From Isotricha intestinalis (Eukaryota > Ciliophora > Litostomatea > Vestibuliferida > Isotrichidae): a stretch of DNA of 47,278 nt. Within the stretch, counting starts at the first letter, position 1, and the number at the start of each line of letters is the position of its first letter. Below are positions 1 to 47,278 of this stretch, one piece after another. Under the pieces are notes generated by a model that did not search any database, had not been told where the DNA came from, and worked only from the letters and a program-made list of their open reading frames with translations. The translations under genes were made by a program, and so were the position numbers. The stretch lies in NCBI GenBank assembly GCA_023807065.1, contig JAJJLU010000431.1:1-47278 (forward strand). The letters are read 5' to 3'.

Positions 1-33
1 CCCCAATCCCCAATCCCCAATCCCCAATCCCCA
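1..33. repeat. Telomere, CCCCAAT repeats
   Basis: Four full copies of the heptamer CCCCAAT followed by CCCCA lie at the very start. This is the C-rich strand running inward from a chromosome end, so the left edge is a real chromosome terminus and the window is probably macronuclear. The G-strand unit would be ATTGGGG. It differs from the hexamer of Tetrahymena and the octamers of spirotrichs and heterotrichs. Unique sequence begins at about 34, and I see no gene between it and 142. Confidence 0.95.
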
Positions 34-141
34 TGTATGATTTTTCAACAATTATTTTAAAATCTTTTCCACCAAAAAATACAATATTTTTATAAATCTT
101 TTAATAAAAGGAAAAATTAAATTTAAATATTTTAATTATAT

Positions 142-1188
142 TTAATTTTTATTTTCCTCATCTTCATCAAAATAATCATCATCAGGCATTTCAAAATTAC
201 TAATATTATAATTTTCTTTATCTTTTTGTTCTTCTGAAAAATCACTAATATAATTATTTCCTTGATTTATTTCAACAGGAATTATATTTGGGGTAACTTT
301 TTTATTAAAAATATCATCGAAATTTACATTAATAAAAAAATCATTTTTTTTCAAATCTTCAATATTTTTAATTCTCAAATTATCATTTTTAGTTAATAAA
401 AATGTTAAAAGATTTTTAGCATTATCACTAACAGTAATTAAATTAGGAAATTTCAAAACATTATTACAATTATAATAAGGTTTAATATTAAATAACATTT
501 CATAAATAATAATACCTAAATTATACCAATCATCTTTTACATTATTATATTCATGAGGTTTTCTTAATAAAAGAATATTATTTTCTTCTGCTAAATTATA
601 ATCAATTTCTCCATTTAAATATTTTATATAACCGAAAGAATCTAAAATAAAATTTTCAGGTGAAAATCCCATAAAAGAAATATCATTTTTATGAAAATAA
701 TCAATTAAAATTGCAATTTGAGCAGAATAAAATTTAGTAGTTTCTTCATCAAAGATTTTTCTCTTATTTAAATGATTAAATAAATATCCTCCTTCACATT
801 CAGGACAAAAATTATTAGCTAAATAAACTTTTTCTTCAGTTTTAATAAAAAAATCAATTTTAGGTAAAAAAGGAAAAGAATTCATAAGAAATAATTCATA
901 AATTTTATCAATTTTATGCATAAATTCCTCAATATTTGAATTATTATAACTTCTCATAAAATAATAACTTCCATTAGGTATAAATTCACATAAATTAACT
1001 TGACCATAAATAGAATAACTTAAAATTCCTAATAATCTAAAATTTTCAATTTTTAATTCTTTTAAATTACAATCTTTAAAAGGATTTGGCTCAAAGTATA
1101 TTATTTCTGTTTTAACTTTTTTCATTATTGTTGCTATTTGAGAAAATTTCCATTTTTGACCTTGATTTTTTTTTTTTAATGTTTCCAT
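142..1188 (-). CDS. Pseudokinase-like protein (AGC-type fold), subtelomeric, possibly part of a pseudogene
   Basis: 348 residues from the first ATG. The fold of an AGC-type Ser/Thr kinase is recognisable: a small lobe around residues 45-120, the helix αD/αE region with GGYLFNHLNKRKIF and FYSAQIAILIDYFHKND, and a C-lobe with DDWYNLGIIIYEMLF. The catalytic motifs are lost. The VAxK lysine position reads YFMRSY, the HRDxKxxN loop reads FMGFSPENFIL, and DFG reads NGEID. It therefore should not be catalytic. An acidic tail ends the protein. The start is uncertain: a TH1/PH-like segment that usually precedes such kinases in ciliates lies just upstream on the same strand in another frame with stops (see 1189-1620). 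The ATG may be only the surviving open part of a decayed longer gene. As the gene nearest the telomere, decay is plausible. Confidence 0.6.
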   Translation of the reverse strand: METLKKKNQGQKWKFSQIATIMKKVKTEIIYFEPNPFKDCNLKELKIENFRLLGILSYSIYGQVNLCEFIPNGSYYFMRSYNNSNIEEFMHKIDKIYELFLMNSFPFLPKIDFFIKTEEKVYLANNFCPECEGGYLFNHLNKRKIFDEETTKFYSAQIAILIDYFHKNDISFMGFSPENFILDSFGYIKYLNGEIDYNLAEENNILLLRKPHEYNNVKDDWYNLGIIIYEMLFNIKPYYNCNNVLKFPNLITVSDNAKNLLTFLLTKNDNLRIKNIEDLKKNDFFINVNFDDIFNKKVTPNIIPVEINQGNNYISDFSEEQKDKENYNISNFEMPDDDYFDEDEENKN

Positions 1189-1620
1189 ATAAAAATAAAT
1201 CTATATCTATTAAATTATTTAAATTTTGTCTACTAAAACCAGGATTTCTTTTCTTTTCAATTTTTAATGTTACATAATTCAATAAATTTGATTTATTGAT
1301 AAAAGATAATATTATTTTTTAGTTTATTGAATAAAATTTTATTGATAAAATTTGAATTATTTTTCTTTTATTTTCACTTTTATAATGAAAATCATTTTCA
1401 TTTTCTCTATATTGAATAATAAATTCATCACTTTGAGATGATGTTGTTAATCCTATTATTGTTGAAATTGAAATTTTTGATTTTACAATTTTTTTTGATT
1501 TTAAATTATATAATTTTTGATTTGTTAATAAAAGTATATTTGGTTCTTCTTCTGTTTTATTTATTTTTATTATATTCCCTGTTTATGTAATTCATTCTGT
1601 GCCTATTAATTTTATTATTT
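1189..1620 (-). pseudogene. Degraded 5' part of the kinase gene: TH1/PH-like domain remnant
   Basis: Conceptual translation of the minus strand gives clear protein-like stretches: ILLLTNQKLYNLKSKKI (about 1480-1545), TIIGLTTSSQSDEFIIQY (about 1415-1470), then a segment around KRNPGFSRQNLNNL (about 1216-1255). These resemble the myosin-tail/PH-like domain found before the kinase domain in many ciliate AGC kinases. The frame is interrupted by TGA and TAA near 1585-1605, by TAA at 1319-1321, and by a frame change just before the kinase ATG. GT..AG intervals I tried in this stretch were multiples of three and did not repair the frame. I read it as a pseudogene segment. A sequencing error in an A-run near 1170 could explain the last frame change but not the internal stops. 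Confidence 0.55.
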
Positions 1621-1639
1621 CTTTGTCATATACTATCAT

Positions 1640-2330
1640 TATGACTTAATATTTGTATATTTTTCAATTTACAATAATCTTCTTCCCAAATTTTAATAGT
1701 TTTATTAATTAAACTTGATATCCAATTTCCTTTAAATTACACATTAGTTTATATATCTCAGAAAAATTATAATTATTAATAATTTCTTATTTTTATATTT
1801 AATTCTTTTTATTACAAATTTTTATTATTTTATCAGTAACATCATTTTAATATCATCATAAAATATAGTTTGATTATGTGTATTTTGCATTTTTTGAAAA
1901 CATTAAAAATATTATCATATATTATTATTGATTAATCAATTGAAACTAAAAATATTTTTTTGAAGGAAATGTTTGTACTGTTAAGATTGGCAATTATGCT
2001 TTTGAATTATTTAATGTTAAATAAATTTACTTTTGTTAATTGAACTTTTTTCTATTTTTTTATTTTTACATTTATTTTTGTTATGTTTTTTCTTCTATAT
2101 TATCTATTCTTTCTTTTATATTTATTATATTCTTTTCTTCTATATTATCCATTCTTTCATTTGATTTGTCTTTATTAATTCATTTATATTACTTTTATAT
2201 TTTTTCATTTTTCAATTTGAAAGAAATTGGGAGAGAATAAATTTCTTTCAATTTTTTCATAAATATTTTTATGATGAGAATTGATAATTCAAATTTTCTT
2301 TAAGAATATCGGATTGATAATAAAACAAGA
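1640..2330 (-). pseudogene. WD40-like relic and low-complexity remnant
   Basis: On the minus strand about 1640-1740 reads GNWISSLINKTIKIWEEDYC followed by LKNIQILSHNDSI and a stop. This has the shape of one WD40 repeat (SxxxKTIKIW then a GH/SH-D step). Around 2070-2190 the same strand gives a short repeated coiled-coil-like motif (KERMDNIEEKNIINI) broken by stops. No continuous gene can be drawn. The stretch 2331-2569 shows nothing I can support. Together with 1189-1620 this looks like a decayed subtelomeric gene zone. Confidence 0.35.
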
Positions 2331-2569
2331 ATTGTAATAATCCATATTTTAAGTGAACATTCTTTTTATGTTAACCTAATTATTTCTTCATTATTTATTG
2401 AGAACTCTTTTATTTATAAATATAACAAATACTTTTGTTTACAATTATTATTTAAATTATTTATAAAAATCAATTCCTATTTTTTTATATTTGTTATAAA
2501 TAAATAGAAAATTATATTCTTTTTATATTTTATTTAATAATTTTTCTAAATAATTATATTTAAAAGTTA

Positions 2570-4054
2570 TCAATGTAATTTTATATTTAAAATTTTAATA
2601 TCATTACAAATAATTTCACAATTTTTATTTACTTCAAAAAAAATATTATCTATTTTTTGAACATTTGTACAAATAAAATTAGATAAATTTAATGATTTTA
2701 AAGATTTACATTGAAAAAACATATGACTCATATTTTCGACTTTTTCAGTAATGAAATTAGATAAATTTAATTTTTGAATTGAGAAACAATTATAGAACAT
2801 TTGGCTCATATTTTCAACATTATTAGTTTTAAAATTAGATAAATTAATATGAATTAAATTTCTACAATCAAAAAACATATTACTCATATCAATTACATAA
2901 TTGGTATTAAAATTGGATAAATTAAGTTCAGTTAAAGAAGAACAATTATAAAACATATTACTCATATTAATCACTTTTTCAGTATTAAAATTTTCTAAAT
3001 TTAAATTTATTAATGATGAACAATTGAAAAATAAATGACTCATATTTATAACATTACATGTATTAATATTGTATAAATTTATATATTTTAAATTATAACA
3101 ATTATAAAACATATCATTCATTTCTGTAATTTTAAAAGTATTAAAATTTGATAAATCTATAAATGATAAGGAACAACAATTAAAAAATAATTTATTTATA
3201 TTTGATAGTAATTTATCAAATAAAAATTTAAAAGAATATTCACCTTCTTCTTTAAATATATATTTATAAGTCAAATTTATTTTTTCATTATTAAAATATA
3301 ATATACATGATTCTTCTATTTCGTTCTTATTTTTATCATTATAATTTATTATTTGAATATTTTTATTTAAATCCTCTTTTTTAATTTTTACTGTAATTTT
3401 TATATTATTATCATATTCTAATATTTTTATTATTTCATTAAGATTTTGAAGCTCTTGTTTTAATTCTTTATTTTCTTTTTCTAAAATCATATTTTTTTCT
3501 TTTTCATTATTTAAATTTATTTTATTTTCTTCTTTTATATTTTTAATCTCATTTTCTAAATATTTAATTTTTTGATTTAAATTTAATAAATCATCATTTA
3601 TCAATTTTTGATTTTTTTCTCTTATTTTTATTTCATTTTCAATATTTTCTTTTTTAATTTGATTAAAATTATCAATTAATAATTGAATTACTTCTTCAGA
3701 ACTATTTTTTATTTTGAATAATTTAAAATGAATATTATTAATATTTGGTAAAGAAGATAATAAAACAAGATTTAATTCATTATTATTATTTTCATCTATT
3801 AAATATTTTTTTTCATCTAATAAAGCAAATATAAATTCAATAATTTCTTTAAAGGAAGAATAAACTTTAAATAATTGAAACTGTGTCAATTCATTTAAAT
3901 TATACTTATTTTCATATATATTAAATAAGTCTTTTTGATATAATTTAATTTTTAAATATTCATTTGATTCCTCTATTATCAATTTATAATTATTCTCTAA
4001 TTTTTTCTCCATTTTAATATTATTAAAAATTATAATAATATTTTTTAAATACAA
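2570..4054 (-). CDS. BspA-type leucine-rich repeat (DUF285) protein with coiled coil
   Basis: Up to 494 residues. I prefer the start at 4012 (MEKKLENNYKL), because the 14 residues before it (MYLKNIIIIFNNIK) look like translated leader. The first 130 residues are mixed helical. About 135-230 is a charged coiled coil. About 285-480 carries seven or more repeats of roughly 23-24 residues of the type NTEKVINMSNMFYNCSSLTEL, the hallmark of the DUF285/BspA family (surface or protein-binding solenoids in bacteria, expanded in some protists). No signal peptide or membrane anchor is visible, so the protein is probably cytoplasmic. It ends in TGA directly followed by TAA. It is divergent from the many-intron gene that starts at 4184, leaving a shared upstream region of about 130-170 bases. 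The function is unknown. The repeat could have a bacterial origin, but its base composition matches its neighbours. Confidence 0.75.
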   Translation of the reverse strand: MYLKNIIIIFNNIKMEKKLENNYKLIIEESNEYLKIKLYQKDLFNIYENKYNLNELTQFQLFKVYSSFKEIIEFIFALLDEKKYLIDENNNNELNLVLLSSLPNINNIHFKLFKIKNSSEEVIQLLIDNFNQIKKENIENEIKIREKNQKLINDDLLNLNQKIKYLENEIKNIKEENKINLNNEKEKNMILEKENKELKQELQNLNEIIKILEYDNNIKITVKIKKEDLNKNIQIINYNDKNKNEIEESCILYFNNEKINLTYKYIFKEEGEYSFKFLFDKLLSNINKLFFNCCSLSFIDLSNFNTFKITEMNDMFYNCYNLKYINLYNINTCNVINMSHLFFNCSSLINLNLENFNTEKVINMSNMFYNCSSLTELNLSNFNTNYVIDMSNMFFDCRNLIHINLSNFKTNNVENMSQMFYNCFSIQKLNLSNFITEKVENMSHMFFQCKSLKSLNLSNFICTNVQKIDNIFFEVNKNCEIICNDIKILNIKLH

Positions 4055-4183
4055 ATATGTGGAGGTTATATTGATTTCTGATGAAAAATAATTAAAAAAT
4101 AATTTTAAGTTATTTTATTTGACATTTTACTTAAAATTAATAATCATTTAAATCATAAATTTATAAAAGTTAATCACAAAAAA

Positions 4184-7010
4184 ATGAGAAAAAATAACCA
4201 GAAATTACAAAAAATAATAAAAACAATTAAAAATCCTGTTGATAAATGGGGATTAAGGTTTATAAATTATTATATTGTAGAGTATAAATATCATAATTTA
4301 AGTGTGTAAAAAAAATTAAATAATAATAGACTGTTTGATATAATTTTATAATTATAGAGGGTATTCAATAATTATAATTATGTAATTATAGTGTGTAAGT
4401 ATTTATAATTTAGAAAAGCAAGTATTGAAAAAAAATTAATAAATTATTCAATTAGTATGTAATATATTTTATTCAATTATTTTAGGAAGTAAATTAATTT
4501 AAAAAATATAATAGTTTGTAAAGAATGATTAAAAATTAGTGGGTATTTATTTATATATTTAAAATAAGAAAGTCAAAATTGTTTTAAATACATAGGGAGT
4601 ATAAATTATATTTCATATTTTTAGGAAGTGAAAATATATATTGATAAATATAGGAAGTATATAAATTAAAATAAAATAAAATAAGAAAGTAAATATAGAT
4701 TGTGATCCATAGCCTGAATAAAATAATTAATAATTACAGATAGTTAAATGATATTATTTAATATTTTAGTTAGTTTAATAATTTTTACTAAAATATAAAA
4801 GACTGTAATAAATATTATTAATGAAAAAAAGGAAGTATATTATTAATTCTATTTAATAGTCAGTAATAGATTTATCTAAATAGTAATAGAATGTATGTGT
4901 TTTTATTTATTTAAGAAAGTATATAATTATTAAATTTTAGTGGGTAAAGAAAATATTAATATAGTTTAGGCAGTATATGATTCCTAACTTTTTTACTTAT
5001 TAAAGGCTGTAATTTCTTTTTAATTGGAGGTGATAAGAAATTATTCTTAATATTTTAGGGAGTAAGAACTAATTTATTTATAATATTGTATGTATAATAT
5101 TTTAGATTTATTTTAGGAAGTAAATTTATTTATTAATAATATAACAGATTGTAAAACAATTTTTTTTATAATTTTAGAAATTAAGAAAATAATTAAATTG
5201 TTAGGAAGTTAGATAAAATATTTTTAAAAATAAGGATGTAAATCAAATATTCATAAATTTATATAGGAAGTTAGATAATTATAAAAATTCAAAGAAAAAA
5301 TAAAATAAAATTATAGAGAGTAGATAATATTTAAAAATTAAAAGCAAATAAGAAAAAGATTATAATTTAGATTATAAGAAATAAGAAAATTATTTAATAA
5401 AGATAGATAGTATATCTTATATTTAAAAATAGGAAGTTTATATATTTTATTATTTTTCAATAGTATATATGATAATATCTTTAATTAATATACGTTGTAA
5501 AAAAATATTTATATATATTAATAGGCAGTATTTAATATAATTAATTAGAGATTTTAAATAATATTATTAATTACTATAGAGAGTAATAAATTCTATAAAA
5601 TTTACAGTGGATAAGATATTTTATTAATTATTTATAAATAGTTTATTATTATTAACTATTAATAGGAAGAAAGATAATAAAATAAATGATTCATAGAAAT
5701 TAAGATAATTTTTTTGAAAATTTTAGTTTGTTAAAATTTATTTTTTAATTATAGTATGTAAAAAAATAAATTATTAATAAAAAAGAAAGTAAAAAAATAT
5801 TAATTTTTTAAAGTATGTAAGATAATGTTATTAAAGTATGTAGTATGTAAATTTTTAAATAAAAAATTAGGATGAAAGAATAATATGTCATAATGAATTA
5901 TAGATTGTAAGATAATATTAATTAAATAAAGATGGTTAATTATATAATAATTTTTTTAGAGAGTTTAATTATATTATAATATATATAGAAAGAAAAATAA
6001 TTAATTAATTATAATAGAAAGTAAATAAAAGTATTTATTTCAGGAAGTAAGCTTTTTAAAATTATATTCTAGGAGGTTAAAAAATAATAATAAATATAGA
6101 AAGTATGATAATTATGTTGATTAATTGAAGCTAATAAGAATTATAAATTATTTTTTTAGAAAGTAAAATAATATCTTCAATATAGGAAGTAAATCTAAAT
6201 TTTAAATGGAATAGTATGTAAAGAATATTTTGATAAACATTTGAAAGTAAATATTTTTATAAAAATTTATTTTTAGAAAGTAAGAAAAAAAAATAATTTA
6301 TTCAAGAAATTAAGAAAAATTATAATAAGAATAGCAAGTAAAATAATCAACTAAAAATTAGGAAGTAATTTTATAAAAGTTAATAATAGGAAGTAAATTA
6401 GATTAATGAATTTAAAAAGAGAGTAATTTTATACATAACTTTGTAAAAGAAAGTAAAAAGTTTTAATATATTCTATAGGATGTAAATATATATTCAATTC
6501 AATTTTAGATAATAAGAAAAATATTAATAAATATAGGATGTAATAAAAAATCATTGAAATTATAGGTGGTAATTTAAATATTGATTTTTGTTTTGATTGT
6601 AATGATGAATATAATATATTTAAGTGTGTTAAATAAATCTTTTAAATTTAGTATGTATAAAAATATATTTATCAAAGAATGTAATTATTTATAATATTTT
6701 TAAGGATGTAAATTTTATATTATATTGTTTTAGAATGTATAATAATTATATTCTTTCAGGCTGTATATTATAAAATAAATTAAGTGTGTAATTTTTAAAG
6801 TAAAGTTAGCCTGTATTGCATAAATAATTTTAGAATGTAATATCATTATAATATATTAGTGTGTAATAAATTAATAAATTTAAAGGGAGTAAAATTGTAC
6901 TTAAAAATGTTCATAGTTAGTAATTAAATTTTAATGATAGAAAGGTGTAAAGATATTATATATATTTTAAGTCTGGATCCAAAGAAGCATATAGATTAGA
7001 AAATAATTAA
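4184..7010 (+). CDS. Gene made of single-codon exons: about 94 mini-introns, putative two-CxxC (zinc-binding) protein
   Basis: Exon 1 starts at ATG 4184 and runs to 4276 (31 codons, ending INYYI). From 4277 to 6971 the sequence is a chain of introns (20-34 bases, mean about 26), each separated from the next by exactly one codon. The last exon is 6972-7010 (SGSKEAYRLENN, then TAA). By hand I place 93 single-codon exons, giving a 411-base CDS and about 136 residues in 2827 bases of DNA. None of the 93 triplets is a stop. They are the usual codons of this genome (GAA, AAA, TAT, GAT, AGA, GGA, TGT, TGG). The deduced protein has Cys32-TR-Cys35 near the front, a charged helix at about residues 88-107 (MRKKEEKLKEYKKKQEER) and Cys118-PN-Cys121 followed by Gly near the end, which suggests a zinc knuckle. 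I do not recognise the family. Exon 1 could end earlier, a few junctions are ambiguous, and transcription has not been shown. Confidence 0.8.
4277..4834 (+). other. Single-codon exon array, block 1 (codons 32-50)
   Basis: Residue and first base of each one-codon exon: C4303, T4330, R4358, C4392, Q4419, Y4456, E4486, F4515, W4540, K4569, G4596, E4625, E4654, K4686, P4713, I4740, L4770, T4802, E4832. The first intron is 4277-4302 (GTAGAG...TTTAAG, 26 bases). Introns otherwise begin GT and end AG, apart from the one after P4713, which begins GAATAA. Before Q4419 the acceptor is AAAAG at 4414-4418, five bases beyond a TAG. Between K4686 and P4713 I keep a single 24-base intron rather than two of 10-11 bases around ATT 4699. 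Confidence 0.8.
4835..5373 (+). other. Single-codon exon array, block 2 (codons 51-69)
   Basis: Exons: S4860, N4890, K4916, W4941, A4970, A5006, V5030, G5059, Y5089, E5117, I5148, K5178, E5205, D5235, E5267, K5295 (uncertain), R5317, Q5345, I5371. Departures from GT..AG: the intron after V5030 starts ATAAGA; the one before Y5089 ends TTG; the one after K5178 starts TTAAGA; the one after Q5345 starts ATAAGA. The 47 bases between E5267 and R5317 are too long for this array, so I place one codon at 5295-5297, but its donor (AAATAA) is poor and that exon may be wrong. Confidence 0.7.
5374..5934 (+). other. Single-codon exon array, block 3 (codons 70-88)
   Basis: Exons: I5407, E5433, Y5464, V5494, A5525, I5551 (or R5549), R5580, W5608, F5642, E5666, K5697, F5727, Y5755, K5786, Y5814, Y5844 (or the identical codon at 5837), D5871, I5904, M5932. 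This block has most of the odd borders: ATAAGA after codon 5371, ATATGA...ATATAC between Y5464 and V5494, TTAAAT after I5551, ATAAGA after W5608, ATTATT after F5642, GAAAGA after E5666 and D5871, TTAAGA after K5697. Placement of 5551, 5642 and 5844 is the least certain. All choices keep phase 0. Confidence 0.68.
5935..6452 (+). other. Single-codon exon array, block 4 (codons 89-106)
   Basis: Exons: R5960, K5989, K6018, E6044, E6073, K6100, L6131, K6160, E6186, Y6215, K6244, K6277, K6307, Q6335, E6362, E6390, R6420, K6450. Together they encode a highly charged helix-like stretch, the composition expected of real protein rather than chance triplets. Unusual borders: GAAAAA after K5989, ATAAGA after L6131, TTAAGA after K6307, and acceptor TTG before K6244. 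The other introns are GT..AG, 23-30 bases. Confidence 0.8.
6453..6971 (+). other. Single-codon exon array, block 5 (codons 107-124) and last intron
   Basis: Exons: D6479, I6509, D6537, V6566, I6596, C6625, Y6652, N6678, D6705, N6734, A6760, C6785, P6810, N6834, C6860, G6886, L6917, V6945. The part CYNDNACPNCG is a zinc-knuckle-like motif. The intron after I6509 starts ATAAGA. The intron before I6596 ends TTG. The last intron, 6948-6971, starts TAAAGA and ends AAG, leading into the final exon. V6945 is the least certain: TAG 6938-6940 is an alternative acceptor. Confidence 0.8.
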
Positions 7011-8048
7011 TCTTTATTTTATTCATTAATATAAGTTTATTAAAAAAATAATAACTTTTGAATTGATATTATTATAAAAACAATGTTTTTTCAAATAAAA
7101 GTTTTCCCTTTTAGACTCAAAATTAATTTAATTGGAAAAAATAATAAAAATAATTTATTTATTTAGAAAATGGGTTAATAAGTGTTATAAAACAATTTAA
7201 TTTTTTGAAAAAATATTCCTATGATTTTTTTTTTTATTCATAAATTTTGATTTTTTTTCATTTATAAAAAAATTAATTATAGATAATTAGAAACATTTTC
7301 TTATTTTTTTTGATTGAAAAAAAGAATTATTCTTTATAAAGCATAAATAATTAAAATCTATCATTCGATTATTTAAATTATTGTTTTGAATGTTTTAAAT
7401 TTTTTTAATTAAAAATTTTTTGTTCATCTTTCTTTTTAAGTTTTTCAATTTTTACTCTTGATAAAAATGAAAAGTTGTTTCATTTTTTCTGATTTGTTAT
7501 TATTTTAGTGAATTAAATAACTTTAAATATGAGATATTCCTCTGAATTTAATTTTTTTATTATTTTTATATTTTATTATAGAAAGCAATATTTTAAAATA
7601 AAATCTATACTAAAAAAAGTATGAAATAAATTAAATTTTTTTTAATTGAAATTATTTTTGAAACAAATTTGAAAATAAAAAATGACTAACATCAAAAAAA
7701 AAATTAATTCTAAAAAGAAAATAATCATTTGTTTTATTTAATTAATATTATAATAATCTACATTATTTGTAAATAACTTGTATTTCATTTATGAAATTAT
7801 AGTAAAATATATACTAAAAGCCCTAAAATTTAATTTTTAATGAAAATAGTTTTTTTCTACATCAATAAAATTATAAATAGTCTTTCAATATATTTATAAT
7901 ACAAAAAATAAAATCTTTGAAGATTAAAATTAATATATTTTCATGTTTTAAATTAATTAACAAAATAAAAAGAGGAATTTCCATAATAAAAAATTAAATA
8001 ATCTTGGGTTTAATATATAATTAGAAATAATAAAAGAGATTATAATAA
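7011..8048. other. Gap without a recognisable gene
   Basis: About 1 kb of AT-rich sequence with long T- and A-runs. No reading frame of useful length is present on either strand, and the GTA...TAG-plus-codon rhythm of the preceding gene stops sharply at 7010. It should hold the 3' end of that gene and the upstream region of the gene at 8049. I see no RNA gene or repeat. Confidence 0.5.
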
Positions 8049-8564
8049 ATGAAAGAAAATAAGGATATATTTCAATTAAAATCTTATCCAAAAGAATATA
8101 TAAAAAATTTTAAATTTTGTTCAAATATTCAAACTCCAAAATCATTATTAAATTTGGATGTTAATTCTTCAAATTCTAATTCTAAATATTTAGATAATAT
8201 AAAAAAAAAAAACTATGATTTTGATAAAAATCAAATTAAATATAATGAGAATAATTCTATGTTTCATTCAATGCCTCAAATGAGTCTTAATGAAAACAAA
8301 ATTTTTAAAGCTTATTCAAAAAATTCAAATTATGAAAAAGCCAAATATTTTTTAAAAGAATTAAACAATCAAATTACAAAAATGAATTATTGTAATGTTA
8401 TACAAAATAATTCAATACAAAGACTTGATTTATCACTTTCTTTTTTGTCTTCTCAAATAAATACTCTAAAATTTTTAAATAAAAAAAGAAAAATGAAATT
8501 ACAAAAAACTATTGAAAAAATTAAAACAAATAATATATATGAAGAAGGAGTCATTAATGATTAA
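8049..8564 (+). CDS. Uncharacterised 171-residue protein
   Basis: Starts MKENKDIFQLKSYPKEYIKN and ends EEGVIND before TAA. It is rich in Asn, Lys and Ser, without signal peptide or membrane segment. The C-terminal half (about 95-160) may be helical, with a basic stretch KKRKMKLQKTIEKIK. No family is recognised. The ATG is preceded by A-rich sequence, as for other genes here, and codon use matches the neighbours, so a real gene is likely. It stands alone between two sizeable gaps. Confidence 0.55.
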   Translation: MKENKDIFQLKSYPKEYIKNFKFCSNIQTPKSLLNLDVNSSNSNSKYLDNIKKKNYDFDKNQIKYNENNSMFHSMPQMSLNENKIFKAYSKNSNYEKAKYFLKELNNQITKMNYCNVIQNNSIQRLDLSLSFLSSQINTLKFLNKKRKMKLQKTIEKIKTNNIYEEGVIND

Positions 8565-9083
8565 AATAATATATATATATTTATTTAATCAATTAATGTA
8601 TGTGTATTAATTTTAATATTAATTTTTATATTAATTTTTATTTTTTAATTAGCTCATTTGAATTTAGTTTTTATTTAAAATTCATTTATTTATTAATTTA
8701 ATTAAAATAACTTTTTTTACATTTATTTTATAATATAAAAGACATATAATTTTAAATAAAAAAATATTAATAAAAATATTAATAAACTAAATTGATTAAA
8801 TTATCAAACATTAATAAGATAAATAATCTAATTAAAAAATTTAAATTTTTCTCTAAGTTAAATATTTAAATTTATTTTTATTAAATTTTATAAAAAAGAA
8901 TTTATAATATTCTGAATTTAATATCTTCATTTTTTTCAATAAATAATATTTGATAATCATTTATATTATTTTTAATTATATCTTCTTTTTCTAGAATCAA
9001 AATTATTTACTCAATGGAATATTTTTAAAAACAATATTTATTTTTAACTTTTAAAACTTTTACTTACATCTTTATGTTTAAAT
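8565..9083. other. Gap without a recognisable gene
   Basis: Very AT-rich. Short TA runs near 8570 and runs of TTAATATTAATT-like sequence near 8605-8640. No coding stretch, RNA gene or mini-intron rhythm that I can support. Confidence 0.45.
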
Positions 9084-9316
9084 ATGAATACCAAAGAAAA
9101 TACAATAATGCTCAAAAAAGCAATTGAACTATATTCTTTCAAAAGTAATTTGATACAAACTTTATATTATTTTTCCATTTAAAGAACTTTATAAAGACTA
9201 TTTACAAAAAGGAATTAAAAGGAAGTAAATTTTTATCTTCAATGAAGTTAAAAAATCCAAATAGGAAATTTAAAAATCAAATGATAAAAATTCCATATTT
9301 CCCTTCTGATATATAA
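9084..9316 (+). CDS. Possible small gene with two introns (low confidence)
   Basis: ATG 9084 opens MNTKENTIMLKKAIELYSFK. If 9145-9184 (GTAATT...TTAAAG) and 9225-9264 (GTAAAT...AAATAG), both 40 bases, are introns, the frame continues through KLYKDYLQKGIKRKKFK and ends at TAA 9314-9316, giving about 49 residues. Without splicing it stops early. These introns are longer than the proven ones (25-33 bases) and I recognise no family, so this may be chance. It lies 40 bases before the casein kinase gene. Confidence 0.25.
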
Positions 9317-9356
9317 CATAAAAAAAAGAAAAAAAAATATATAAATAATCAAAAAA

Positions 9357-10460
9357 ATGGTCGAATCAGAATCTCCAATAAAAATTGGAAATCACTATTT
9401 AATATATTTAAATAAAAAATTAGGAAATGGAGCATTTGGAGAAATATATTTAGGACTAAATATGAAAACATATGAAGAAGTGGCAATAAAATTAGAGAAA
9501 ATAAAAACTAAAAATCAATTACATCATGAAACAAGAATATTAAAAGAGCTTGAAGGAGGAATAGGAATACCAAAAATATATTATTTCCATCAATTAGAAA
9601 ATTATTCTTGTTTAATTGAAGAACTTTTAGGTCCTTCATTAGAAAATTTATTTAATTTCTGCAATAGGCAATTTTCTTTAAAAACAACTTTAATATTAGG
9701 TATTCAAATGATAAATAGAATTGAATTTATGCATAATCATGGTATTATACATAGAGATATTAAACCAGATAATTTTTTAATGGGAAAAAAAGAAAAAGAA
9801 TATTTATTATATATTATTGATATGGGTTTAAGTAAAAGATATATTGATCAAAATACTCATAAACATATTAATTTTAAAGAAGGTAAAAATTTAGTTGGAA
9901 CTGTTCGTTATTCTTCTATTTTTACTCATAAAGGATTTGAACAAAGTAGAAGAGATGATATTGAATCTATTAGTTATGTTTTAATTTATTTTTTAAAAGG
10001 TTTTTTACCTTGGCAAGGTCAAAAAGGAAAAAGTAAAAAAGAAAAATATCAAAAAATTATGGATATGAAAATGAAAATTAAAATCGATGATTTATGTAAA
10101 AATTTACCCTTTGAATTCTCAGAGTTTACTTCTTATCCTAGAAATTTAAAATTCGAAGAAAAACCTAATTATGATTTTTTAAAAAATTTATTGTATGATG
10201 TCATTAAAAAAGAAAATATTCAATTAGATTATAATTATGATTGGATTATTTTAAAGAAAAATGAAGATGAAAAAGAAAAAGAAAAATATGAAGAAATTAA
10301 AATTTTCAATAATGATAATTGTACTATGAATAATAATATTAATAATATTATTAAATCTAATGATGATGTTAATATTAATATGAATATTTTTATAAATACT
10401 TTTAAAAATTTTAAAGAAGAAAAAAATTTAGAGATTGAAGATAAAAAAATTGAGAAGTAA
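9357..10460 (+). CDS. Casein kinase 1 family Ser/Thr kinase
   Basis: 367 residues. The kinase domain spans about 14-300: glycine loop LGNGAFGEIYLG (22-33), VAIK with Lys45, catalytic loop HRDIKPDN with Asp134, metal-binding loop DMG (155-157) where most kinases have DFG, and the CK1 signature VGTVRYSSIFTHKGFEQSRR in the activation segment. DMG is tolerated in some active kinases, so activity is likely. The tail from about 300 is Lys/Glu/Asn-rich low complexity. CK1 enzymes phosphorylate acidic or primed sites in many pathways, and the substrate here cannot be told. The start MVESESPIKIGNHYL is well placed about 20 residues before the glycine loop. Ciliates carry many CK1 paralogues. Confidence 0.92.
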   Translation: MVESESPIKIGNHYLIYLNKKLGNGAFGEIYLGLNMKTYEEVAIKLEKIKTKNQLHHETRILKELEGGIGIPKIYYFHQLENYSCLIEELLGPSLENLFNFCNRQFSLKTTLILGIQMINRIEFMHNHGIIHRDIKPDNFLMGKKEKEYLLYIIDMGLSKRYIDQNTHKHINFKEGKNLVGTVRYSSIFTHKGFEQSRRDDIESISYVLIYFLKGFLPWQGQKGKSKKEKYQKIMDMKMKIKIDDLCKNLPFEFSEFTSYPRNLKFEEKPNYDFLKNLLYDVIKKENIQLDYNYDWIILKKNEDEKEKEKYEEIKIFNNDNCTMNNNINNIIKSNDDVNINMNIFINTFKNFKEEKNLEIEDKKIEK

Positions 10461-10852
10461 ATATAAAAATATAACATATAATTAAACAACTTTTTGAAAA
10501 GATATGTTTTTTTTTGGGTAAATTCAAATAAACTAATTTTACTTTTGAAACTTAGTCTAATAATAAAGTTCATTAGGTTATTTTAGTTATATGTTAATAT
10601 AAATTTTATTTATTTATTGCAATATAAATTATTATTATTATTAATTAATTGAAAATAAATTTAAAATAATTTATAAAATATTAGTTAAAATTATTAATTT
10701 TAACATATTATAATTAAAATTATCCTTTTTATATTCCTATTAAATAAGTTCATTGATTATAAATAATAAAATTTTACTTATTATAATATTTTTCATCGAA
10801 AAAAATAATATAAAAAAGAAAATAAATATACAAAAAGAAATTGGAAAAAAAT
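10461..10852. other. Intergenic gap between convergent genes
   Basis: About 390 bases between the stop of the CK1 gene and the stop of the RING-kelch gene on the other strand. It must hold both 3' ends. AT-rich, with a T8 run near 10508. No gene or RNA seen. Confidence 0.5.
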
Positions 10853-12571
10853 TTATAAAACAATTTCTTGATAAGAAGGTGCAAATATATTATCTCCTCC
10901 AAAGAAAAGATGAATAATATTCATATTAATAAAGCAATCATAAATAGTATATCCAGGATTTCTTAATTTTTTATCTAATTCTAAAATAGAAAAATCATCA
11001 ACATCAAATTTATAAATTGAATTTAATTGTCCTTTTTGGGAAGAATAGCCTCCACATAATAAAATTTCTTTATCACTTAATTTAACAATTCCAATACAAG
11101 TCATAGGTAAAGGAAGAATAATCTTTAATAAAATCCAATTATTATTTTCAATATCATATTTTTCAATATTTTCAGAAATATTATTATTAGTATCTCCACC
11201 AAAAGAGAAAATAAATTTATTATTTATTTCAACTAATGAAATTCTACATTTTTTTTCATTCATATTTTTCACTGAAGTACATTCATTTGATAAAATATTA
11301 TAATATTCACATTCATTCATTGGATTTCCTGATGAATCTACTCCTCCAAAAATATATACTTTATTATTTAAATATATTGTACTATGTGCTCTTCTTCCGT
11401 TTATCATATCTTTTTTTTTTTCTATTGAACATTGTTTTTCAGAGAAAAAAAATATATTTTTTGAACTTTGATAATTTATTATTCCTCCAGTTATTAAGTA
11501 ATTATTATTATTTAATTTTGTTTGACGAAACATTTCATTAAAAAGAAAATTTTCTTTATTTTCATTTATTTTTATCCATTTTTTTCTTTGGGAATTAAAT
11601 TTATATATTCCACTTCCTAAAGGTTGAAACCAAATAAATGTTTCATTTAAAGTTAAATTTGATAAATTTGAATTTATATCATTTATTGAATTGATTAAAT
11701 TATTTAGAGAATAATCACTTAATACTTCTTTTTTATTTTCTAATATTTCTTCAGAAATATTTATTTGAAAACAATTTTTTAATTGTTCAATTAAAAACAT
11801 ATAATTATTATTTAAAAATAAATTAATTTTATTTTTTCCTTCATTAATTATATTTATTATTGAATTTATTGCAGAATCAAATTTTTCTTGATTTAATTTT
11901 TCTAAATGAAGTTCATTTAATAAAGTTAATTGTTCACTAATTGTTGTGGGTTTTAAATTTTGAGTTTTTAATAAATTAATTTTTTGAAGTGCATTTTCAA
12001 TAAAATTTCTTTTATTTGTTAAATATTCCATTGCATTTGAATATTCTTCAATTTTTATTTTATAGTAATTTTCAATTAATTTTAAATTTTCTTCTTTTTC
12101 ATTTGAAAAAATTTCAATAATACTATTAAAATAATTGATTATATTATTACAATTTAAATTTTTTTCATTATAAATATTATTTAAAGAATTTTTGATAATA
12201 TCATATTGTAAAATAGAATTTTTTTTAACTTGAACTAAATTATTTTCAGCAGAATCTAAATAAGTACAAGGAAGAAAATTACCATTATAAGTGTTAGATT
12301 TTAAATTTAGAGAGTATAAATTTTGTCCATTAGACTCAATTAAATCAATAACTATTTTATTAATTGGAATTTTTTGAGTATCAAAAAATTGACTTCCTAT
12401 ATTATTATCAAATGGACATTTAATATAAACTTCTTTCATTGATTTACTTTTTATTATTAATTGACAAATACAAGATGAACAAAATGTATGTCCACATAAA
12501 AATATATGTGGAATTTTATTTGAATTGTTAAAATAATCATTACATAAAGGACAATTTAATATATTTTCCAT
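10853..12571 (-). CDS. RING-finger/kelch-repeat protein (TRIM-like, probable E3 ubiquitin ligase)
   Basis: I place the start at 12571 (MENILNCPLCNDYF, 572 residues). A longer frame from 12685 adds 38 hydrophobic/basic residues and overlaps the start of the divergent gene, so it is unlikely. The RING finger at about residues 7-60 shows CPLC, CGHTFCSSC, a further Cys and CPFD, the C3HC4 pattern of ubiquitin ligases of the TRIM type. About 130-300 is helical, probably coiled coil. The C-terminal 230 residues carry kelch-like blades (IFGGVDSSGNPMNE, FSFGGDTNNNISENIEKYD, LLCGGYSSQKGQLNSIYKFD, FFGGDN), forming a propeller for substrate binding. No B-box is obvious. The substrate is unknown. Confidence 0.8.
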   Translation of the reverse strand: MENILNCPLCNDYFNNSNKIPHIFLCGHTFCSSCICQLIIKSKSMKEVYIKCPFDNNIGSQFFDTQKIPINKIVIDLIESNGQNLYSLNLKSNTYNGNFLPCTYLDSAENNLVQVKKNSILQYDIIKNSLNNIYNEKNLNCNNIINYFNSIIEIFSNEKEENLKLIENYYKIKIEEYSNAMEYLTNKRNFIENALQKINLLKTQNLKPTTISEQLTLLNELHLEKLNQEKFDSAINSIINIINEGKNKINLFLNNNYMFLIEQLKNCFQINISEEILENKKEVLSDYSLNNLINSINDINSNLSNLTLNETFIWFQPLGSGIYKFNSQRKKWIKINENKENFLFNEMFRQTKLNNNNYLITGGIINYQSSKNIFFFSEKQCSIEKKKDMINGRRAHSTIYLNNKVYIFGGVDSSGNPMNECEYYNILSNECTSVKNMNEKKCRISLVEINNKFIFSFGGDTNNNISENIEKYDIENNNWILLKIILPLPMTCIGIVKLSDKEILLCGGYSSQKGQLNSIYKFDVDDFSILELDKKLRNPGYTIYDCFINMNIIHLFFGGDNIFAPSYQEIVL

Positions 12572-12672
12572 TTTTTTTAAGTTTAAAATTTCTAATTTTA
12601 ATTTTTTTTCATTTATTTTTAATTTCAAAAGAATGTATTTTGCTTTCGATAAAAAAAATAATAAATTGTAAA

Positions 12673-13650
12673 ATGCTTCAAACAAATGATGATGATGGCA
12701 TTGACAGATTTATAGAACCAAATGAAGAAGATTATGAAATAGCATTAAAAGAAATAAAAAAAGGCCATAAAGAATCTCATTGGATATGGTATATTTATCC
12801 TCAATTAAGAGGATTAGGCCAAAGTCATATGTCTTCTTATTATGGAATTAAAGATTTAAATGAAGCAAAAGAATATTTAAACCATCCAATTTTAGGAAAG
12901 AGATTAATTGAAATTACTAAAACTCTTTTACTTTTAGACATTCAAAATCCTATTAAAATTTTTGGATATATTGATGCTGTTAAAGTTAAATCTTGTATGA
13001 CTTTATTTTATTTAGCTTCTCAAAATAAATTGTTTTTGAATGTTTTAGAAAAATTTTATAACGGAAGATTCTGTGAAAAAACTATTCAAATATTAACAGA
13101 AAATAAAAAAATAAATAAAAAAAATAAAGAAAAAATAGAAATAGAAGCAGAAAAAAAAGAGAAAGAAAATAAAGAAAATGAAAAAAAAGAGTCTAAAGTT
13201 CTTGAGAAAAAAAAGGAACAAATGGATGATGATAAAAAAGAAGAAAAAGACGATAAAAAAGAAGAAAAAGATGATAAAAAAATTGATGATGATAAAAAAG
13301 AAGAAAAAGATGATAAAAAAATTGATGACGATAAAAAAGAAGAAAAAGATGATAAAAAAATTGATGACAATAAAAAAGTAGAAAAAGAAGACAAAAAAAA
13401 GGATGACGATAAAGAAGAAAAAAAAGAAGATAAAAAAGAAGAAAAAGAAGATAAAAAAATTGATGATGACAAAAAAGAAAAAAAAGAAGATAAAATAAAA
13501 GATAATAATCAAAAAGAAAAAAAAGAAGATAAAAAAATTGATGATGATAAAAAAGAAAAAGAAAATAAAATAAAGGATGATAAGAAAAAAAAAGAAAAAG
13601 AAGATAAAATAAAAGATAATAATCAAAAAGAAAAAAAAAAAAAAATATAA
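12673..13650 (+). CDS. DUF1810 family protein with long Lys/Asp/Glu tail
   Basis: Start chosen at 12673 (MLQTNDDDGIDRFIEP), where the family begins. An upstream in-frame ATG at 12640 adds 11 residues. Residues about 10-145 match DUF1810: RFIEPNEEDYEIALKEIKKG, SHWIWYIYPQLRGLGQS, YYGIKDLNEAKEYLNHPILG, then KSCMTLFYLAS. The domain is mostly bacterial, and its biochemical function is unknown to me. From about residue 150 to the end (about 175 residues) only Lys, Asp, Glu, Ile and Asn occur, in near-repeats such as KKEEKDDKKIDDD. The tail is presumably disordered. It ends in a long A-run, so the exact stop could shift with a small indel. It shares a divergent upstream region of about 100 bases with the RING-kelch gene. 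Confidence 0.75.
   Translation: MLQTNDDDGIDRFIEPNEEDYEIALKEIKKGHKESHWIWYIYPQLRGLGQSHMSSYYGIKDLNEAKEYLNHPILGKRLIEITKTLLLLDIQNPIKIFGYIDAVKVKSCMTLFYLASQNKLFLNVLEKFYNGRFCEKTIQILTENKKINKKNKEKIEIEAEKKEKENKENEKKESKVLEKKKEQMDDDKKEEKDDKKEEKDDKKIDDDKKEEKDDKKIDDDKKEEKDDKKIDDNKKVEKEDKKKDDDKEEKKEDKKEEKEDKKIDDDKKEKKEDKIKDNNQKEKKEDKKIDDDKKEKENKIKDDKKKKEKEDKIKDNNQKEKKKKI
13214..13640 (+). repeat. Coding degenerate repeat, AAA/GAA/GAT-rich, about 36-39 base unit
   Basis: A tract built from the codons AAA, GAA, GAT and GAC, encoding repeats such as DDKKEEKDDKKID. The best-preserved copies lie between about 13225 and 13380. The same DNA is open in several other frames on both strands, but these translate only to Phe/Ser or Lys/Met low-complexity and are not genes. 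Such purine-only tracts expand and contract easily. Confidence 0.8.
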
Positions 13651-13775
13651 AAGAAACAGAAGAAAAAAAAAAAATAAATTAAACAAAGACAAAAAAGAAA
13701 AATTAAAAAATTAAAAATGAAAAAGAAAGATAAAATGTAAAAAAAGGTTTTAATTTGTTGGATTAAAATTTTAAT

Positions 13776-14186
13776 TTAATTATTTTTTTTAATTCTTTTT
13801 TCTAATCTTTCAACTTTTTTTGATTTTTGATTAGTAATAGAAATATTTAATTCTTTTGCTCTTCTAAGAATTTGAGTTCTAAGAACAGCACCAACATTTT
13901 TTCCAATTTCAACACAATATTTATCATTATTCATTAATAAACATTCTAATTCTTTTAAATTATTAACAGTAAATTTAAGTTTATAATTAGGAAGAAGATT
14001 TTTTGTTTTTTTATTAGAACCATAACCGACTTTTGGTGTTCTTAACATTCCTCTAAATTTTCTTCTAACTGAACAATCTATTCCTCTTGGTCTTCTCCAA
14101 TTTCTTTTTACTCTTAAATGTCTATGACATTCAAATCTATCAAATGTTGTTTTCTTCTTTTTTATTATTCTTATTCTTTTTGACAT
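13776..14186 (-). CDS. RPL32: Ribosomal protein eL32
   Basis: 136 residues, the normal length for eL32 of the large cytosolic ribosomal subunit. Recognised by NWRRPRGIDCSVRRKFRG, VGYGSNKKTKNLLP, then NNLKELECLLMNNDKYCVEI and a basic C-terminus. The start MSKRIRIIKKKKTTFDRFE fits the family. No intron. The gene is codon-biased and housekeeping. It is convergent with the DUF1810 gene and followed by the WDR47-like gene on the same strand after about 125 bases. Confidence 0.96.
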   Translation of the reverse strand: MSKRIRIIKKKKTTFDRFECHRHLRVKRNWRRPRGIDCSVRRKFRGMLRTPKVGYGSNKKTKNLLPNYKLKFTVNNLKELECLLMNNDKYCVEIGKNVGAVLRTQILRRAKELNISITNQKSKKVERLEKRIKKNN

Positions 14187-14312
14187 TATTTCTTTTTAAA
14201 TAATTTATTTTTTCAGATATTATTTTTAAATTAATTGAATTTTATTTATATTTATTTATTGAAAATTAAATATATCGTTTTTATAATGAATGTTAATTTA
14301 ATTTAAATGTTT

Positions 14313-15467
14313 TTAGTAATTTTGAGGAATCCAAACTCTTGCAGATTTATCAGCACTTGTAGAAATAATAATAGGAATATCAGGATGCCATTTTGCAGAA
14401 ACAACTTTATCTTCATGTTCTAAAGCACCTAATAAATTAAAATCATTATTAACATCAAATAATTTAATTTTATGATCAAAACTTCCACTTAATAAAAATT
14501 TTCCATCAGGAGAAAAGGAAATAGATCTAATTTCTTGTTTATCATTATTATCTTTAATTTCTTTAATTAATTTCTTATTATGATAATTCCAAACAGTGAT
14601 TTTTCCATCAATATGTGCAGCAGCAATGAATAAATCAGAGTTTTTACTGAATAAAGAAATATCATTAATTTCACTATATTTGAAAGCATCAATGACATTA
14701 ATACATTTTAAAAATTTTAAATCCCAAAATCGAATTGTTTTATCAATTCCACTAGAAGCAAAAAAATTACCATCATTAGACCATTTTAAAGTATGAATAT
14801 CACCTAAATGACCAATTAATTCCCCTTTACTTTCTGCATTTTCAGTATCCCAAATTTTAATATTTTTATCAATTGTTCCTGCACTTAATAATACTAAATC
14901 ACTACTTGGATCAAATATTACTGATCTTACTGTTCCTTTATGACCACTTATTGGTAATTCTAATATATCTTCTTCTTCTTCTATTTCATTATTATTATTT
15001 AATAATTCTGGAACTACCATTAATTTTACTATTTTATCATTTGAACCTGATGCTAATAATCTACCACTTACACTCCAATCTAAACAATATATTGATCCTA
15101 AATGATGGTTCTTTTGCTCAAATAATTTCGGTAATGGTGTATCTTTTGTTATTTTCTTATATTTATGAAAATTTTCAAGGATGTTGTTTAAGGAAAATAT
15201 TTTTATACTTTTACTATTTGTTCCTATTGAAAAATATTCTCCTTTTGGACTAAAACAACTTGTTCTTATTGGATGGGAATCCAATATTATTTTTGATAAA
15301 GAAAATGAAGATATTTCATATTTTGAATATGTTTTATATCCATTGCCTATTGAAGAATAATCTTCCATTAAATTATTTGTTGTTATATTATTGTTTGAAA
15401 CACTACTTTTATCTTGATCTTTTGAAATTGAATATTCATTTGGTGTTATATCATTATAATTATAATA

Positions 15468-15500
<33 letters not shown>

Positions 15501-16379
15501 ATTAGTGTTATTTGATGTTATTTTATTTGTATTTATGTCTTCTTGGTTTAAATATTTTTCTTTTGGAAAATTATTTTGACTTTGACTAACTATCATTTCG
15601 TTTCTTGTTGATTTTAATAAAGAATTTTGAATAATATTATTTTTAGAATCAGTAATTAAATCACCATCAATTAGAATATTAATTTGAATATTATTATCTT
15701 TAATATCTTTATCAACTTCTTGAACAAAATTTTTTAAAATATCATTTAATTTAACATTAGAATTTCCAATTTTATTATTTCCGGCTGTAGTTAAAAAATA
15801 AACACTTTTTAAAACATTAATCATTAAATTATGATCATTATGAATTTCACTTTGTTGAAAAGGATAAATAACTTCTAAATATTTTCTAATAGCATTAAAG
15901 CATTTTAATCTTCCAGAAATAGGATTCCAATTTTTATATTCTTCTTGATCAGTGATTGAAGGAGTATTAGATAAACATTTCAATAATTTATCAAATTCTT
16001 CTTGAGAACATAATTTTTGAATTTCTTTTAATTGCTTTACTAATAATTCAACATCTTTATTATTATTATTTGGATCTGGTTCTGTTTCTACTGCTTCTAA
16101 AAATTTTTCTTTTTTTATTTCAAATAATGCTAATTTATATGAAAAATTTTGGTTTTGTTTTAATGGATTTAAAAAATCTTCTGATTCTTGCCATTGTCCT
16201 TCTAATATTAATTTCCTTAAAAATAATAATTCTTGATTATAGGAAAATAATGAGATGTTTGTTTCTTGCTCAAGAGATATTAATGTTTTATTTAAATTTT
16301 CACTTTTTAGAAAATTCATTATTAAAAGAATAATATCTGATTTTTTTATGTGGTATGGATTATTCAATTCTGAATTCAT
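14313..16379 (-). CDS. WDR47-like protein (LisH/CTLH plus WD40 propeller)
   Basis: 688 residues. The N-terminus (about 10-110) has LisH/CTLH helices with LLFLRKLILEGQWQESEDFL and KKEKFLEAVE. About 125-170 contains LKCLSNTPSITDQEEYKNW followed by NPISGRLKCF. Both are strikingly like WDR47 (nemitin), a microtubule-associated protein involved in ciliary central microtubules and neurons in animals. The middle (about 230-345) is Asn/Ser low complexity with a run of Asn. The C-terminal 330 residues hold about seven WD40 blades (for example SGSNDKIVKLM, SAGTIDKNIKIWD, SGIDKTIRFWD, SGSFDHKIKLFD, STSADKSARVW). A role on ciliary or cortical microtubules fits a ciliate but is inferred. Confidence 0.8.
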
Positions 16380-16553
16380 TTAAATTGAAATTTAATTGTT
16401 TAAATTATAATTTAAATATTACATTTATAATTTCATTTATTAATTAAATTATATTTATATATTATCTAAAATTATTATAAAAGATTTTCCAATTTTTATT
16501 ATTTTTTATTTATTTTAATGTATTTTAAAAACTGAAATTATTTTAAATAAGTT

Positions 16554-17276
16554 TTAATGAGGTTGTATTATTTTAATACATATTTCATTTATCAAATGTA
16601 ATATATTTTCTTCAAATTCATTTCTACTTTTTTTTGATTTAGAGATTTTTTCCTTTGTTTTATTTTCCAAATCATTTAGCTCCTTATTTAATTTATTATA
16701 ACTAAATTCTTTATTTTTATTTTCTTCTTCTAATAATTTATTTACATTTTCAAACTCTTCTCCAGAACTGTCTTTTATTTCTTCTAAAACTTGATTAATT
16801 TTGTTGCTTTTATTTTGTAAAATAAGTTCTGAATCATTAATATTATTATTAATTATTTCTTTCATATCATCACATTCAGTAGAAAATTCCTTTTTTTTAT
16901 TAAATACATTATCTTTAATATTTGAAATATTTCTTTCAACATTTGAAAAAATTGATTGAATAAAATCAATGGTTTCATTTCTTTGATTCTTTAAATTGAA
17001 ATTCACTTTTTGAATAATAAAATTCATTTCTTTTATATTTAATGGCGTTTTTTCTGATTTCTTTATATTATTATAAATTGTAACAATTTTTGAAAATTCA
17101 TCTTTAACATATAAATATGATTTTTCTAAATCATTTAATTTTTTTAAAGATTTTTCTTCGATTTTATTAAGTTTTTTATTATATTGTTGTATTGATTTAT
17201 TTATAATTTTATTATCTTTTAATATTTGAGAAATTTTTAAATTTAATTCTCTAAATTTTCTATTATAGTCACTCAT
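16554..17276 (-). CDS. SF-assemblin/beta-giardin-like coiled-coil protein
   Basis: 240 residues, almost wholly coiled coil. The end KKSRNEFEENILHLINEIC resembles the C-terminus of SF-assemblins, which form striated fibres at basal bodies. The length is close to the family's usual 250-280. The start MSDYNRKFRELNLKISQI lies 66 bases from the divergent phosphatase gene. No other domain. The family call rests on the coiled-coil pattern and the C-terminus, and a generic coiled-coil protein is the alternative. Confidence 0.55.
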   Translation of the reverse strand: MSDYNRKFRELNLKISQILKDNKIINKSIQQYNKKLNKIEEKSLKKLNDLEKSYLYVKDEFSKIVTIYNNIKKSEKTPLNIKEMNFIIQKVNFNLKNQRNETIDFIQSIFSNVERNISNIKDNVFNKKKEFSTECDDMKEIINNNINDSELILQNKSNKINQVLEEIKDSSGEEFENVNKLLEEENKNKEFSYNKLNKELNDLENKTKEKISKSKKSRNEFEENILHLINEICIKIIQPH

Positions 17277-17342
17277 ATTATAAACTTTTAATTATATTAT
17301 TAATTTAAATTTTAAAAAATAATTAATTTTTCATATATATAA

Positions 17343-19193
17343 ATGAATCAAAATATTCCTGAAAATTTCAATTTGATAAAGGCTTTAAACTATTTAAAGA
17401 AAAATGATAAATCACAATCATTTACTTTAAAAGATATAAAAAATGAAGAAAATTATTTTTATAATAAATTGAATAATAGTAAACCAACAATAATTCAAAC
17501 TAAATTATTTCATAGAACTTCAATTGCTACTCCTACAAATTCAACTTCTTCAGGAAAAACAAATATCACAGATTTTGAAATTCAAAATTATAATAAAAAC
17601 AGTAAAAATTCATTTCAATTTGAAGAAAAAAATAATTTAATTGACAATAATTTTAATAATGATGAATTTTTAGAAAATAAAAAAAAAATAAATTATAATA
17701 ATGAAAATGAAACATCATCTTTAAAACATAAAAGAAATATGAGTCAATCCTCAAAAACAAATAAAAAAGTTAAAACGTTAAATTATAAAAAAAATCTTTT
17801 TTATGAAGAACCAAAAAGTCAAATTTGTCAATATTCAAATTTAACATATAATTCACAAAGGAGTCCTTTAACAAGAATAAATTCATTCAATTTTTCTTCT
17901 ATATCAAAAGAAAATATAAAAATAGAAGATATAATATTTATTTCTGAAAGAATTGATGCAATATTAAAAAAATTAAATCACTTTAATTTATTTGATGATT
18001 TAAAAAATGAAGGTTGCTGTCAAGAATGTTTTGAATATTTGAATTTTTATTTTGATAGTTCATTAATTGAGAATTATACTAATTATTTTAATAATATTCA
18101 TCATGTTATTATTAAGTCATCTAATAATTTAGAATTATTCTCTGTTATTTTAACTTATTTCTTTTCTCTAAATTCAAATATTTTTATTTCTTTTAAATCT
18201 ATTTTAGGAAAAATATTTCCATTAATAAAAAATAATTTTATGTTAATTATAAAGAAAATCATAAATGATATTTATAATAATGAAGATGAAGAATATTTAC
18301 AACAAAATAATATCTATTTAAATAAAATAAATCAGATTGTTAAATATAATATCCCATATATTTATTCAGAACAAAAAATAATTACAATTGTTATTGAAAA
18401 TAGTAAAAAAATTGTTGATTTTCTAAAAATAATATTAGAAAAATATCAAAAACAAAATAAAATAAAAGGTTCAGAATTAATATTTTTATTTAATAATATT
18501 TCAAAATTATCCAATTTGACACTCAATGAATTTTTTTATGAAAAAATTTTATATATTCCAGATGAAGATGGTTCAATAATAAATACATTTAATATGAATA
18601 AAATACCAATCCTAAAAGAAATTAAAGTTCCATATATAGAAAGTCCTTCAAATAAAAAATATTCTTTAGTTCTTGATTTAGATGAAACTTTAATATTTGT
18701 TAAATTTGGAAATAATAATAAAGGAATAATTTATTATAGACCTTTTTTAATTGATTTTTTAGAATGTTTATTCCCTTTATATGAATTAATTTCTTTCACT
18801 ACTGCAACTAAAATTTATGCTGAACCTATTTTAAATTCTATAGAATCAAATAAAAAATATTTTTCTTTTAAATTTTATAGAGAACATGCAATTATTAAAA
18901 ATAATAATTTTATTAAAGATATTTCACTTATAGGAAGAGATATGAGTAAAATATTATTAATTGATAATATGCAACATAATTTAAATATTAATAAAGAAAA
19001 TGGAATTTTAATTTATCCTTTTTATGATGAAAAAAATTTAGATTATTCTTTATTAGAATTAAAAAAAATTTTAATTAAAATTTATTATAAAAATTATAAT
19101 GATATCAGAGAAGCAATAAATGATTTTAAGAACGAAATAATAATGAATGTCAGTTGTAATAGTAATAATTATAATAATTCGATAAACATTTAA
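17343..19193 (+). CDS. FCP1/SCP-type (HAD) protein phosphatase with long N-terminal extension
   Basis: 616 residues. The C-terminal about 170 residues are an FCP1-homology (NIF) domain. The nucleophile motif DLDETLIFVKF lies near residue 445, then YYRPFLIDFLECLFPLYELI, FTTATKIYAEPIL, FYREHAII and the acidic motif LLIDNMQHN. Such enzymes dephosphorylate Ser/Thr, classically the RNA polymerase II tail, but the target here is unknown. The first about 200 residues are disordered Asn/Ser/Lys-rich. About 200-430 is helical with the cluster CCQECFEYLNFYF, not a known domain to me. The start is the first ATG after the divergent promoter. No intron needed. Confidence 0.82.
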   Translation: MNQNIPENFNLIKALNYLKKNDKSQSFTLKDIKNEENYFYNKLNNSKPTIIQTKLFHRTSIATPTNSTSSGKTNITDFEIQNYNKNSKNSFQFEEKNNLIDNNFNNDEFLENKKKINYNNENETSSLKHKRNMSQSSKTNKKVKTLNYKKNLFYEEPKSQICQYSNLTYNSQRSPLTRINSFNFSSISKENIKIEDIIFISERIDAILKKLNHFNLFDDLKNEGCCQECFEYLNFYFDSSLIENYTNYFNNIHHVIIKSSNNLELFSVILTYFFSLNSNIFISFKSILGKIFPLIKNNFMLIIKKIINDIYNNEDEEYLQQNNIYLNKINQIVKYNIPYIYSEQKIITIVIENSKKIVDFLKIILEKYQKQNKIKGSELIFLFNNISKLSNLTLNEFFYEKILYIPDEDGSIINTFNMNKIPILKEIKVPYIESPSNKKYSLVLDLDETLIFVKFGNNNKGIIYYRPFLIDFLECLFPLYELISFTTATKIYAEPILNSIESNKKYFSFKFYREHAIIKNNNFIKDISLIGRDMSKILLIDNMQHNLNINKENGILIYPFYDEKNLDYSLLELKKILIKIYYKNYNDIREAINDFKNEIIMNVSCNSNNYNNSINI

Positions 19194-19287
19194 TTAATTT
19201 CTTATATAGAAATATTAATTATAAACTAAAAACAAAACTCTAAATATAAAATTGTATTAAAAAAAAATTTAAATAATTAAATTATAA

Positions 19288-21652
19288 TTACATATTTAAT
19301 ATTATTCTTGCAAAATCTTTATAATTAATTTTCCCTTTTTTATCTAAATCCATATCATTAAATAGAATTTCAATTTCAAATCTTGTATAAAAACAACCAT
19401 TATCATCAAAGAATAATTTAAATTTTTCCTTATCAATTTCTTTCCCATTTTTACTATATTTAATAATTAAATTCCAAGCATTAACACAAGAAAAAGTTTG
19501 TTTAGTTCTTAATTTAGCTCTTGCTTCATATAAATAAGTTTCAATATTGATTAATCCTTTAATTAATTCTTTAATCATTTGTTTACTTTCAAATGAAATT
19601 TCATTATATTTTAAAGGATTAATTTCTCTATTTGAAATTATCATTGAATATTCTCTTTTTATTGGAAGAATCATTTGACAAAATTCTTTATAATTTAATG
19701 CTTGATCTAAATCATTATCATATTTTTTATATAATAAAAATAATTGGTCTTTTGTTGGAAATAATGCAAAATTTCTACAAACTTTTAAAAAATCTTCTAT
19801 TTTTATTTCATGATTTCTTGAAATGTCAAAATCATAAAATAAATCTTCTAATATTATATCTTCTTTTAAACATATATTTTCTTTTAATGTTTCTAGTATT
19901 GTCTTCTTTTCTATCATATCTGAAAGAAAATCTGTTAACTGCAGAATCAATTGATTTTGAAGTCTTTTTTCAATATTTAAATTCAATGTATTGCTTGGCA
20001 TTGAAGTTATATAGTTTTTAGGAAGGAAATTTTGTGTGGAAAAATTTGGATCTTCTGTTTTTTTATTTATATCAGACTTAAAATAATCAATTGTATAATA
20101 ATTTTTATTATTTGTTTCATAATTTTCATTTTGAGGAATATTCGCATTAATATAATTTTTATTTGGAAATTTATTTGAATAATTTAATTCAGATTGGGTA
20201 ATTCCATTATCATTCAATTGTTTTCTATCATACTGTCTTTGTTCTGAATAAAATCTTTGTTCATTAAATAAATCTTTTTGTTTTTTTGAATAACTATTAT
20301 CTAAACTATTATCAAAGTTATTTAATTGTCTATAATTTTCTTGAGGTGTTAAATTTCCTCTTATTTTGTTTGAATAATTATCATTATATTGATATGGTAT
20401 ATTTTCATTAAATTTTCCATATTGTTCTGAATTTTCATTTATTATTTCTTTATAATTTTCATTATAATTTTGAGGAATATCATTTGAGATATTTTCATTG
20501 TTATCTTCTATTTTATCATTATTTTCTTCTTCTTCATTATCTTCTAAATTTTCATCATATTGTACAACAATATTTTCTGGAGATAACTAATTTATGATTA
20601 TAATTGATTTGATTTTCTTCTATTTGATTATTATTGTAATTTTCTTTTCTTTGAATTATATTATTTGACTCATAATTGTTATTAAAATAATTTTTATTAT
20701 TATCAAAATTTATATTATCTTCTCCATTTTTATTGACTTGAAAATTTGAATCAACTTTATTTTCATAATTTACTATATTTTTATTTTCTAAAGATATTAA
20801 TGGACTTCCTGTTATTTTATATGTTTCTGTATAATCAGAGAGTTCATTTTTTTTATCTTCTGTATTAGTAAATTCTTTTCCATCACTTTCAATATTATCA
20901 ATATCAATAGGTAAAGTTTTAACATGATTATTAGGATCTTCAATATCTTTTATACTATTACTTATTTCTTTTCGATAAATATTATTTTCATCAAGATCTT
21001 CAACTTTTAAATGATTTTGAAAAGGGAAAAAAATATCTTGAAATTCTTCATAACTTATTTGTTTATCATTATCTAAATCTAATCTATATATAATCCATTC
21101 TAATTTAATATCATCAATATTATATTCATTTAAAAATATTTTTAAATCATCTATATTAATATATCTTTGGTCTTTTGAAATTAACATAAAAGCTTCAAAA
21201 GTTGTAAAATCTTTACAATTTCTAATATCAATACATTGTTCATTTATTTTTTCAAATAAATTACATTCACTCATTATAATATCAATTAATATTTCTTCTT
21301 CATTTCTAATATTTCCTTCTTGTATAAATTCATTTTGATATCTTGGTTGAATTAAATTTAAAAATTCATCATATATTAATATTACATTTCCTCTTTTATC
21401 ATATGTTCTTATTAATCTTTTTAAAGAAAAATCTTTAACTGTTATTGAATATGAAGATAAAAATTCTGAAATATCTAATGAATTTATAAATGTTTTTTGA
21501 GATATATCTATTTTTTTATATATTTCTTCAGGAGAAAAATTTTCCAAAGAAAATAATTCTTTTCTAAATTTATCTATGAATTCATCTTCATTTATTATAT
21601 TATAAAATAAGGATTTTAATTTTTCTTCATATATAAATTGAGAAGGATTCAT
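19288..21652 (-). CDS. Large EF-hand protein with an internally duplicated layout, one small intron
   Basis: Exon 1 is 21652-20566, the intron 20565-20541 (25 bases, GTACAA...AGAAG; a 28-base version begins at 20568), exon 2 20540-19288, giving about 779 residues. Read unspliced, the first part would stop at 20555. The second part would lack any ATG for about 125 open codons (an apparent start at 20217 is a TTG). Splicing joins them in frame and unites the matching Asn/Glu-rich linkers. EF-hand loops: in the first half DKRGNVILIYDEF and DLDNDKQISYEEF; in the second half DISRNHEIKIEDF, DNDLDQALNYKEF and DMDLDKKGKINYKDF. The two halves share the spacing of loop pairs, suggesting a duplication. 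It is a probable calcium sensor. The partner is unknown. Confidence 0.7.
20541..20565 (-). other. Intron inferred from frame and alignment of the two EF-hand halves
   Basis: On the minus strand it begins GTACAA and ends AGAAG. Its length (25 bases) is 1 modulo 3, exactly what is needed to pass from the first frame to the second. A TAG five bases before the end gives a stop at the joint and cannot be the acceptor. Starting three bases earlier (20568, GTTGTA) also works and removes one codon. Confidence 0.6.
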
Positions 21653-21902
21653 ATTAATTTTTAAATTTTTATTATGAAAAAATAAAAATTAATATTTTTA
21701 CATTTATTTTGTATTTTTTTCAAGTAATTATATTGGAAAAAATCAAATGATATTATATATAATAATTAAATACTAATATTAATAGAAAAAAAAAGAATAT
21801 TTTAATAATTGCAGTAGATATTCTAACTCCTAAATAATTTATTTTTAAAAAAATGTCTTTATAAATAAATTATATAAATTAAAATAAAATTATATTAAGT
21901 AA

Positions 21903-21918
21903 TTTTATCGCGGTAAAA
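21903..21918. promoter_or_regulatory. GC-core near-palindrome before MCM7 (E2F-like candidate)
   Basis: TTTTATCGCGGTAAAA lies two bases before the MCM7 start codon. It is a near-perfect inverted repeat with a CGCG core in sequence that is otherwise almost pure A+T. The minus strand reads TTTTACCGCGA, one base from the E2F-type site TTTSSCGC. MCM genes are classical E2F/DP targets in plants, animals and protists. Its closeness to the ATG means it may lie in the 5' UTR. Functional assignment is inference. Confidence 0.4.
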
Positions 21919-21920
21919 TT

Positions 21921-24224
21921 ATGAAAACAAACATAAATTCAAATTATTTAACATTTAATCCAAATTTTGATCAAGAAAAAGTGAATTTAGCAGCTTTTCT
22001 AAAGTCATTTGAATCAATGGATATTGACAAAGATAAAATATACGGTCGTCATAAATACATGATAGAAATTCAAAAAATAGCAAATCGAGAATTGAAAACA
22101 ATAGAAATTTTAACAGAAGATTTAGAATCATTTTTTACAAAAGAAGGAAAAGAAGAAGAAATATCATTATTTAATTCAATTCTTCAAAACACAAAAAGAT
22201 ACATTTCTCTTTTTTCAGATGTAATAGAAGAAATAATGCCAAATCCAACAAAGCAAATAAATATAGAAAATAATTATGATATTCCAATTGAAGATATTGT
22301 AAATCGTCAAAGATTAACAAATATTAATTTATCAAATGCAAATGCAAATGATACAATAAATACAAATAAAAAAACAACATCAATATTTAAAAGTGAATTA
22401 CCAAAAGAATTAAGAAGAAAATATAATGTTATTATTATAAGAGGTCCAGGAAGTAAAAATAATAAAACTCCTTTAAGAGAATTACAAGCAAGTCAAATTG
22501 GTAGTTTAGTTAATATTAAAGGAATTGTTGTTAGAGCAACTGATGTAAAACCTTTTATTAGAGTGGCTTGTTATATATGTGATATTTGTGGTAGTGAAAC
22601 TTATCAAAATATTTATTCTAGAATTTTTACCCCTTTAACTGATTGTCAAAGTTCTCAATGTAAAAATAATCGATCTCATGGGAAAATAACTATGATTAAT
22701 AGAACTTCTAAATTTGTATCTTTTCAAGAATTAAAAATTCAAGAACCAACTAATGAAGTCCCTACTGGAAGAGTCCCTCGTTCTATAAAAATTTTATGTT
22801 TTGGGGATACCTGTAGAAAATCTTCTCCTGGAGATATAATTAATATTGAAGGTGTTTATTTGCCTAGTATGATAAATGATAGTAGGGTTTTTAAATCAAG
22901 ATTAGTACATGATACTTATATAGAAGCTTTTAAAATCACCAAAGAGAAAAAAAGTTATAAAGAAACACATATGACAACAGATATGTTTGATAAATTAAAG
23001 AAAAATTCTTCAACAATATATAATGATTTATCTAAATCAATAGCTCCGGAAATATATGGTATGGATGATATAAAAAAGGCATTATTATTATTATTAGTAG
23101 GAGGAGTAGATAAAGAAATGAATGATGGTATGAAAATAAGAGGAAATTTAAATATATTATTAATGGGTGATCCTGGAATAGCAAAATCTCAATTATTAAA
23201 ATATATATCTTACATATCACCAAGAGGAGTATACACAACAGGGAAAGGATCATCAGGGGTAGGATTAACAGCAGCTGTGATCAAAGACCCAATAACAAAT
23301 GATATGGTTCTTGAAGGTGGAGCTCTGGTTTTAGCTGATATGGGTGTTTGTTGTATTGATGAATTCGATAAAATGAGTGATTATGATAGAGCTAATATAC
23401 ATGAAGTTATGGAACAACAAACTGTCTCTATTGCCAAAGCTGGAATCACCACCAGATTAAATGCTAGAACTTCTGTACTTGCTGCTGCAAATCCACTTTA
23501 TGGAAGATATAATACAAGACTTTCTCCTCATGAAAATATTAATTTACCTGCTGCTCTTTTAAGTAGGTTTGATCTTATTTTTTTATTACTTGATAAACCT
23601 GATAATGAAAGAGATTTAGAATTAGCAAAACATGTTGCTTATGTTCATCAATATAATAAACCTATGGAAGTTAAAAATGAAACTTTATATGATGAAAATT
23701 TTATTAGAAGTTATATTGCTCAAGCAAAAACTACAAATCCTATAATTCCTAAAGAACTTCATAATTTTATTGTTCAAAAATACGTAGAAAAGAGAAAAGA
23801 AGAAAAAGAAAGTAATAAACAAGGTTATCAATATATTACTCCAAGGTCACTTTTAGCTGTTATTAGATTAGCTCAAGCACTTGCAAAATTACAAATGAAT
23901 GATAGAGTTTTACAAAAAGATATTGATGAAGCTTTGAGATTAGTTGAAGTTAGTCAAAGTTCTATTAATAATAGTGATGAAGATGTTAATAATATTGGTA
24001 ATTTTGAAAAAAGTAGAAAACCTGATTATAAGTCTCAAATATATCAAATTATTGTTGAATTATGTAAAAAACAAAAAGATAATACTTGTGATATGGATTC
24101 TATTAAGAAAAAAATTAGACAAAAAGGATTTAAAGATTCACAATTAAACAATACTCTTGATGAATATGTTAAATTAAATATTTTATATGTTGATAGTGAT
24201 AAAACTGATGTTACTTTATTATAA
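21921..24224 (+). CDS. MCM7: MCM7, replicative helicase subunit
   Basis: 767 residues, normal for MCM7. It is part of the MCM2-7 hexamer that unwinds DNA at origins and forks. The N-terminal domain has a zinc finger near residues 215-250 (CYICDICG...CQSSQC) and VNIKGIVVRATDVKP. The AAA+ domain has MGDPGIAKSQLLKYI (Walker A, about 414), VCCIDEFDKMSDYDRANIHE (Walker B, about 476) and LLSRFD (arginine finger, about 547). YGMDDIKKALLLLLVGGVDK is diagnostic of MCM7. The C-terminus is a winged-helix-like segment. The start MKTNINSNYLTF is the first ATG after a GC-core palindrome. No intron. Confidence 0.97.
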   Translation: MKTNINSNYLTFNPNFDQEKVNLAAFLKSFESMDIDKDKIYGRHKYMIEIQKIANRELKTIEILTEDLESFFTKEGKEEEISLFNSILQNTKRYISLFSDVIEEIMPNPTKQINIENNYDIPIEDIVNRQRLTNINLSNANANDTINTNKKTTSIFKSELPKELRRKYNVIIIRGPGSKNNKTPLRELQASQIGSLVNIKGIVVRATDVKPFIRVACYICDICGSETYQNIYSRIFTPLTDCQSSQCKNNRSHGKITMINRTSKFVSFQELKIQEPTNEVPTGRVPRSIKILCFGDTCRKSSPGDIINIEGVYLPSMINDSRVFKSRLVHDTYIEAFKITKEKKSYKETHMTTDMFDKLKKNSSTIYNDLSKSIAPEIYGMDDIKKALLLLLVGGVDKEMNDGMKIRGNLNILLMGDPGIAKSQLLKYISYISPRGVYTTGKGSSGVGLTAAVIKDPITNDMVLEGGALVLADMGVCCIDEFDKMSDYDRANIHEVMEQQTVSIAKAGITTRLNARTSVLAAANPLYGRYNTRLSPHENINLPAALLSRFDLIFLLLDKPDNERDLELAKHVAYVHQYNKPMEVKNETLYDENFIRSYIAQAKTTNPIIPKELHNFIVQKYVEKRKEEKESNKQGYQYITPRSLLAVIRLAQALAKLQMNDRVLQKDIDEALRLVEVSQSSINNSDEDVNNIGNFEKSRKPDYKSQIYQIIVELCKKQKDNTCDMDSIKKKIRQKGFKDSQLNNTLDEYVKLNILYVDSDKTDVTLL

Positions 24225-24321
24225 TTTAAAAAAAAAACTGATTTTTTTTTATATCACAAAATGATTAATTAAAAATTATATTATAATAATATTTTTTTAG
24301 TCTAATAATTTTTTTAAAAAT

Positions 24322-26235
24322 TTAATAATCATCATCGGAATGATATTTTCTGGGATAAAAATTATCTTCTTCTTTATTGATTCTATTTACATAATTATGA
24401 TAAGCTCTCATTTGTTCAGTATCATGTTGATCAAAATATTTTAATTCTTCATTTAATTCATCATCATCATCGTCATCATCATCTCCATGATATTGAATTT
24501 CATTATCATTAAAATGAGAAGAAAATGGATTTTTTTCTTCTTCTTCATTATAAGGTTTTCTTTCTCTCTTTTTATATTCTTGATAATTTTCAAATTTTTC
24601 TAAATGTTTAATTTGTCCTAACATTTCTTGTAATTTATTATTTGTTTCTTGATTTCCTTTAATTCTACTTTCTTCAAATTCTTTAAATCTTTGTAAATCA
24701 CTTTGTCTTCTTTTATTATAGAAATATACACTTAATACTACTATTAATATTGCTATTATATAAAAATAAAATGTTGTATTTTTATTATTAGTATATGTGT
24801 TAAATAATATTTTACATAATAGATTTCCATTACATTCAACTGGTTTGAAATCATTATATAATTCCATATTATCTTTTTTATTTGATGAACTTTCATGGTT
24901 TTTTCTTTTTGAATTATACCTTTTATGATTGATATCTATTTTATATATTATTAATTTATTTTGAAAGAATGTATATAAATAAAATAATTTTCCTTCTTCA
25001 AACATTTTATCATTTGAAATTAAATCATTTCTAATAAAATAATTTTCTAATTCGAAATGTTTATTTAAAAATCCTAAATAATTTTTTCCTTTTATGAAAA
25101 CTTCTCCTTTGAGAAAATTTAATTTTGTATCATTTATAAAATATAAAGAATATTTTGGTAATAAAACTTGATAAAGAGTTTCACATTCATTAGAATAAAC
25201 TTTATTTAAATTTACTTTTAAATTTTTAATAATAACTCTACCTTTTAAATCTAAAATATACATTAAAGAATTAATATGATCATAAATAATATCTAAAATT
25301 GGATAATAATTATTACAAACAATTAAAATAGAATTTCCTCCTAATAAAGTTAAAACAGTTATTTTGTTTAAATCATTTACTATAAAAAGTAATCCTTCTT
25401 TTAAAAATAATTTATCTATTTTTGATGGAAAAGAAATATGAGTTTTTAATACAATTGAATTTGTTTTACATAAATATACTAAAATTTCTCCATTATCATA
25501 AGCAATGACTAAATATCTATTTAAATGATAATTTATAGCATCATAAAAAATCATATTATTTTTTGTTTGACCCAATAAATCAATAGAAAATTTTTGAGTA
25601 GTTGGAATATATATTATTCCTTCAGCAAAATTAATTTGTAAGAAAATTATATATACTTGATTATTTGATAAAAAAATAACTGAGTTATCCTCTTCAAAAA
25701 CAGAAAATGAAACTTTTATATCATTTATATCTATTTCAAGACTTAATTTAATTGATGATAAATAATTAATCTTTAAGGATGTAACATTATAAATTGAAAT
25801 AGAAGAAATATTTTGATTTATACATATTAAAAGATGTTGTTTTTCTTTTAAATGTTTAATTTGGACTGAGTGAAAAAATTTACATTCATTTAAATAAATG
25901 CTTTTTTTAGGATTTAAATAAGAAATATTTTTTGAAGGCTCTTTTAAAAGAGGAAAAGAATAAGATAATCCTTTAATAAATTCATAATAATTCATATATC
26001 TACTTAGTTTTTCAATATGTTTTTGAGAACTTTCTTCTATTTGATTAAATAATTCAAGTTCATTTTCATAAATATTTTTCTTTTTTTTTTCCGTCAAATT
26101 ACCTTCTATAATATTTTCAATATCATTCATATTATCAATATTAATATATTTAGATTCATTGATATTTAAATCTTGACAAAAAGTATAATAATAACACAAT
26201 AAAAAAAGGAAATAAAAAATTGAAATAATATTCAT
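24322..26235 (-). CDS. Type I membrane protein with predicted lumenal propeller-like domain
   Basis: 637 residues. The N-terminus is a clear signal peptide (MNIISIFYFLFLLCYYYTFC). About 90-460 is rich in beta-strand patterns with hydrophobic repeats (LLICINQNISSISIYNV, VIAYDNGEILVYLC, LLFIVNDLNKITVL), suggesting a PQQ- or WD-like propeller in the ER lumen or outside the cell. A transmembrane helix FYIIAILIVVLSVYFY lies near 485-505, followed by KRR as stop-transfer. The cytosolic tail has a coiled coil and an acidic run of eight Asp. No family recognised. The domain order (lumenal propeller, one helix) recalls ER stress or trafficking receptors, but there is no kinase domain. The topology is more certain than any function. 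Confidence 0.65.
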   Translation of the reverse strand: MNIISIFYFLFLLCYYYTFCQDLNINESKYINIDNMNDIENIIEGNLTEKKKKNIYENELELFNQIEESSQKHIEKLSRYMNYYEFIKGLSYSFPLLKEPSKNISYLNPKKSIYLNECKFFHSVQIKHLKEKQHLLICINQNISSISIYNVTSLKINYLSSIKLSLEIDINDIKVSFSVFEEDNSVIFLSNNQVYIIFLQINFAEGIIYIPTTQKFSIDLLGQTKNNMIFYDAINYHLNRYLVIAYDNGEILVYLCKTNSIVLKTHISFPSKIDKLFLKEGLLFIVNDLNKITVLTLLGGNSILIVCNNYYPILDIIYDHINSLMYILDLKGRVIIKNLKVNLNKVYSNECETLYQVLLPKYSLYFINDTKLNFLKGEVFIKGKNYLGFLNKHFELENYFIRNDLISNDKMFEEGKLFYLYTFFQNKLIIYKIDINHKRYNSKRKNHESSSNKKDNMELYNDFKPVECNGNLLCKILFNTYTNNKNTTFYFYIIAILIVVLSVYFYNKRRQSDLQRFKEFEESRIKGNQETNNKLQEMLGQIKHLEKFENYQEYKKRERKPYNEEEEKNPFSSHFNDNEIQYHGDDDDDDDDELNEELKYFDQHDTEQMRAYHNYVNRINKEEDNFYPRKYHSDDDY

Positions 26236-26293
26236 AAAATAATTAATAACTTAAATTATTCAAATAATTTTTTAAATTTAATAAAAAATTGTT

Positions 26294-27001
26294 TTATTTT
26301 TTTTCTTCAATTAATTCCCCATTTTTCCATAAACCTTTTTGAATTTTACTTTCGTTTTTAATATCAGGATAAAAAATACCATAACCATTCATTTTATTTT
26401 TATAAAATTCTCCTTCATATTTGCTTAAAACATTATTAAAAGTCATAATTCCATAACCATCCATATTATCATCTTTAAATTCACCTTCATATTTAATACC
26501 ATCTTTCATATAATAAACACCAATTCCATTTCTTAAATTGTTTTTAAATTCACCTTCATACCAAGTTCCATTTTTATATATTATAATACCAATACCTTCA
26601 GTTATTCCATTATTAAATTCACCTATATATTTTATACCACTTTTAAAATTTAATATTCCAAAACCATTTCTTTTATTTAATTTAAATTCTCCTTTATAAA
26701 TATGTCCTCCTTTTAAATAATATATTCCTTTTCCTTCTTTTTTATTATTTTTCCTTTCTCCAATATATTTTTCTCCATTGTTTAAATATGTAACACTCAC
26801 TCCTATCATTTTCTCTTTTTCCATTTTACCTAAATATGTAAAATTTGGATAAACTTTTTTAATTATATTTTCATATTTTTTTTCACTATTATCTTCCTTT
26901 TTTGAATCTGTTGATATTTCATTATCTTTTTCATTATTATTTATTTTATTATTATTTTCAATCTTTTTTTGTTCTTCTGAATTTAATGGTATAGATTCCA
27001 T
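26294..27001 (-). CDS. MORN-repeat protein
   Basis: 235 residues. After an Asn/Lys/Glu-rich first 50, about seven MORN repeats of 23 residues run from about 70 to 225, for example GIYYLKGGHIYKGEF, YKNGTWYEGEFKNNLRNGIG and KYEGEFKDDNMDGYGIM. MORN arrays attach proteins to membranes, phosphoinositides or cytoskeletal plates, and in ciliates occur in cortical and ciliary proteins. No catalytic domain is attached. The start MESIPLNSEEQKKIE is the first ATG. Confidence 0.9.
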   Translation of the reverse strand: MESIPLNSEEQKKIENNNKINNNEKDNEISTDSKKEDNSEKKYENIIKKVYPNFTYLGKMEKEKMIGVSVTYLNNGEKYIGERKNNKKEGKGIYYLKGGHIYKGEFKLNKRNGFGILNFKSGIKYIGEFNNGITEGIGIIIYKNGTWYEGEFKNNLRNGIGVYYMKDGIKYEGEFKDDNMDGYGIMTFNNVLSKYEGEFYKNKMNGYGIFYPDIKNESKIQKGLWKNGELIEEKK

Positions 27002-27054
27002 TTTTTAAATTTTAAAATTTTAGAAATTTTAAATATTTTTATTTTAATAAGCTT

Positions 27055-28962
27055 TTATTTAAATATTATTTTATAGTTGTCAAAAGAATGAAGAGTAGTT
27101 ATTATAAATTTTTCTGCATCTCCTCCAAATATAGAAAAATTTGATTCAACTTCAATTTTTTTATCATCTTTAAATGATATTTTATCAATTAATAAAATAA
27201 TATCTGAACTACTTGAAAATTTAATTCCTGAACCATCTTTTGATATTTTTAAAAGAGTATCATTAATAAATCCTTCAAATTTTTTATAAGAACTTTGATA
27301 TTCTTCAAATATTTTTCCTTTATTTTCAGATTCAATATTATTTGTAATAAAAGAAACATACTTTTCATTGCATGATTTACATTTATCAGAATTTAATATT
27401 AAAAAGTAAACAAATTTAGAAGGAGAAACTACATTTCTAACAATATTTAATAATATTTCATAAAATGTTTTTAAACATACCATATTATCATAAATATTAC
27501 CTATTGTTAGTTCACATGAAGTAAAATAATTAATAAAATTTTCAAAATATACATAACTTTCTTCTGTTATTTCATTGATATTCTCAGCTAAACTTTTTGA
27601 AGTTAATAAAGAAAAAAAAATTGAATATGTGAATTTTTTCTTATAATTTAATCTTTGATTTATAATATTTGATAAAGAATTTAAACATAAAGCTTCAACA
27701 CTCATTCCTAAATGTTTCATTGAAATATAAAAATTTTTACTTTTTGAAAATAAAAAATTAACCATTAAATCAAAAGCATTATCATATGAAATTTTATCTA
27801 TAATTAAATTCATTGTATCAGAATTTAAACTTATCATTTCACATATATCAGGATAAACGGTGAAAGAATATAAAATTATGCATTTAATCATAATTTGAAA
27901 ATATACTGTTAATTTATCTAAGTTTGTGTAAAAATTTAATATTAATTTCCTAAAATTATTTGCTGATTGAAGAAGATATTTCTTTAATAATTCATTATTT
28001 TGATTAAAGTTATCATTTGATATTTTTAATAATTCTTCTTCTTTTTCTATATCAAATAATTTTTTTGCAACATCAATTGTTTTTTTATTAAACTCTGATA
28101 ATTCTTTCTTCGATTCAATAATATCTTTTAATAAAAATCTATTTGTATCACAACATAAAAATAAGAAAATATATACATTTTTAAATAAAAAAATTTCAAA
28201 TATATCTGGATTTATTTTAGGATCTATTCTATTAGTAAGAATAAGATCAAAATTATTTATTGAGGTATTATATAATTTTTGAAAGAAATTTTCTTGCTTT
28301 TTATTTGAAACAAATAAGTCTTCTTTACCATTACAAATAAATAATTTTAATGTGTCAATATTTTCAATTGAAGAAATCATATTTTTATCAATTGGATGGT
28401 CTCTATGATGAATAATGAAAAAAATAATTGAAGTTAATTTATAAGTAAAATCAAATTTATCCATTTCTTTCTGAAAAATATCTTTTTGATATAAAAAATT
28501 ATCATCATTTAACGTATCAATACAAAAAATAAAAATATTATATGGAAAAGTAGAATTAATAACTTCTTTAACATTTTTATTATTATTTAATATTTCATCA
28601 AATGAAGAATTTATTATTTCTTTAGATGAATTTAATCTTTGATAAATACATGTTATAAAATGTAACATTAATTGAGCACTTTGATTTAACAATTTTATTT
28701 TATCACTCATTTGATATTTCATATACTCAATTAGATTATTGGAAAAGTTTTTTATTTGAATATTATCAAAAGTATAAAATATTGTTTTTAAATCACTTTC
28801 TGCTGAACCATTTAATGGTAAATCTTCAATACATTTTAAAAATAATTCTTTTGTTTTAGAAAAATCTTCTTGTGAAGAAATTGATACTAATAGAGGAGCT
28901 GCAACTTCTATATTATAATTATATGTGTTTGAATTAAAAAATGATGAGAAATACTCAAACAT
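27055..28962 (-). CDS. Uncharacterised helical protein, 635 residues
   Basis: A continuous frame with ordinary codon use, starting MFEYFSSFFNSNTYNYN. It appears all-helical without signal peptide. Several hydrophobic stretches (FPYNIFIFCID, LTSIIFFIIHHRD, VYIFLFLCC) look like buried helices rather than membrane spans. A CKSCNE motif lies near 530. The C-terminal 80 residues (SSSDIILLIDKISFKD and on) look like beta-strands. No known family is recognised. It is not low-complexity, so a structured, conserved protein is likely. It is divergent from the V-ATPase gene across about 190 bases. Confidence 0.6.
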   Translation of the reverse strand: MFEYFSSFFNSNTYNYNIEVAAPLLVSISSQEDFSKTKELFLKCIEDLPLNGSAESDLKTIFYTFDNIQIKNFSNNLIEYMKYQMSDKIKLLNQSAQLMLHFITCIYQRLNSSKEIINSSFDEILNNNKNVKEVINSTFPYNIFIFCIDTLNDDNFLYQKDIFQKEMDKFDFTYKLTSIIFFIIHHRDHPIDKNMISSIENIDTLKLFICNGKEDLFVSNKKQENFFQKLYNTSINNFDLILTNRIDPKINPDIFEIFLFKNVYIFLFLCCDTNRFLLKDIIESKKELSEFNKKTIDVAKKLFDIEKEEELLKISNDNFNQNNELLKKYLLQSANNFRKLILNFYTNLDKLTVYFQIMIKCIILYSFTVYPDICEMISLNSDTMNLIIDKISYDNAFDLMVNFLFSKSKNFYISMKHLGMSVEALCLNSLSNIINQRLNYKKKFTYSIFFSLLTSKSLAENINEITEESYVYFENFINYFTSCELTIGNIYDNMVCLKTFYEILLNIVRNVVSPSKFVYFLILNSDKCKSCNEKYVSFITNNIESENKGKIFEEYQSSYKKFEGFINDTLLKISKDGSGIKFSSSSDIILLIDKISFKDDKKIEVESNFSIFGGDAEKFIITTLHSFDNYKIIFK

Positions 28963-29149
28963 TCCTTTTAAATCAATAATTAATTAATAATTAATAATTA
29001 ATTTATTTTAAAAATATTATCTTCTCTTATTATTTACCTTATTTTAAATATTATTTATAATGTAAAGGAAAAAAAAACATTTACTGATAAAAAAAATATA
29101 AATCTAAACCCAAAAAAAAATAAAAAAAGTAATTAAAAAACATAAAAAA

Positions 29150-30610
29150 ATGAATGTTATAAACACAATAAATCCTCGTATAGAATATAAAACAGTAATG
29201 AACGTAGATGGTCCATTAGTAATATTAGATAACATAAAATTTCCAAAATATAATGAGATAGTGAACGTTCGTTTAGGAGATGGAACAGTTCGTAAAGGTC
29301 AAGTTTTAGAAATAAATGGGAATAGAGCAGTAGTTCAAATATTTGAAGGAACTCAGAACATAGATGTAGTAAACACATATGTTGAATTTACAGGTGATGT
29401 GCTTAAAATGCCAATATCAGAAGAAATGCTTGGTCGTTCATTTAATGGTTCTGGAATGCCTATTGATGGTGGTCCTAATGTTCTTGCTGAAGAATTTAGG
29501 GATATTAATGGACAACCTATAAATCCTTGTAAAAGAGCTTATCCTAGAGAAATGATACAAACTGGAATTTCTGCTATTGATTGTATGAATTCTATTGCTA
29601 GAGGACAAAAAATCCCTCTTTTCTCTGCTTCTGGTTTACCTCATAATGAAATTGGTGCTCAAATTTGTAGACAAGCTTCTCTAGTAAAAGGGAAAGATGT
29701 TATGGATCATTCTGATGATAATTTTGTTATTGTTTTTGCTGCTATGGGAGTTAATTTAGAAACAGCAAGATTTTTCCAAAAAGATTTCGAAGTTCATGGT
29801 TCAATGGAACATACAGTTTTATTTTTAAATTTAGCAAATGACCCAGCAATAGAAAGAATAATAACTCCAAAATTAGCATTAACAACAGCCGAATATTTAG
29901 CATATGAAAAAGAACTTCACGTTTTAGTAATAATGACAGATATGACATCATACGCAAATGCAGTAAGAGAAGTATCAACAGCACGTGAGGAAGTACCAGG
30001 TCGTTTTGGTTATCCAGGTTATATGTATACAGATTTAGCAAATATATACGAAAGAGCAGGTCGTATTGAAGGAATTAACGGATCAATTACTCAAATACCA
30101 ATTCTTACAATGCCTGGTGATGATATCACTCATCCAATTCCTGATTTAACTGGTTATATCACTGAAGGACAAATTTTCATTGATAGAACTATGTATAGTA
30201 GAAATATTTATCCTCCTATTAACGTACTTCCTTCTCTTTCACGTTTAATGAAAAGTGCTATTGGGAAAGGAATGACTAGAGAAGATCATCCTATGGTTTC
30301 TAATCAGTTATATGCCAATTATGCTATAGGGAAAGATAATCAACAAATGAAAGCTGTTGTAGGAGAAGAAGCTTTAACTCAAGAAGAATTGAGATATATT
30401 GATTTTCTAGAAGCTTTCGAAAAAACTTATATTGCTCAAGATAGATATGAAAATAGATCTATTGAAGAAAGCTTGGATAAAGCTTGGGAATTACTCAGGA
30501 AATTTCCTTATGAAGAATTAACTAAAATTCCTGATGCTATTAAAAAGAAGTATTATTCCAGAGAAGATTTTGTTCATAATAAAAAAATGGAAGAAAAGAA
30601 TAAAAAGTAA
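29150..30610 (+). CDS. V-type proton ATPase subunit B
   Basis: 486 residues, the usual size. It is the non-catalytic nucleotide-binding subunit of the V1 head that acidifies vacuoles and contractile-vacuole or endosomal compartments. Recognised by [20 protein letters not shown], the altered P-loop region [20 protein letters not shown] typical of B subunits, [37 protein letters not shown] and [12 protein letters not shown]. The start [16 protein letters not shown] fits the family. Codon use is biased towards the common codons, as in highly expressed genes. Confidence 0.97.
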
Positions 30611-30693
30611 TTGTTTTACTTTTATTAATACAAATTTATTTAAAAATTATTTAAATTTTTTTTAATTTTTTTATGTCTTTTATTTTTTAATAA

Positions 30694-33045
30694 ATGGGAG
30701 ATTTGGCAAAAATAATATGTGTCGGAAGTTCATTTGATTTAGATATTTCTTTAGGATTAACTGAAGAACAATATTCTTTTTTAAATATAAATTATGATAA
30801 AATTAATGATTTAAGCGAACTAAAAACATATTTTAGTTATAATCAACAATTTAACACAAATGATAATAATAATTCAAATAATAATTTTTCTTTTTTGTCT
30901 TTGCTTTCAATTTCATCTTCTAATTCTCTTTTTAATACTCTTCTATTTATAAATAGAGCAAATAGAGTTAAAAGTTTTATTGAATATATTGTTCCTTTTT
31001 ATCCAAAATATGAAGTATTATATGATTTTATGGAAGGAATTGTTAAATCATTTTGTGAAAGAAATTTTATTTTTGTTGAATTTTATAATTTATTAGATAT
31101 TAAACCTAATATAACTTTTAATTTAAAAAAAATTGATGATAATGGTGAAATTATTAATTCTAAACAATTTGTTATTTCCAAAAATAATAAATTTTCAGAA
31201 AGAAATGAAGAATATAATGGAGATTTATTTTTAGGATTTAAATTTGATTTTGATTGTTCAATTTTTTATTCTTCGATAACAGAATTAATAAAATGTAAAT
31301 TAAAATCAAATAAAGAAATTGTAGAATTTATAATTAAAATATGTAATAAATATCCAAAAATGTTAATTTGCATAAATTACTTATCATATTTTGAAGAAGA
31401 AAGTAAAATAGATTTAGAAACAATAAATTTAATAACTGATTTATTAAGTTTAACTGATATTTTTATTTTTGAAAAAAATGAAATTTTAGAATATTTTAAA
31501 TTAACACAATCATTAGAAGATGAAGAAAAAAAAATCAAAAAATCTTTAACTCAATCAAATAGAAAGAAAAAATCAAATTCACAAGATATATTTTTAGAAA
31601 ATAATTATAAATTTAATAATTTAAAAAAAAGATTATTTCCTCAAAAAATAATTACAATTGAACAATTATTCATTCAAAAAATAAATTCAAAAAAAAAAAA
31701 TTCTCCCTTAAAAATAGGAATTTTTGTTGATGAATTAGAAAAAATTATTATTATTCATCAAGATACTTTAACAGGATTAGTTTTATTTCATAATAAATTT
31801 TATATGAATTTTTATCCAAATAATATAAATGAAGAAAAATATGAAGTTTACAAACAAATTTTTTTTAAAAATTATAAAAAAATAAATAGTATATTTTTAG
31901 GAGGATTTTTATCAAGATTATTTAATAAAAAAAGTTTTAAAACTTGTTTTGTTGCAGGAAATGAAAGTGTTAAAAAAGTAATTGATTTAATTAAAAATGA
32001 TATGGATTTTCCAAATAATAATTCATTTTATGAAATTTTAGTCAAACGTTCTTTACCTTCTAAATCACAAGAAGAAATAAAAAATTTTAAAAAAGAAAAA
32101 AATTTTATTTTAGATTGTACAAATGTAATTAATAGTAAAAAAAAAGAATATAATGCTTTATATGATATCAGTTGTTTATCATATTTTTCAAATTTTGAAA
32201 ATAGGAAAATTTTATATAAACAAGGATTTATAGATAGGAAAGGTTTTATTCTTGGAGAACCTGAAAATAATTCTTTTTTAACTTTTGTTAATAATAAAAA
32301 AATGATTAAACATTATTCTAATGAAAAAGGAAAATTGAAAAAAACAAAGGATAATAATGATTATTTAAGAGCCCAATTAAGAAATTTAAGTTTAAGTAAA
32401 GCTGAAGAATTCCAAAAATTTAATATAAATAATTTAATGGAAATTGCTAGGATTCATAATTATGATTTATTACATAAGAAAAAATTACCTTCTTTAATAA
32501 AAAAAAATACTAATTATAGTTATGGTAACAAAGATATATTTTTTAAAGATTTACAAAAATCGAAACATAATAATAATTCATCAAAAGATATATTTGTTAG
32601 ATTAAATAGATTTAATCAATGTAATTCTACTATATATTCTTTAAAAAATAAATTCAGTAATGGAAATAATTTTTTCCAAAATTTAAATCTAAGTCATAGG
32701 AATTCAAAAGTAATTAAATTACCTTTAAACACAAATTCTAATGAACACAAAAATAAAAGCAATAATGGTTATATTGAAAAAGAAGAAATTGATAATAAAA
32801 TAAATAATAATCTACATAATGTAAATGAAAAAGAAATAAGGAATCAAAAAAAAGAAAGAAATCATAAAATAAAAAATAATGTTAAAAATGAAAAAAACAA
32901 ATCAATTGAAATATTAATTCAACCATACAAAGATAAAGGATATATGACACAAACAGATTTTAGAAAAATTATAAACGAATATGAAAATAAATTAATAAAT
33001 TCAAATAAAATAAATAAAAATGGTTTTCAATTAGACAAAGAATAA
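30694..33045 (+). CDS. Uncharacterised 783-residue protein
   Basis: Starts MGDLAKIICVGSSFDLD 83 bases after the V-ATPase gene. Residues about 85-460 look structured, with patterns LFINRANRVKSFIEYIVPFY, FIIKICNKYPKMLICINYL, LKIGIFVDELEKIIII and SIFLGGFLSRLF. About 280-310 and 590-740 are Lys/Asn-rich and disordered. No signal peptide. I do not recognise the family. The last 35 residues (GYMTQTDFRKIINEYENKL) may be a short amphipathic motif. It is probably a ciliate-specific cytosolic or cytoskeletal protein. Confidence 0.6.
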   Translation: MGDLAKIICVGSSFDLDISLGLTEEQYSFLNINYDKINDLSELKTYFSYNQQFNTNDNNNSNNNFSFLSLLSISSSNSLFNTLLFINRANRVKSFIEYIVPFYPKYEVLYDFMEGIVKSFCERNFIFVEFYNLLDIKPNITFNLKKIDDNGEIINSKQFVISKNNKFSERNEEYNGDLFLGFKFDFDCSIFYSSITELIKCKLKSNKEIVEFIIKICNKYPKMLICINYLSYFEEESKIDLETINLITDLLSLTDIFIFEKNEILEYFKLTQSLEDEEKKIKKSLTQSNRKKKSNSQDIFLENNYKFNNLKKRLFPQKIITIEQLFIQKINSKKKNSPLKIGIFVDELEKIIIIHQDTLTGLVLFHNKFYMNFYPNNINEEKYEVYKQIFFKNYKKINSIFLGGFLSRLFNKKSFKTCFVAGNESVKKVIDLIKNDMDFPNNNSFYEILVKRSLPSKSQEEIKNFKKEKNFILDCTNVINSKKKEYNALYDISCLSYFSNFENRKILYKQGFIDRKGFILGEPENNSFLTFVNNKKMIKHYSNEKGKLKKTKDNNDYLRAQLRNLSLSKAEEFQKFNINNLMEIARIHNYDLLHKKKLPSLIKKNTNYSYGNKDIFFKDLQKSKHNNNSSKDIFVRLNRFNQCNSTIYSLKNKFSNGNNFFQNLNLSHRNSKVIKLPLNTNSNEHKNKSNNGYIEKEEIDNKINNNLHNVNEKEIRNQKKERNHKIKNNVKNEKNKSIEILIQPYKDKGYMTQTDFRKIINEYENKLINSNKINKNGFQLDKE

Positions 33046-33139
33046 AATAAAATTTTCATTGAATCAATTATAATTAATTATTTTAATTTATTATTTTTTT
33101 TTAATAAATAGACAAAAAATAATATTTAATTATATAAAA

Positions 33140-33409
<270 letters not shown>

Positions 33410-33539
33410 TTTTTATATATTCATTTATTTATTTTTCTTTGTTTAAATTCTTTAATTTAAATTAGAAAAAATATATTATAATATATTTATTTTATTTTTT
33501 AAAACAATTTTTCTCATATTTTTATGTTTAAATAAATAA

Positions 33540-36500
33540 ATGAATATTTTCCAAAATGAAAATGATGAATTATATACCCATTCACCTACAAATAATATTA
33601 TATTTTCTAAAAGATCTTCATCAAATCTAACAGGCACATCAATTAGAAAAAAACAATTTCTTTTTTATAAAAAAATTACTTCATCAAAAGATATGGAAAG
33701 ATTAGGTGAAGATATTTCAATTATCGCAAAAAAATTTTTACAAAATTTTCCAAACTATTTAAGAGTAGTAAATTTTAGAAATAAATATCGATATTTTTTA
33801 AATGGAAGTTATATAGATATGGTTTTAATAATGAAAGAATTTCCTGAATTCAATATTTTTGATTATATAGGAATTATGACTTTATCTTCAATGACAAATT
33901 TAGAAAAAAAAAAATTATTTCAAGCAAGAAATAATATTCTTCTTTCTATTTTAATAATTGCAAAAGAAAGACAACTTTTAGAAAAATCATTAGTAAATAA
34001 AAATATGAATAATAGTATAAATACAGTTAATAATGATATTATAAATAAATTTCAAATTGAAGAAAATTGTATATCTTTAATATATCCTATTAAACAAATT
34101 GATAATAATAAAAATCAAGAAGAAGGAATTTTTCAAAATTTAAATTTTTTAAATAATTTAGCTGATGATATAAAAATGTTAATTATTGATGAAAGCTCAA
34201 ATGATTGTATTCATCATAGTTCAAGTCCTTTAAAAAAACTTAGTAGAAAACATGATAAAATAATATATAATAATTCAAATAATAGTGATGATGATAAATT
34301 TGAATTTGATTATGAAATTGAATTATTTTTTCTTGCTTTATTAGATTTTAAAGATAAAGCAAGAGCAATTAAACAAAAATATAATTATTATTTTCTAAAT
34401 TTTATTGAAGAATTAAATTTACCAAATAAAATTAATTTTGATAAAATTATAAATGAAATATCTATTTATAAAGATATTTCAGATTTCAATTTATCTGAAT
34501 TAATTTTGGTAAGAAAAATCCTTTCTAATGCAGCAAAAAGGAAATTATATTATGGAATTGAATTTTTTACTCATTCATCAAAATTAAATGTATATTTAAG
34601 TGAAGGAAGAATTTGGAAAAATATTGGAACATTTATAAATAATAAATCATTAGTATATAAATTATGGCTTAATTATGAAAAAAAAATAGATGAAGAAAAA
34701 TATTTAAGACAAAAACAAACTATTACAATAGAATATGCTAAAAAATTATTTCAACTTAAAAATGAGTTAACTCAATTAAATAATTCAAAAGAAAAAGACC
34801 TTTATAAAATAAATCAAAACGTTTTTATTACTAAAGAAATTAAAAAATTATGTAAATTACCAATTGTAATAAATATTAAAGATATAATTGTAATTTTTTT
34901 AAAATATGATTTAAAAGAATTATCATTATATTGTATTGAAGAATATTTTATAAATTTAAAACATTGTAAAATTCCTTTAGAAATTTTTAATATATGTCTT
35001 GATTATGATCAAGATATAGCAATATATTTATTTGACAAATCTTTAAATCAATGGAATATAAATGAAAATTACATGTTAGCTGCTTTAATGAGAAAATATT
35101 TTTCTTTTGCAAGATACTTATTAAAATTTAAAAAATGTAAAAATTTTTTAAATTCTCCTCCTCCTAATTCTGAAAATTATATGTATGTAATGTGCAGACA
35201 ACAAAATAAAATAAAAAATGAAGAAATAATGAAAATATTATATAATAAAGGAAAAACAAATGGAGGAGATGAATTAATATCTTTTTTAAAAGAAGAAATT
35301 AAACATGAAAATGAAGGTAATCCTTCTTTAATGCCACAATCTGTTAAATCATCTTATATTTTAAATATTATTTCTCCTCCACAAAATAATAAGAATATTG
35401 ATAATTCAAATCAACATTTAATTAGTAATGAGCAAAATTTTAATAATATTATTGAAAATTTTGAAAACATCACAAAGAAAAATACAGTAAATTTTAAAAC
35501 AATGATAGAAAAAAATGAAAATTTTAAAATATCAAATTCTCCAAAAAGAATAAAAGAGAAAGAAAAAAATGTATTAGATATTTTTCATTTAGATAGTTTG
35601 AGTAGTGGGACAAAAATGCTAACAACAAATATACAACAAATATCACATTTAGAAAAAAAGAATAATGATAATGAAAATAAGAATTTTGATAAATTAAAAA
35701 TTAATTCAGAAAATGTAAATAAACAAGATTCAAAGTCAAATAATAAAAAAACAATTAAAAGAAGTTCAATGGGACCTCCTTTAAAAAAAGGATTATCATT
35801 AAATTTACTTAGAAAAAAAAAATATGTAAAATATATTAAACCAACAGAAATGTCATCAAGAGAATCCTATCATGAAGGAGAAGAAATAAGATTTTCATAT
35901 TTAACAAGTAATTTACCAAAAATAAATGTACAATTAATTTTAATAGAACAATTACGTTTTGGAGAATATCTCTTTGATGCATTATGTTTATTATCTTCAA
36001 TAAAAGTAACAAATTTAAATTTAGATTATGTAGAAAGAACATGTAAAAATTTATTAGTATTTACCACAACAGATGATGCAATGTTAAAATGTAAATATCC
36101 TTTAATTAGTATTGCATTAGCAGCAGAATATTTAATAAAATTAGGTAAATTAAATCAAAAAATATTAAATAGAACATCATGTGTTGCTTTTGAATTATTA
36201 AAATTAGGTGAATGTATGCAATCTTCTATGAAAGATGAAGATATTTTAAATTACTTTTTAAGAGAACAAACTGATTATATTGGAAGAAATGCTTTAGAAA
36301 TTTATGCAGAAAATAATTTTTCTATATTATTAAGTGATATTGGTGTTGGAGGTATTGTTGGTAAAATGTGGTATGGAAATGGACATGAAGAAAGTATTCT
36401 TAGATTTTTTAGATTAACTAGAATATTAAAATCTAATATGTCTTTTGAACATTATTTTAATGTTATTAGTTCTGATTATTTATCTAAAAATGCTGTTTAT

Positions 36501-38393
36501 TCTTTTCAATTTTATCATTATATTAAAAATTGTTCTATTAGATTTAATATTAGTTCTTTTTCTACTGCTATTACTACTTTTTTATATCAAACTGTTATTT
36601 ACTTTTATGTAAATGATCTTAATGAAGATGATAAATCTTATTTAAAATTATTATTTTTTTCACATACTATGGCTTATTCATGTTTAATTAATACTGGATT
36701 AAATGCTTATTATCATTATAAAACTGGAAGGAGATTAAGAATTAATAAAACTGAAATTATAACTAATATCATTTTTGCTTTATCTATTTTTTTCAATTTA
36801 ATAAATTTAGGGAAATTAATATATAATAATTATGATGATGAAGAAAAAGAGAGTTATAATTTAATATCTGGAATTATATATTCTATTATAATTACAACTG
36901 CATGGATTAGATTTATAAATACAGTTTTATTAACAAATATTTTTGGAAGTTTTTTTAGAATTATTTTACAAATTGTTTGGCATGTTTTTGCATTTTTATT
37001 AATTGTATTTTGTATAACATTTTTATTTGCTCAATGTTTCACAGTTTTTTTCCAAAAAACTAATAATGATTATGAATATATATATAAAGCATTTATTACT
37101 TTATTTAATTCTGCTTTTGGACAAGTTGAATTTGATAGTTTCTCAGATTTAAAACTTTTTGGATATATTGTATTAATGGGGTATACTGTTATTTCAAATA
37201 TTATGTTATTTAATTTGATTGTTTGTATAATTAATAATTTATTTGAATCATTTCAAGAAAAATCAAATGCAGAAAATATGAGTGTATTAATTTTATCTCA
37301 TGAGAGAATAAGATGGGATGAAAAATTTGGAATTGTTATTTTATTGCCTGCTCCCTTAAATTTAATTTCTTTATTTTTTATCTTTATTTTAGTTATTTAT
37401 GCTCATTTTAATGATGATGAAAAAGTTATTAAATTAAATTATATTTTTTCAAAAATATGTTATTTTTTACTTGCTTTAATTTACTTTATCTTATTAACTT
37501 TATGCGGAATTTTTGTTTATCCTTTTGTTTTAATTAAATCTATAATTTATTCTTATTATTTTGATTCAAGTAATATGGAATTTTTAGATAAATTTTTTAT
37601 TTTAATATTTAGACCATTCTCTTTAATTTATTATTTTCTTGAAGATTTATATATATTTTGGACATTAGTTTATAAAAACCCAGTTATTAACAATGAAAAT
37701 GTGATAAAACAAAAAATTGCAAAAGAATATATTTTAGCATTAAGAAAAGTATTAATTAAATTTAAATATAAACAAAAAAAAAGAATTATTCCAATAAATG
37801 AATTATATATAAAATTAAGATTGATTGAAAAAAAGAAAAATACAGGAATAAATGATTCAAGTCCTTTAAGTTCAGGTTCATTAAGTCCATCACCAAATAA
37901 ATATAATAGACAAAGTATAATAACTTTAAATTCTTCTTCTTTTCATGAACAATTAAATGCAAAAATTAGAATGAAAGCTTTAATTAGTAAAATTACTGAT
38001 AATGAAGGATATATAGATATTGATAGAACTTTATTGATTCTTCCTTTTAAAGTTAATTATTCAGAAACATTTTTAACTAATTTAAATTATATAAATATAA
38101 GAATCTTTCAAAGAGGAATTACTAAATATTTATTTCAAAGAGAAATTTTCAATCAAGTATATTCATATAAAAAATTACAGTTTTTAATCAATAAATTATT
38201 AATAAAATTTAAACTAATATATCATTTTGTTCCTAGAGATATACAAGAATTAGTTCAATATAAATTTTCTTCTATAAATGATGATCCTAAATTTTCTAAA
38301 AGTGCCCAAGCTTTTTTAATTGAAGAACAAAAATATGATATAAGTGAATATGATGATACAGAAGATTTTCATTTTTTACAGACATTAAAATAA
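33540..38393 (+). CDS. TRP-like cation channel, large
   Basis: 1617 residues. The first 900 are cytosolic, helical repeat-like with disordered Asn/Lys/Ser-rich stretches (about 600-780). Transmembrane helices run from about 1005 (STAITTFLYQTVIYFYV) through LLFFSHTMAYSCLI, IIFALSIFFNLINL and VWHVFAFLLIVFCITFLFA. A pore loop FNSAFGQVEFDSF lies near 1190, and S6 VISNIMLFNLIVCIINNLF at about 1216-1235. Two further hydrophobic segments follow (about 1263-1290 and 1300-1330), an unusual addition. The order of long N-terminal repeats, six helices and a pore without a voltage-sensing arginine series fits the TRP superfamily, closest in style to TRPM or ankyrin-type members. Ion selectivity cannot be read. 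No intron. Confidence 0.7.
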   Translation: MNIFQNENDELYTHSPTNNIIFSKRSSSNLTGTSIRKKQFLFYKKITSSKDMERLGEDISIIAKKFLQNFPNYLRVVNFRNKYRYFLNGSYIDMVLIMKEFPEFNIFDYIGIMTLSSMTNLEKKKLFQARNNILLSILIIAKERQLLEKSLVNKNMNNSINTVNNDIINKFQIEENCISLIYPIKQIDNNKNQEEGIFQNLNFLNNLADDIKMLIIDESSNDCIHHSSSPLKKLSRKHDKIIYNNSNNSDDDKFEFDYEIELFFLALLDFKDKARAIKQKYNYYFLNFIEELNLPNKINFDKIINEISIYKDISDFNLSELILVRKILSNAAKRKLYYGIEFFTHSSKLNVYLSEGRIWKNIGTFINNKSLVYKLWLNYEKKIDEEKYLRQKQTITIEYAKKLFQLKNELTQLNNSKEKDLYKINQNVFITKEIKKLCKLPIVINIKDIIVIFLKYDLKELSLYCIEEYFINLKHCKIPLEIFNICLDYDQDIAIYLFDKSLNQWNINENYMLAALMRKYFSFARYLLKFKKCKNFLNSPPPNSENYMYVMCRQQNKIKNEEIMKILYNKGKTNGGDELISFLKEEIKHENEGNPSLMPQSVKSSYILNIISPPQNNKNIDNSNQHLISNEQNFNNIIENFENITKKNTVNFKTMIEKNENFKISNSPKRIKEKEKNVLDIFHLDSLSSGTKMLTTNIQQISHLEKKNNDNENKNFDKLKINSENVNKQDSKSNNKKTIKRSSMGPPLKKGLSLNLLRKKKYVKYIKPTEMSSRESYHEGEEIRFSYLTSNLPKINVQLILIEQLRFGEYLFDALCLLSSIKVTNLNLDYVERTCKNLLVFTTTDDAMLKCKYPLISIALAAEYLIKLGKLNQKILNRTSCVAFELLKLGECMQSSMKDEDILNYFLREQTDYIGRNALEIYAENNFSILLSDIGVGGIVGKMWYGNGHEESILRFFRLTRILKSNMSFEHYFNVISSDYLSKNAVYSFQFYHYIKNCSIRFNISSFSTAITTFLYQTVIYFYVNDLNEDDKSYLKLLFFSHTMAYSCLINTGLNAYYHYKTGRRLRINKTEIITNIIFALSIFFNLINLGKLIYNNYDDEEKESYNLISGIIYSIIITTAWIRFINTVLLTNIFGSFFRIILQIVWHVFAFLLIVFCITFLFAQCFTVFFQKTNNDYEYIYKAFITLFNSAFGQVEFDSFSDLKLFGYIVLMGYTVISNIMLFNLIVCIINNLFESFQEKSNAENMSVLILSHERIRWDEKFGIVILLPAPLNLISLFFIFILVIYAHFNDDEKVIKLNYIFSKICYFLLALIYFILLTLCGIFVYPFVLIKSIIYSYYFDSSNMEFLDKFFILIFRPFSLIYYFLEDLYIFWTLVYKNPVINNENVIKQKIAKEYILALRKVLIKFKYKQKKRIIPINELYIKLRLIEKKKNTGINDSSPLSSGSLSPSPNKYNRQSIITLNSSSFHEQLNAKIRMKALISKITDNEGYIDIDRTLLILPFKVNYSETFLTNLNYINIRIFQRGITKYLFQREIFNQVYSYKKLQFLINKLLIKFKLIYHFVPRDIQELVQYKFSSINDDPKFSKSAQAFLIEEQKYDISEYDDTEDFHFLQTLK

Positions 38394-38728
38394 TTCATCT
38401 AATATATTTCTTTGATATATTTATATAAAAAAAATGGATTACAAAAAAGTGAAAAGAAGGAAACATTATTTGAAAAAAAATATTTTTTAATAGATGAAAA
38501 TGAATAATGAGAAAATCAAACTCATTTACAAATGTTTTTCTAATATGGATAAATTTTCATAGTTCTAAAAAAATGATTAAGTCCTACTTTTTCATTTTAG
38601 TTGAACCAAATTAAAGTTTAAAGTCAATTTCATTAAAATTCAAAGAAATTTGAATTTAAAAAATGCATATATAAGTTTTTAATTATATTTATCATATCTA
38701 TTTTAATTAATATATATATTATAATATT
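38394..38728. other. Gap between convergent genes
   Basis: About 335 bases between the stop of the channel gene and the stop of the Hsp70-like gene. No reading frame, RNA gene or repeat that I can support. Confidence 0.5.
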
Positions 38729-41506
38729 TTAACTTTGAGTTTCTAAAATTGTGTTACTACGATCTATAGTAGATTTTTCATCTCCATTATTATTACTATC
38801 TTTTAAACTATTAAATAAAGAACAAATTTTGCCATAAATCTTGTAATAAGTTACTCCATTAACAGTTTGATTTTCGTCATTTGTAAATCTATCAGGATGA
38901 TATTGAGTTGCTAATTCTGATATTAATGTATTTCGGTCATTTTTAAATTTTTGAACAAGATCATTAAAATTAAACATTTCTTCAACAGGATATTGTTTTA
39001 ATATAAATTTAATAAAATGTATTAGTGATATGTCTTTATATGCTTCAAATACTACATTTATTTGCTCTAAAGGATCAATTTTCTTTTCTATTTTTTCTTT
39101 CTCTTCTTTCATTTTATCTAACCATTTTTTATTTTCTTTTATTTTGAAAAGAGGAGAATTTTCATATATTAAAATATTATAAGCATTGATTAAAAACTGT
39201 TTCTCATTGTAAGAAAAATAATAATATTGAATTATTAACATTCTTATCAAACAAATCATTGTATATTCTTCATCTTTTATTTCTTCATCTTTTTTATAAA
39301 TTATTTTTAATCCTTCTTTATATTTGTTTAATATTGAAGAATATAATTTTGAATTATCATTCTTTTTGTCAATTTTTTTGAATTCTTCATCCCCTTCTTT
39401 AATTTTCTTTAAAGCTTCAATTCTTCTTTTATAAAATTTATAATATTTATTTATTTTTTCATATATATTTGGATTTTCTTTTTCTGAAAAATCTTCTAAA
39501 ATATTTTTTATGAATTTTAAACAAAATTCTGCAATTTTTATATTATTTTCATAATATCTCTTATATCTTTCAACTAATTTCAAAATAAATTTTTCATAAG
39601 ATTCTTTAAATATTTTTAATTTTTTAATATTAGGAAGTAAAGTTTCAATTTGACTTGGTTTTACTTTTTCTAATAAATATTCTATTTTTGAAAAATCTTT
39701 GTTTTCATTTTTAATTTTAAATAAATTAATATATTCGGTTATTAATTTATTTAGATATATTAAATAATCTTCTTGAAAAATTTCATTATCTTTTTTTCCT
39801 ATATCAATTAATTCTAAAAACATTCCATAATTTTTAATTAAATCATTTAACTCTGAAACATTTTGATGGTTTTTTTCTAATGTTTTCTCTAAATCATTTA
39901 TTCTTTTTTTAAATTCTTCAATTTTTGTTTCAAAAGATATTATACTTTTTTTTTTATCATTAATTTTTTTTTCTTCTATTTTACTAATATCCAATTCAAT
40001 CGTTTCTTGATGAAACGAAAAATTTTTTTCAATTTCAAGAGTCAAAATTGAATTAACATCTATTTTGACATTTACATTAACTTTTACTTCTCCTTTTTTT
40101 TTTTTAGGAATTTCCAAAATAAAATCATAAATTTTTCTTAATTCTTTATTATTATCTCCTTCATAAATTAATATATTCATTTCATTTTGATTATCATATA
40201 ATGATTGAAATTTATGATTTTTTTCAATTGGGATAGTTGAAAATTCATTTATTAATTTATAAATTTCATCATTTTTTAATTGAATTGCAATAAATTGAGG
40301 GTAAATATCTTTTACAAAAAAATTTATTTCAAATTGATCACTAATTTTTTGTATTATTGCAGCTTGAATAGCTGCACCAATTGCTACTGAGGTATCTGGG
40401 TTAATTGTATGTTTGCATTTATCATTAAATTCTGTTTCACCAAAATAATCCCTAAGATATTCTTGTATTTTAGGAATTTTAGTAGAACCTCCTACTAAAA
40501 TTATATAATCTATATTATTTTTATTTAATTTTGCTTTTTTTAATGTTTCTTCTAATATTTTAATTGTTTTTTGAAATAAATCATCACATAAATATTCAAA
40601 ATCAGCTCTTATAACACTTGTAACAAAATTTTCATTATCACCGAAAAAATTATCTATATCAATAGTCGCTTCTTTTAAAACAGATAAATCTTTTTTTAAT
40701 TTTTCACATTCAATCTTCAATTTCCTAATTATTTTTTGGTTATTTCTAATATCAATCCCATTATCTTCTTCAATTATTTTTGCACAATATTCAACTAATC
40801 TTTCATCAAAATCATCCCCACCTAAATGATTATCACCATTTGTACAAATTACTTCTAAGAATCCTTTATTTAAAGTTAAAATAGATATATCAAAAGTTCC
40901 TCCTCCTAAATCAAATACGACTATTTTTTTTTCATTAGTTATTTTTTGATTATAATAATAATAAGTAATTGCAGCAGCAGTTGGTTCTTTTATAATTCTA
41001 ATGACATTTAATTCTGCTAATTTAGCTGCATCTCTTATTCCCTGAATTTGAATAACATTAAAATTTGCTGGTACTGTAATTATTACGTTTTTAACTTTTT
41101 TGTGTATAAAATTTTCTGTTTGGTCTTTTAAATATTTTAAAATATAAGAAATAATTTGAATTGGTGAAAATTGTTCATTTTTATTTTTATATGTTAAATT
41201 AATTAAAGGGAAATTATTTTTTTCACTTTTTATAATTTTATAGTTTTCTATTTCTTTTTGATTTAAATTATCATATGATAAACCTATAATTCTTTTAATA
41301 TTTGTTATTGTATGTTCTGCATCTTTTATCATTTTATACTTTGCTGAATATCCTACTGAATAATTATTATTTTCATCTAAATTAACAATTGAAGGTGTGA
41401 TAAAATCACCAGTAATATTAGGAACTACTATAATTTGATCATTATATATTATTGAAACACATGAATTTGTTGTACCAAAATCAATTCCAACAGAAAAATC
41501 TGACAT
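38729..41506 (-). CDS. Divergent Hsp70 with a C-terminal J-like (HPD) segment
   Basis: 925 residues. The Hsp70 ATPase domain is intact: IDFGTTNSCVSIIYNDQ (about 8-24), VVFDLGGGTFDISIL, GDNHLGGDDFDERLVEYC and IILVGGSTKIPKIQEYL. The substrate-binding part (about 395-500) is weakly conserved and lacks the usual DVxPLSLGIE start. A long helical region (about 530-840) follows. Near the end LISELATQYHPDRFTND (HPD at about 870-872) and YYKIYGKICSLFNSLKD look like helices II and III of a J-domain, the part that stimulates Hsp70 ATPase. Carrying chaperone and co-chaperone signature in one chain is unusual. The first 50 residues of a normal J-domain are not evident, so this may be a partial J-like module. 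It has no ER signal and no EEVD or KDEL end (it ends LETQS). Confidence 0.8.
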   Translation of the reverse strand: MSDFSVGIDFGTTNSCVSIIYNDQIIVVPNITGDFITPSIVNLDENNNYSVGYSAKYKMIKDAEHTITNIKRIIGLSYDNLNQKEIENYKIIKSEKNNFPLINLTYKNKNEQFSPIQIISYILKYLKDQTENFIHKKVKNVIITVPANFNVIQIQGIRDAAKLAELNVIRIIKEPTAAAITYYYYNQKITNEKKIVVFDLGGGTFDISILTLNKGFLEVICTNGDNHLGGDDFDERLVEYCAKIIEEDNGIDIRNNQKIIRKLKIECEKLKKDLSVLKEATIDIDNFFGDNENFVTSVIRADFEYLCDDLFQKTIKILEETLKKAKLNKNNIDYIILVGGSTKIPKIQEYLRDYFGETEFNDKCKHTINPDTSVAIGAAIQAAIIQKISDQFEINFFVKDIYPQFIAIQLKNDEIYKLINEFSTIPIEKNHKFQSLYDNQNEMNILIYEGDNNKELRKIYDFILEIPKKKKGEVKVNVNVKIDVNSILTLEIEKNFSFHQETIELDISKIEEKKINDKKKSIISFETKIEEFKKRINDLEKTLEKNHQNVSELNDLIKNYGMFLELIDIGKKDNEIFQEDYLIYLNKLITEYINLFKIKNENKDFSKIEYLLEKVKPSQIETLLPNIKKLKIFKESYEKFILKLVERYKRYYENNIKIAEFCLKFIKNILEDFSEKENPNIYEKINKYYKFYKRRIEALKKIKEGDEEFKKIDKKNDNSKLYSSILNKYKEGLKIIYKKDEEIKDEEYTMICLIRMLIIQYYYFSYNEKQFLINAYNILIYENSPLFKIKENKKWLDKMKEEKEKIEKKIDPLEQINVVFEAYKDISLIHFIKFILKQYPVEEMFNFNDLVQKFKNDRNTLISELATQYHPDRFTNDENQTVNGVTYYKIYGKICSLFNSLKDSNNNGDEKSTIDRSNTILETQS

Positions 41507-41795
41507 TATTTAAATTTTTAGAGGTTAATTAAATTAATATTTTATGTAATTTAATGTTTTTTAGATAAAATTAAATATTGTTTTATTTATTATTAAAATA
41601 TCGTTATAAATCTAATTTAAGAAAAAAACTTATTATTTTACTTAAGAATGTTATAAAATAAGTTTAAAAATCATTAAAAAAAAATAAATGTAATAAGAAT
41701 ATTAATTTTAAGAATGTAATAATTTTGTGTAATAAAATAAAAAGTTTTTCACAATTTTATATATAATAAAATTAAATATTATATTTATATATAAA

Positions 41796-43550
41796 ATGAA
41801 AAAAGGAATTCCTCAAGCAGATCCAATGTTTCAATTAAATGAAACAGAAGCAAAGAAAAAATCCTTAGTGAATAAATTTAATTTAACAAGAGAGATAATA
41901 AAAGTAGAAGATATAGTAGATTTAATAACAAAATTAAATGCTTTTAGTTTAGAAACAATAAAAGAAGAATCAGGACAATTAATTTTTGATGTATTAGACA
42001 AAAATAAAAAAGGTCAAATTTCAACAAAAGAATTTATTGATGAAATAATAAAAAGAAATTCATCAGATGATTTAAACACAAATAGTGAAATTGATATTTT
42101 TTTTACTCAGTTAAATTTAGCTCTTTCAACAACAAGTGAGAAAATAATATTAAAATTAAAAAGAATGAAAGGTCAAAATTGGTTAATTGGAGATTTAGAA
42201 GCAATAAATGATTTAAATTGGATAATTAATGCAATAACTGAAGAAAATTTATATGATTTAGATACTTCAATTATTCATAGTCATTGGAAAAATAAACAAA
42301 GACATGATGAAATTGCATATTTATTAAAATATTCTGATTTAGAGCATGCAGCTCAAAAAGCAAATGATTATAAAAAAATTAGGAAAGAATCAAAAATATA
42401 TAAAGCTAATATTTTGAATAAAATGAATGGTGATTCAAAATCAAATAAAAAATTAATTGATCATAATTTAAAATTAAATGAAATTATATCTCCTTCAATT
42501 ATTTCTGTTTTAAGTGATGAAATGAAAAAATTAGAGACTCCAGAATTTAATATATTTGAATTAAATGAAGTTTTAGAGAAAAGAACATCAATTTATATAG
42601 CAATAGAAATATTAAGACAATTTGAATTAATAGAAAATGAAATAATACCTCATCCAATATTTTTAAATTTTATTGAAAAAATAGTATCAAATTATGATAG
42701 AGTAAATGCAATATATCATAATGATTTACATGCAGGTGATGTAATGCAAACTGCTAATACTATTTTAAAAAGAGGAAAATTGTGTGAAAAAATGAAATTA
42801 GGTCAATTAGATACTTTTAGTATTTTAGTAGCTTGTTTATGTCATGATTATAAACATCCTGGTCAAAATAATTTATATCAAATTAATGCTAAAACTAAAT
42901 ATGCGATGAGATATAATGATATTAGTGTTTTAGAAAATTATCATGTTTCTCAAACTTTTAAAGTATTACAAAAAAATGATTATAATATTTTTATTAATTT
43001 TTCACCTGAAGAATATAGAATTTGTAGAAGAAGAATGATTGATGGTATTTTATCTACTGATATGGCTAATCATCAAAAAGTTATTTCTGCTGTAAAAATA
43101 AAAATGGATACTTATGATATTAAAAATGGAAAAAATTTTGAAAAAATTTTTGAAGGTGACTCTGAAGACAATTTAGCAAAATTATTTGAAAATCAACAAT
43201 CTATTTTAAATATGATTATTCATGGAGCAGATATTTCAAATCCTGGAAAACCTGATAAAATTTCAAATGAATGGACAAAAAGAGTTTATGATGAATTTTT
43301 TGTTCAAGGGGATTTAGAAAAAAAAAAAGGATTAACTGTTTCTACTTTTTGTGATAGAGAAACTACAAATATTAATAAAGCTATGATTGGATTTATTAAT
43401 TTTGTTGTTTTACCTGCTATGACTATTTTATCTAATTTAGTTAAAGAAGTTAAAATTTATAGAGATTATTGTAAATATAATTTAAAAAAACATCAAAATG
43501 GATTAAAGAAAGATGAAATTAGAGAAAAAGCTAGAAAAAATTTAGTGTAA
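41796..43550 (+). CDS. 3',5'-cyclic nucleotide phosphodiesterase (class I)
   Basis: 584 residues. The catalytic domain (about 285-560) hydrolyses cAMP and/or cGMP. Metal-binding residues are visible in YHNDLHAGDV (about 307), the class I signature CLCHDYKHPGQNN (about 348) and HGADISNPGKP (about 477), with the end helix FINFVVLPAMTIL. A single EF-hand-like loop DKNKKGQISTKEF near 68-80 suggests calcium input, although the loop is only partly canonical. No transmembrane segment is seen, unlike some ciliate PDEs. Substrate preference cannot be read. No intron. Confidence 0.92.
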   Translation: MKKGIPQADPMFQLNETEAKKKSLVNKFNLTREIIKVEDIVDLITKLNAFSLETIKEESGQLIFDVLDKNKKGQISTKEFIDEIIKRNSSDDLNTNSEIDIFFTQLNLALSTTSEKIILKLKRMKGQNWLIGDLEAINDLNWIINAITEENLYDLDTSIIHSHWKNKQRHDEIAYLLKYSDLEHAAQKANDYKKIRKESKIYKANILNKMNGDSKSNKKLIDHNLKLNEIISPSIISVLSDEMKKLETPEFNIFELNEVLEKRTSIYIAIEILRQFELIENEIIPHPIFLNFIEKIVSNYDRVNAIYHNDLHAGDVMQTANTILKRGKLCEKMKLGQLDTFSILVACLCHDYKHPGQNNLYQINAKTKYAMRYNDISVLENYHVSQTFKVLQKNDYNIFINFSPEEYRICRRRMIDGILSTDMANHQKVISAVKIKMDTYDIKNGKNFEKIFEGDSEDNLAKLFENQQSILNMIIHGADISNPGKPDKISNEWTKRVYDEFFVQGDLEKKKGLTVSTFCDRETTNINKAMIGFINFVVLPAMTILSNLVKEVKIYRDYCKYNLKKHQNGLKKDEIREKARKNLV

Positions 43551-43680
43551 AATTTGATATTTAAATCCCTTTTAAATCATAATTTATAAATATTTTTTTT
43601 TTTAAATTTTTGTTTAACAATCTATGATTTTTTTGATAAAAAAATGTATTAATTATTTTTAAAAAATAAAAAATAGATTT

Positions 43681-46353
43681 TTAATAAGTTGAATTATTCC
43701 TATTTTGTAAACGTAAATTATTTAATTGTGAACTTAAATTTTGTACTTGTGATTCAAGATTATAAATTTTATTATTTAAATTTTCAATTTGATTTTGAGT
43801 GTTTGTTTGAATAGAATCTAAAGTATCAACAAGAATCAACTGTTTTTGTGATAAAGATTTCATTTGTTGTAACAATACATTAATCAATGAAGGTTCTATA
43901 TTATTTTTATTTTTCTTATTTTTATTATTATTATTATCTTCTGAAGAATTATTTTTACTATTTTTTCTTTCAAATGAAGTATTATTGTTATTTTCTTTAA
44001 TTGTTGAATTATTTGATTTATTTTGATTATTTTTTATTTTTTCTTCTGATATATCATTATTTAAATTATAATTATTTTTATCTTCAAGTATTCCTTTATT
44101 TATTTTAATTCCTTTATTATTTTTTGTTTGATTTATATTATTATTTCTATCTTCTTTTATCTTATTTTTATTAATGTTATTTAAATTATTAGAATTTTCA
44201 TTTTTTTTTTCAAAATTATTTAAGCATTCATTTTTTAATTCCTTAGATTCACTTTTACTATATTTATTAGTTAAATTATTGTCATAATTACCTTTAATTT
44301 CATTATCAGAATTTTCATTTTCATATGTATAATTATTAATATATTTATTTGATTGTTTACTATAATTCTGAATTTCTTCTTTATCAATATTATTATCAAT
44401 ATTTCTTTCGTTAATTTTATTATTTTCTTCATAATCATTAACAATATCTACATCATCAAATTGTTCATTATTTTGAATTGGATAATCATTTTTTCCATGA
44501 ATTTCCTCAGTTCTTTTATTTATTATATTTTTCATATTTTCATCAAATTCATTATTATCATCTTCGTAATTATTATTATTATCTATATTTTCATTTTCTT
44601 CATTATTTATATTTTCTTTATTTTCTTCATTCTCATTATCCTCACGATTAAAATTAGAAGGTGGTGATTTAGCAAGAATAATAACATCTTGATTATTATT
44701 TTTTGCATTTTTAAAGAAATCTTGATTTGGATTTTGTTTAAAAATAGATTTATTTGGATCTCTTTTAATAACCATTTTTTCATTTACAAATGTATTATCT
44801 TCTCTTCTATTAATAAACTTAACATTTTCATTCATTAAATTTTTTCTTCTATAATTTCTATTTGGAGTTCTTGATCTTTTATTTTCTACTTCAATATTAC
44901 TTGTATTTAAATTACTAGTATTATTATTATCATTATTATTATCGTAATTATTAACATTATTAAAATTGTTATTATTGTTTTTTTTATTTTTAGGTTCATA
45001 AATCATTATTTCAGGATTATTAATAATTTTATTTGAAGGTGTTTGACTACTTCCTCTTTTTTTTATTCCTGTATTTTTACCTTTATTTTTTATTTGAGTA
45101 CTTTTTGATGTGTTTGTATAACTATTTGAATTTGAAAAGTTTGAAGTTGAAAAATTATTTGGATTTGTATTAAAATTTTGGTCATATTCTATATAATGAT
45201 TATCCATCATTTCATTATGTTGATAATTATTCTTCATTGGATTATCATATGACCTATTTGATGTTGCTTTTATTGAATTTGTATTTTTATTTCTTTGATT
45301 ATTGTCATTTGTATTTTTCTTACTTAATTGCTTAGATTTTGACTTATTTTGTGAATTATTATTTTCATTATTATTTTTCTTACTTTTATTATTATTGTTA
45401 TTATTATTACTATAAATGATATTATTATCTGTATCATATTCATTAAATGATTGTAAAATTAATAAACAAACTTCTCTAACTTCTTTAACTTTATCAGTTT
45501 TTAAAACTTTTAAAAAATTAATAATATGTTCTTTTAAAGGAACAATTTCTTCTTTACAATAAAATATTAAAGTATAAATTACATTTAAAGCTAATTTTCT
45601 TTTCAACCAATCAGTATCAGTTAAAAAATCTAAAACTTTATACAAAGTAACATTAGCATATTGAGAAAACAAATTTTCTGCTCCCAATATTAAACTAATC
45701 AAGCAATTCAATAATTCATATTTCGCATTAAAATTTTTTTTATCAATAAAACTAATTATATTTTCCCAAATATATTTTAGGTATTGTGGCTGAAGTACAA
45801 TAGGACAATTTTCAACTAATTTTGTTAAACATAAACTTCCTAAAATTTTATTAGATTTATCATCACATTTCATATTATAAATACAGAATCCTTGAAGCAT
45901 TTCAAATATTTTTTTTTCATCATTTTCCAATTCTATATTTGAACTTTCTATATTTGTAGGCATTAAATTTTGAACAATTTCTGCATAACAATTTGCAATT
46001 GAAGAAAAAATGCAATTATTCTGTTCTTTCATTAAACTTTGTAAAATTGATAAAATTGGTGATAAATAAGGATAATAAATCTGCTTTTCTTCATATTCAT
46101 TAGGAGAATTATCTTGAGAAAAAAATAATGATAATAATTTTAAAGCTGGTTCTTTTTCTTTTGGCTCTAATGGTGATATAAAATCATTTAATTGTTGAAT
46201 TATAAAATTTGATTGTGGATTATAATATATATTTTTTAAAACTAATTTTTTATAAAGTTCATAAGCAACTTCTCTTGTCGTTGGTTTTGATAATTTATCA
46301 AATATTGTTATTAGTGATGAATGAATTTCTGAATTTTGCATAGGTATTGACAT
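43681..46353 (-). CDS. TORTIFOLIA1/SPIRAL2-like HEAT and coiled-coil protein
   Basis: 890 residues. Residues about 1-310 are HEAT/TOG-like helical repeats (LKLLSLFFSQD, LGSLCLTKLVENCPIVL, RKLALNVIYTLIFYCKEEIV, VREVCLLILQSFNEYD). About 310-800 is very Asn-rich and disordered. The last 75 residues (INVLLQQMKSLSQKQLILVD and the heptads IENLNNKIYNLESQVQNL) match the C-terminal helix of plant TORTIFOLIA1-type proteins, which bind microtubules and their minus ends. The combination of the two ends supports the call, and CLASP-like alternatives are less likely. The start MSIPMQNSEIHSSLI is well placed before the first helix. Confidence 0.7.
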   Translation of the reverse strand: MSIPMQNSEIHSSLITIFDKLSKPTTREVAYELYKKLVLKNIYYNPQSNFIIQQLNDFISPLEPKEKEPALKLLSLFFSQDNSPNEYEEKQIYYPYLSPILSILQSLMKEQNNCIFSSIANCYAEIVQNLMPTNIESSNIELENDEKKIFEMLQGFCIYNMKCDDKSNKILGSLCLTKLVENCPIVLQPQYLKYIWENIISFIDKKNFNAKYELLNCLISLILGAENLFSQYANVTLYKVLDFLTDTDWLKRKLALNVIYTLIFYCKEEIVPLKEHIINFLKVLKTDKVKEVREVCLLILQSFNEYDTDNNIIYSNNNNNNNKSKKNNNENNNSQNKSKSKQLSKKNTNDNNQRNKNTNSIKATSNRSYDNPMKNNYQHNEMMDNHYIEYDQNFNTNPNNFSTSNFSNSNSYTNTSKSTQIKNKGKNTGIKKRGSSQTPSNKIINNPEIMIYEPKNKKNNNNNFNNVNNYDNNNDNNNTSNLNTSNIEVENKRSRTPNRNYRRKNLMNENVKFINRREDNTFVNEKMVIKRDPNKSIFKQNPNQDFFKNAKNNNQDVIILAKSPPSNFNREDNENEENKENINNEENENIDNNNNYEDDNNEFDENMKNIINKRTEEIHGKNDYPIQNNEQFDDVDIVNDYEENNKINERNIDNNIDKEEIQNYSKQSNKYINNYTYENENSDNEIKGNYDNNLTNKYSKSESKELKNECLNNFEKKNENSNNLNNINKNKIKEDRNNNINQTKNNKGIKINKGILEDKNNYNLNNDISEEKIKNNQNKSNNSTIKENNNNTSFERKNSKNNSSEDNNNNKNKKNKNNIEPSLINVLLQQMKSLSQKQLILVDTLDSIQTNTQNQIENLNNKIYNLESQVQNLSSQLNNLRLQNRNNSTY

Positions 46354-46444
46354 TTTTTTTGATATTTTAATTTTTTATTTTAAATTATTTAAAATTTGAA
46401 AATTTAATTTAAATAAATTAAACAGTAATTGAACAATATCATAA

Positions 46445-47278
46445 AAAAATATTGAAAAAACAAAAAATTCTTTTGAATATATATCAATAATAGGAAAAGG
46501 AGGTTTTGGAAAAGTTTCGAAAGTATATCAAAGAAAATATAAACAATTTTTTGCAATGAAAGAAATGTCAAAAGCTAAAATAATAGACAGTCACAGTGAA
46601 GTTTCAGTAAAAGCAGAAAGAGATTTATTATCAAAAATATTTCATCCATTTATAATAAACATGCAATATGCTTTTCAAGATAAAGATCATTTATATTTAG
46701 TCTTAGATTTATTAAGTGGAGGAGATTTACGTTTTCATTTATGTTTAACTAAAAAATTCACTGAAGAACAATCTAAATTTTTAATAAGTTGCATTATATT
46801 AGCTTTAGAATATGTTCATAGTAATAATATTATTCATAGAGATATTAAACCAGAAAACTTAGTTTTTGATAAAAAAGGTTATTTAAAATTAACTGATTTT
46901 GGAATTGCTAAAATATATAAAAAAAATATAGATAATTCAAATGAAAACTCAGGAACTCCAGGATATATGGCGCCTGAAGTTTTAAGTAATTTAAATCATA
47001 GTTTTTGTGTTGATTATTATGCTCTTGGAATTATTGCTTATGAATTAATGTTTAAAAAAAGACCTTATAATGGGAGAAATAGAAGAGAAATTAAAGAACA
47101 AATTATGAGTCAACAAATACAAATTTATTCTAAATATATTCCTCAAGGATGGAGTAAAGAAAGTGCTGATTTTATTAATAAATTAATTATTAGGAAACCT
47201 AATAGAAGATTAGGTTATAATGGTATTTTAGAAATTAAACAACATCCTTGGCTTAAATATTTTAATTGGAAAGATTTA
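46445..47278 (+). CDS. AGC-group Ser/Thr kinase (YANK/STK32-like), cut by the window edge, no ATG found
   Basis: The open frame from the TAA at 46442-46444 to the last base encodes most of a kinase domain: FEYISIIGKGGFGKVSKVY (glycine loop), FAMKEMSK (ion-pair Lys), LVLDLLSGGDLRFHL, IIHRDIKPENLVF (catalytic Asp), LTDFGIAKI, GTPGYMAPEVL and RRLGYNGILEIKQHPW. LDLLSGGDLRFHL and the C-lobe resemble STK32/YANK kinases. All catalytic residues are present, unlike the kinase at 142. No in-frame ATG precedes the glycine loop: the first ATG after the upstream gene is at 46556, inside the domain. There is no AG acceptor between 46445 and the glycine loop, so an upstream exon is hard to fit. Start by a non-ATG codon or a sequence error are alternatives. 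It is divergent from the gene at 46353, with under 100 bases between. Confidence 0.85.

Follow-up and report, generated by a model that had tools for sequence, protein, structure and literature searches.

Likely introns separate nearly every codon of a ciliate gene family and probably vary a loop in frame between constant ends

In a gene family of Isotricha intestinalis, a single-celled and likely gut-dwelling ciliate, codons are split one by one by likely introns of ~26 bases, and the arrays so formed probably vary a loop, always in frame, between two predicted metal-binding ends, as judged from sequence comparison. One such gene lies at positions 4184 to 7010 of the 47,278-nt stretch analyzed here (the window), and an earlier note on it had proposed a tiny interval between almost every codon. 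Parses, genome match counts, and shuffles agree that this pattern is real and beyond chance. The gene is not the one-off oddity that it had been taken for, since a codon-blind parse found 30 such arrays in loci fetched from the same 57-Mb genome.

Results

The corrected model of the window gene (Table 1) has 95 predicted introns and 131 residues encoded by 396 nt, with 86% of the gene being intron; these figures replace the 136 residues, 411 bases, ~94 splicing events, and ~85% intron given earlier. What had been read as a 31-codon ATG exon ends after 74 nt, with an intron and then an exon of a single nucleotide behind it, and this junction was recovered by motif search in 9 of the 30 arrays (in L038 the search misplaced the upstream border, which by eye reads WELR). 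The reported run of ~93 one-codon exons stands for 92 exons of 3 nt (92/96 in the whole gene), and one internal exon has 6 nt instead. Similarly, the claim that every interval runs from GT to AG holds for 76 of 95 introns (GT start in 79, AG end in 90), the 19 exceptions being confined to the loop. The final parser, which is codon-blind, leaves exon length free with a bonus for 3 nt and favors 3-nt exons; it returned 93 intervals and 92 exons, all of 3 nt, from 4282 to 6940, and a first parse had given 94 intervals with 3-nt exons in 90 of 93 cases. Exon 1 is charged, with no hydrophobic start visible by eye, and paralogue C-termini read NSKEAHEFEK, NSKEPHEINEF, and NSKEAHELGK.

Table 1. Features of the window gene and its surroundings
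Feature	Positions	Strand	Description
Macronuclear-type telomere repeat (CCCCAAT)n	1..33		End of the window contig
Neighboring divergent ORF	2573..4114	-	514 codons, 78-bp repeats; outside the gene
Exon 1	4184..4257	+	74 nt, MRKNNQKLQKIIKTIKNPVDKWGL followed by AG (bases 1 and 2 of an Arg codon); WGLR/WELR junction common to paralogues
Intron 1 (predicted)	4258..4280	+	23 nt, GTTTAT...TTGTAG; position set by paralogue comparison, not by parser
1-nt exon A	4281..4281	+	Completes AG/A (Arg)
5' constant part	4282..4715	+	Predicted introns + 15 one-codon exons, CTRCQYEFWKGEEKP; compared with 8 paralogues at 5' end
Variable loop	4716..6595	+	64 one-codon exons with predicted introns; contains all 19 non-GT-AG introns
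3' constant part	6596..6946	+	ICYNDNACPNCGL as 13 one-codon exons, then 6-nt exon AAAGGT (KG) at 6941-6946
Last intron (predicted)	6947..6971	+	25 nt
Last exon	6972..7010	+	SGSKEAYRLENN + TAA

Across the 30 arrays, the 1,235 intervals average 26 nt (5-95% range, 21 to 33 nt), and 1,161 of 1,205 internal exons are exactly 3 nt. A parser-free, genome-wide search for AG-NNN-GTA three times in succession gave 273 matches versus 5 for the reversed pattern, and no chain of 8 or more appeared in 279 kb of Markov-shuffled sequence read on both strands. On bacterial contigs the pattern was found in at least 115 stretches, with at most 2 matches among the 80 listed; these look like chance and were set aside. 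Of ten further arrays obtained by DNA search, 9 are stop-free in phase 0 and 9 carry clear family motifs; one stop is present in L187, and two in L048 when it is parsed with its 2-nt exons.

Codon use selects one phase in each of the first 20 arrays (20/20). As had been claimed for the window gene, its triplets follow the codon use of neighboring ORFs and are free of stops in phase 0, where 8.7 would be expected from column-shuffled triplets. The unbroken 3-nt runs of the first 20 arrays contain 0 stops in 789 codons; for the longest run per array, none were seen, whereas column-shuffling predicts ~50 across the 11 arrays in phase 0 and 12 across the 9 in phase 1. Within that longest run a single phase is open in 14 of 20 arrays, and a second is also open in the other 6, which are mostly short. 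For all nine phase-1 arrays, this phase is also the one set upstream, where the longest open frame ends with two bases left over. Phase-1 arrays use CGN for 12/12 arginine codons, compared to 25/305 in ordinary ORFs (P = 1e-12), a bias that would follow if an AG closing an exon competed as a splice acceptor; AG-ending exons are not wholly avoided, since 5 (AAG, GAG) occur in phase-0 arrays. The absence of stops and the ordinary codons imply that the loops are translated at least sometimes. The earlier note's reading of a real protein, encoded one codon at a time and never out of frame, is further supported by the same motif in related genes of the genome.

In the window's family, the constant ends CxxCxYxFWKGExxP ... 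ICxxxxxCPxCG surround a loop whose length ranges from 2 to 64 codons. Both CxxC pairs previously seen in the product are present (CTRC and CPNC), and paralogues share their spacing, with Leu in place of the first Cys of the 3' block in L178. From this cysteine spacing (CxxC ... CPxC), the ends are predicted to be zinc-ribbon-like and metal binding; the zinc-ribbon profile was not matched in Pfam, where Zn_ribbon_3 reached an E value of 1.8 and scored 8.6 bits, the cut-off being 27. The earlier note had proposed seeking a homologue in other ciliates; at the thresholds used, none was found outside the genome in Pfam (one sub-threshold match), PDB (best E value, 0.38), or a protein database, and the homologues sit inside the same genome. 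When the 11-codon 3' block of the window was compared with those of L040, L043, and L046, triplets were 85 to 97% identical, with introns at the off-register level. The constant codons are conserved, and the introns of the window gene have diverged to the background level. Elsewhere, arrays sit next to trypsin-like, B-box, kinase, or LRR domains, and 3 of 9 upstream ORFs have no domain match.

The loop behaves differently among arrays. In 6 of 20 it forms a satellite in which the introns are nearly identical and the codons differ; the window's array is not among them, its loop introns being no more alike than introns from different arrays. In five satellites, introns are 86 to 97% identical compared to 37 to 44% per base for triplets, and the sixth segment (L041, 4 triplets) has 56% triplet identity. 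A block of 11 codons in L189 is duplicated together with its introns, with 11/11 codons kept; L048 has TTA-TTT-GAA three times; and L040 and L046 are 85 to 90% identical in three long shared stretches, yet have 4 and 32 loop codons. In a comparison covering seven loop segments, with some close pairs supplied by the L189 block, cassette pairs whose two flanking introns differ by one edit at most carried the same triplet in 12 of 27 cases (10/25 at one edit, 2/2 at none), compared to 23% at two edits and 7 to 14% beyond. This higher sharing indicates that codons travel with their introns; L042 and L043 show this linkage clearly, but L046 and L049 do not. We do not claim hypermutation of codon slots as the sole cause. 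The seemingly fast codon change could also mean intron homogenization.

An unlikely alternative to loop variation is that intron-like elements spread selfishly through ordinary genes until all codons were separated, with splicing intact and no role in diversification. Consistent with such spread, nearly the same 28-nt intron recurs with different codons in the loops of L043, L046, L182, L185, and L189, and the constant ends, too, are split at every codon. Independent insertions, however, would be expected to produce exons of 1, 2, 4, and 5 nt as well, against the predominance of 3-nt exons above, and insertion leaves codon number unchanged, whereas loop length varies and blocks of intron plus codon are duplicated; moreover, Prp8 and 11/17 tubulin matches sit in long open frames and are not invaded. 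The saturating insertion or slow switch suggested earlier likewise misses the constant ends, a loop that changes in length and content, and the duplication of intron-plus-codon units.

The array intervals, ~26 bases long and running from GT to AG, are likely spliceosomal introns. Among 863 pooled introns, 791 start with GT (72 do not) and 837 end with AG (26 do not), and G at +5 is found in 45 of the 72 lacking GT versus 151 of the 791 with it (P = 3e-14). The genome encodes a canonical U1 above the cut-off (72.6 versus 69.5 bits) whose 5' end carries ACTTACC, and the U6-binding domain of Prp8 was found (E = 1e-87). The "proven introns in this window" of the earlier note could not be confirmed: a scan of long ORFs gave four weak candidates for ordinary introns among 20 loci, and a stricter first scan gave none, which leaves no set of ordinary introns with which to compare the arrays.

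Introns without GT-AG might stay unspliced, in which case codons would drop out in frame. It is conceivable, albeit improbable, that the constant ends alone matter and that the spliceosome usually passes over much or the whole of the loop array, so that exon skipping gives the message a loop that is short or variable. The confinement of the window's 19 non-canonical introns to its loop fits such skipping, as does the fact that the frame is kept whichever 3-nt exon is skipped; loops that are stop-free with ordinary codons argue against it.

Ciliates are known to eliminate DNA, and short segments of ~26 bp are known to be eliminated in Paramecium. We consider it very improbable that the intervals are DNA removed in macronuclear development and persist here because the contig represents germline or incompletely processed DNA. 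The array family often lies near chromosome ends, and when 11 contig ends close to arrays were checked, 7 had the CCCCAAT telomere, as does L178; this motif has been reported for trichostome litostome ciliates (PMC11316547, PMC10978948). The window contig has long open frames for its neighboring genes, and the intervals end asymmetrically in GT..AG, with U1-type compensation at +5 and no TA pointers. Because of the asymmetric ends and the macronuclear-type telomere on the contig, we reject an array of eliminated DNA with TA pointers. Least credible of all is that the array only mimics exons, being a decayed gene or a satellite without coding function: some loops are truly tandem satellites, but the absence of stops in 789 codons, the phase agreement with upstream exons, and the motifs conserved among paralogues whose introns are unalignable led us to reject it.

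Discussion

We favor a mechanism in which the spliceosome would remove each interval, probably in order, so that the message grows codon by codon. The unit would be one intron plus one codon, and similar introns would undergo slippage or unequal exchange with intronic breakpoints, so that whole codons are gained or lost without frameshift. Loop codons would afterwards diverge under selection for variety, while the zinc-ribbon-like ends would hold the loop.

Several known systems share part of this design. Introner elements are near-identical introns at many places, and the near-identical 28-nt loop intron at unrelated sites resembles them; unlike introner insertion, the arrays keep a three-base ruler, loop codon number shifts with intron number, and codons duplicate with introns. 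Tandem-repeat recognition proteins and antigen-receptor-like repertoires pair an invariant frame with a hypervariable portion that arises by recombining units, whereas the unit here appears to be a single codon plus its intron, joined at the RNA level. The tiny introns of Nyctotherus, Stentor, and Paramecium are known to interrupt ordinary exons, whereas here one would lie between nearly every codon. Very small introns in these ciliates are reported in PMC2633312, PMC9505925, and PMC12862383. Isolated microexons of 1 nt (Arabidopsis APC11) and 3 nt can be spliced, according to PMC4674806; unlike these single cases, a whole protein here would be built from such exons. The micro-exon genes (MEGs) of Schistosoma mansoni, as described in PMC10526429, each contain numerous very short exons whose lengths are mostly divisible by three, and their secreted products are varied by alternative splicing (10 to 20 exons per gene of 3 to 81 bp, or 6 to 81 and mostly 15 in its introduction, with introns of 0.1 to 5 kb). 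Like the MEGs, the window gene has most of its coding sequence in short multiple-of-three exons; unlike them, the arrays consist almost entirely of one-codon exons, up to ~90 running, with introns of ~26 nt and some satellite loops.

If spliced as predicted, the window gene would require ~95 splicing events per 396-base message, far beyond any microexon case found in the open literature searched. The arrays would then bear on how close two splice sites can lie and on how the spliceosome keeps order across 3-nt exons, and standard gene finders and read aligners would likely miss such genes.

The company of trypsin-like, B-box, kinase, or LRR parts in sister families suggests that array proteins are likely recognition proteins. 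More tentatively, and with some doubt, they may form a protist receptor repertoire in which the unit of diversity is one codon plus one intron, introns serve as recombination scaffolds between codons, arrays lengthen, shorten, and shuffle their codon cassettes near telomeres, and the spliceosome adds the residues of a hypervariable loop singly to protease, B-box, kinase, or LRR effectors. If the arrays are spliced as predicted, they would also test whether introns can act as frame-safe recombination joints in protein evolution and would constitute a new route to hypervariable proteins.

Predicted one-codon exon arrays constitute a gene family

The gene under study is a member of a gene family. 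All array results below come from one assembly of one species, Isotricha intestinalis, and from DNA sequence alone; loci numbered L are other arrays of this genome (G000, 57.3 Mb). Among the titles and abstract openings that searches of an open-access library listed, we found no report of one-codon-array genes in ciliates. The window gene was modeled by dynamic programming, which supplied 93 of its 95 introns, the first and last being added separately. Its predicted exons measure 74 nt, 1 nt (A, position 4281), 92 times 3 nt, once 6 nt, and finally 39 nt; introns occupy 86% of the gene.

Coordinates of features in the window and at two other array loci
Feature	Position	Strand	Remark
Window gene	4184-7010	+	95 introns; stop-free 131-residue product
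Intron 1	4258-4280	+	Position set by paralogue comparison
Last intron	6947-6971	+	
ORF with 78-bp repeats	2573-4114	-	Perhaps an LRR-type repeat protein
78-bp tandem repeats	2672-3156		Within the ORF 2573-4114
39-177-bp tandem repeats	13220-13616		In an ORF; many AAA, GAA and GAT triplets
L042, trypsin-like part	1740-2453		62 places in G000
L047 (contig C546)	276-2316		Phase-0 array, 70 introns

The parser is blind to codons but favors 3-nt exons; two checks are free of this bias. The pattern AG-NNN-GTA, three times consecutively, matched 273 places genome-wide versus 5 for its reversal, and Markov-shuffled DNA yielded no chain. Nineteen regions were fetched from among the matches listed (the list covered roughly 100 of the 273), and each contained one array, giving 20 with the window. 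Their unbroken 3-nt runs held no stop in 789 codons, and codon use favored a single phase in all 20, this phase being the only open one in the longest run of 14. When the longest run of each array was compared with column-shuffled triplets, no stops were found versus approximately 50 predicted in the 11 phase-0 arrays, and none versus 12 in the 9 phase-1 arrays; L048 shows two stops if the parsed 2-nt exons are included in the joined sequence. In the nine phase-1 arrays an intron cuts every codon 2+1; in all nine, the longest open frame upstream ends with exactly two spare bases, as this phase requires. In phase-0 arrays, the 1-nt exon A completes the open codon of the upstream exon where it was recovered (9 of the 30 arrays overall).

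The 3' constant part of L046, used as a DNA query, hit the genome at 59 places. Of 20 loci cut out from these, ten contained new arrays, five contained arrays already known, and five had no chain of at least 8. Nine of the ten new arrays are open in phase 0, with one stop in L187 adjoining misparsed exons, and nine carry clear family motifs, L175 being a fragment. A pattern independent of the array set, Cys-Pro-x-Cys written as one-codon exons, matched 10 times versus 0 for its reversal.

Constant ends enclose a variable loop

The window gene and its paralogues (family A) share, with variations, a 5' end W(E/G)L(R/K)-CxxCxYxFWKGExxP and another end ICxxxxxCPxC(G), followed in some by a tail such as NSKEAHE. 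The loops between them comprise 64 (window), 35, 35, 33, 32, 30, 27, 25, 23, 14, 7, 4, and 2 codons in the 13 genes with both ends readable, exons being uncertain in two (L179 and L187); L035, L041, L044, L171, L175, L178, and L189, with an end missing or altered, are omitted from this count. In an 11-codon 3' block of the window gene, L040, L043, and L046, triplet identity is 79-97%, while in the three pairs involving the window gene the intervening introns are 0.65-0.69 identical in register versus 0.65-0.70 out of register. With triplets alike and introns at the off-register level, codons are kept and introns drift here. Conserved residues show synonymous changes (TGT/TGC, CCA/CCT, AAA/AAG, TTT/TTC, and GGA/GGG).

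Near-identical introns occur inside the loop in 6 of the first 20 arrays, the window's not among them. The 49 modal-length introns of L042 have 90% pairwise identity versus 43% per base for the triplets; L043, L046, L048, and L049 likewise combine near-identical introns with differing triplets; L041 is a weaker case, with 56% triplet identity over a 4-triplet stretch. The 28-nt loop intron of L043 and L046 recurs in L182, L185, and L189. In L189, 11 codons (DSWVKDLGDEE) are duplicated together with their introns, and L048 has three copies of TTA-TTT-GAA plus introns. Where two cassettes are flanked by nearly identical introns, their triplet tends to be the same, a link that weakens over a few edits. 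In L042 the triplet is linked to the near ends of both adjoining introns (P < 0.0005), with a weak link to the distal end of the intron before it (P 0.02) and none to that of the intron after it (P 0.40); L043 shows the link at the following near edge only (P 0.001), and L046 and L049 show none to near edges. L040 and L046 are 85-90% identical over three long common stretches, with loops of 4 versus 32 codons. We infer that intron-plus-codon units probably duplicate and get lost, with breakpoints in introns. The loop codons may change by selection or by faster mutation, or may merely seem fast-changing if the introns are being homogenized.

Splice signals in the arrays and apparently intron-poor ordinary genes

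Introns of the first 20 arrays measure 17-39 nt (median, 26), with a GT start in 791 and an AG end in 837 of 863. G at +5 is present in 62% of introns not starting with GT versus 19% of GT introns, the compensation expected if U1 pairs at the 5' site; the genome's U1 has ACTTACC at its 5' end. Arginine is CGN in 12 of 12 cases in phase-1 arrays versus AGR in 280 of 305 in ordinary ORFs; AGR in a phase-1 array would leave AG at an exon end. Counter to avoidance of such ends, phase-0 arrays contain five AAG/GAG exons.

Ordinary genes look intron-poor. Of 17 tubulin matches, 11 lie in stop-free frames of at least 427 codons, and the others fall short of this, are broken, or sit at the edge of a contig; the Prp8 domain lies within a single 2,473-codon frame. 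A scan for ordinary introns turned up four weak candidates across 20 loci.

Contig ends, domain partners, and possible role

The window contig starts with (CCCCAAT)n, a telomere repeat reported from two ciliates of the trichostome litostomes; the standard genetic code is reportedly used by one of them (PMC11316547, PMC10978948). The long standard-code ORFs in the window agree with this, and the source is accordingly likely to be a gut ciliate belonging to the trichostomes. A contig end lies less than 5 kb away for 24 of the 30 arrays versus 13.5 expected, although assembly breaks may contribute to this excess, since some arrays stop exactly at a contig end. Telomeres were found at 7 of the 11 array-adjacent ends checked. 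An internal telomere-repeat pair lies 3' of the L044 array, ATTGGGGATTGGG and CCCAATCCCCAATCC head to head, and is perhaps a chimeric join.

Nine ORFs located 5' of other arrays were compared with domain profiles. Trypsin_2 matched above the cut-off at L033 and below it at L042, B-box matched at L036, L045, and L048, with a kinase match besides at L045, and DUF285/LRR repeats matched at L050; the ORFs of L034, L037, and L049 gave no domain match. The 62 places of the trypsin-like part include L033 and L037. At least L033, L037, and L042 run on into one-codon arrays, and some other members are contained in simple open frames spanning 500-628 codons. At L045 (contig C519), kinase, B-box, and array are followed by a 79-codon open frame.

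Array residues are overall rich in Cys, Gly, and Tyr, with Trp also in phase-0 arrays. The deduced L042 loop is strongly hydrophobic (approximately 50 residues, chiefly L, V, I, F, G, and Y) and looks like putative membrane segments spelled one codon per exon. The L047 array, 275 bases from a telomere-bearing contig end, has no zinc motif; its predicted product is Lys/Glu-rich and would represent a further family.

The non-canonical splice sites of the window gene are located in its loop. Failure of such sites would drop the adjoining codons in frame, so that one gene might give several loops. Judging from this company, a hypervariable part joined to protease or B-box domains close to telomeres may serve to recognize a variable target.
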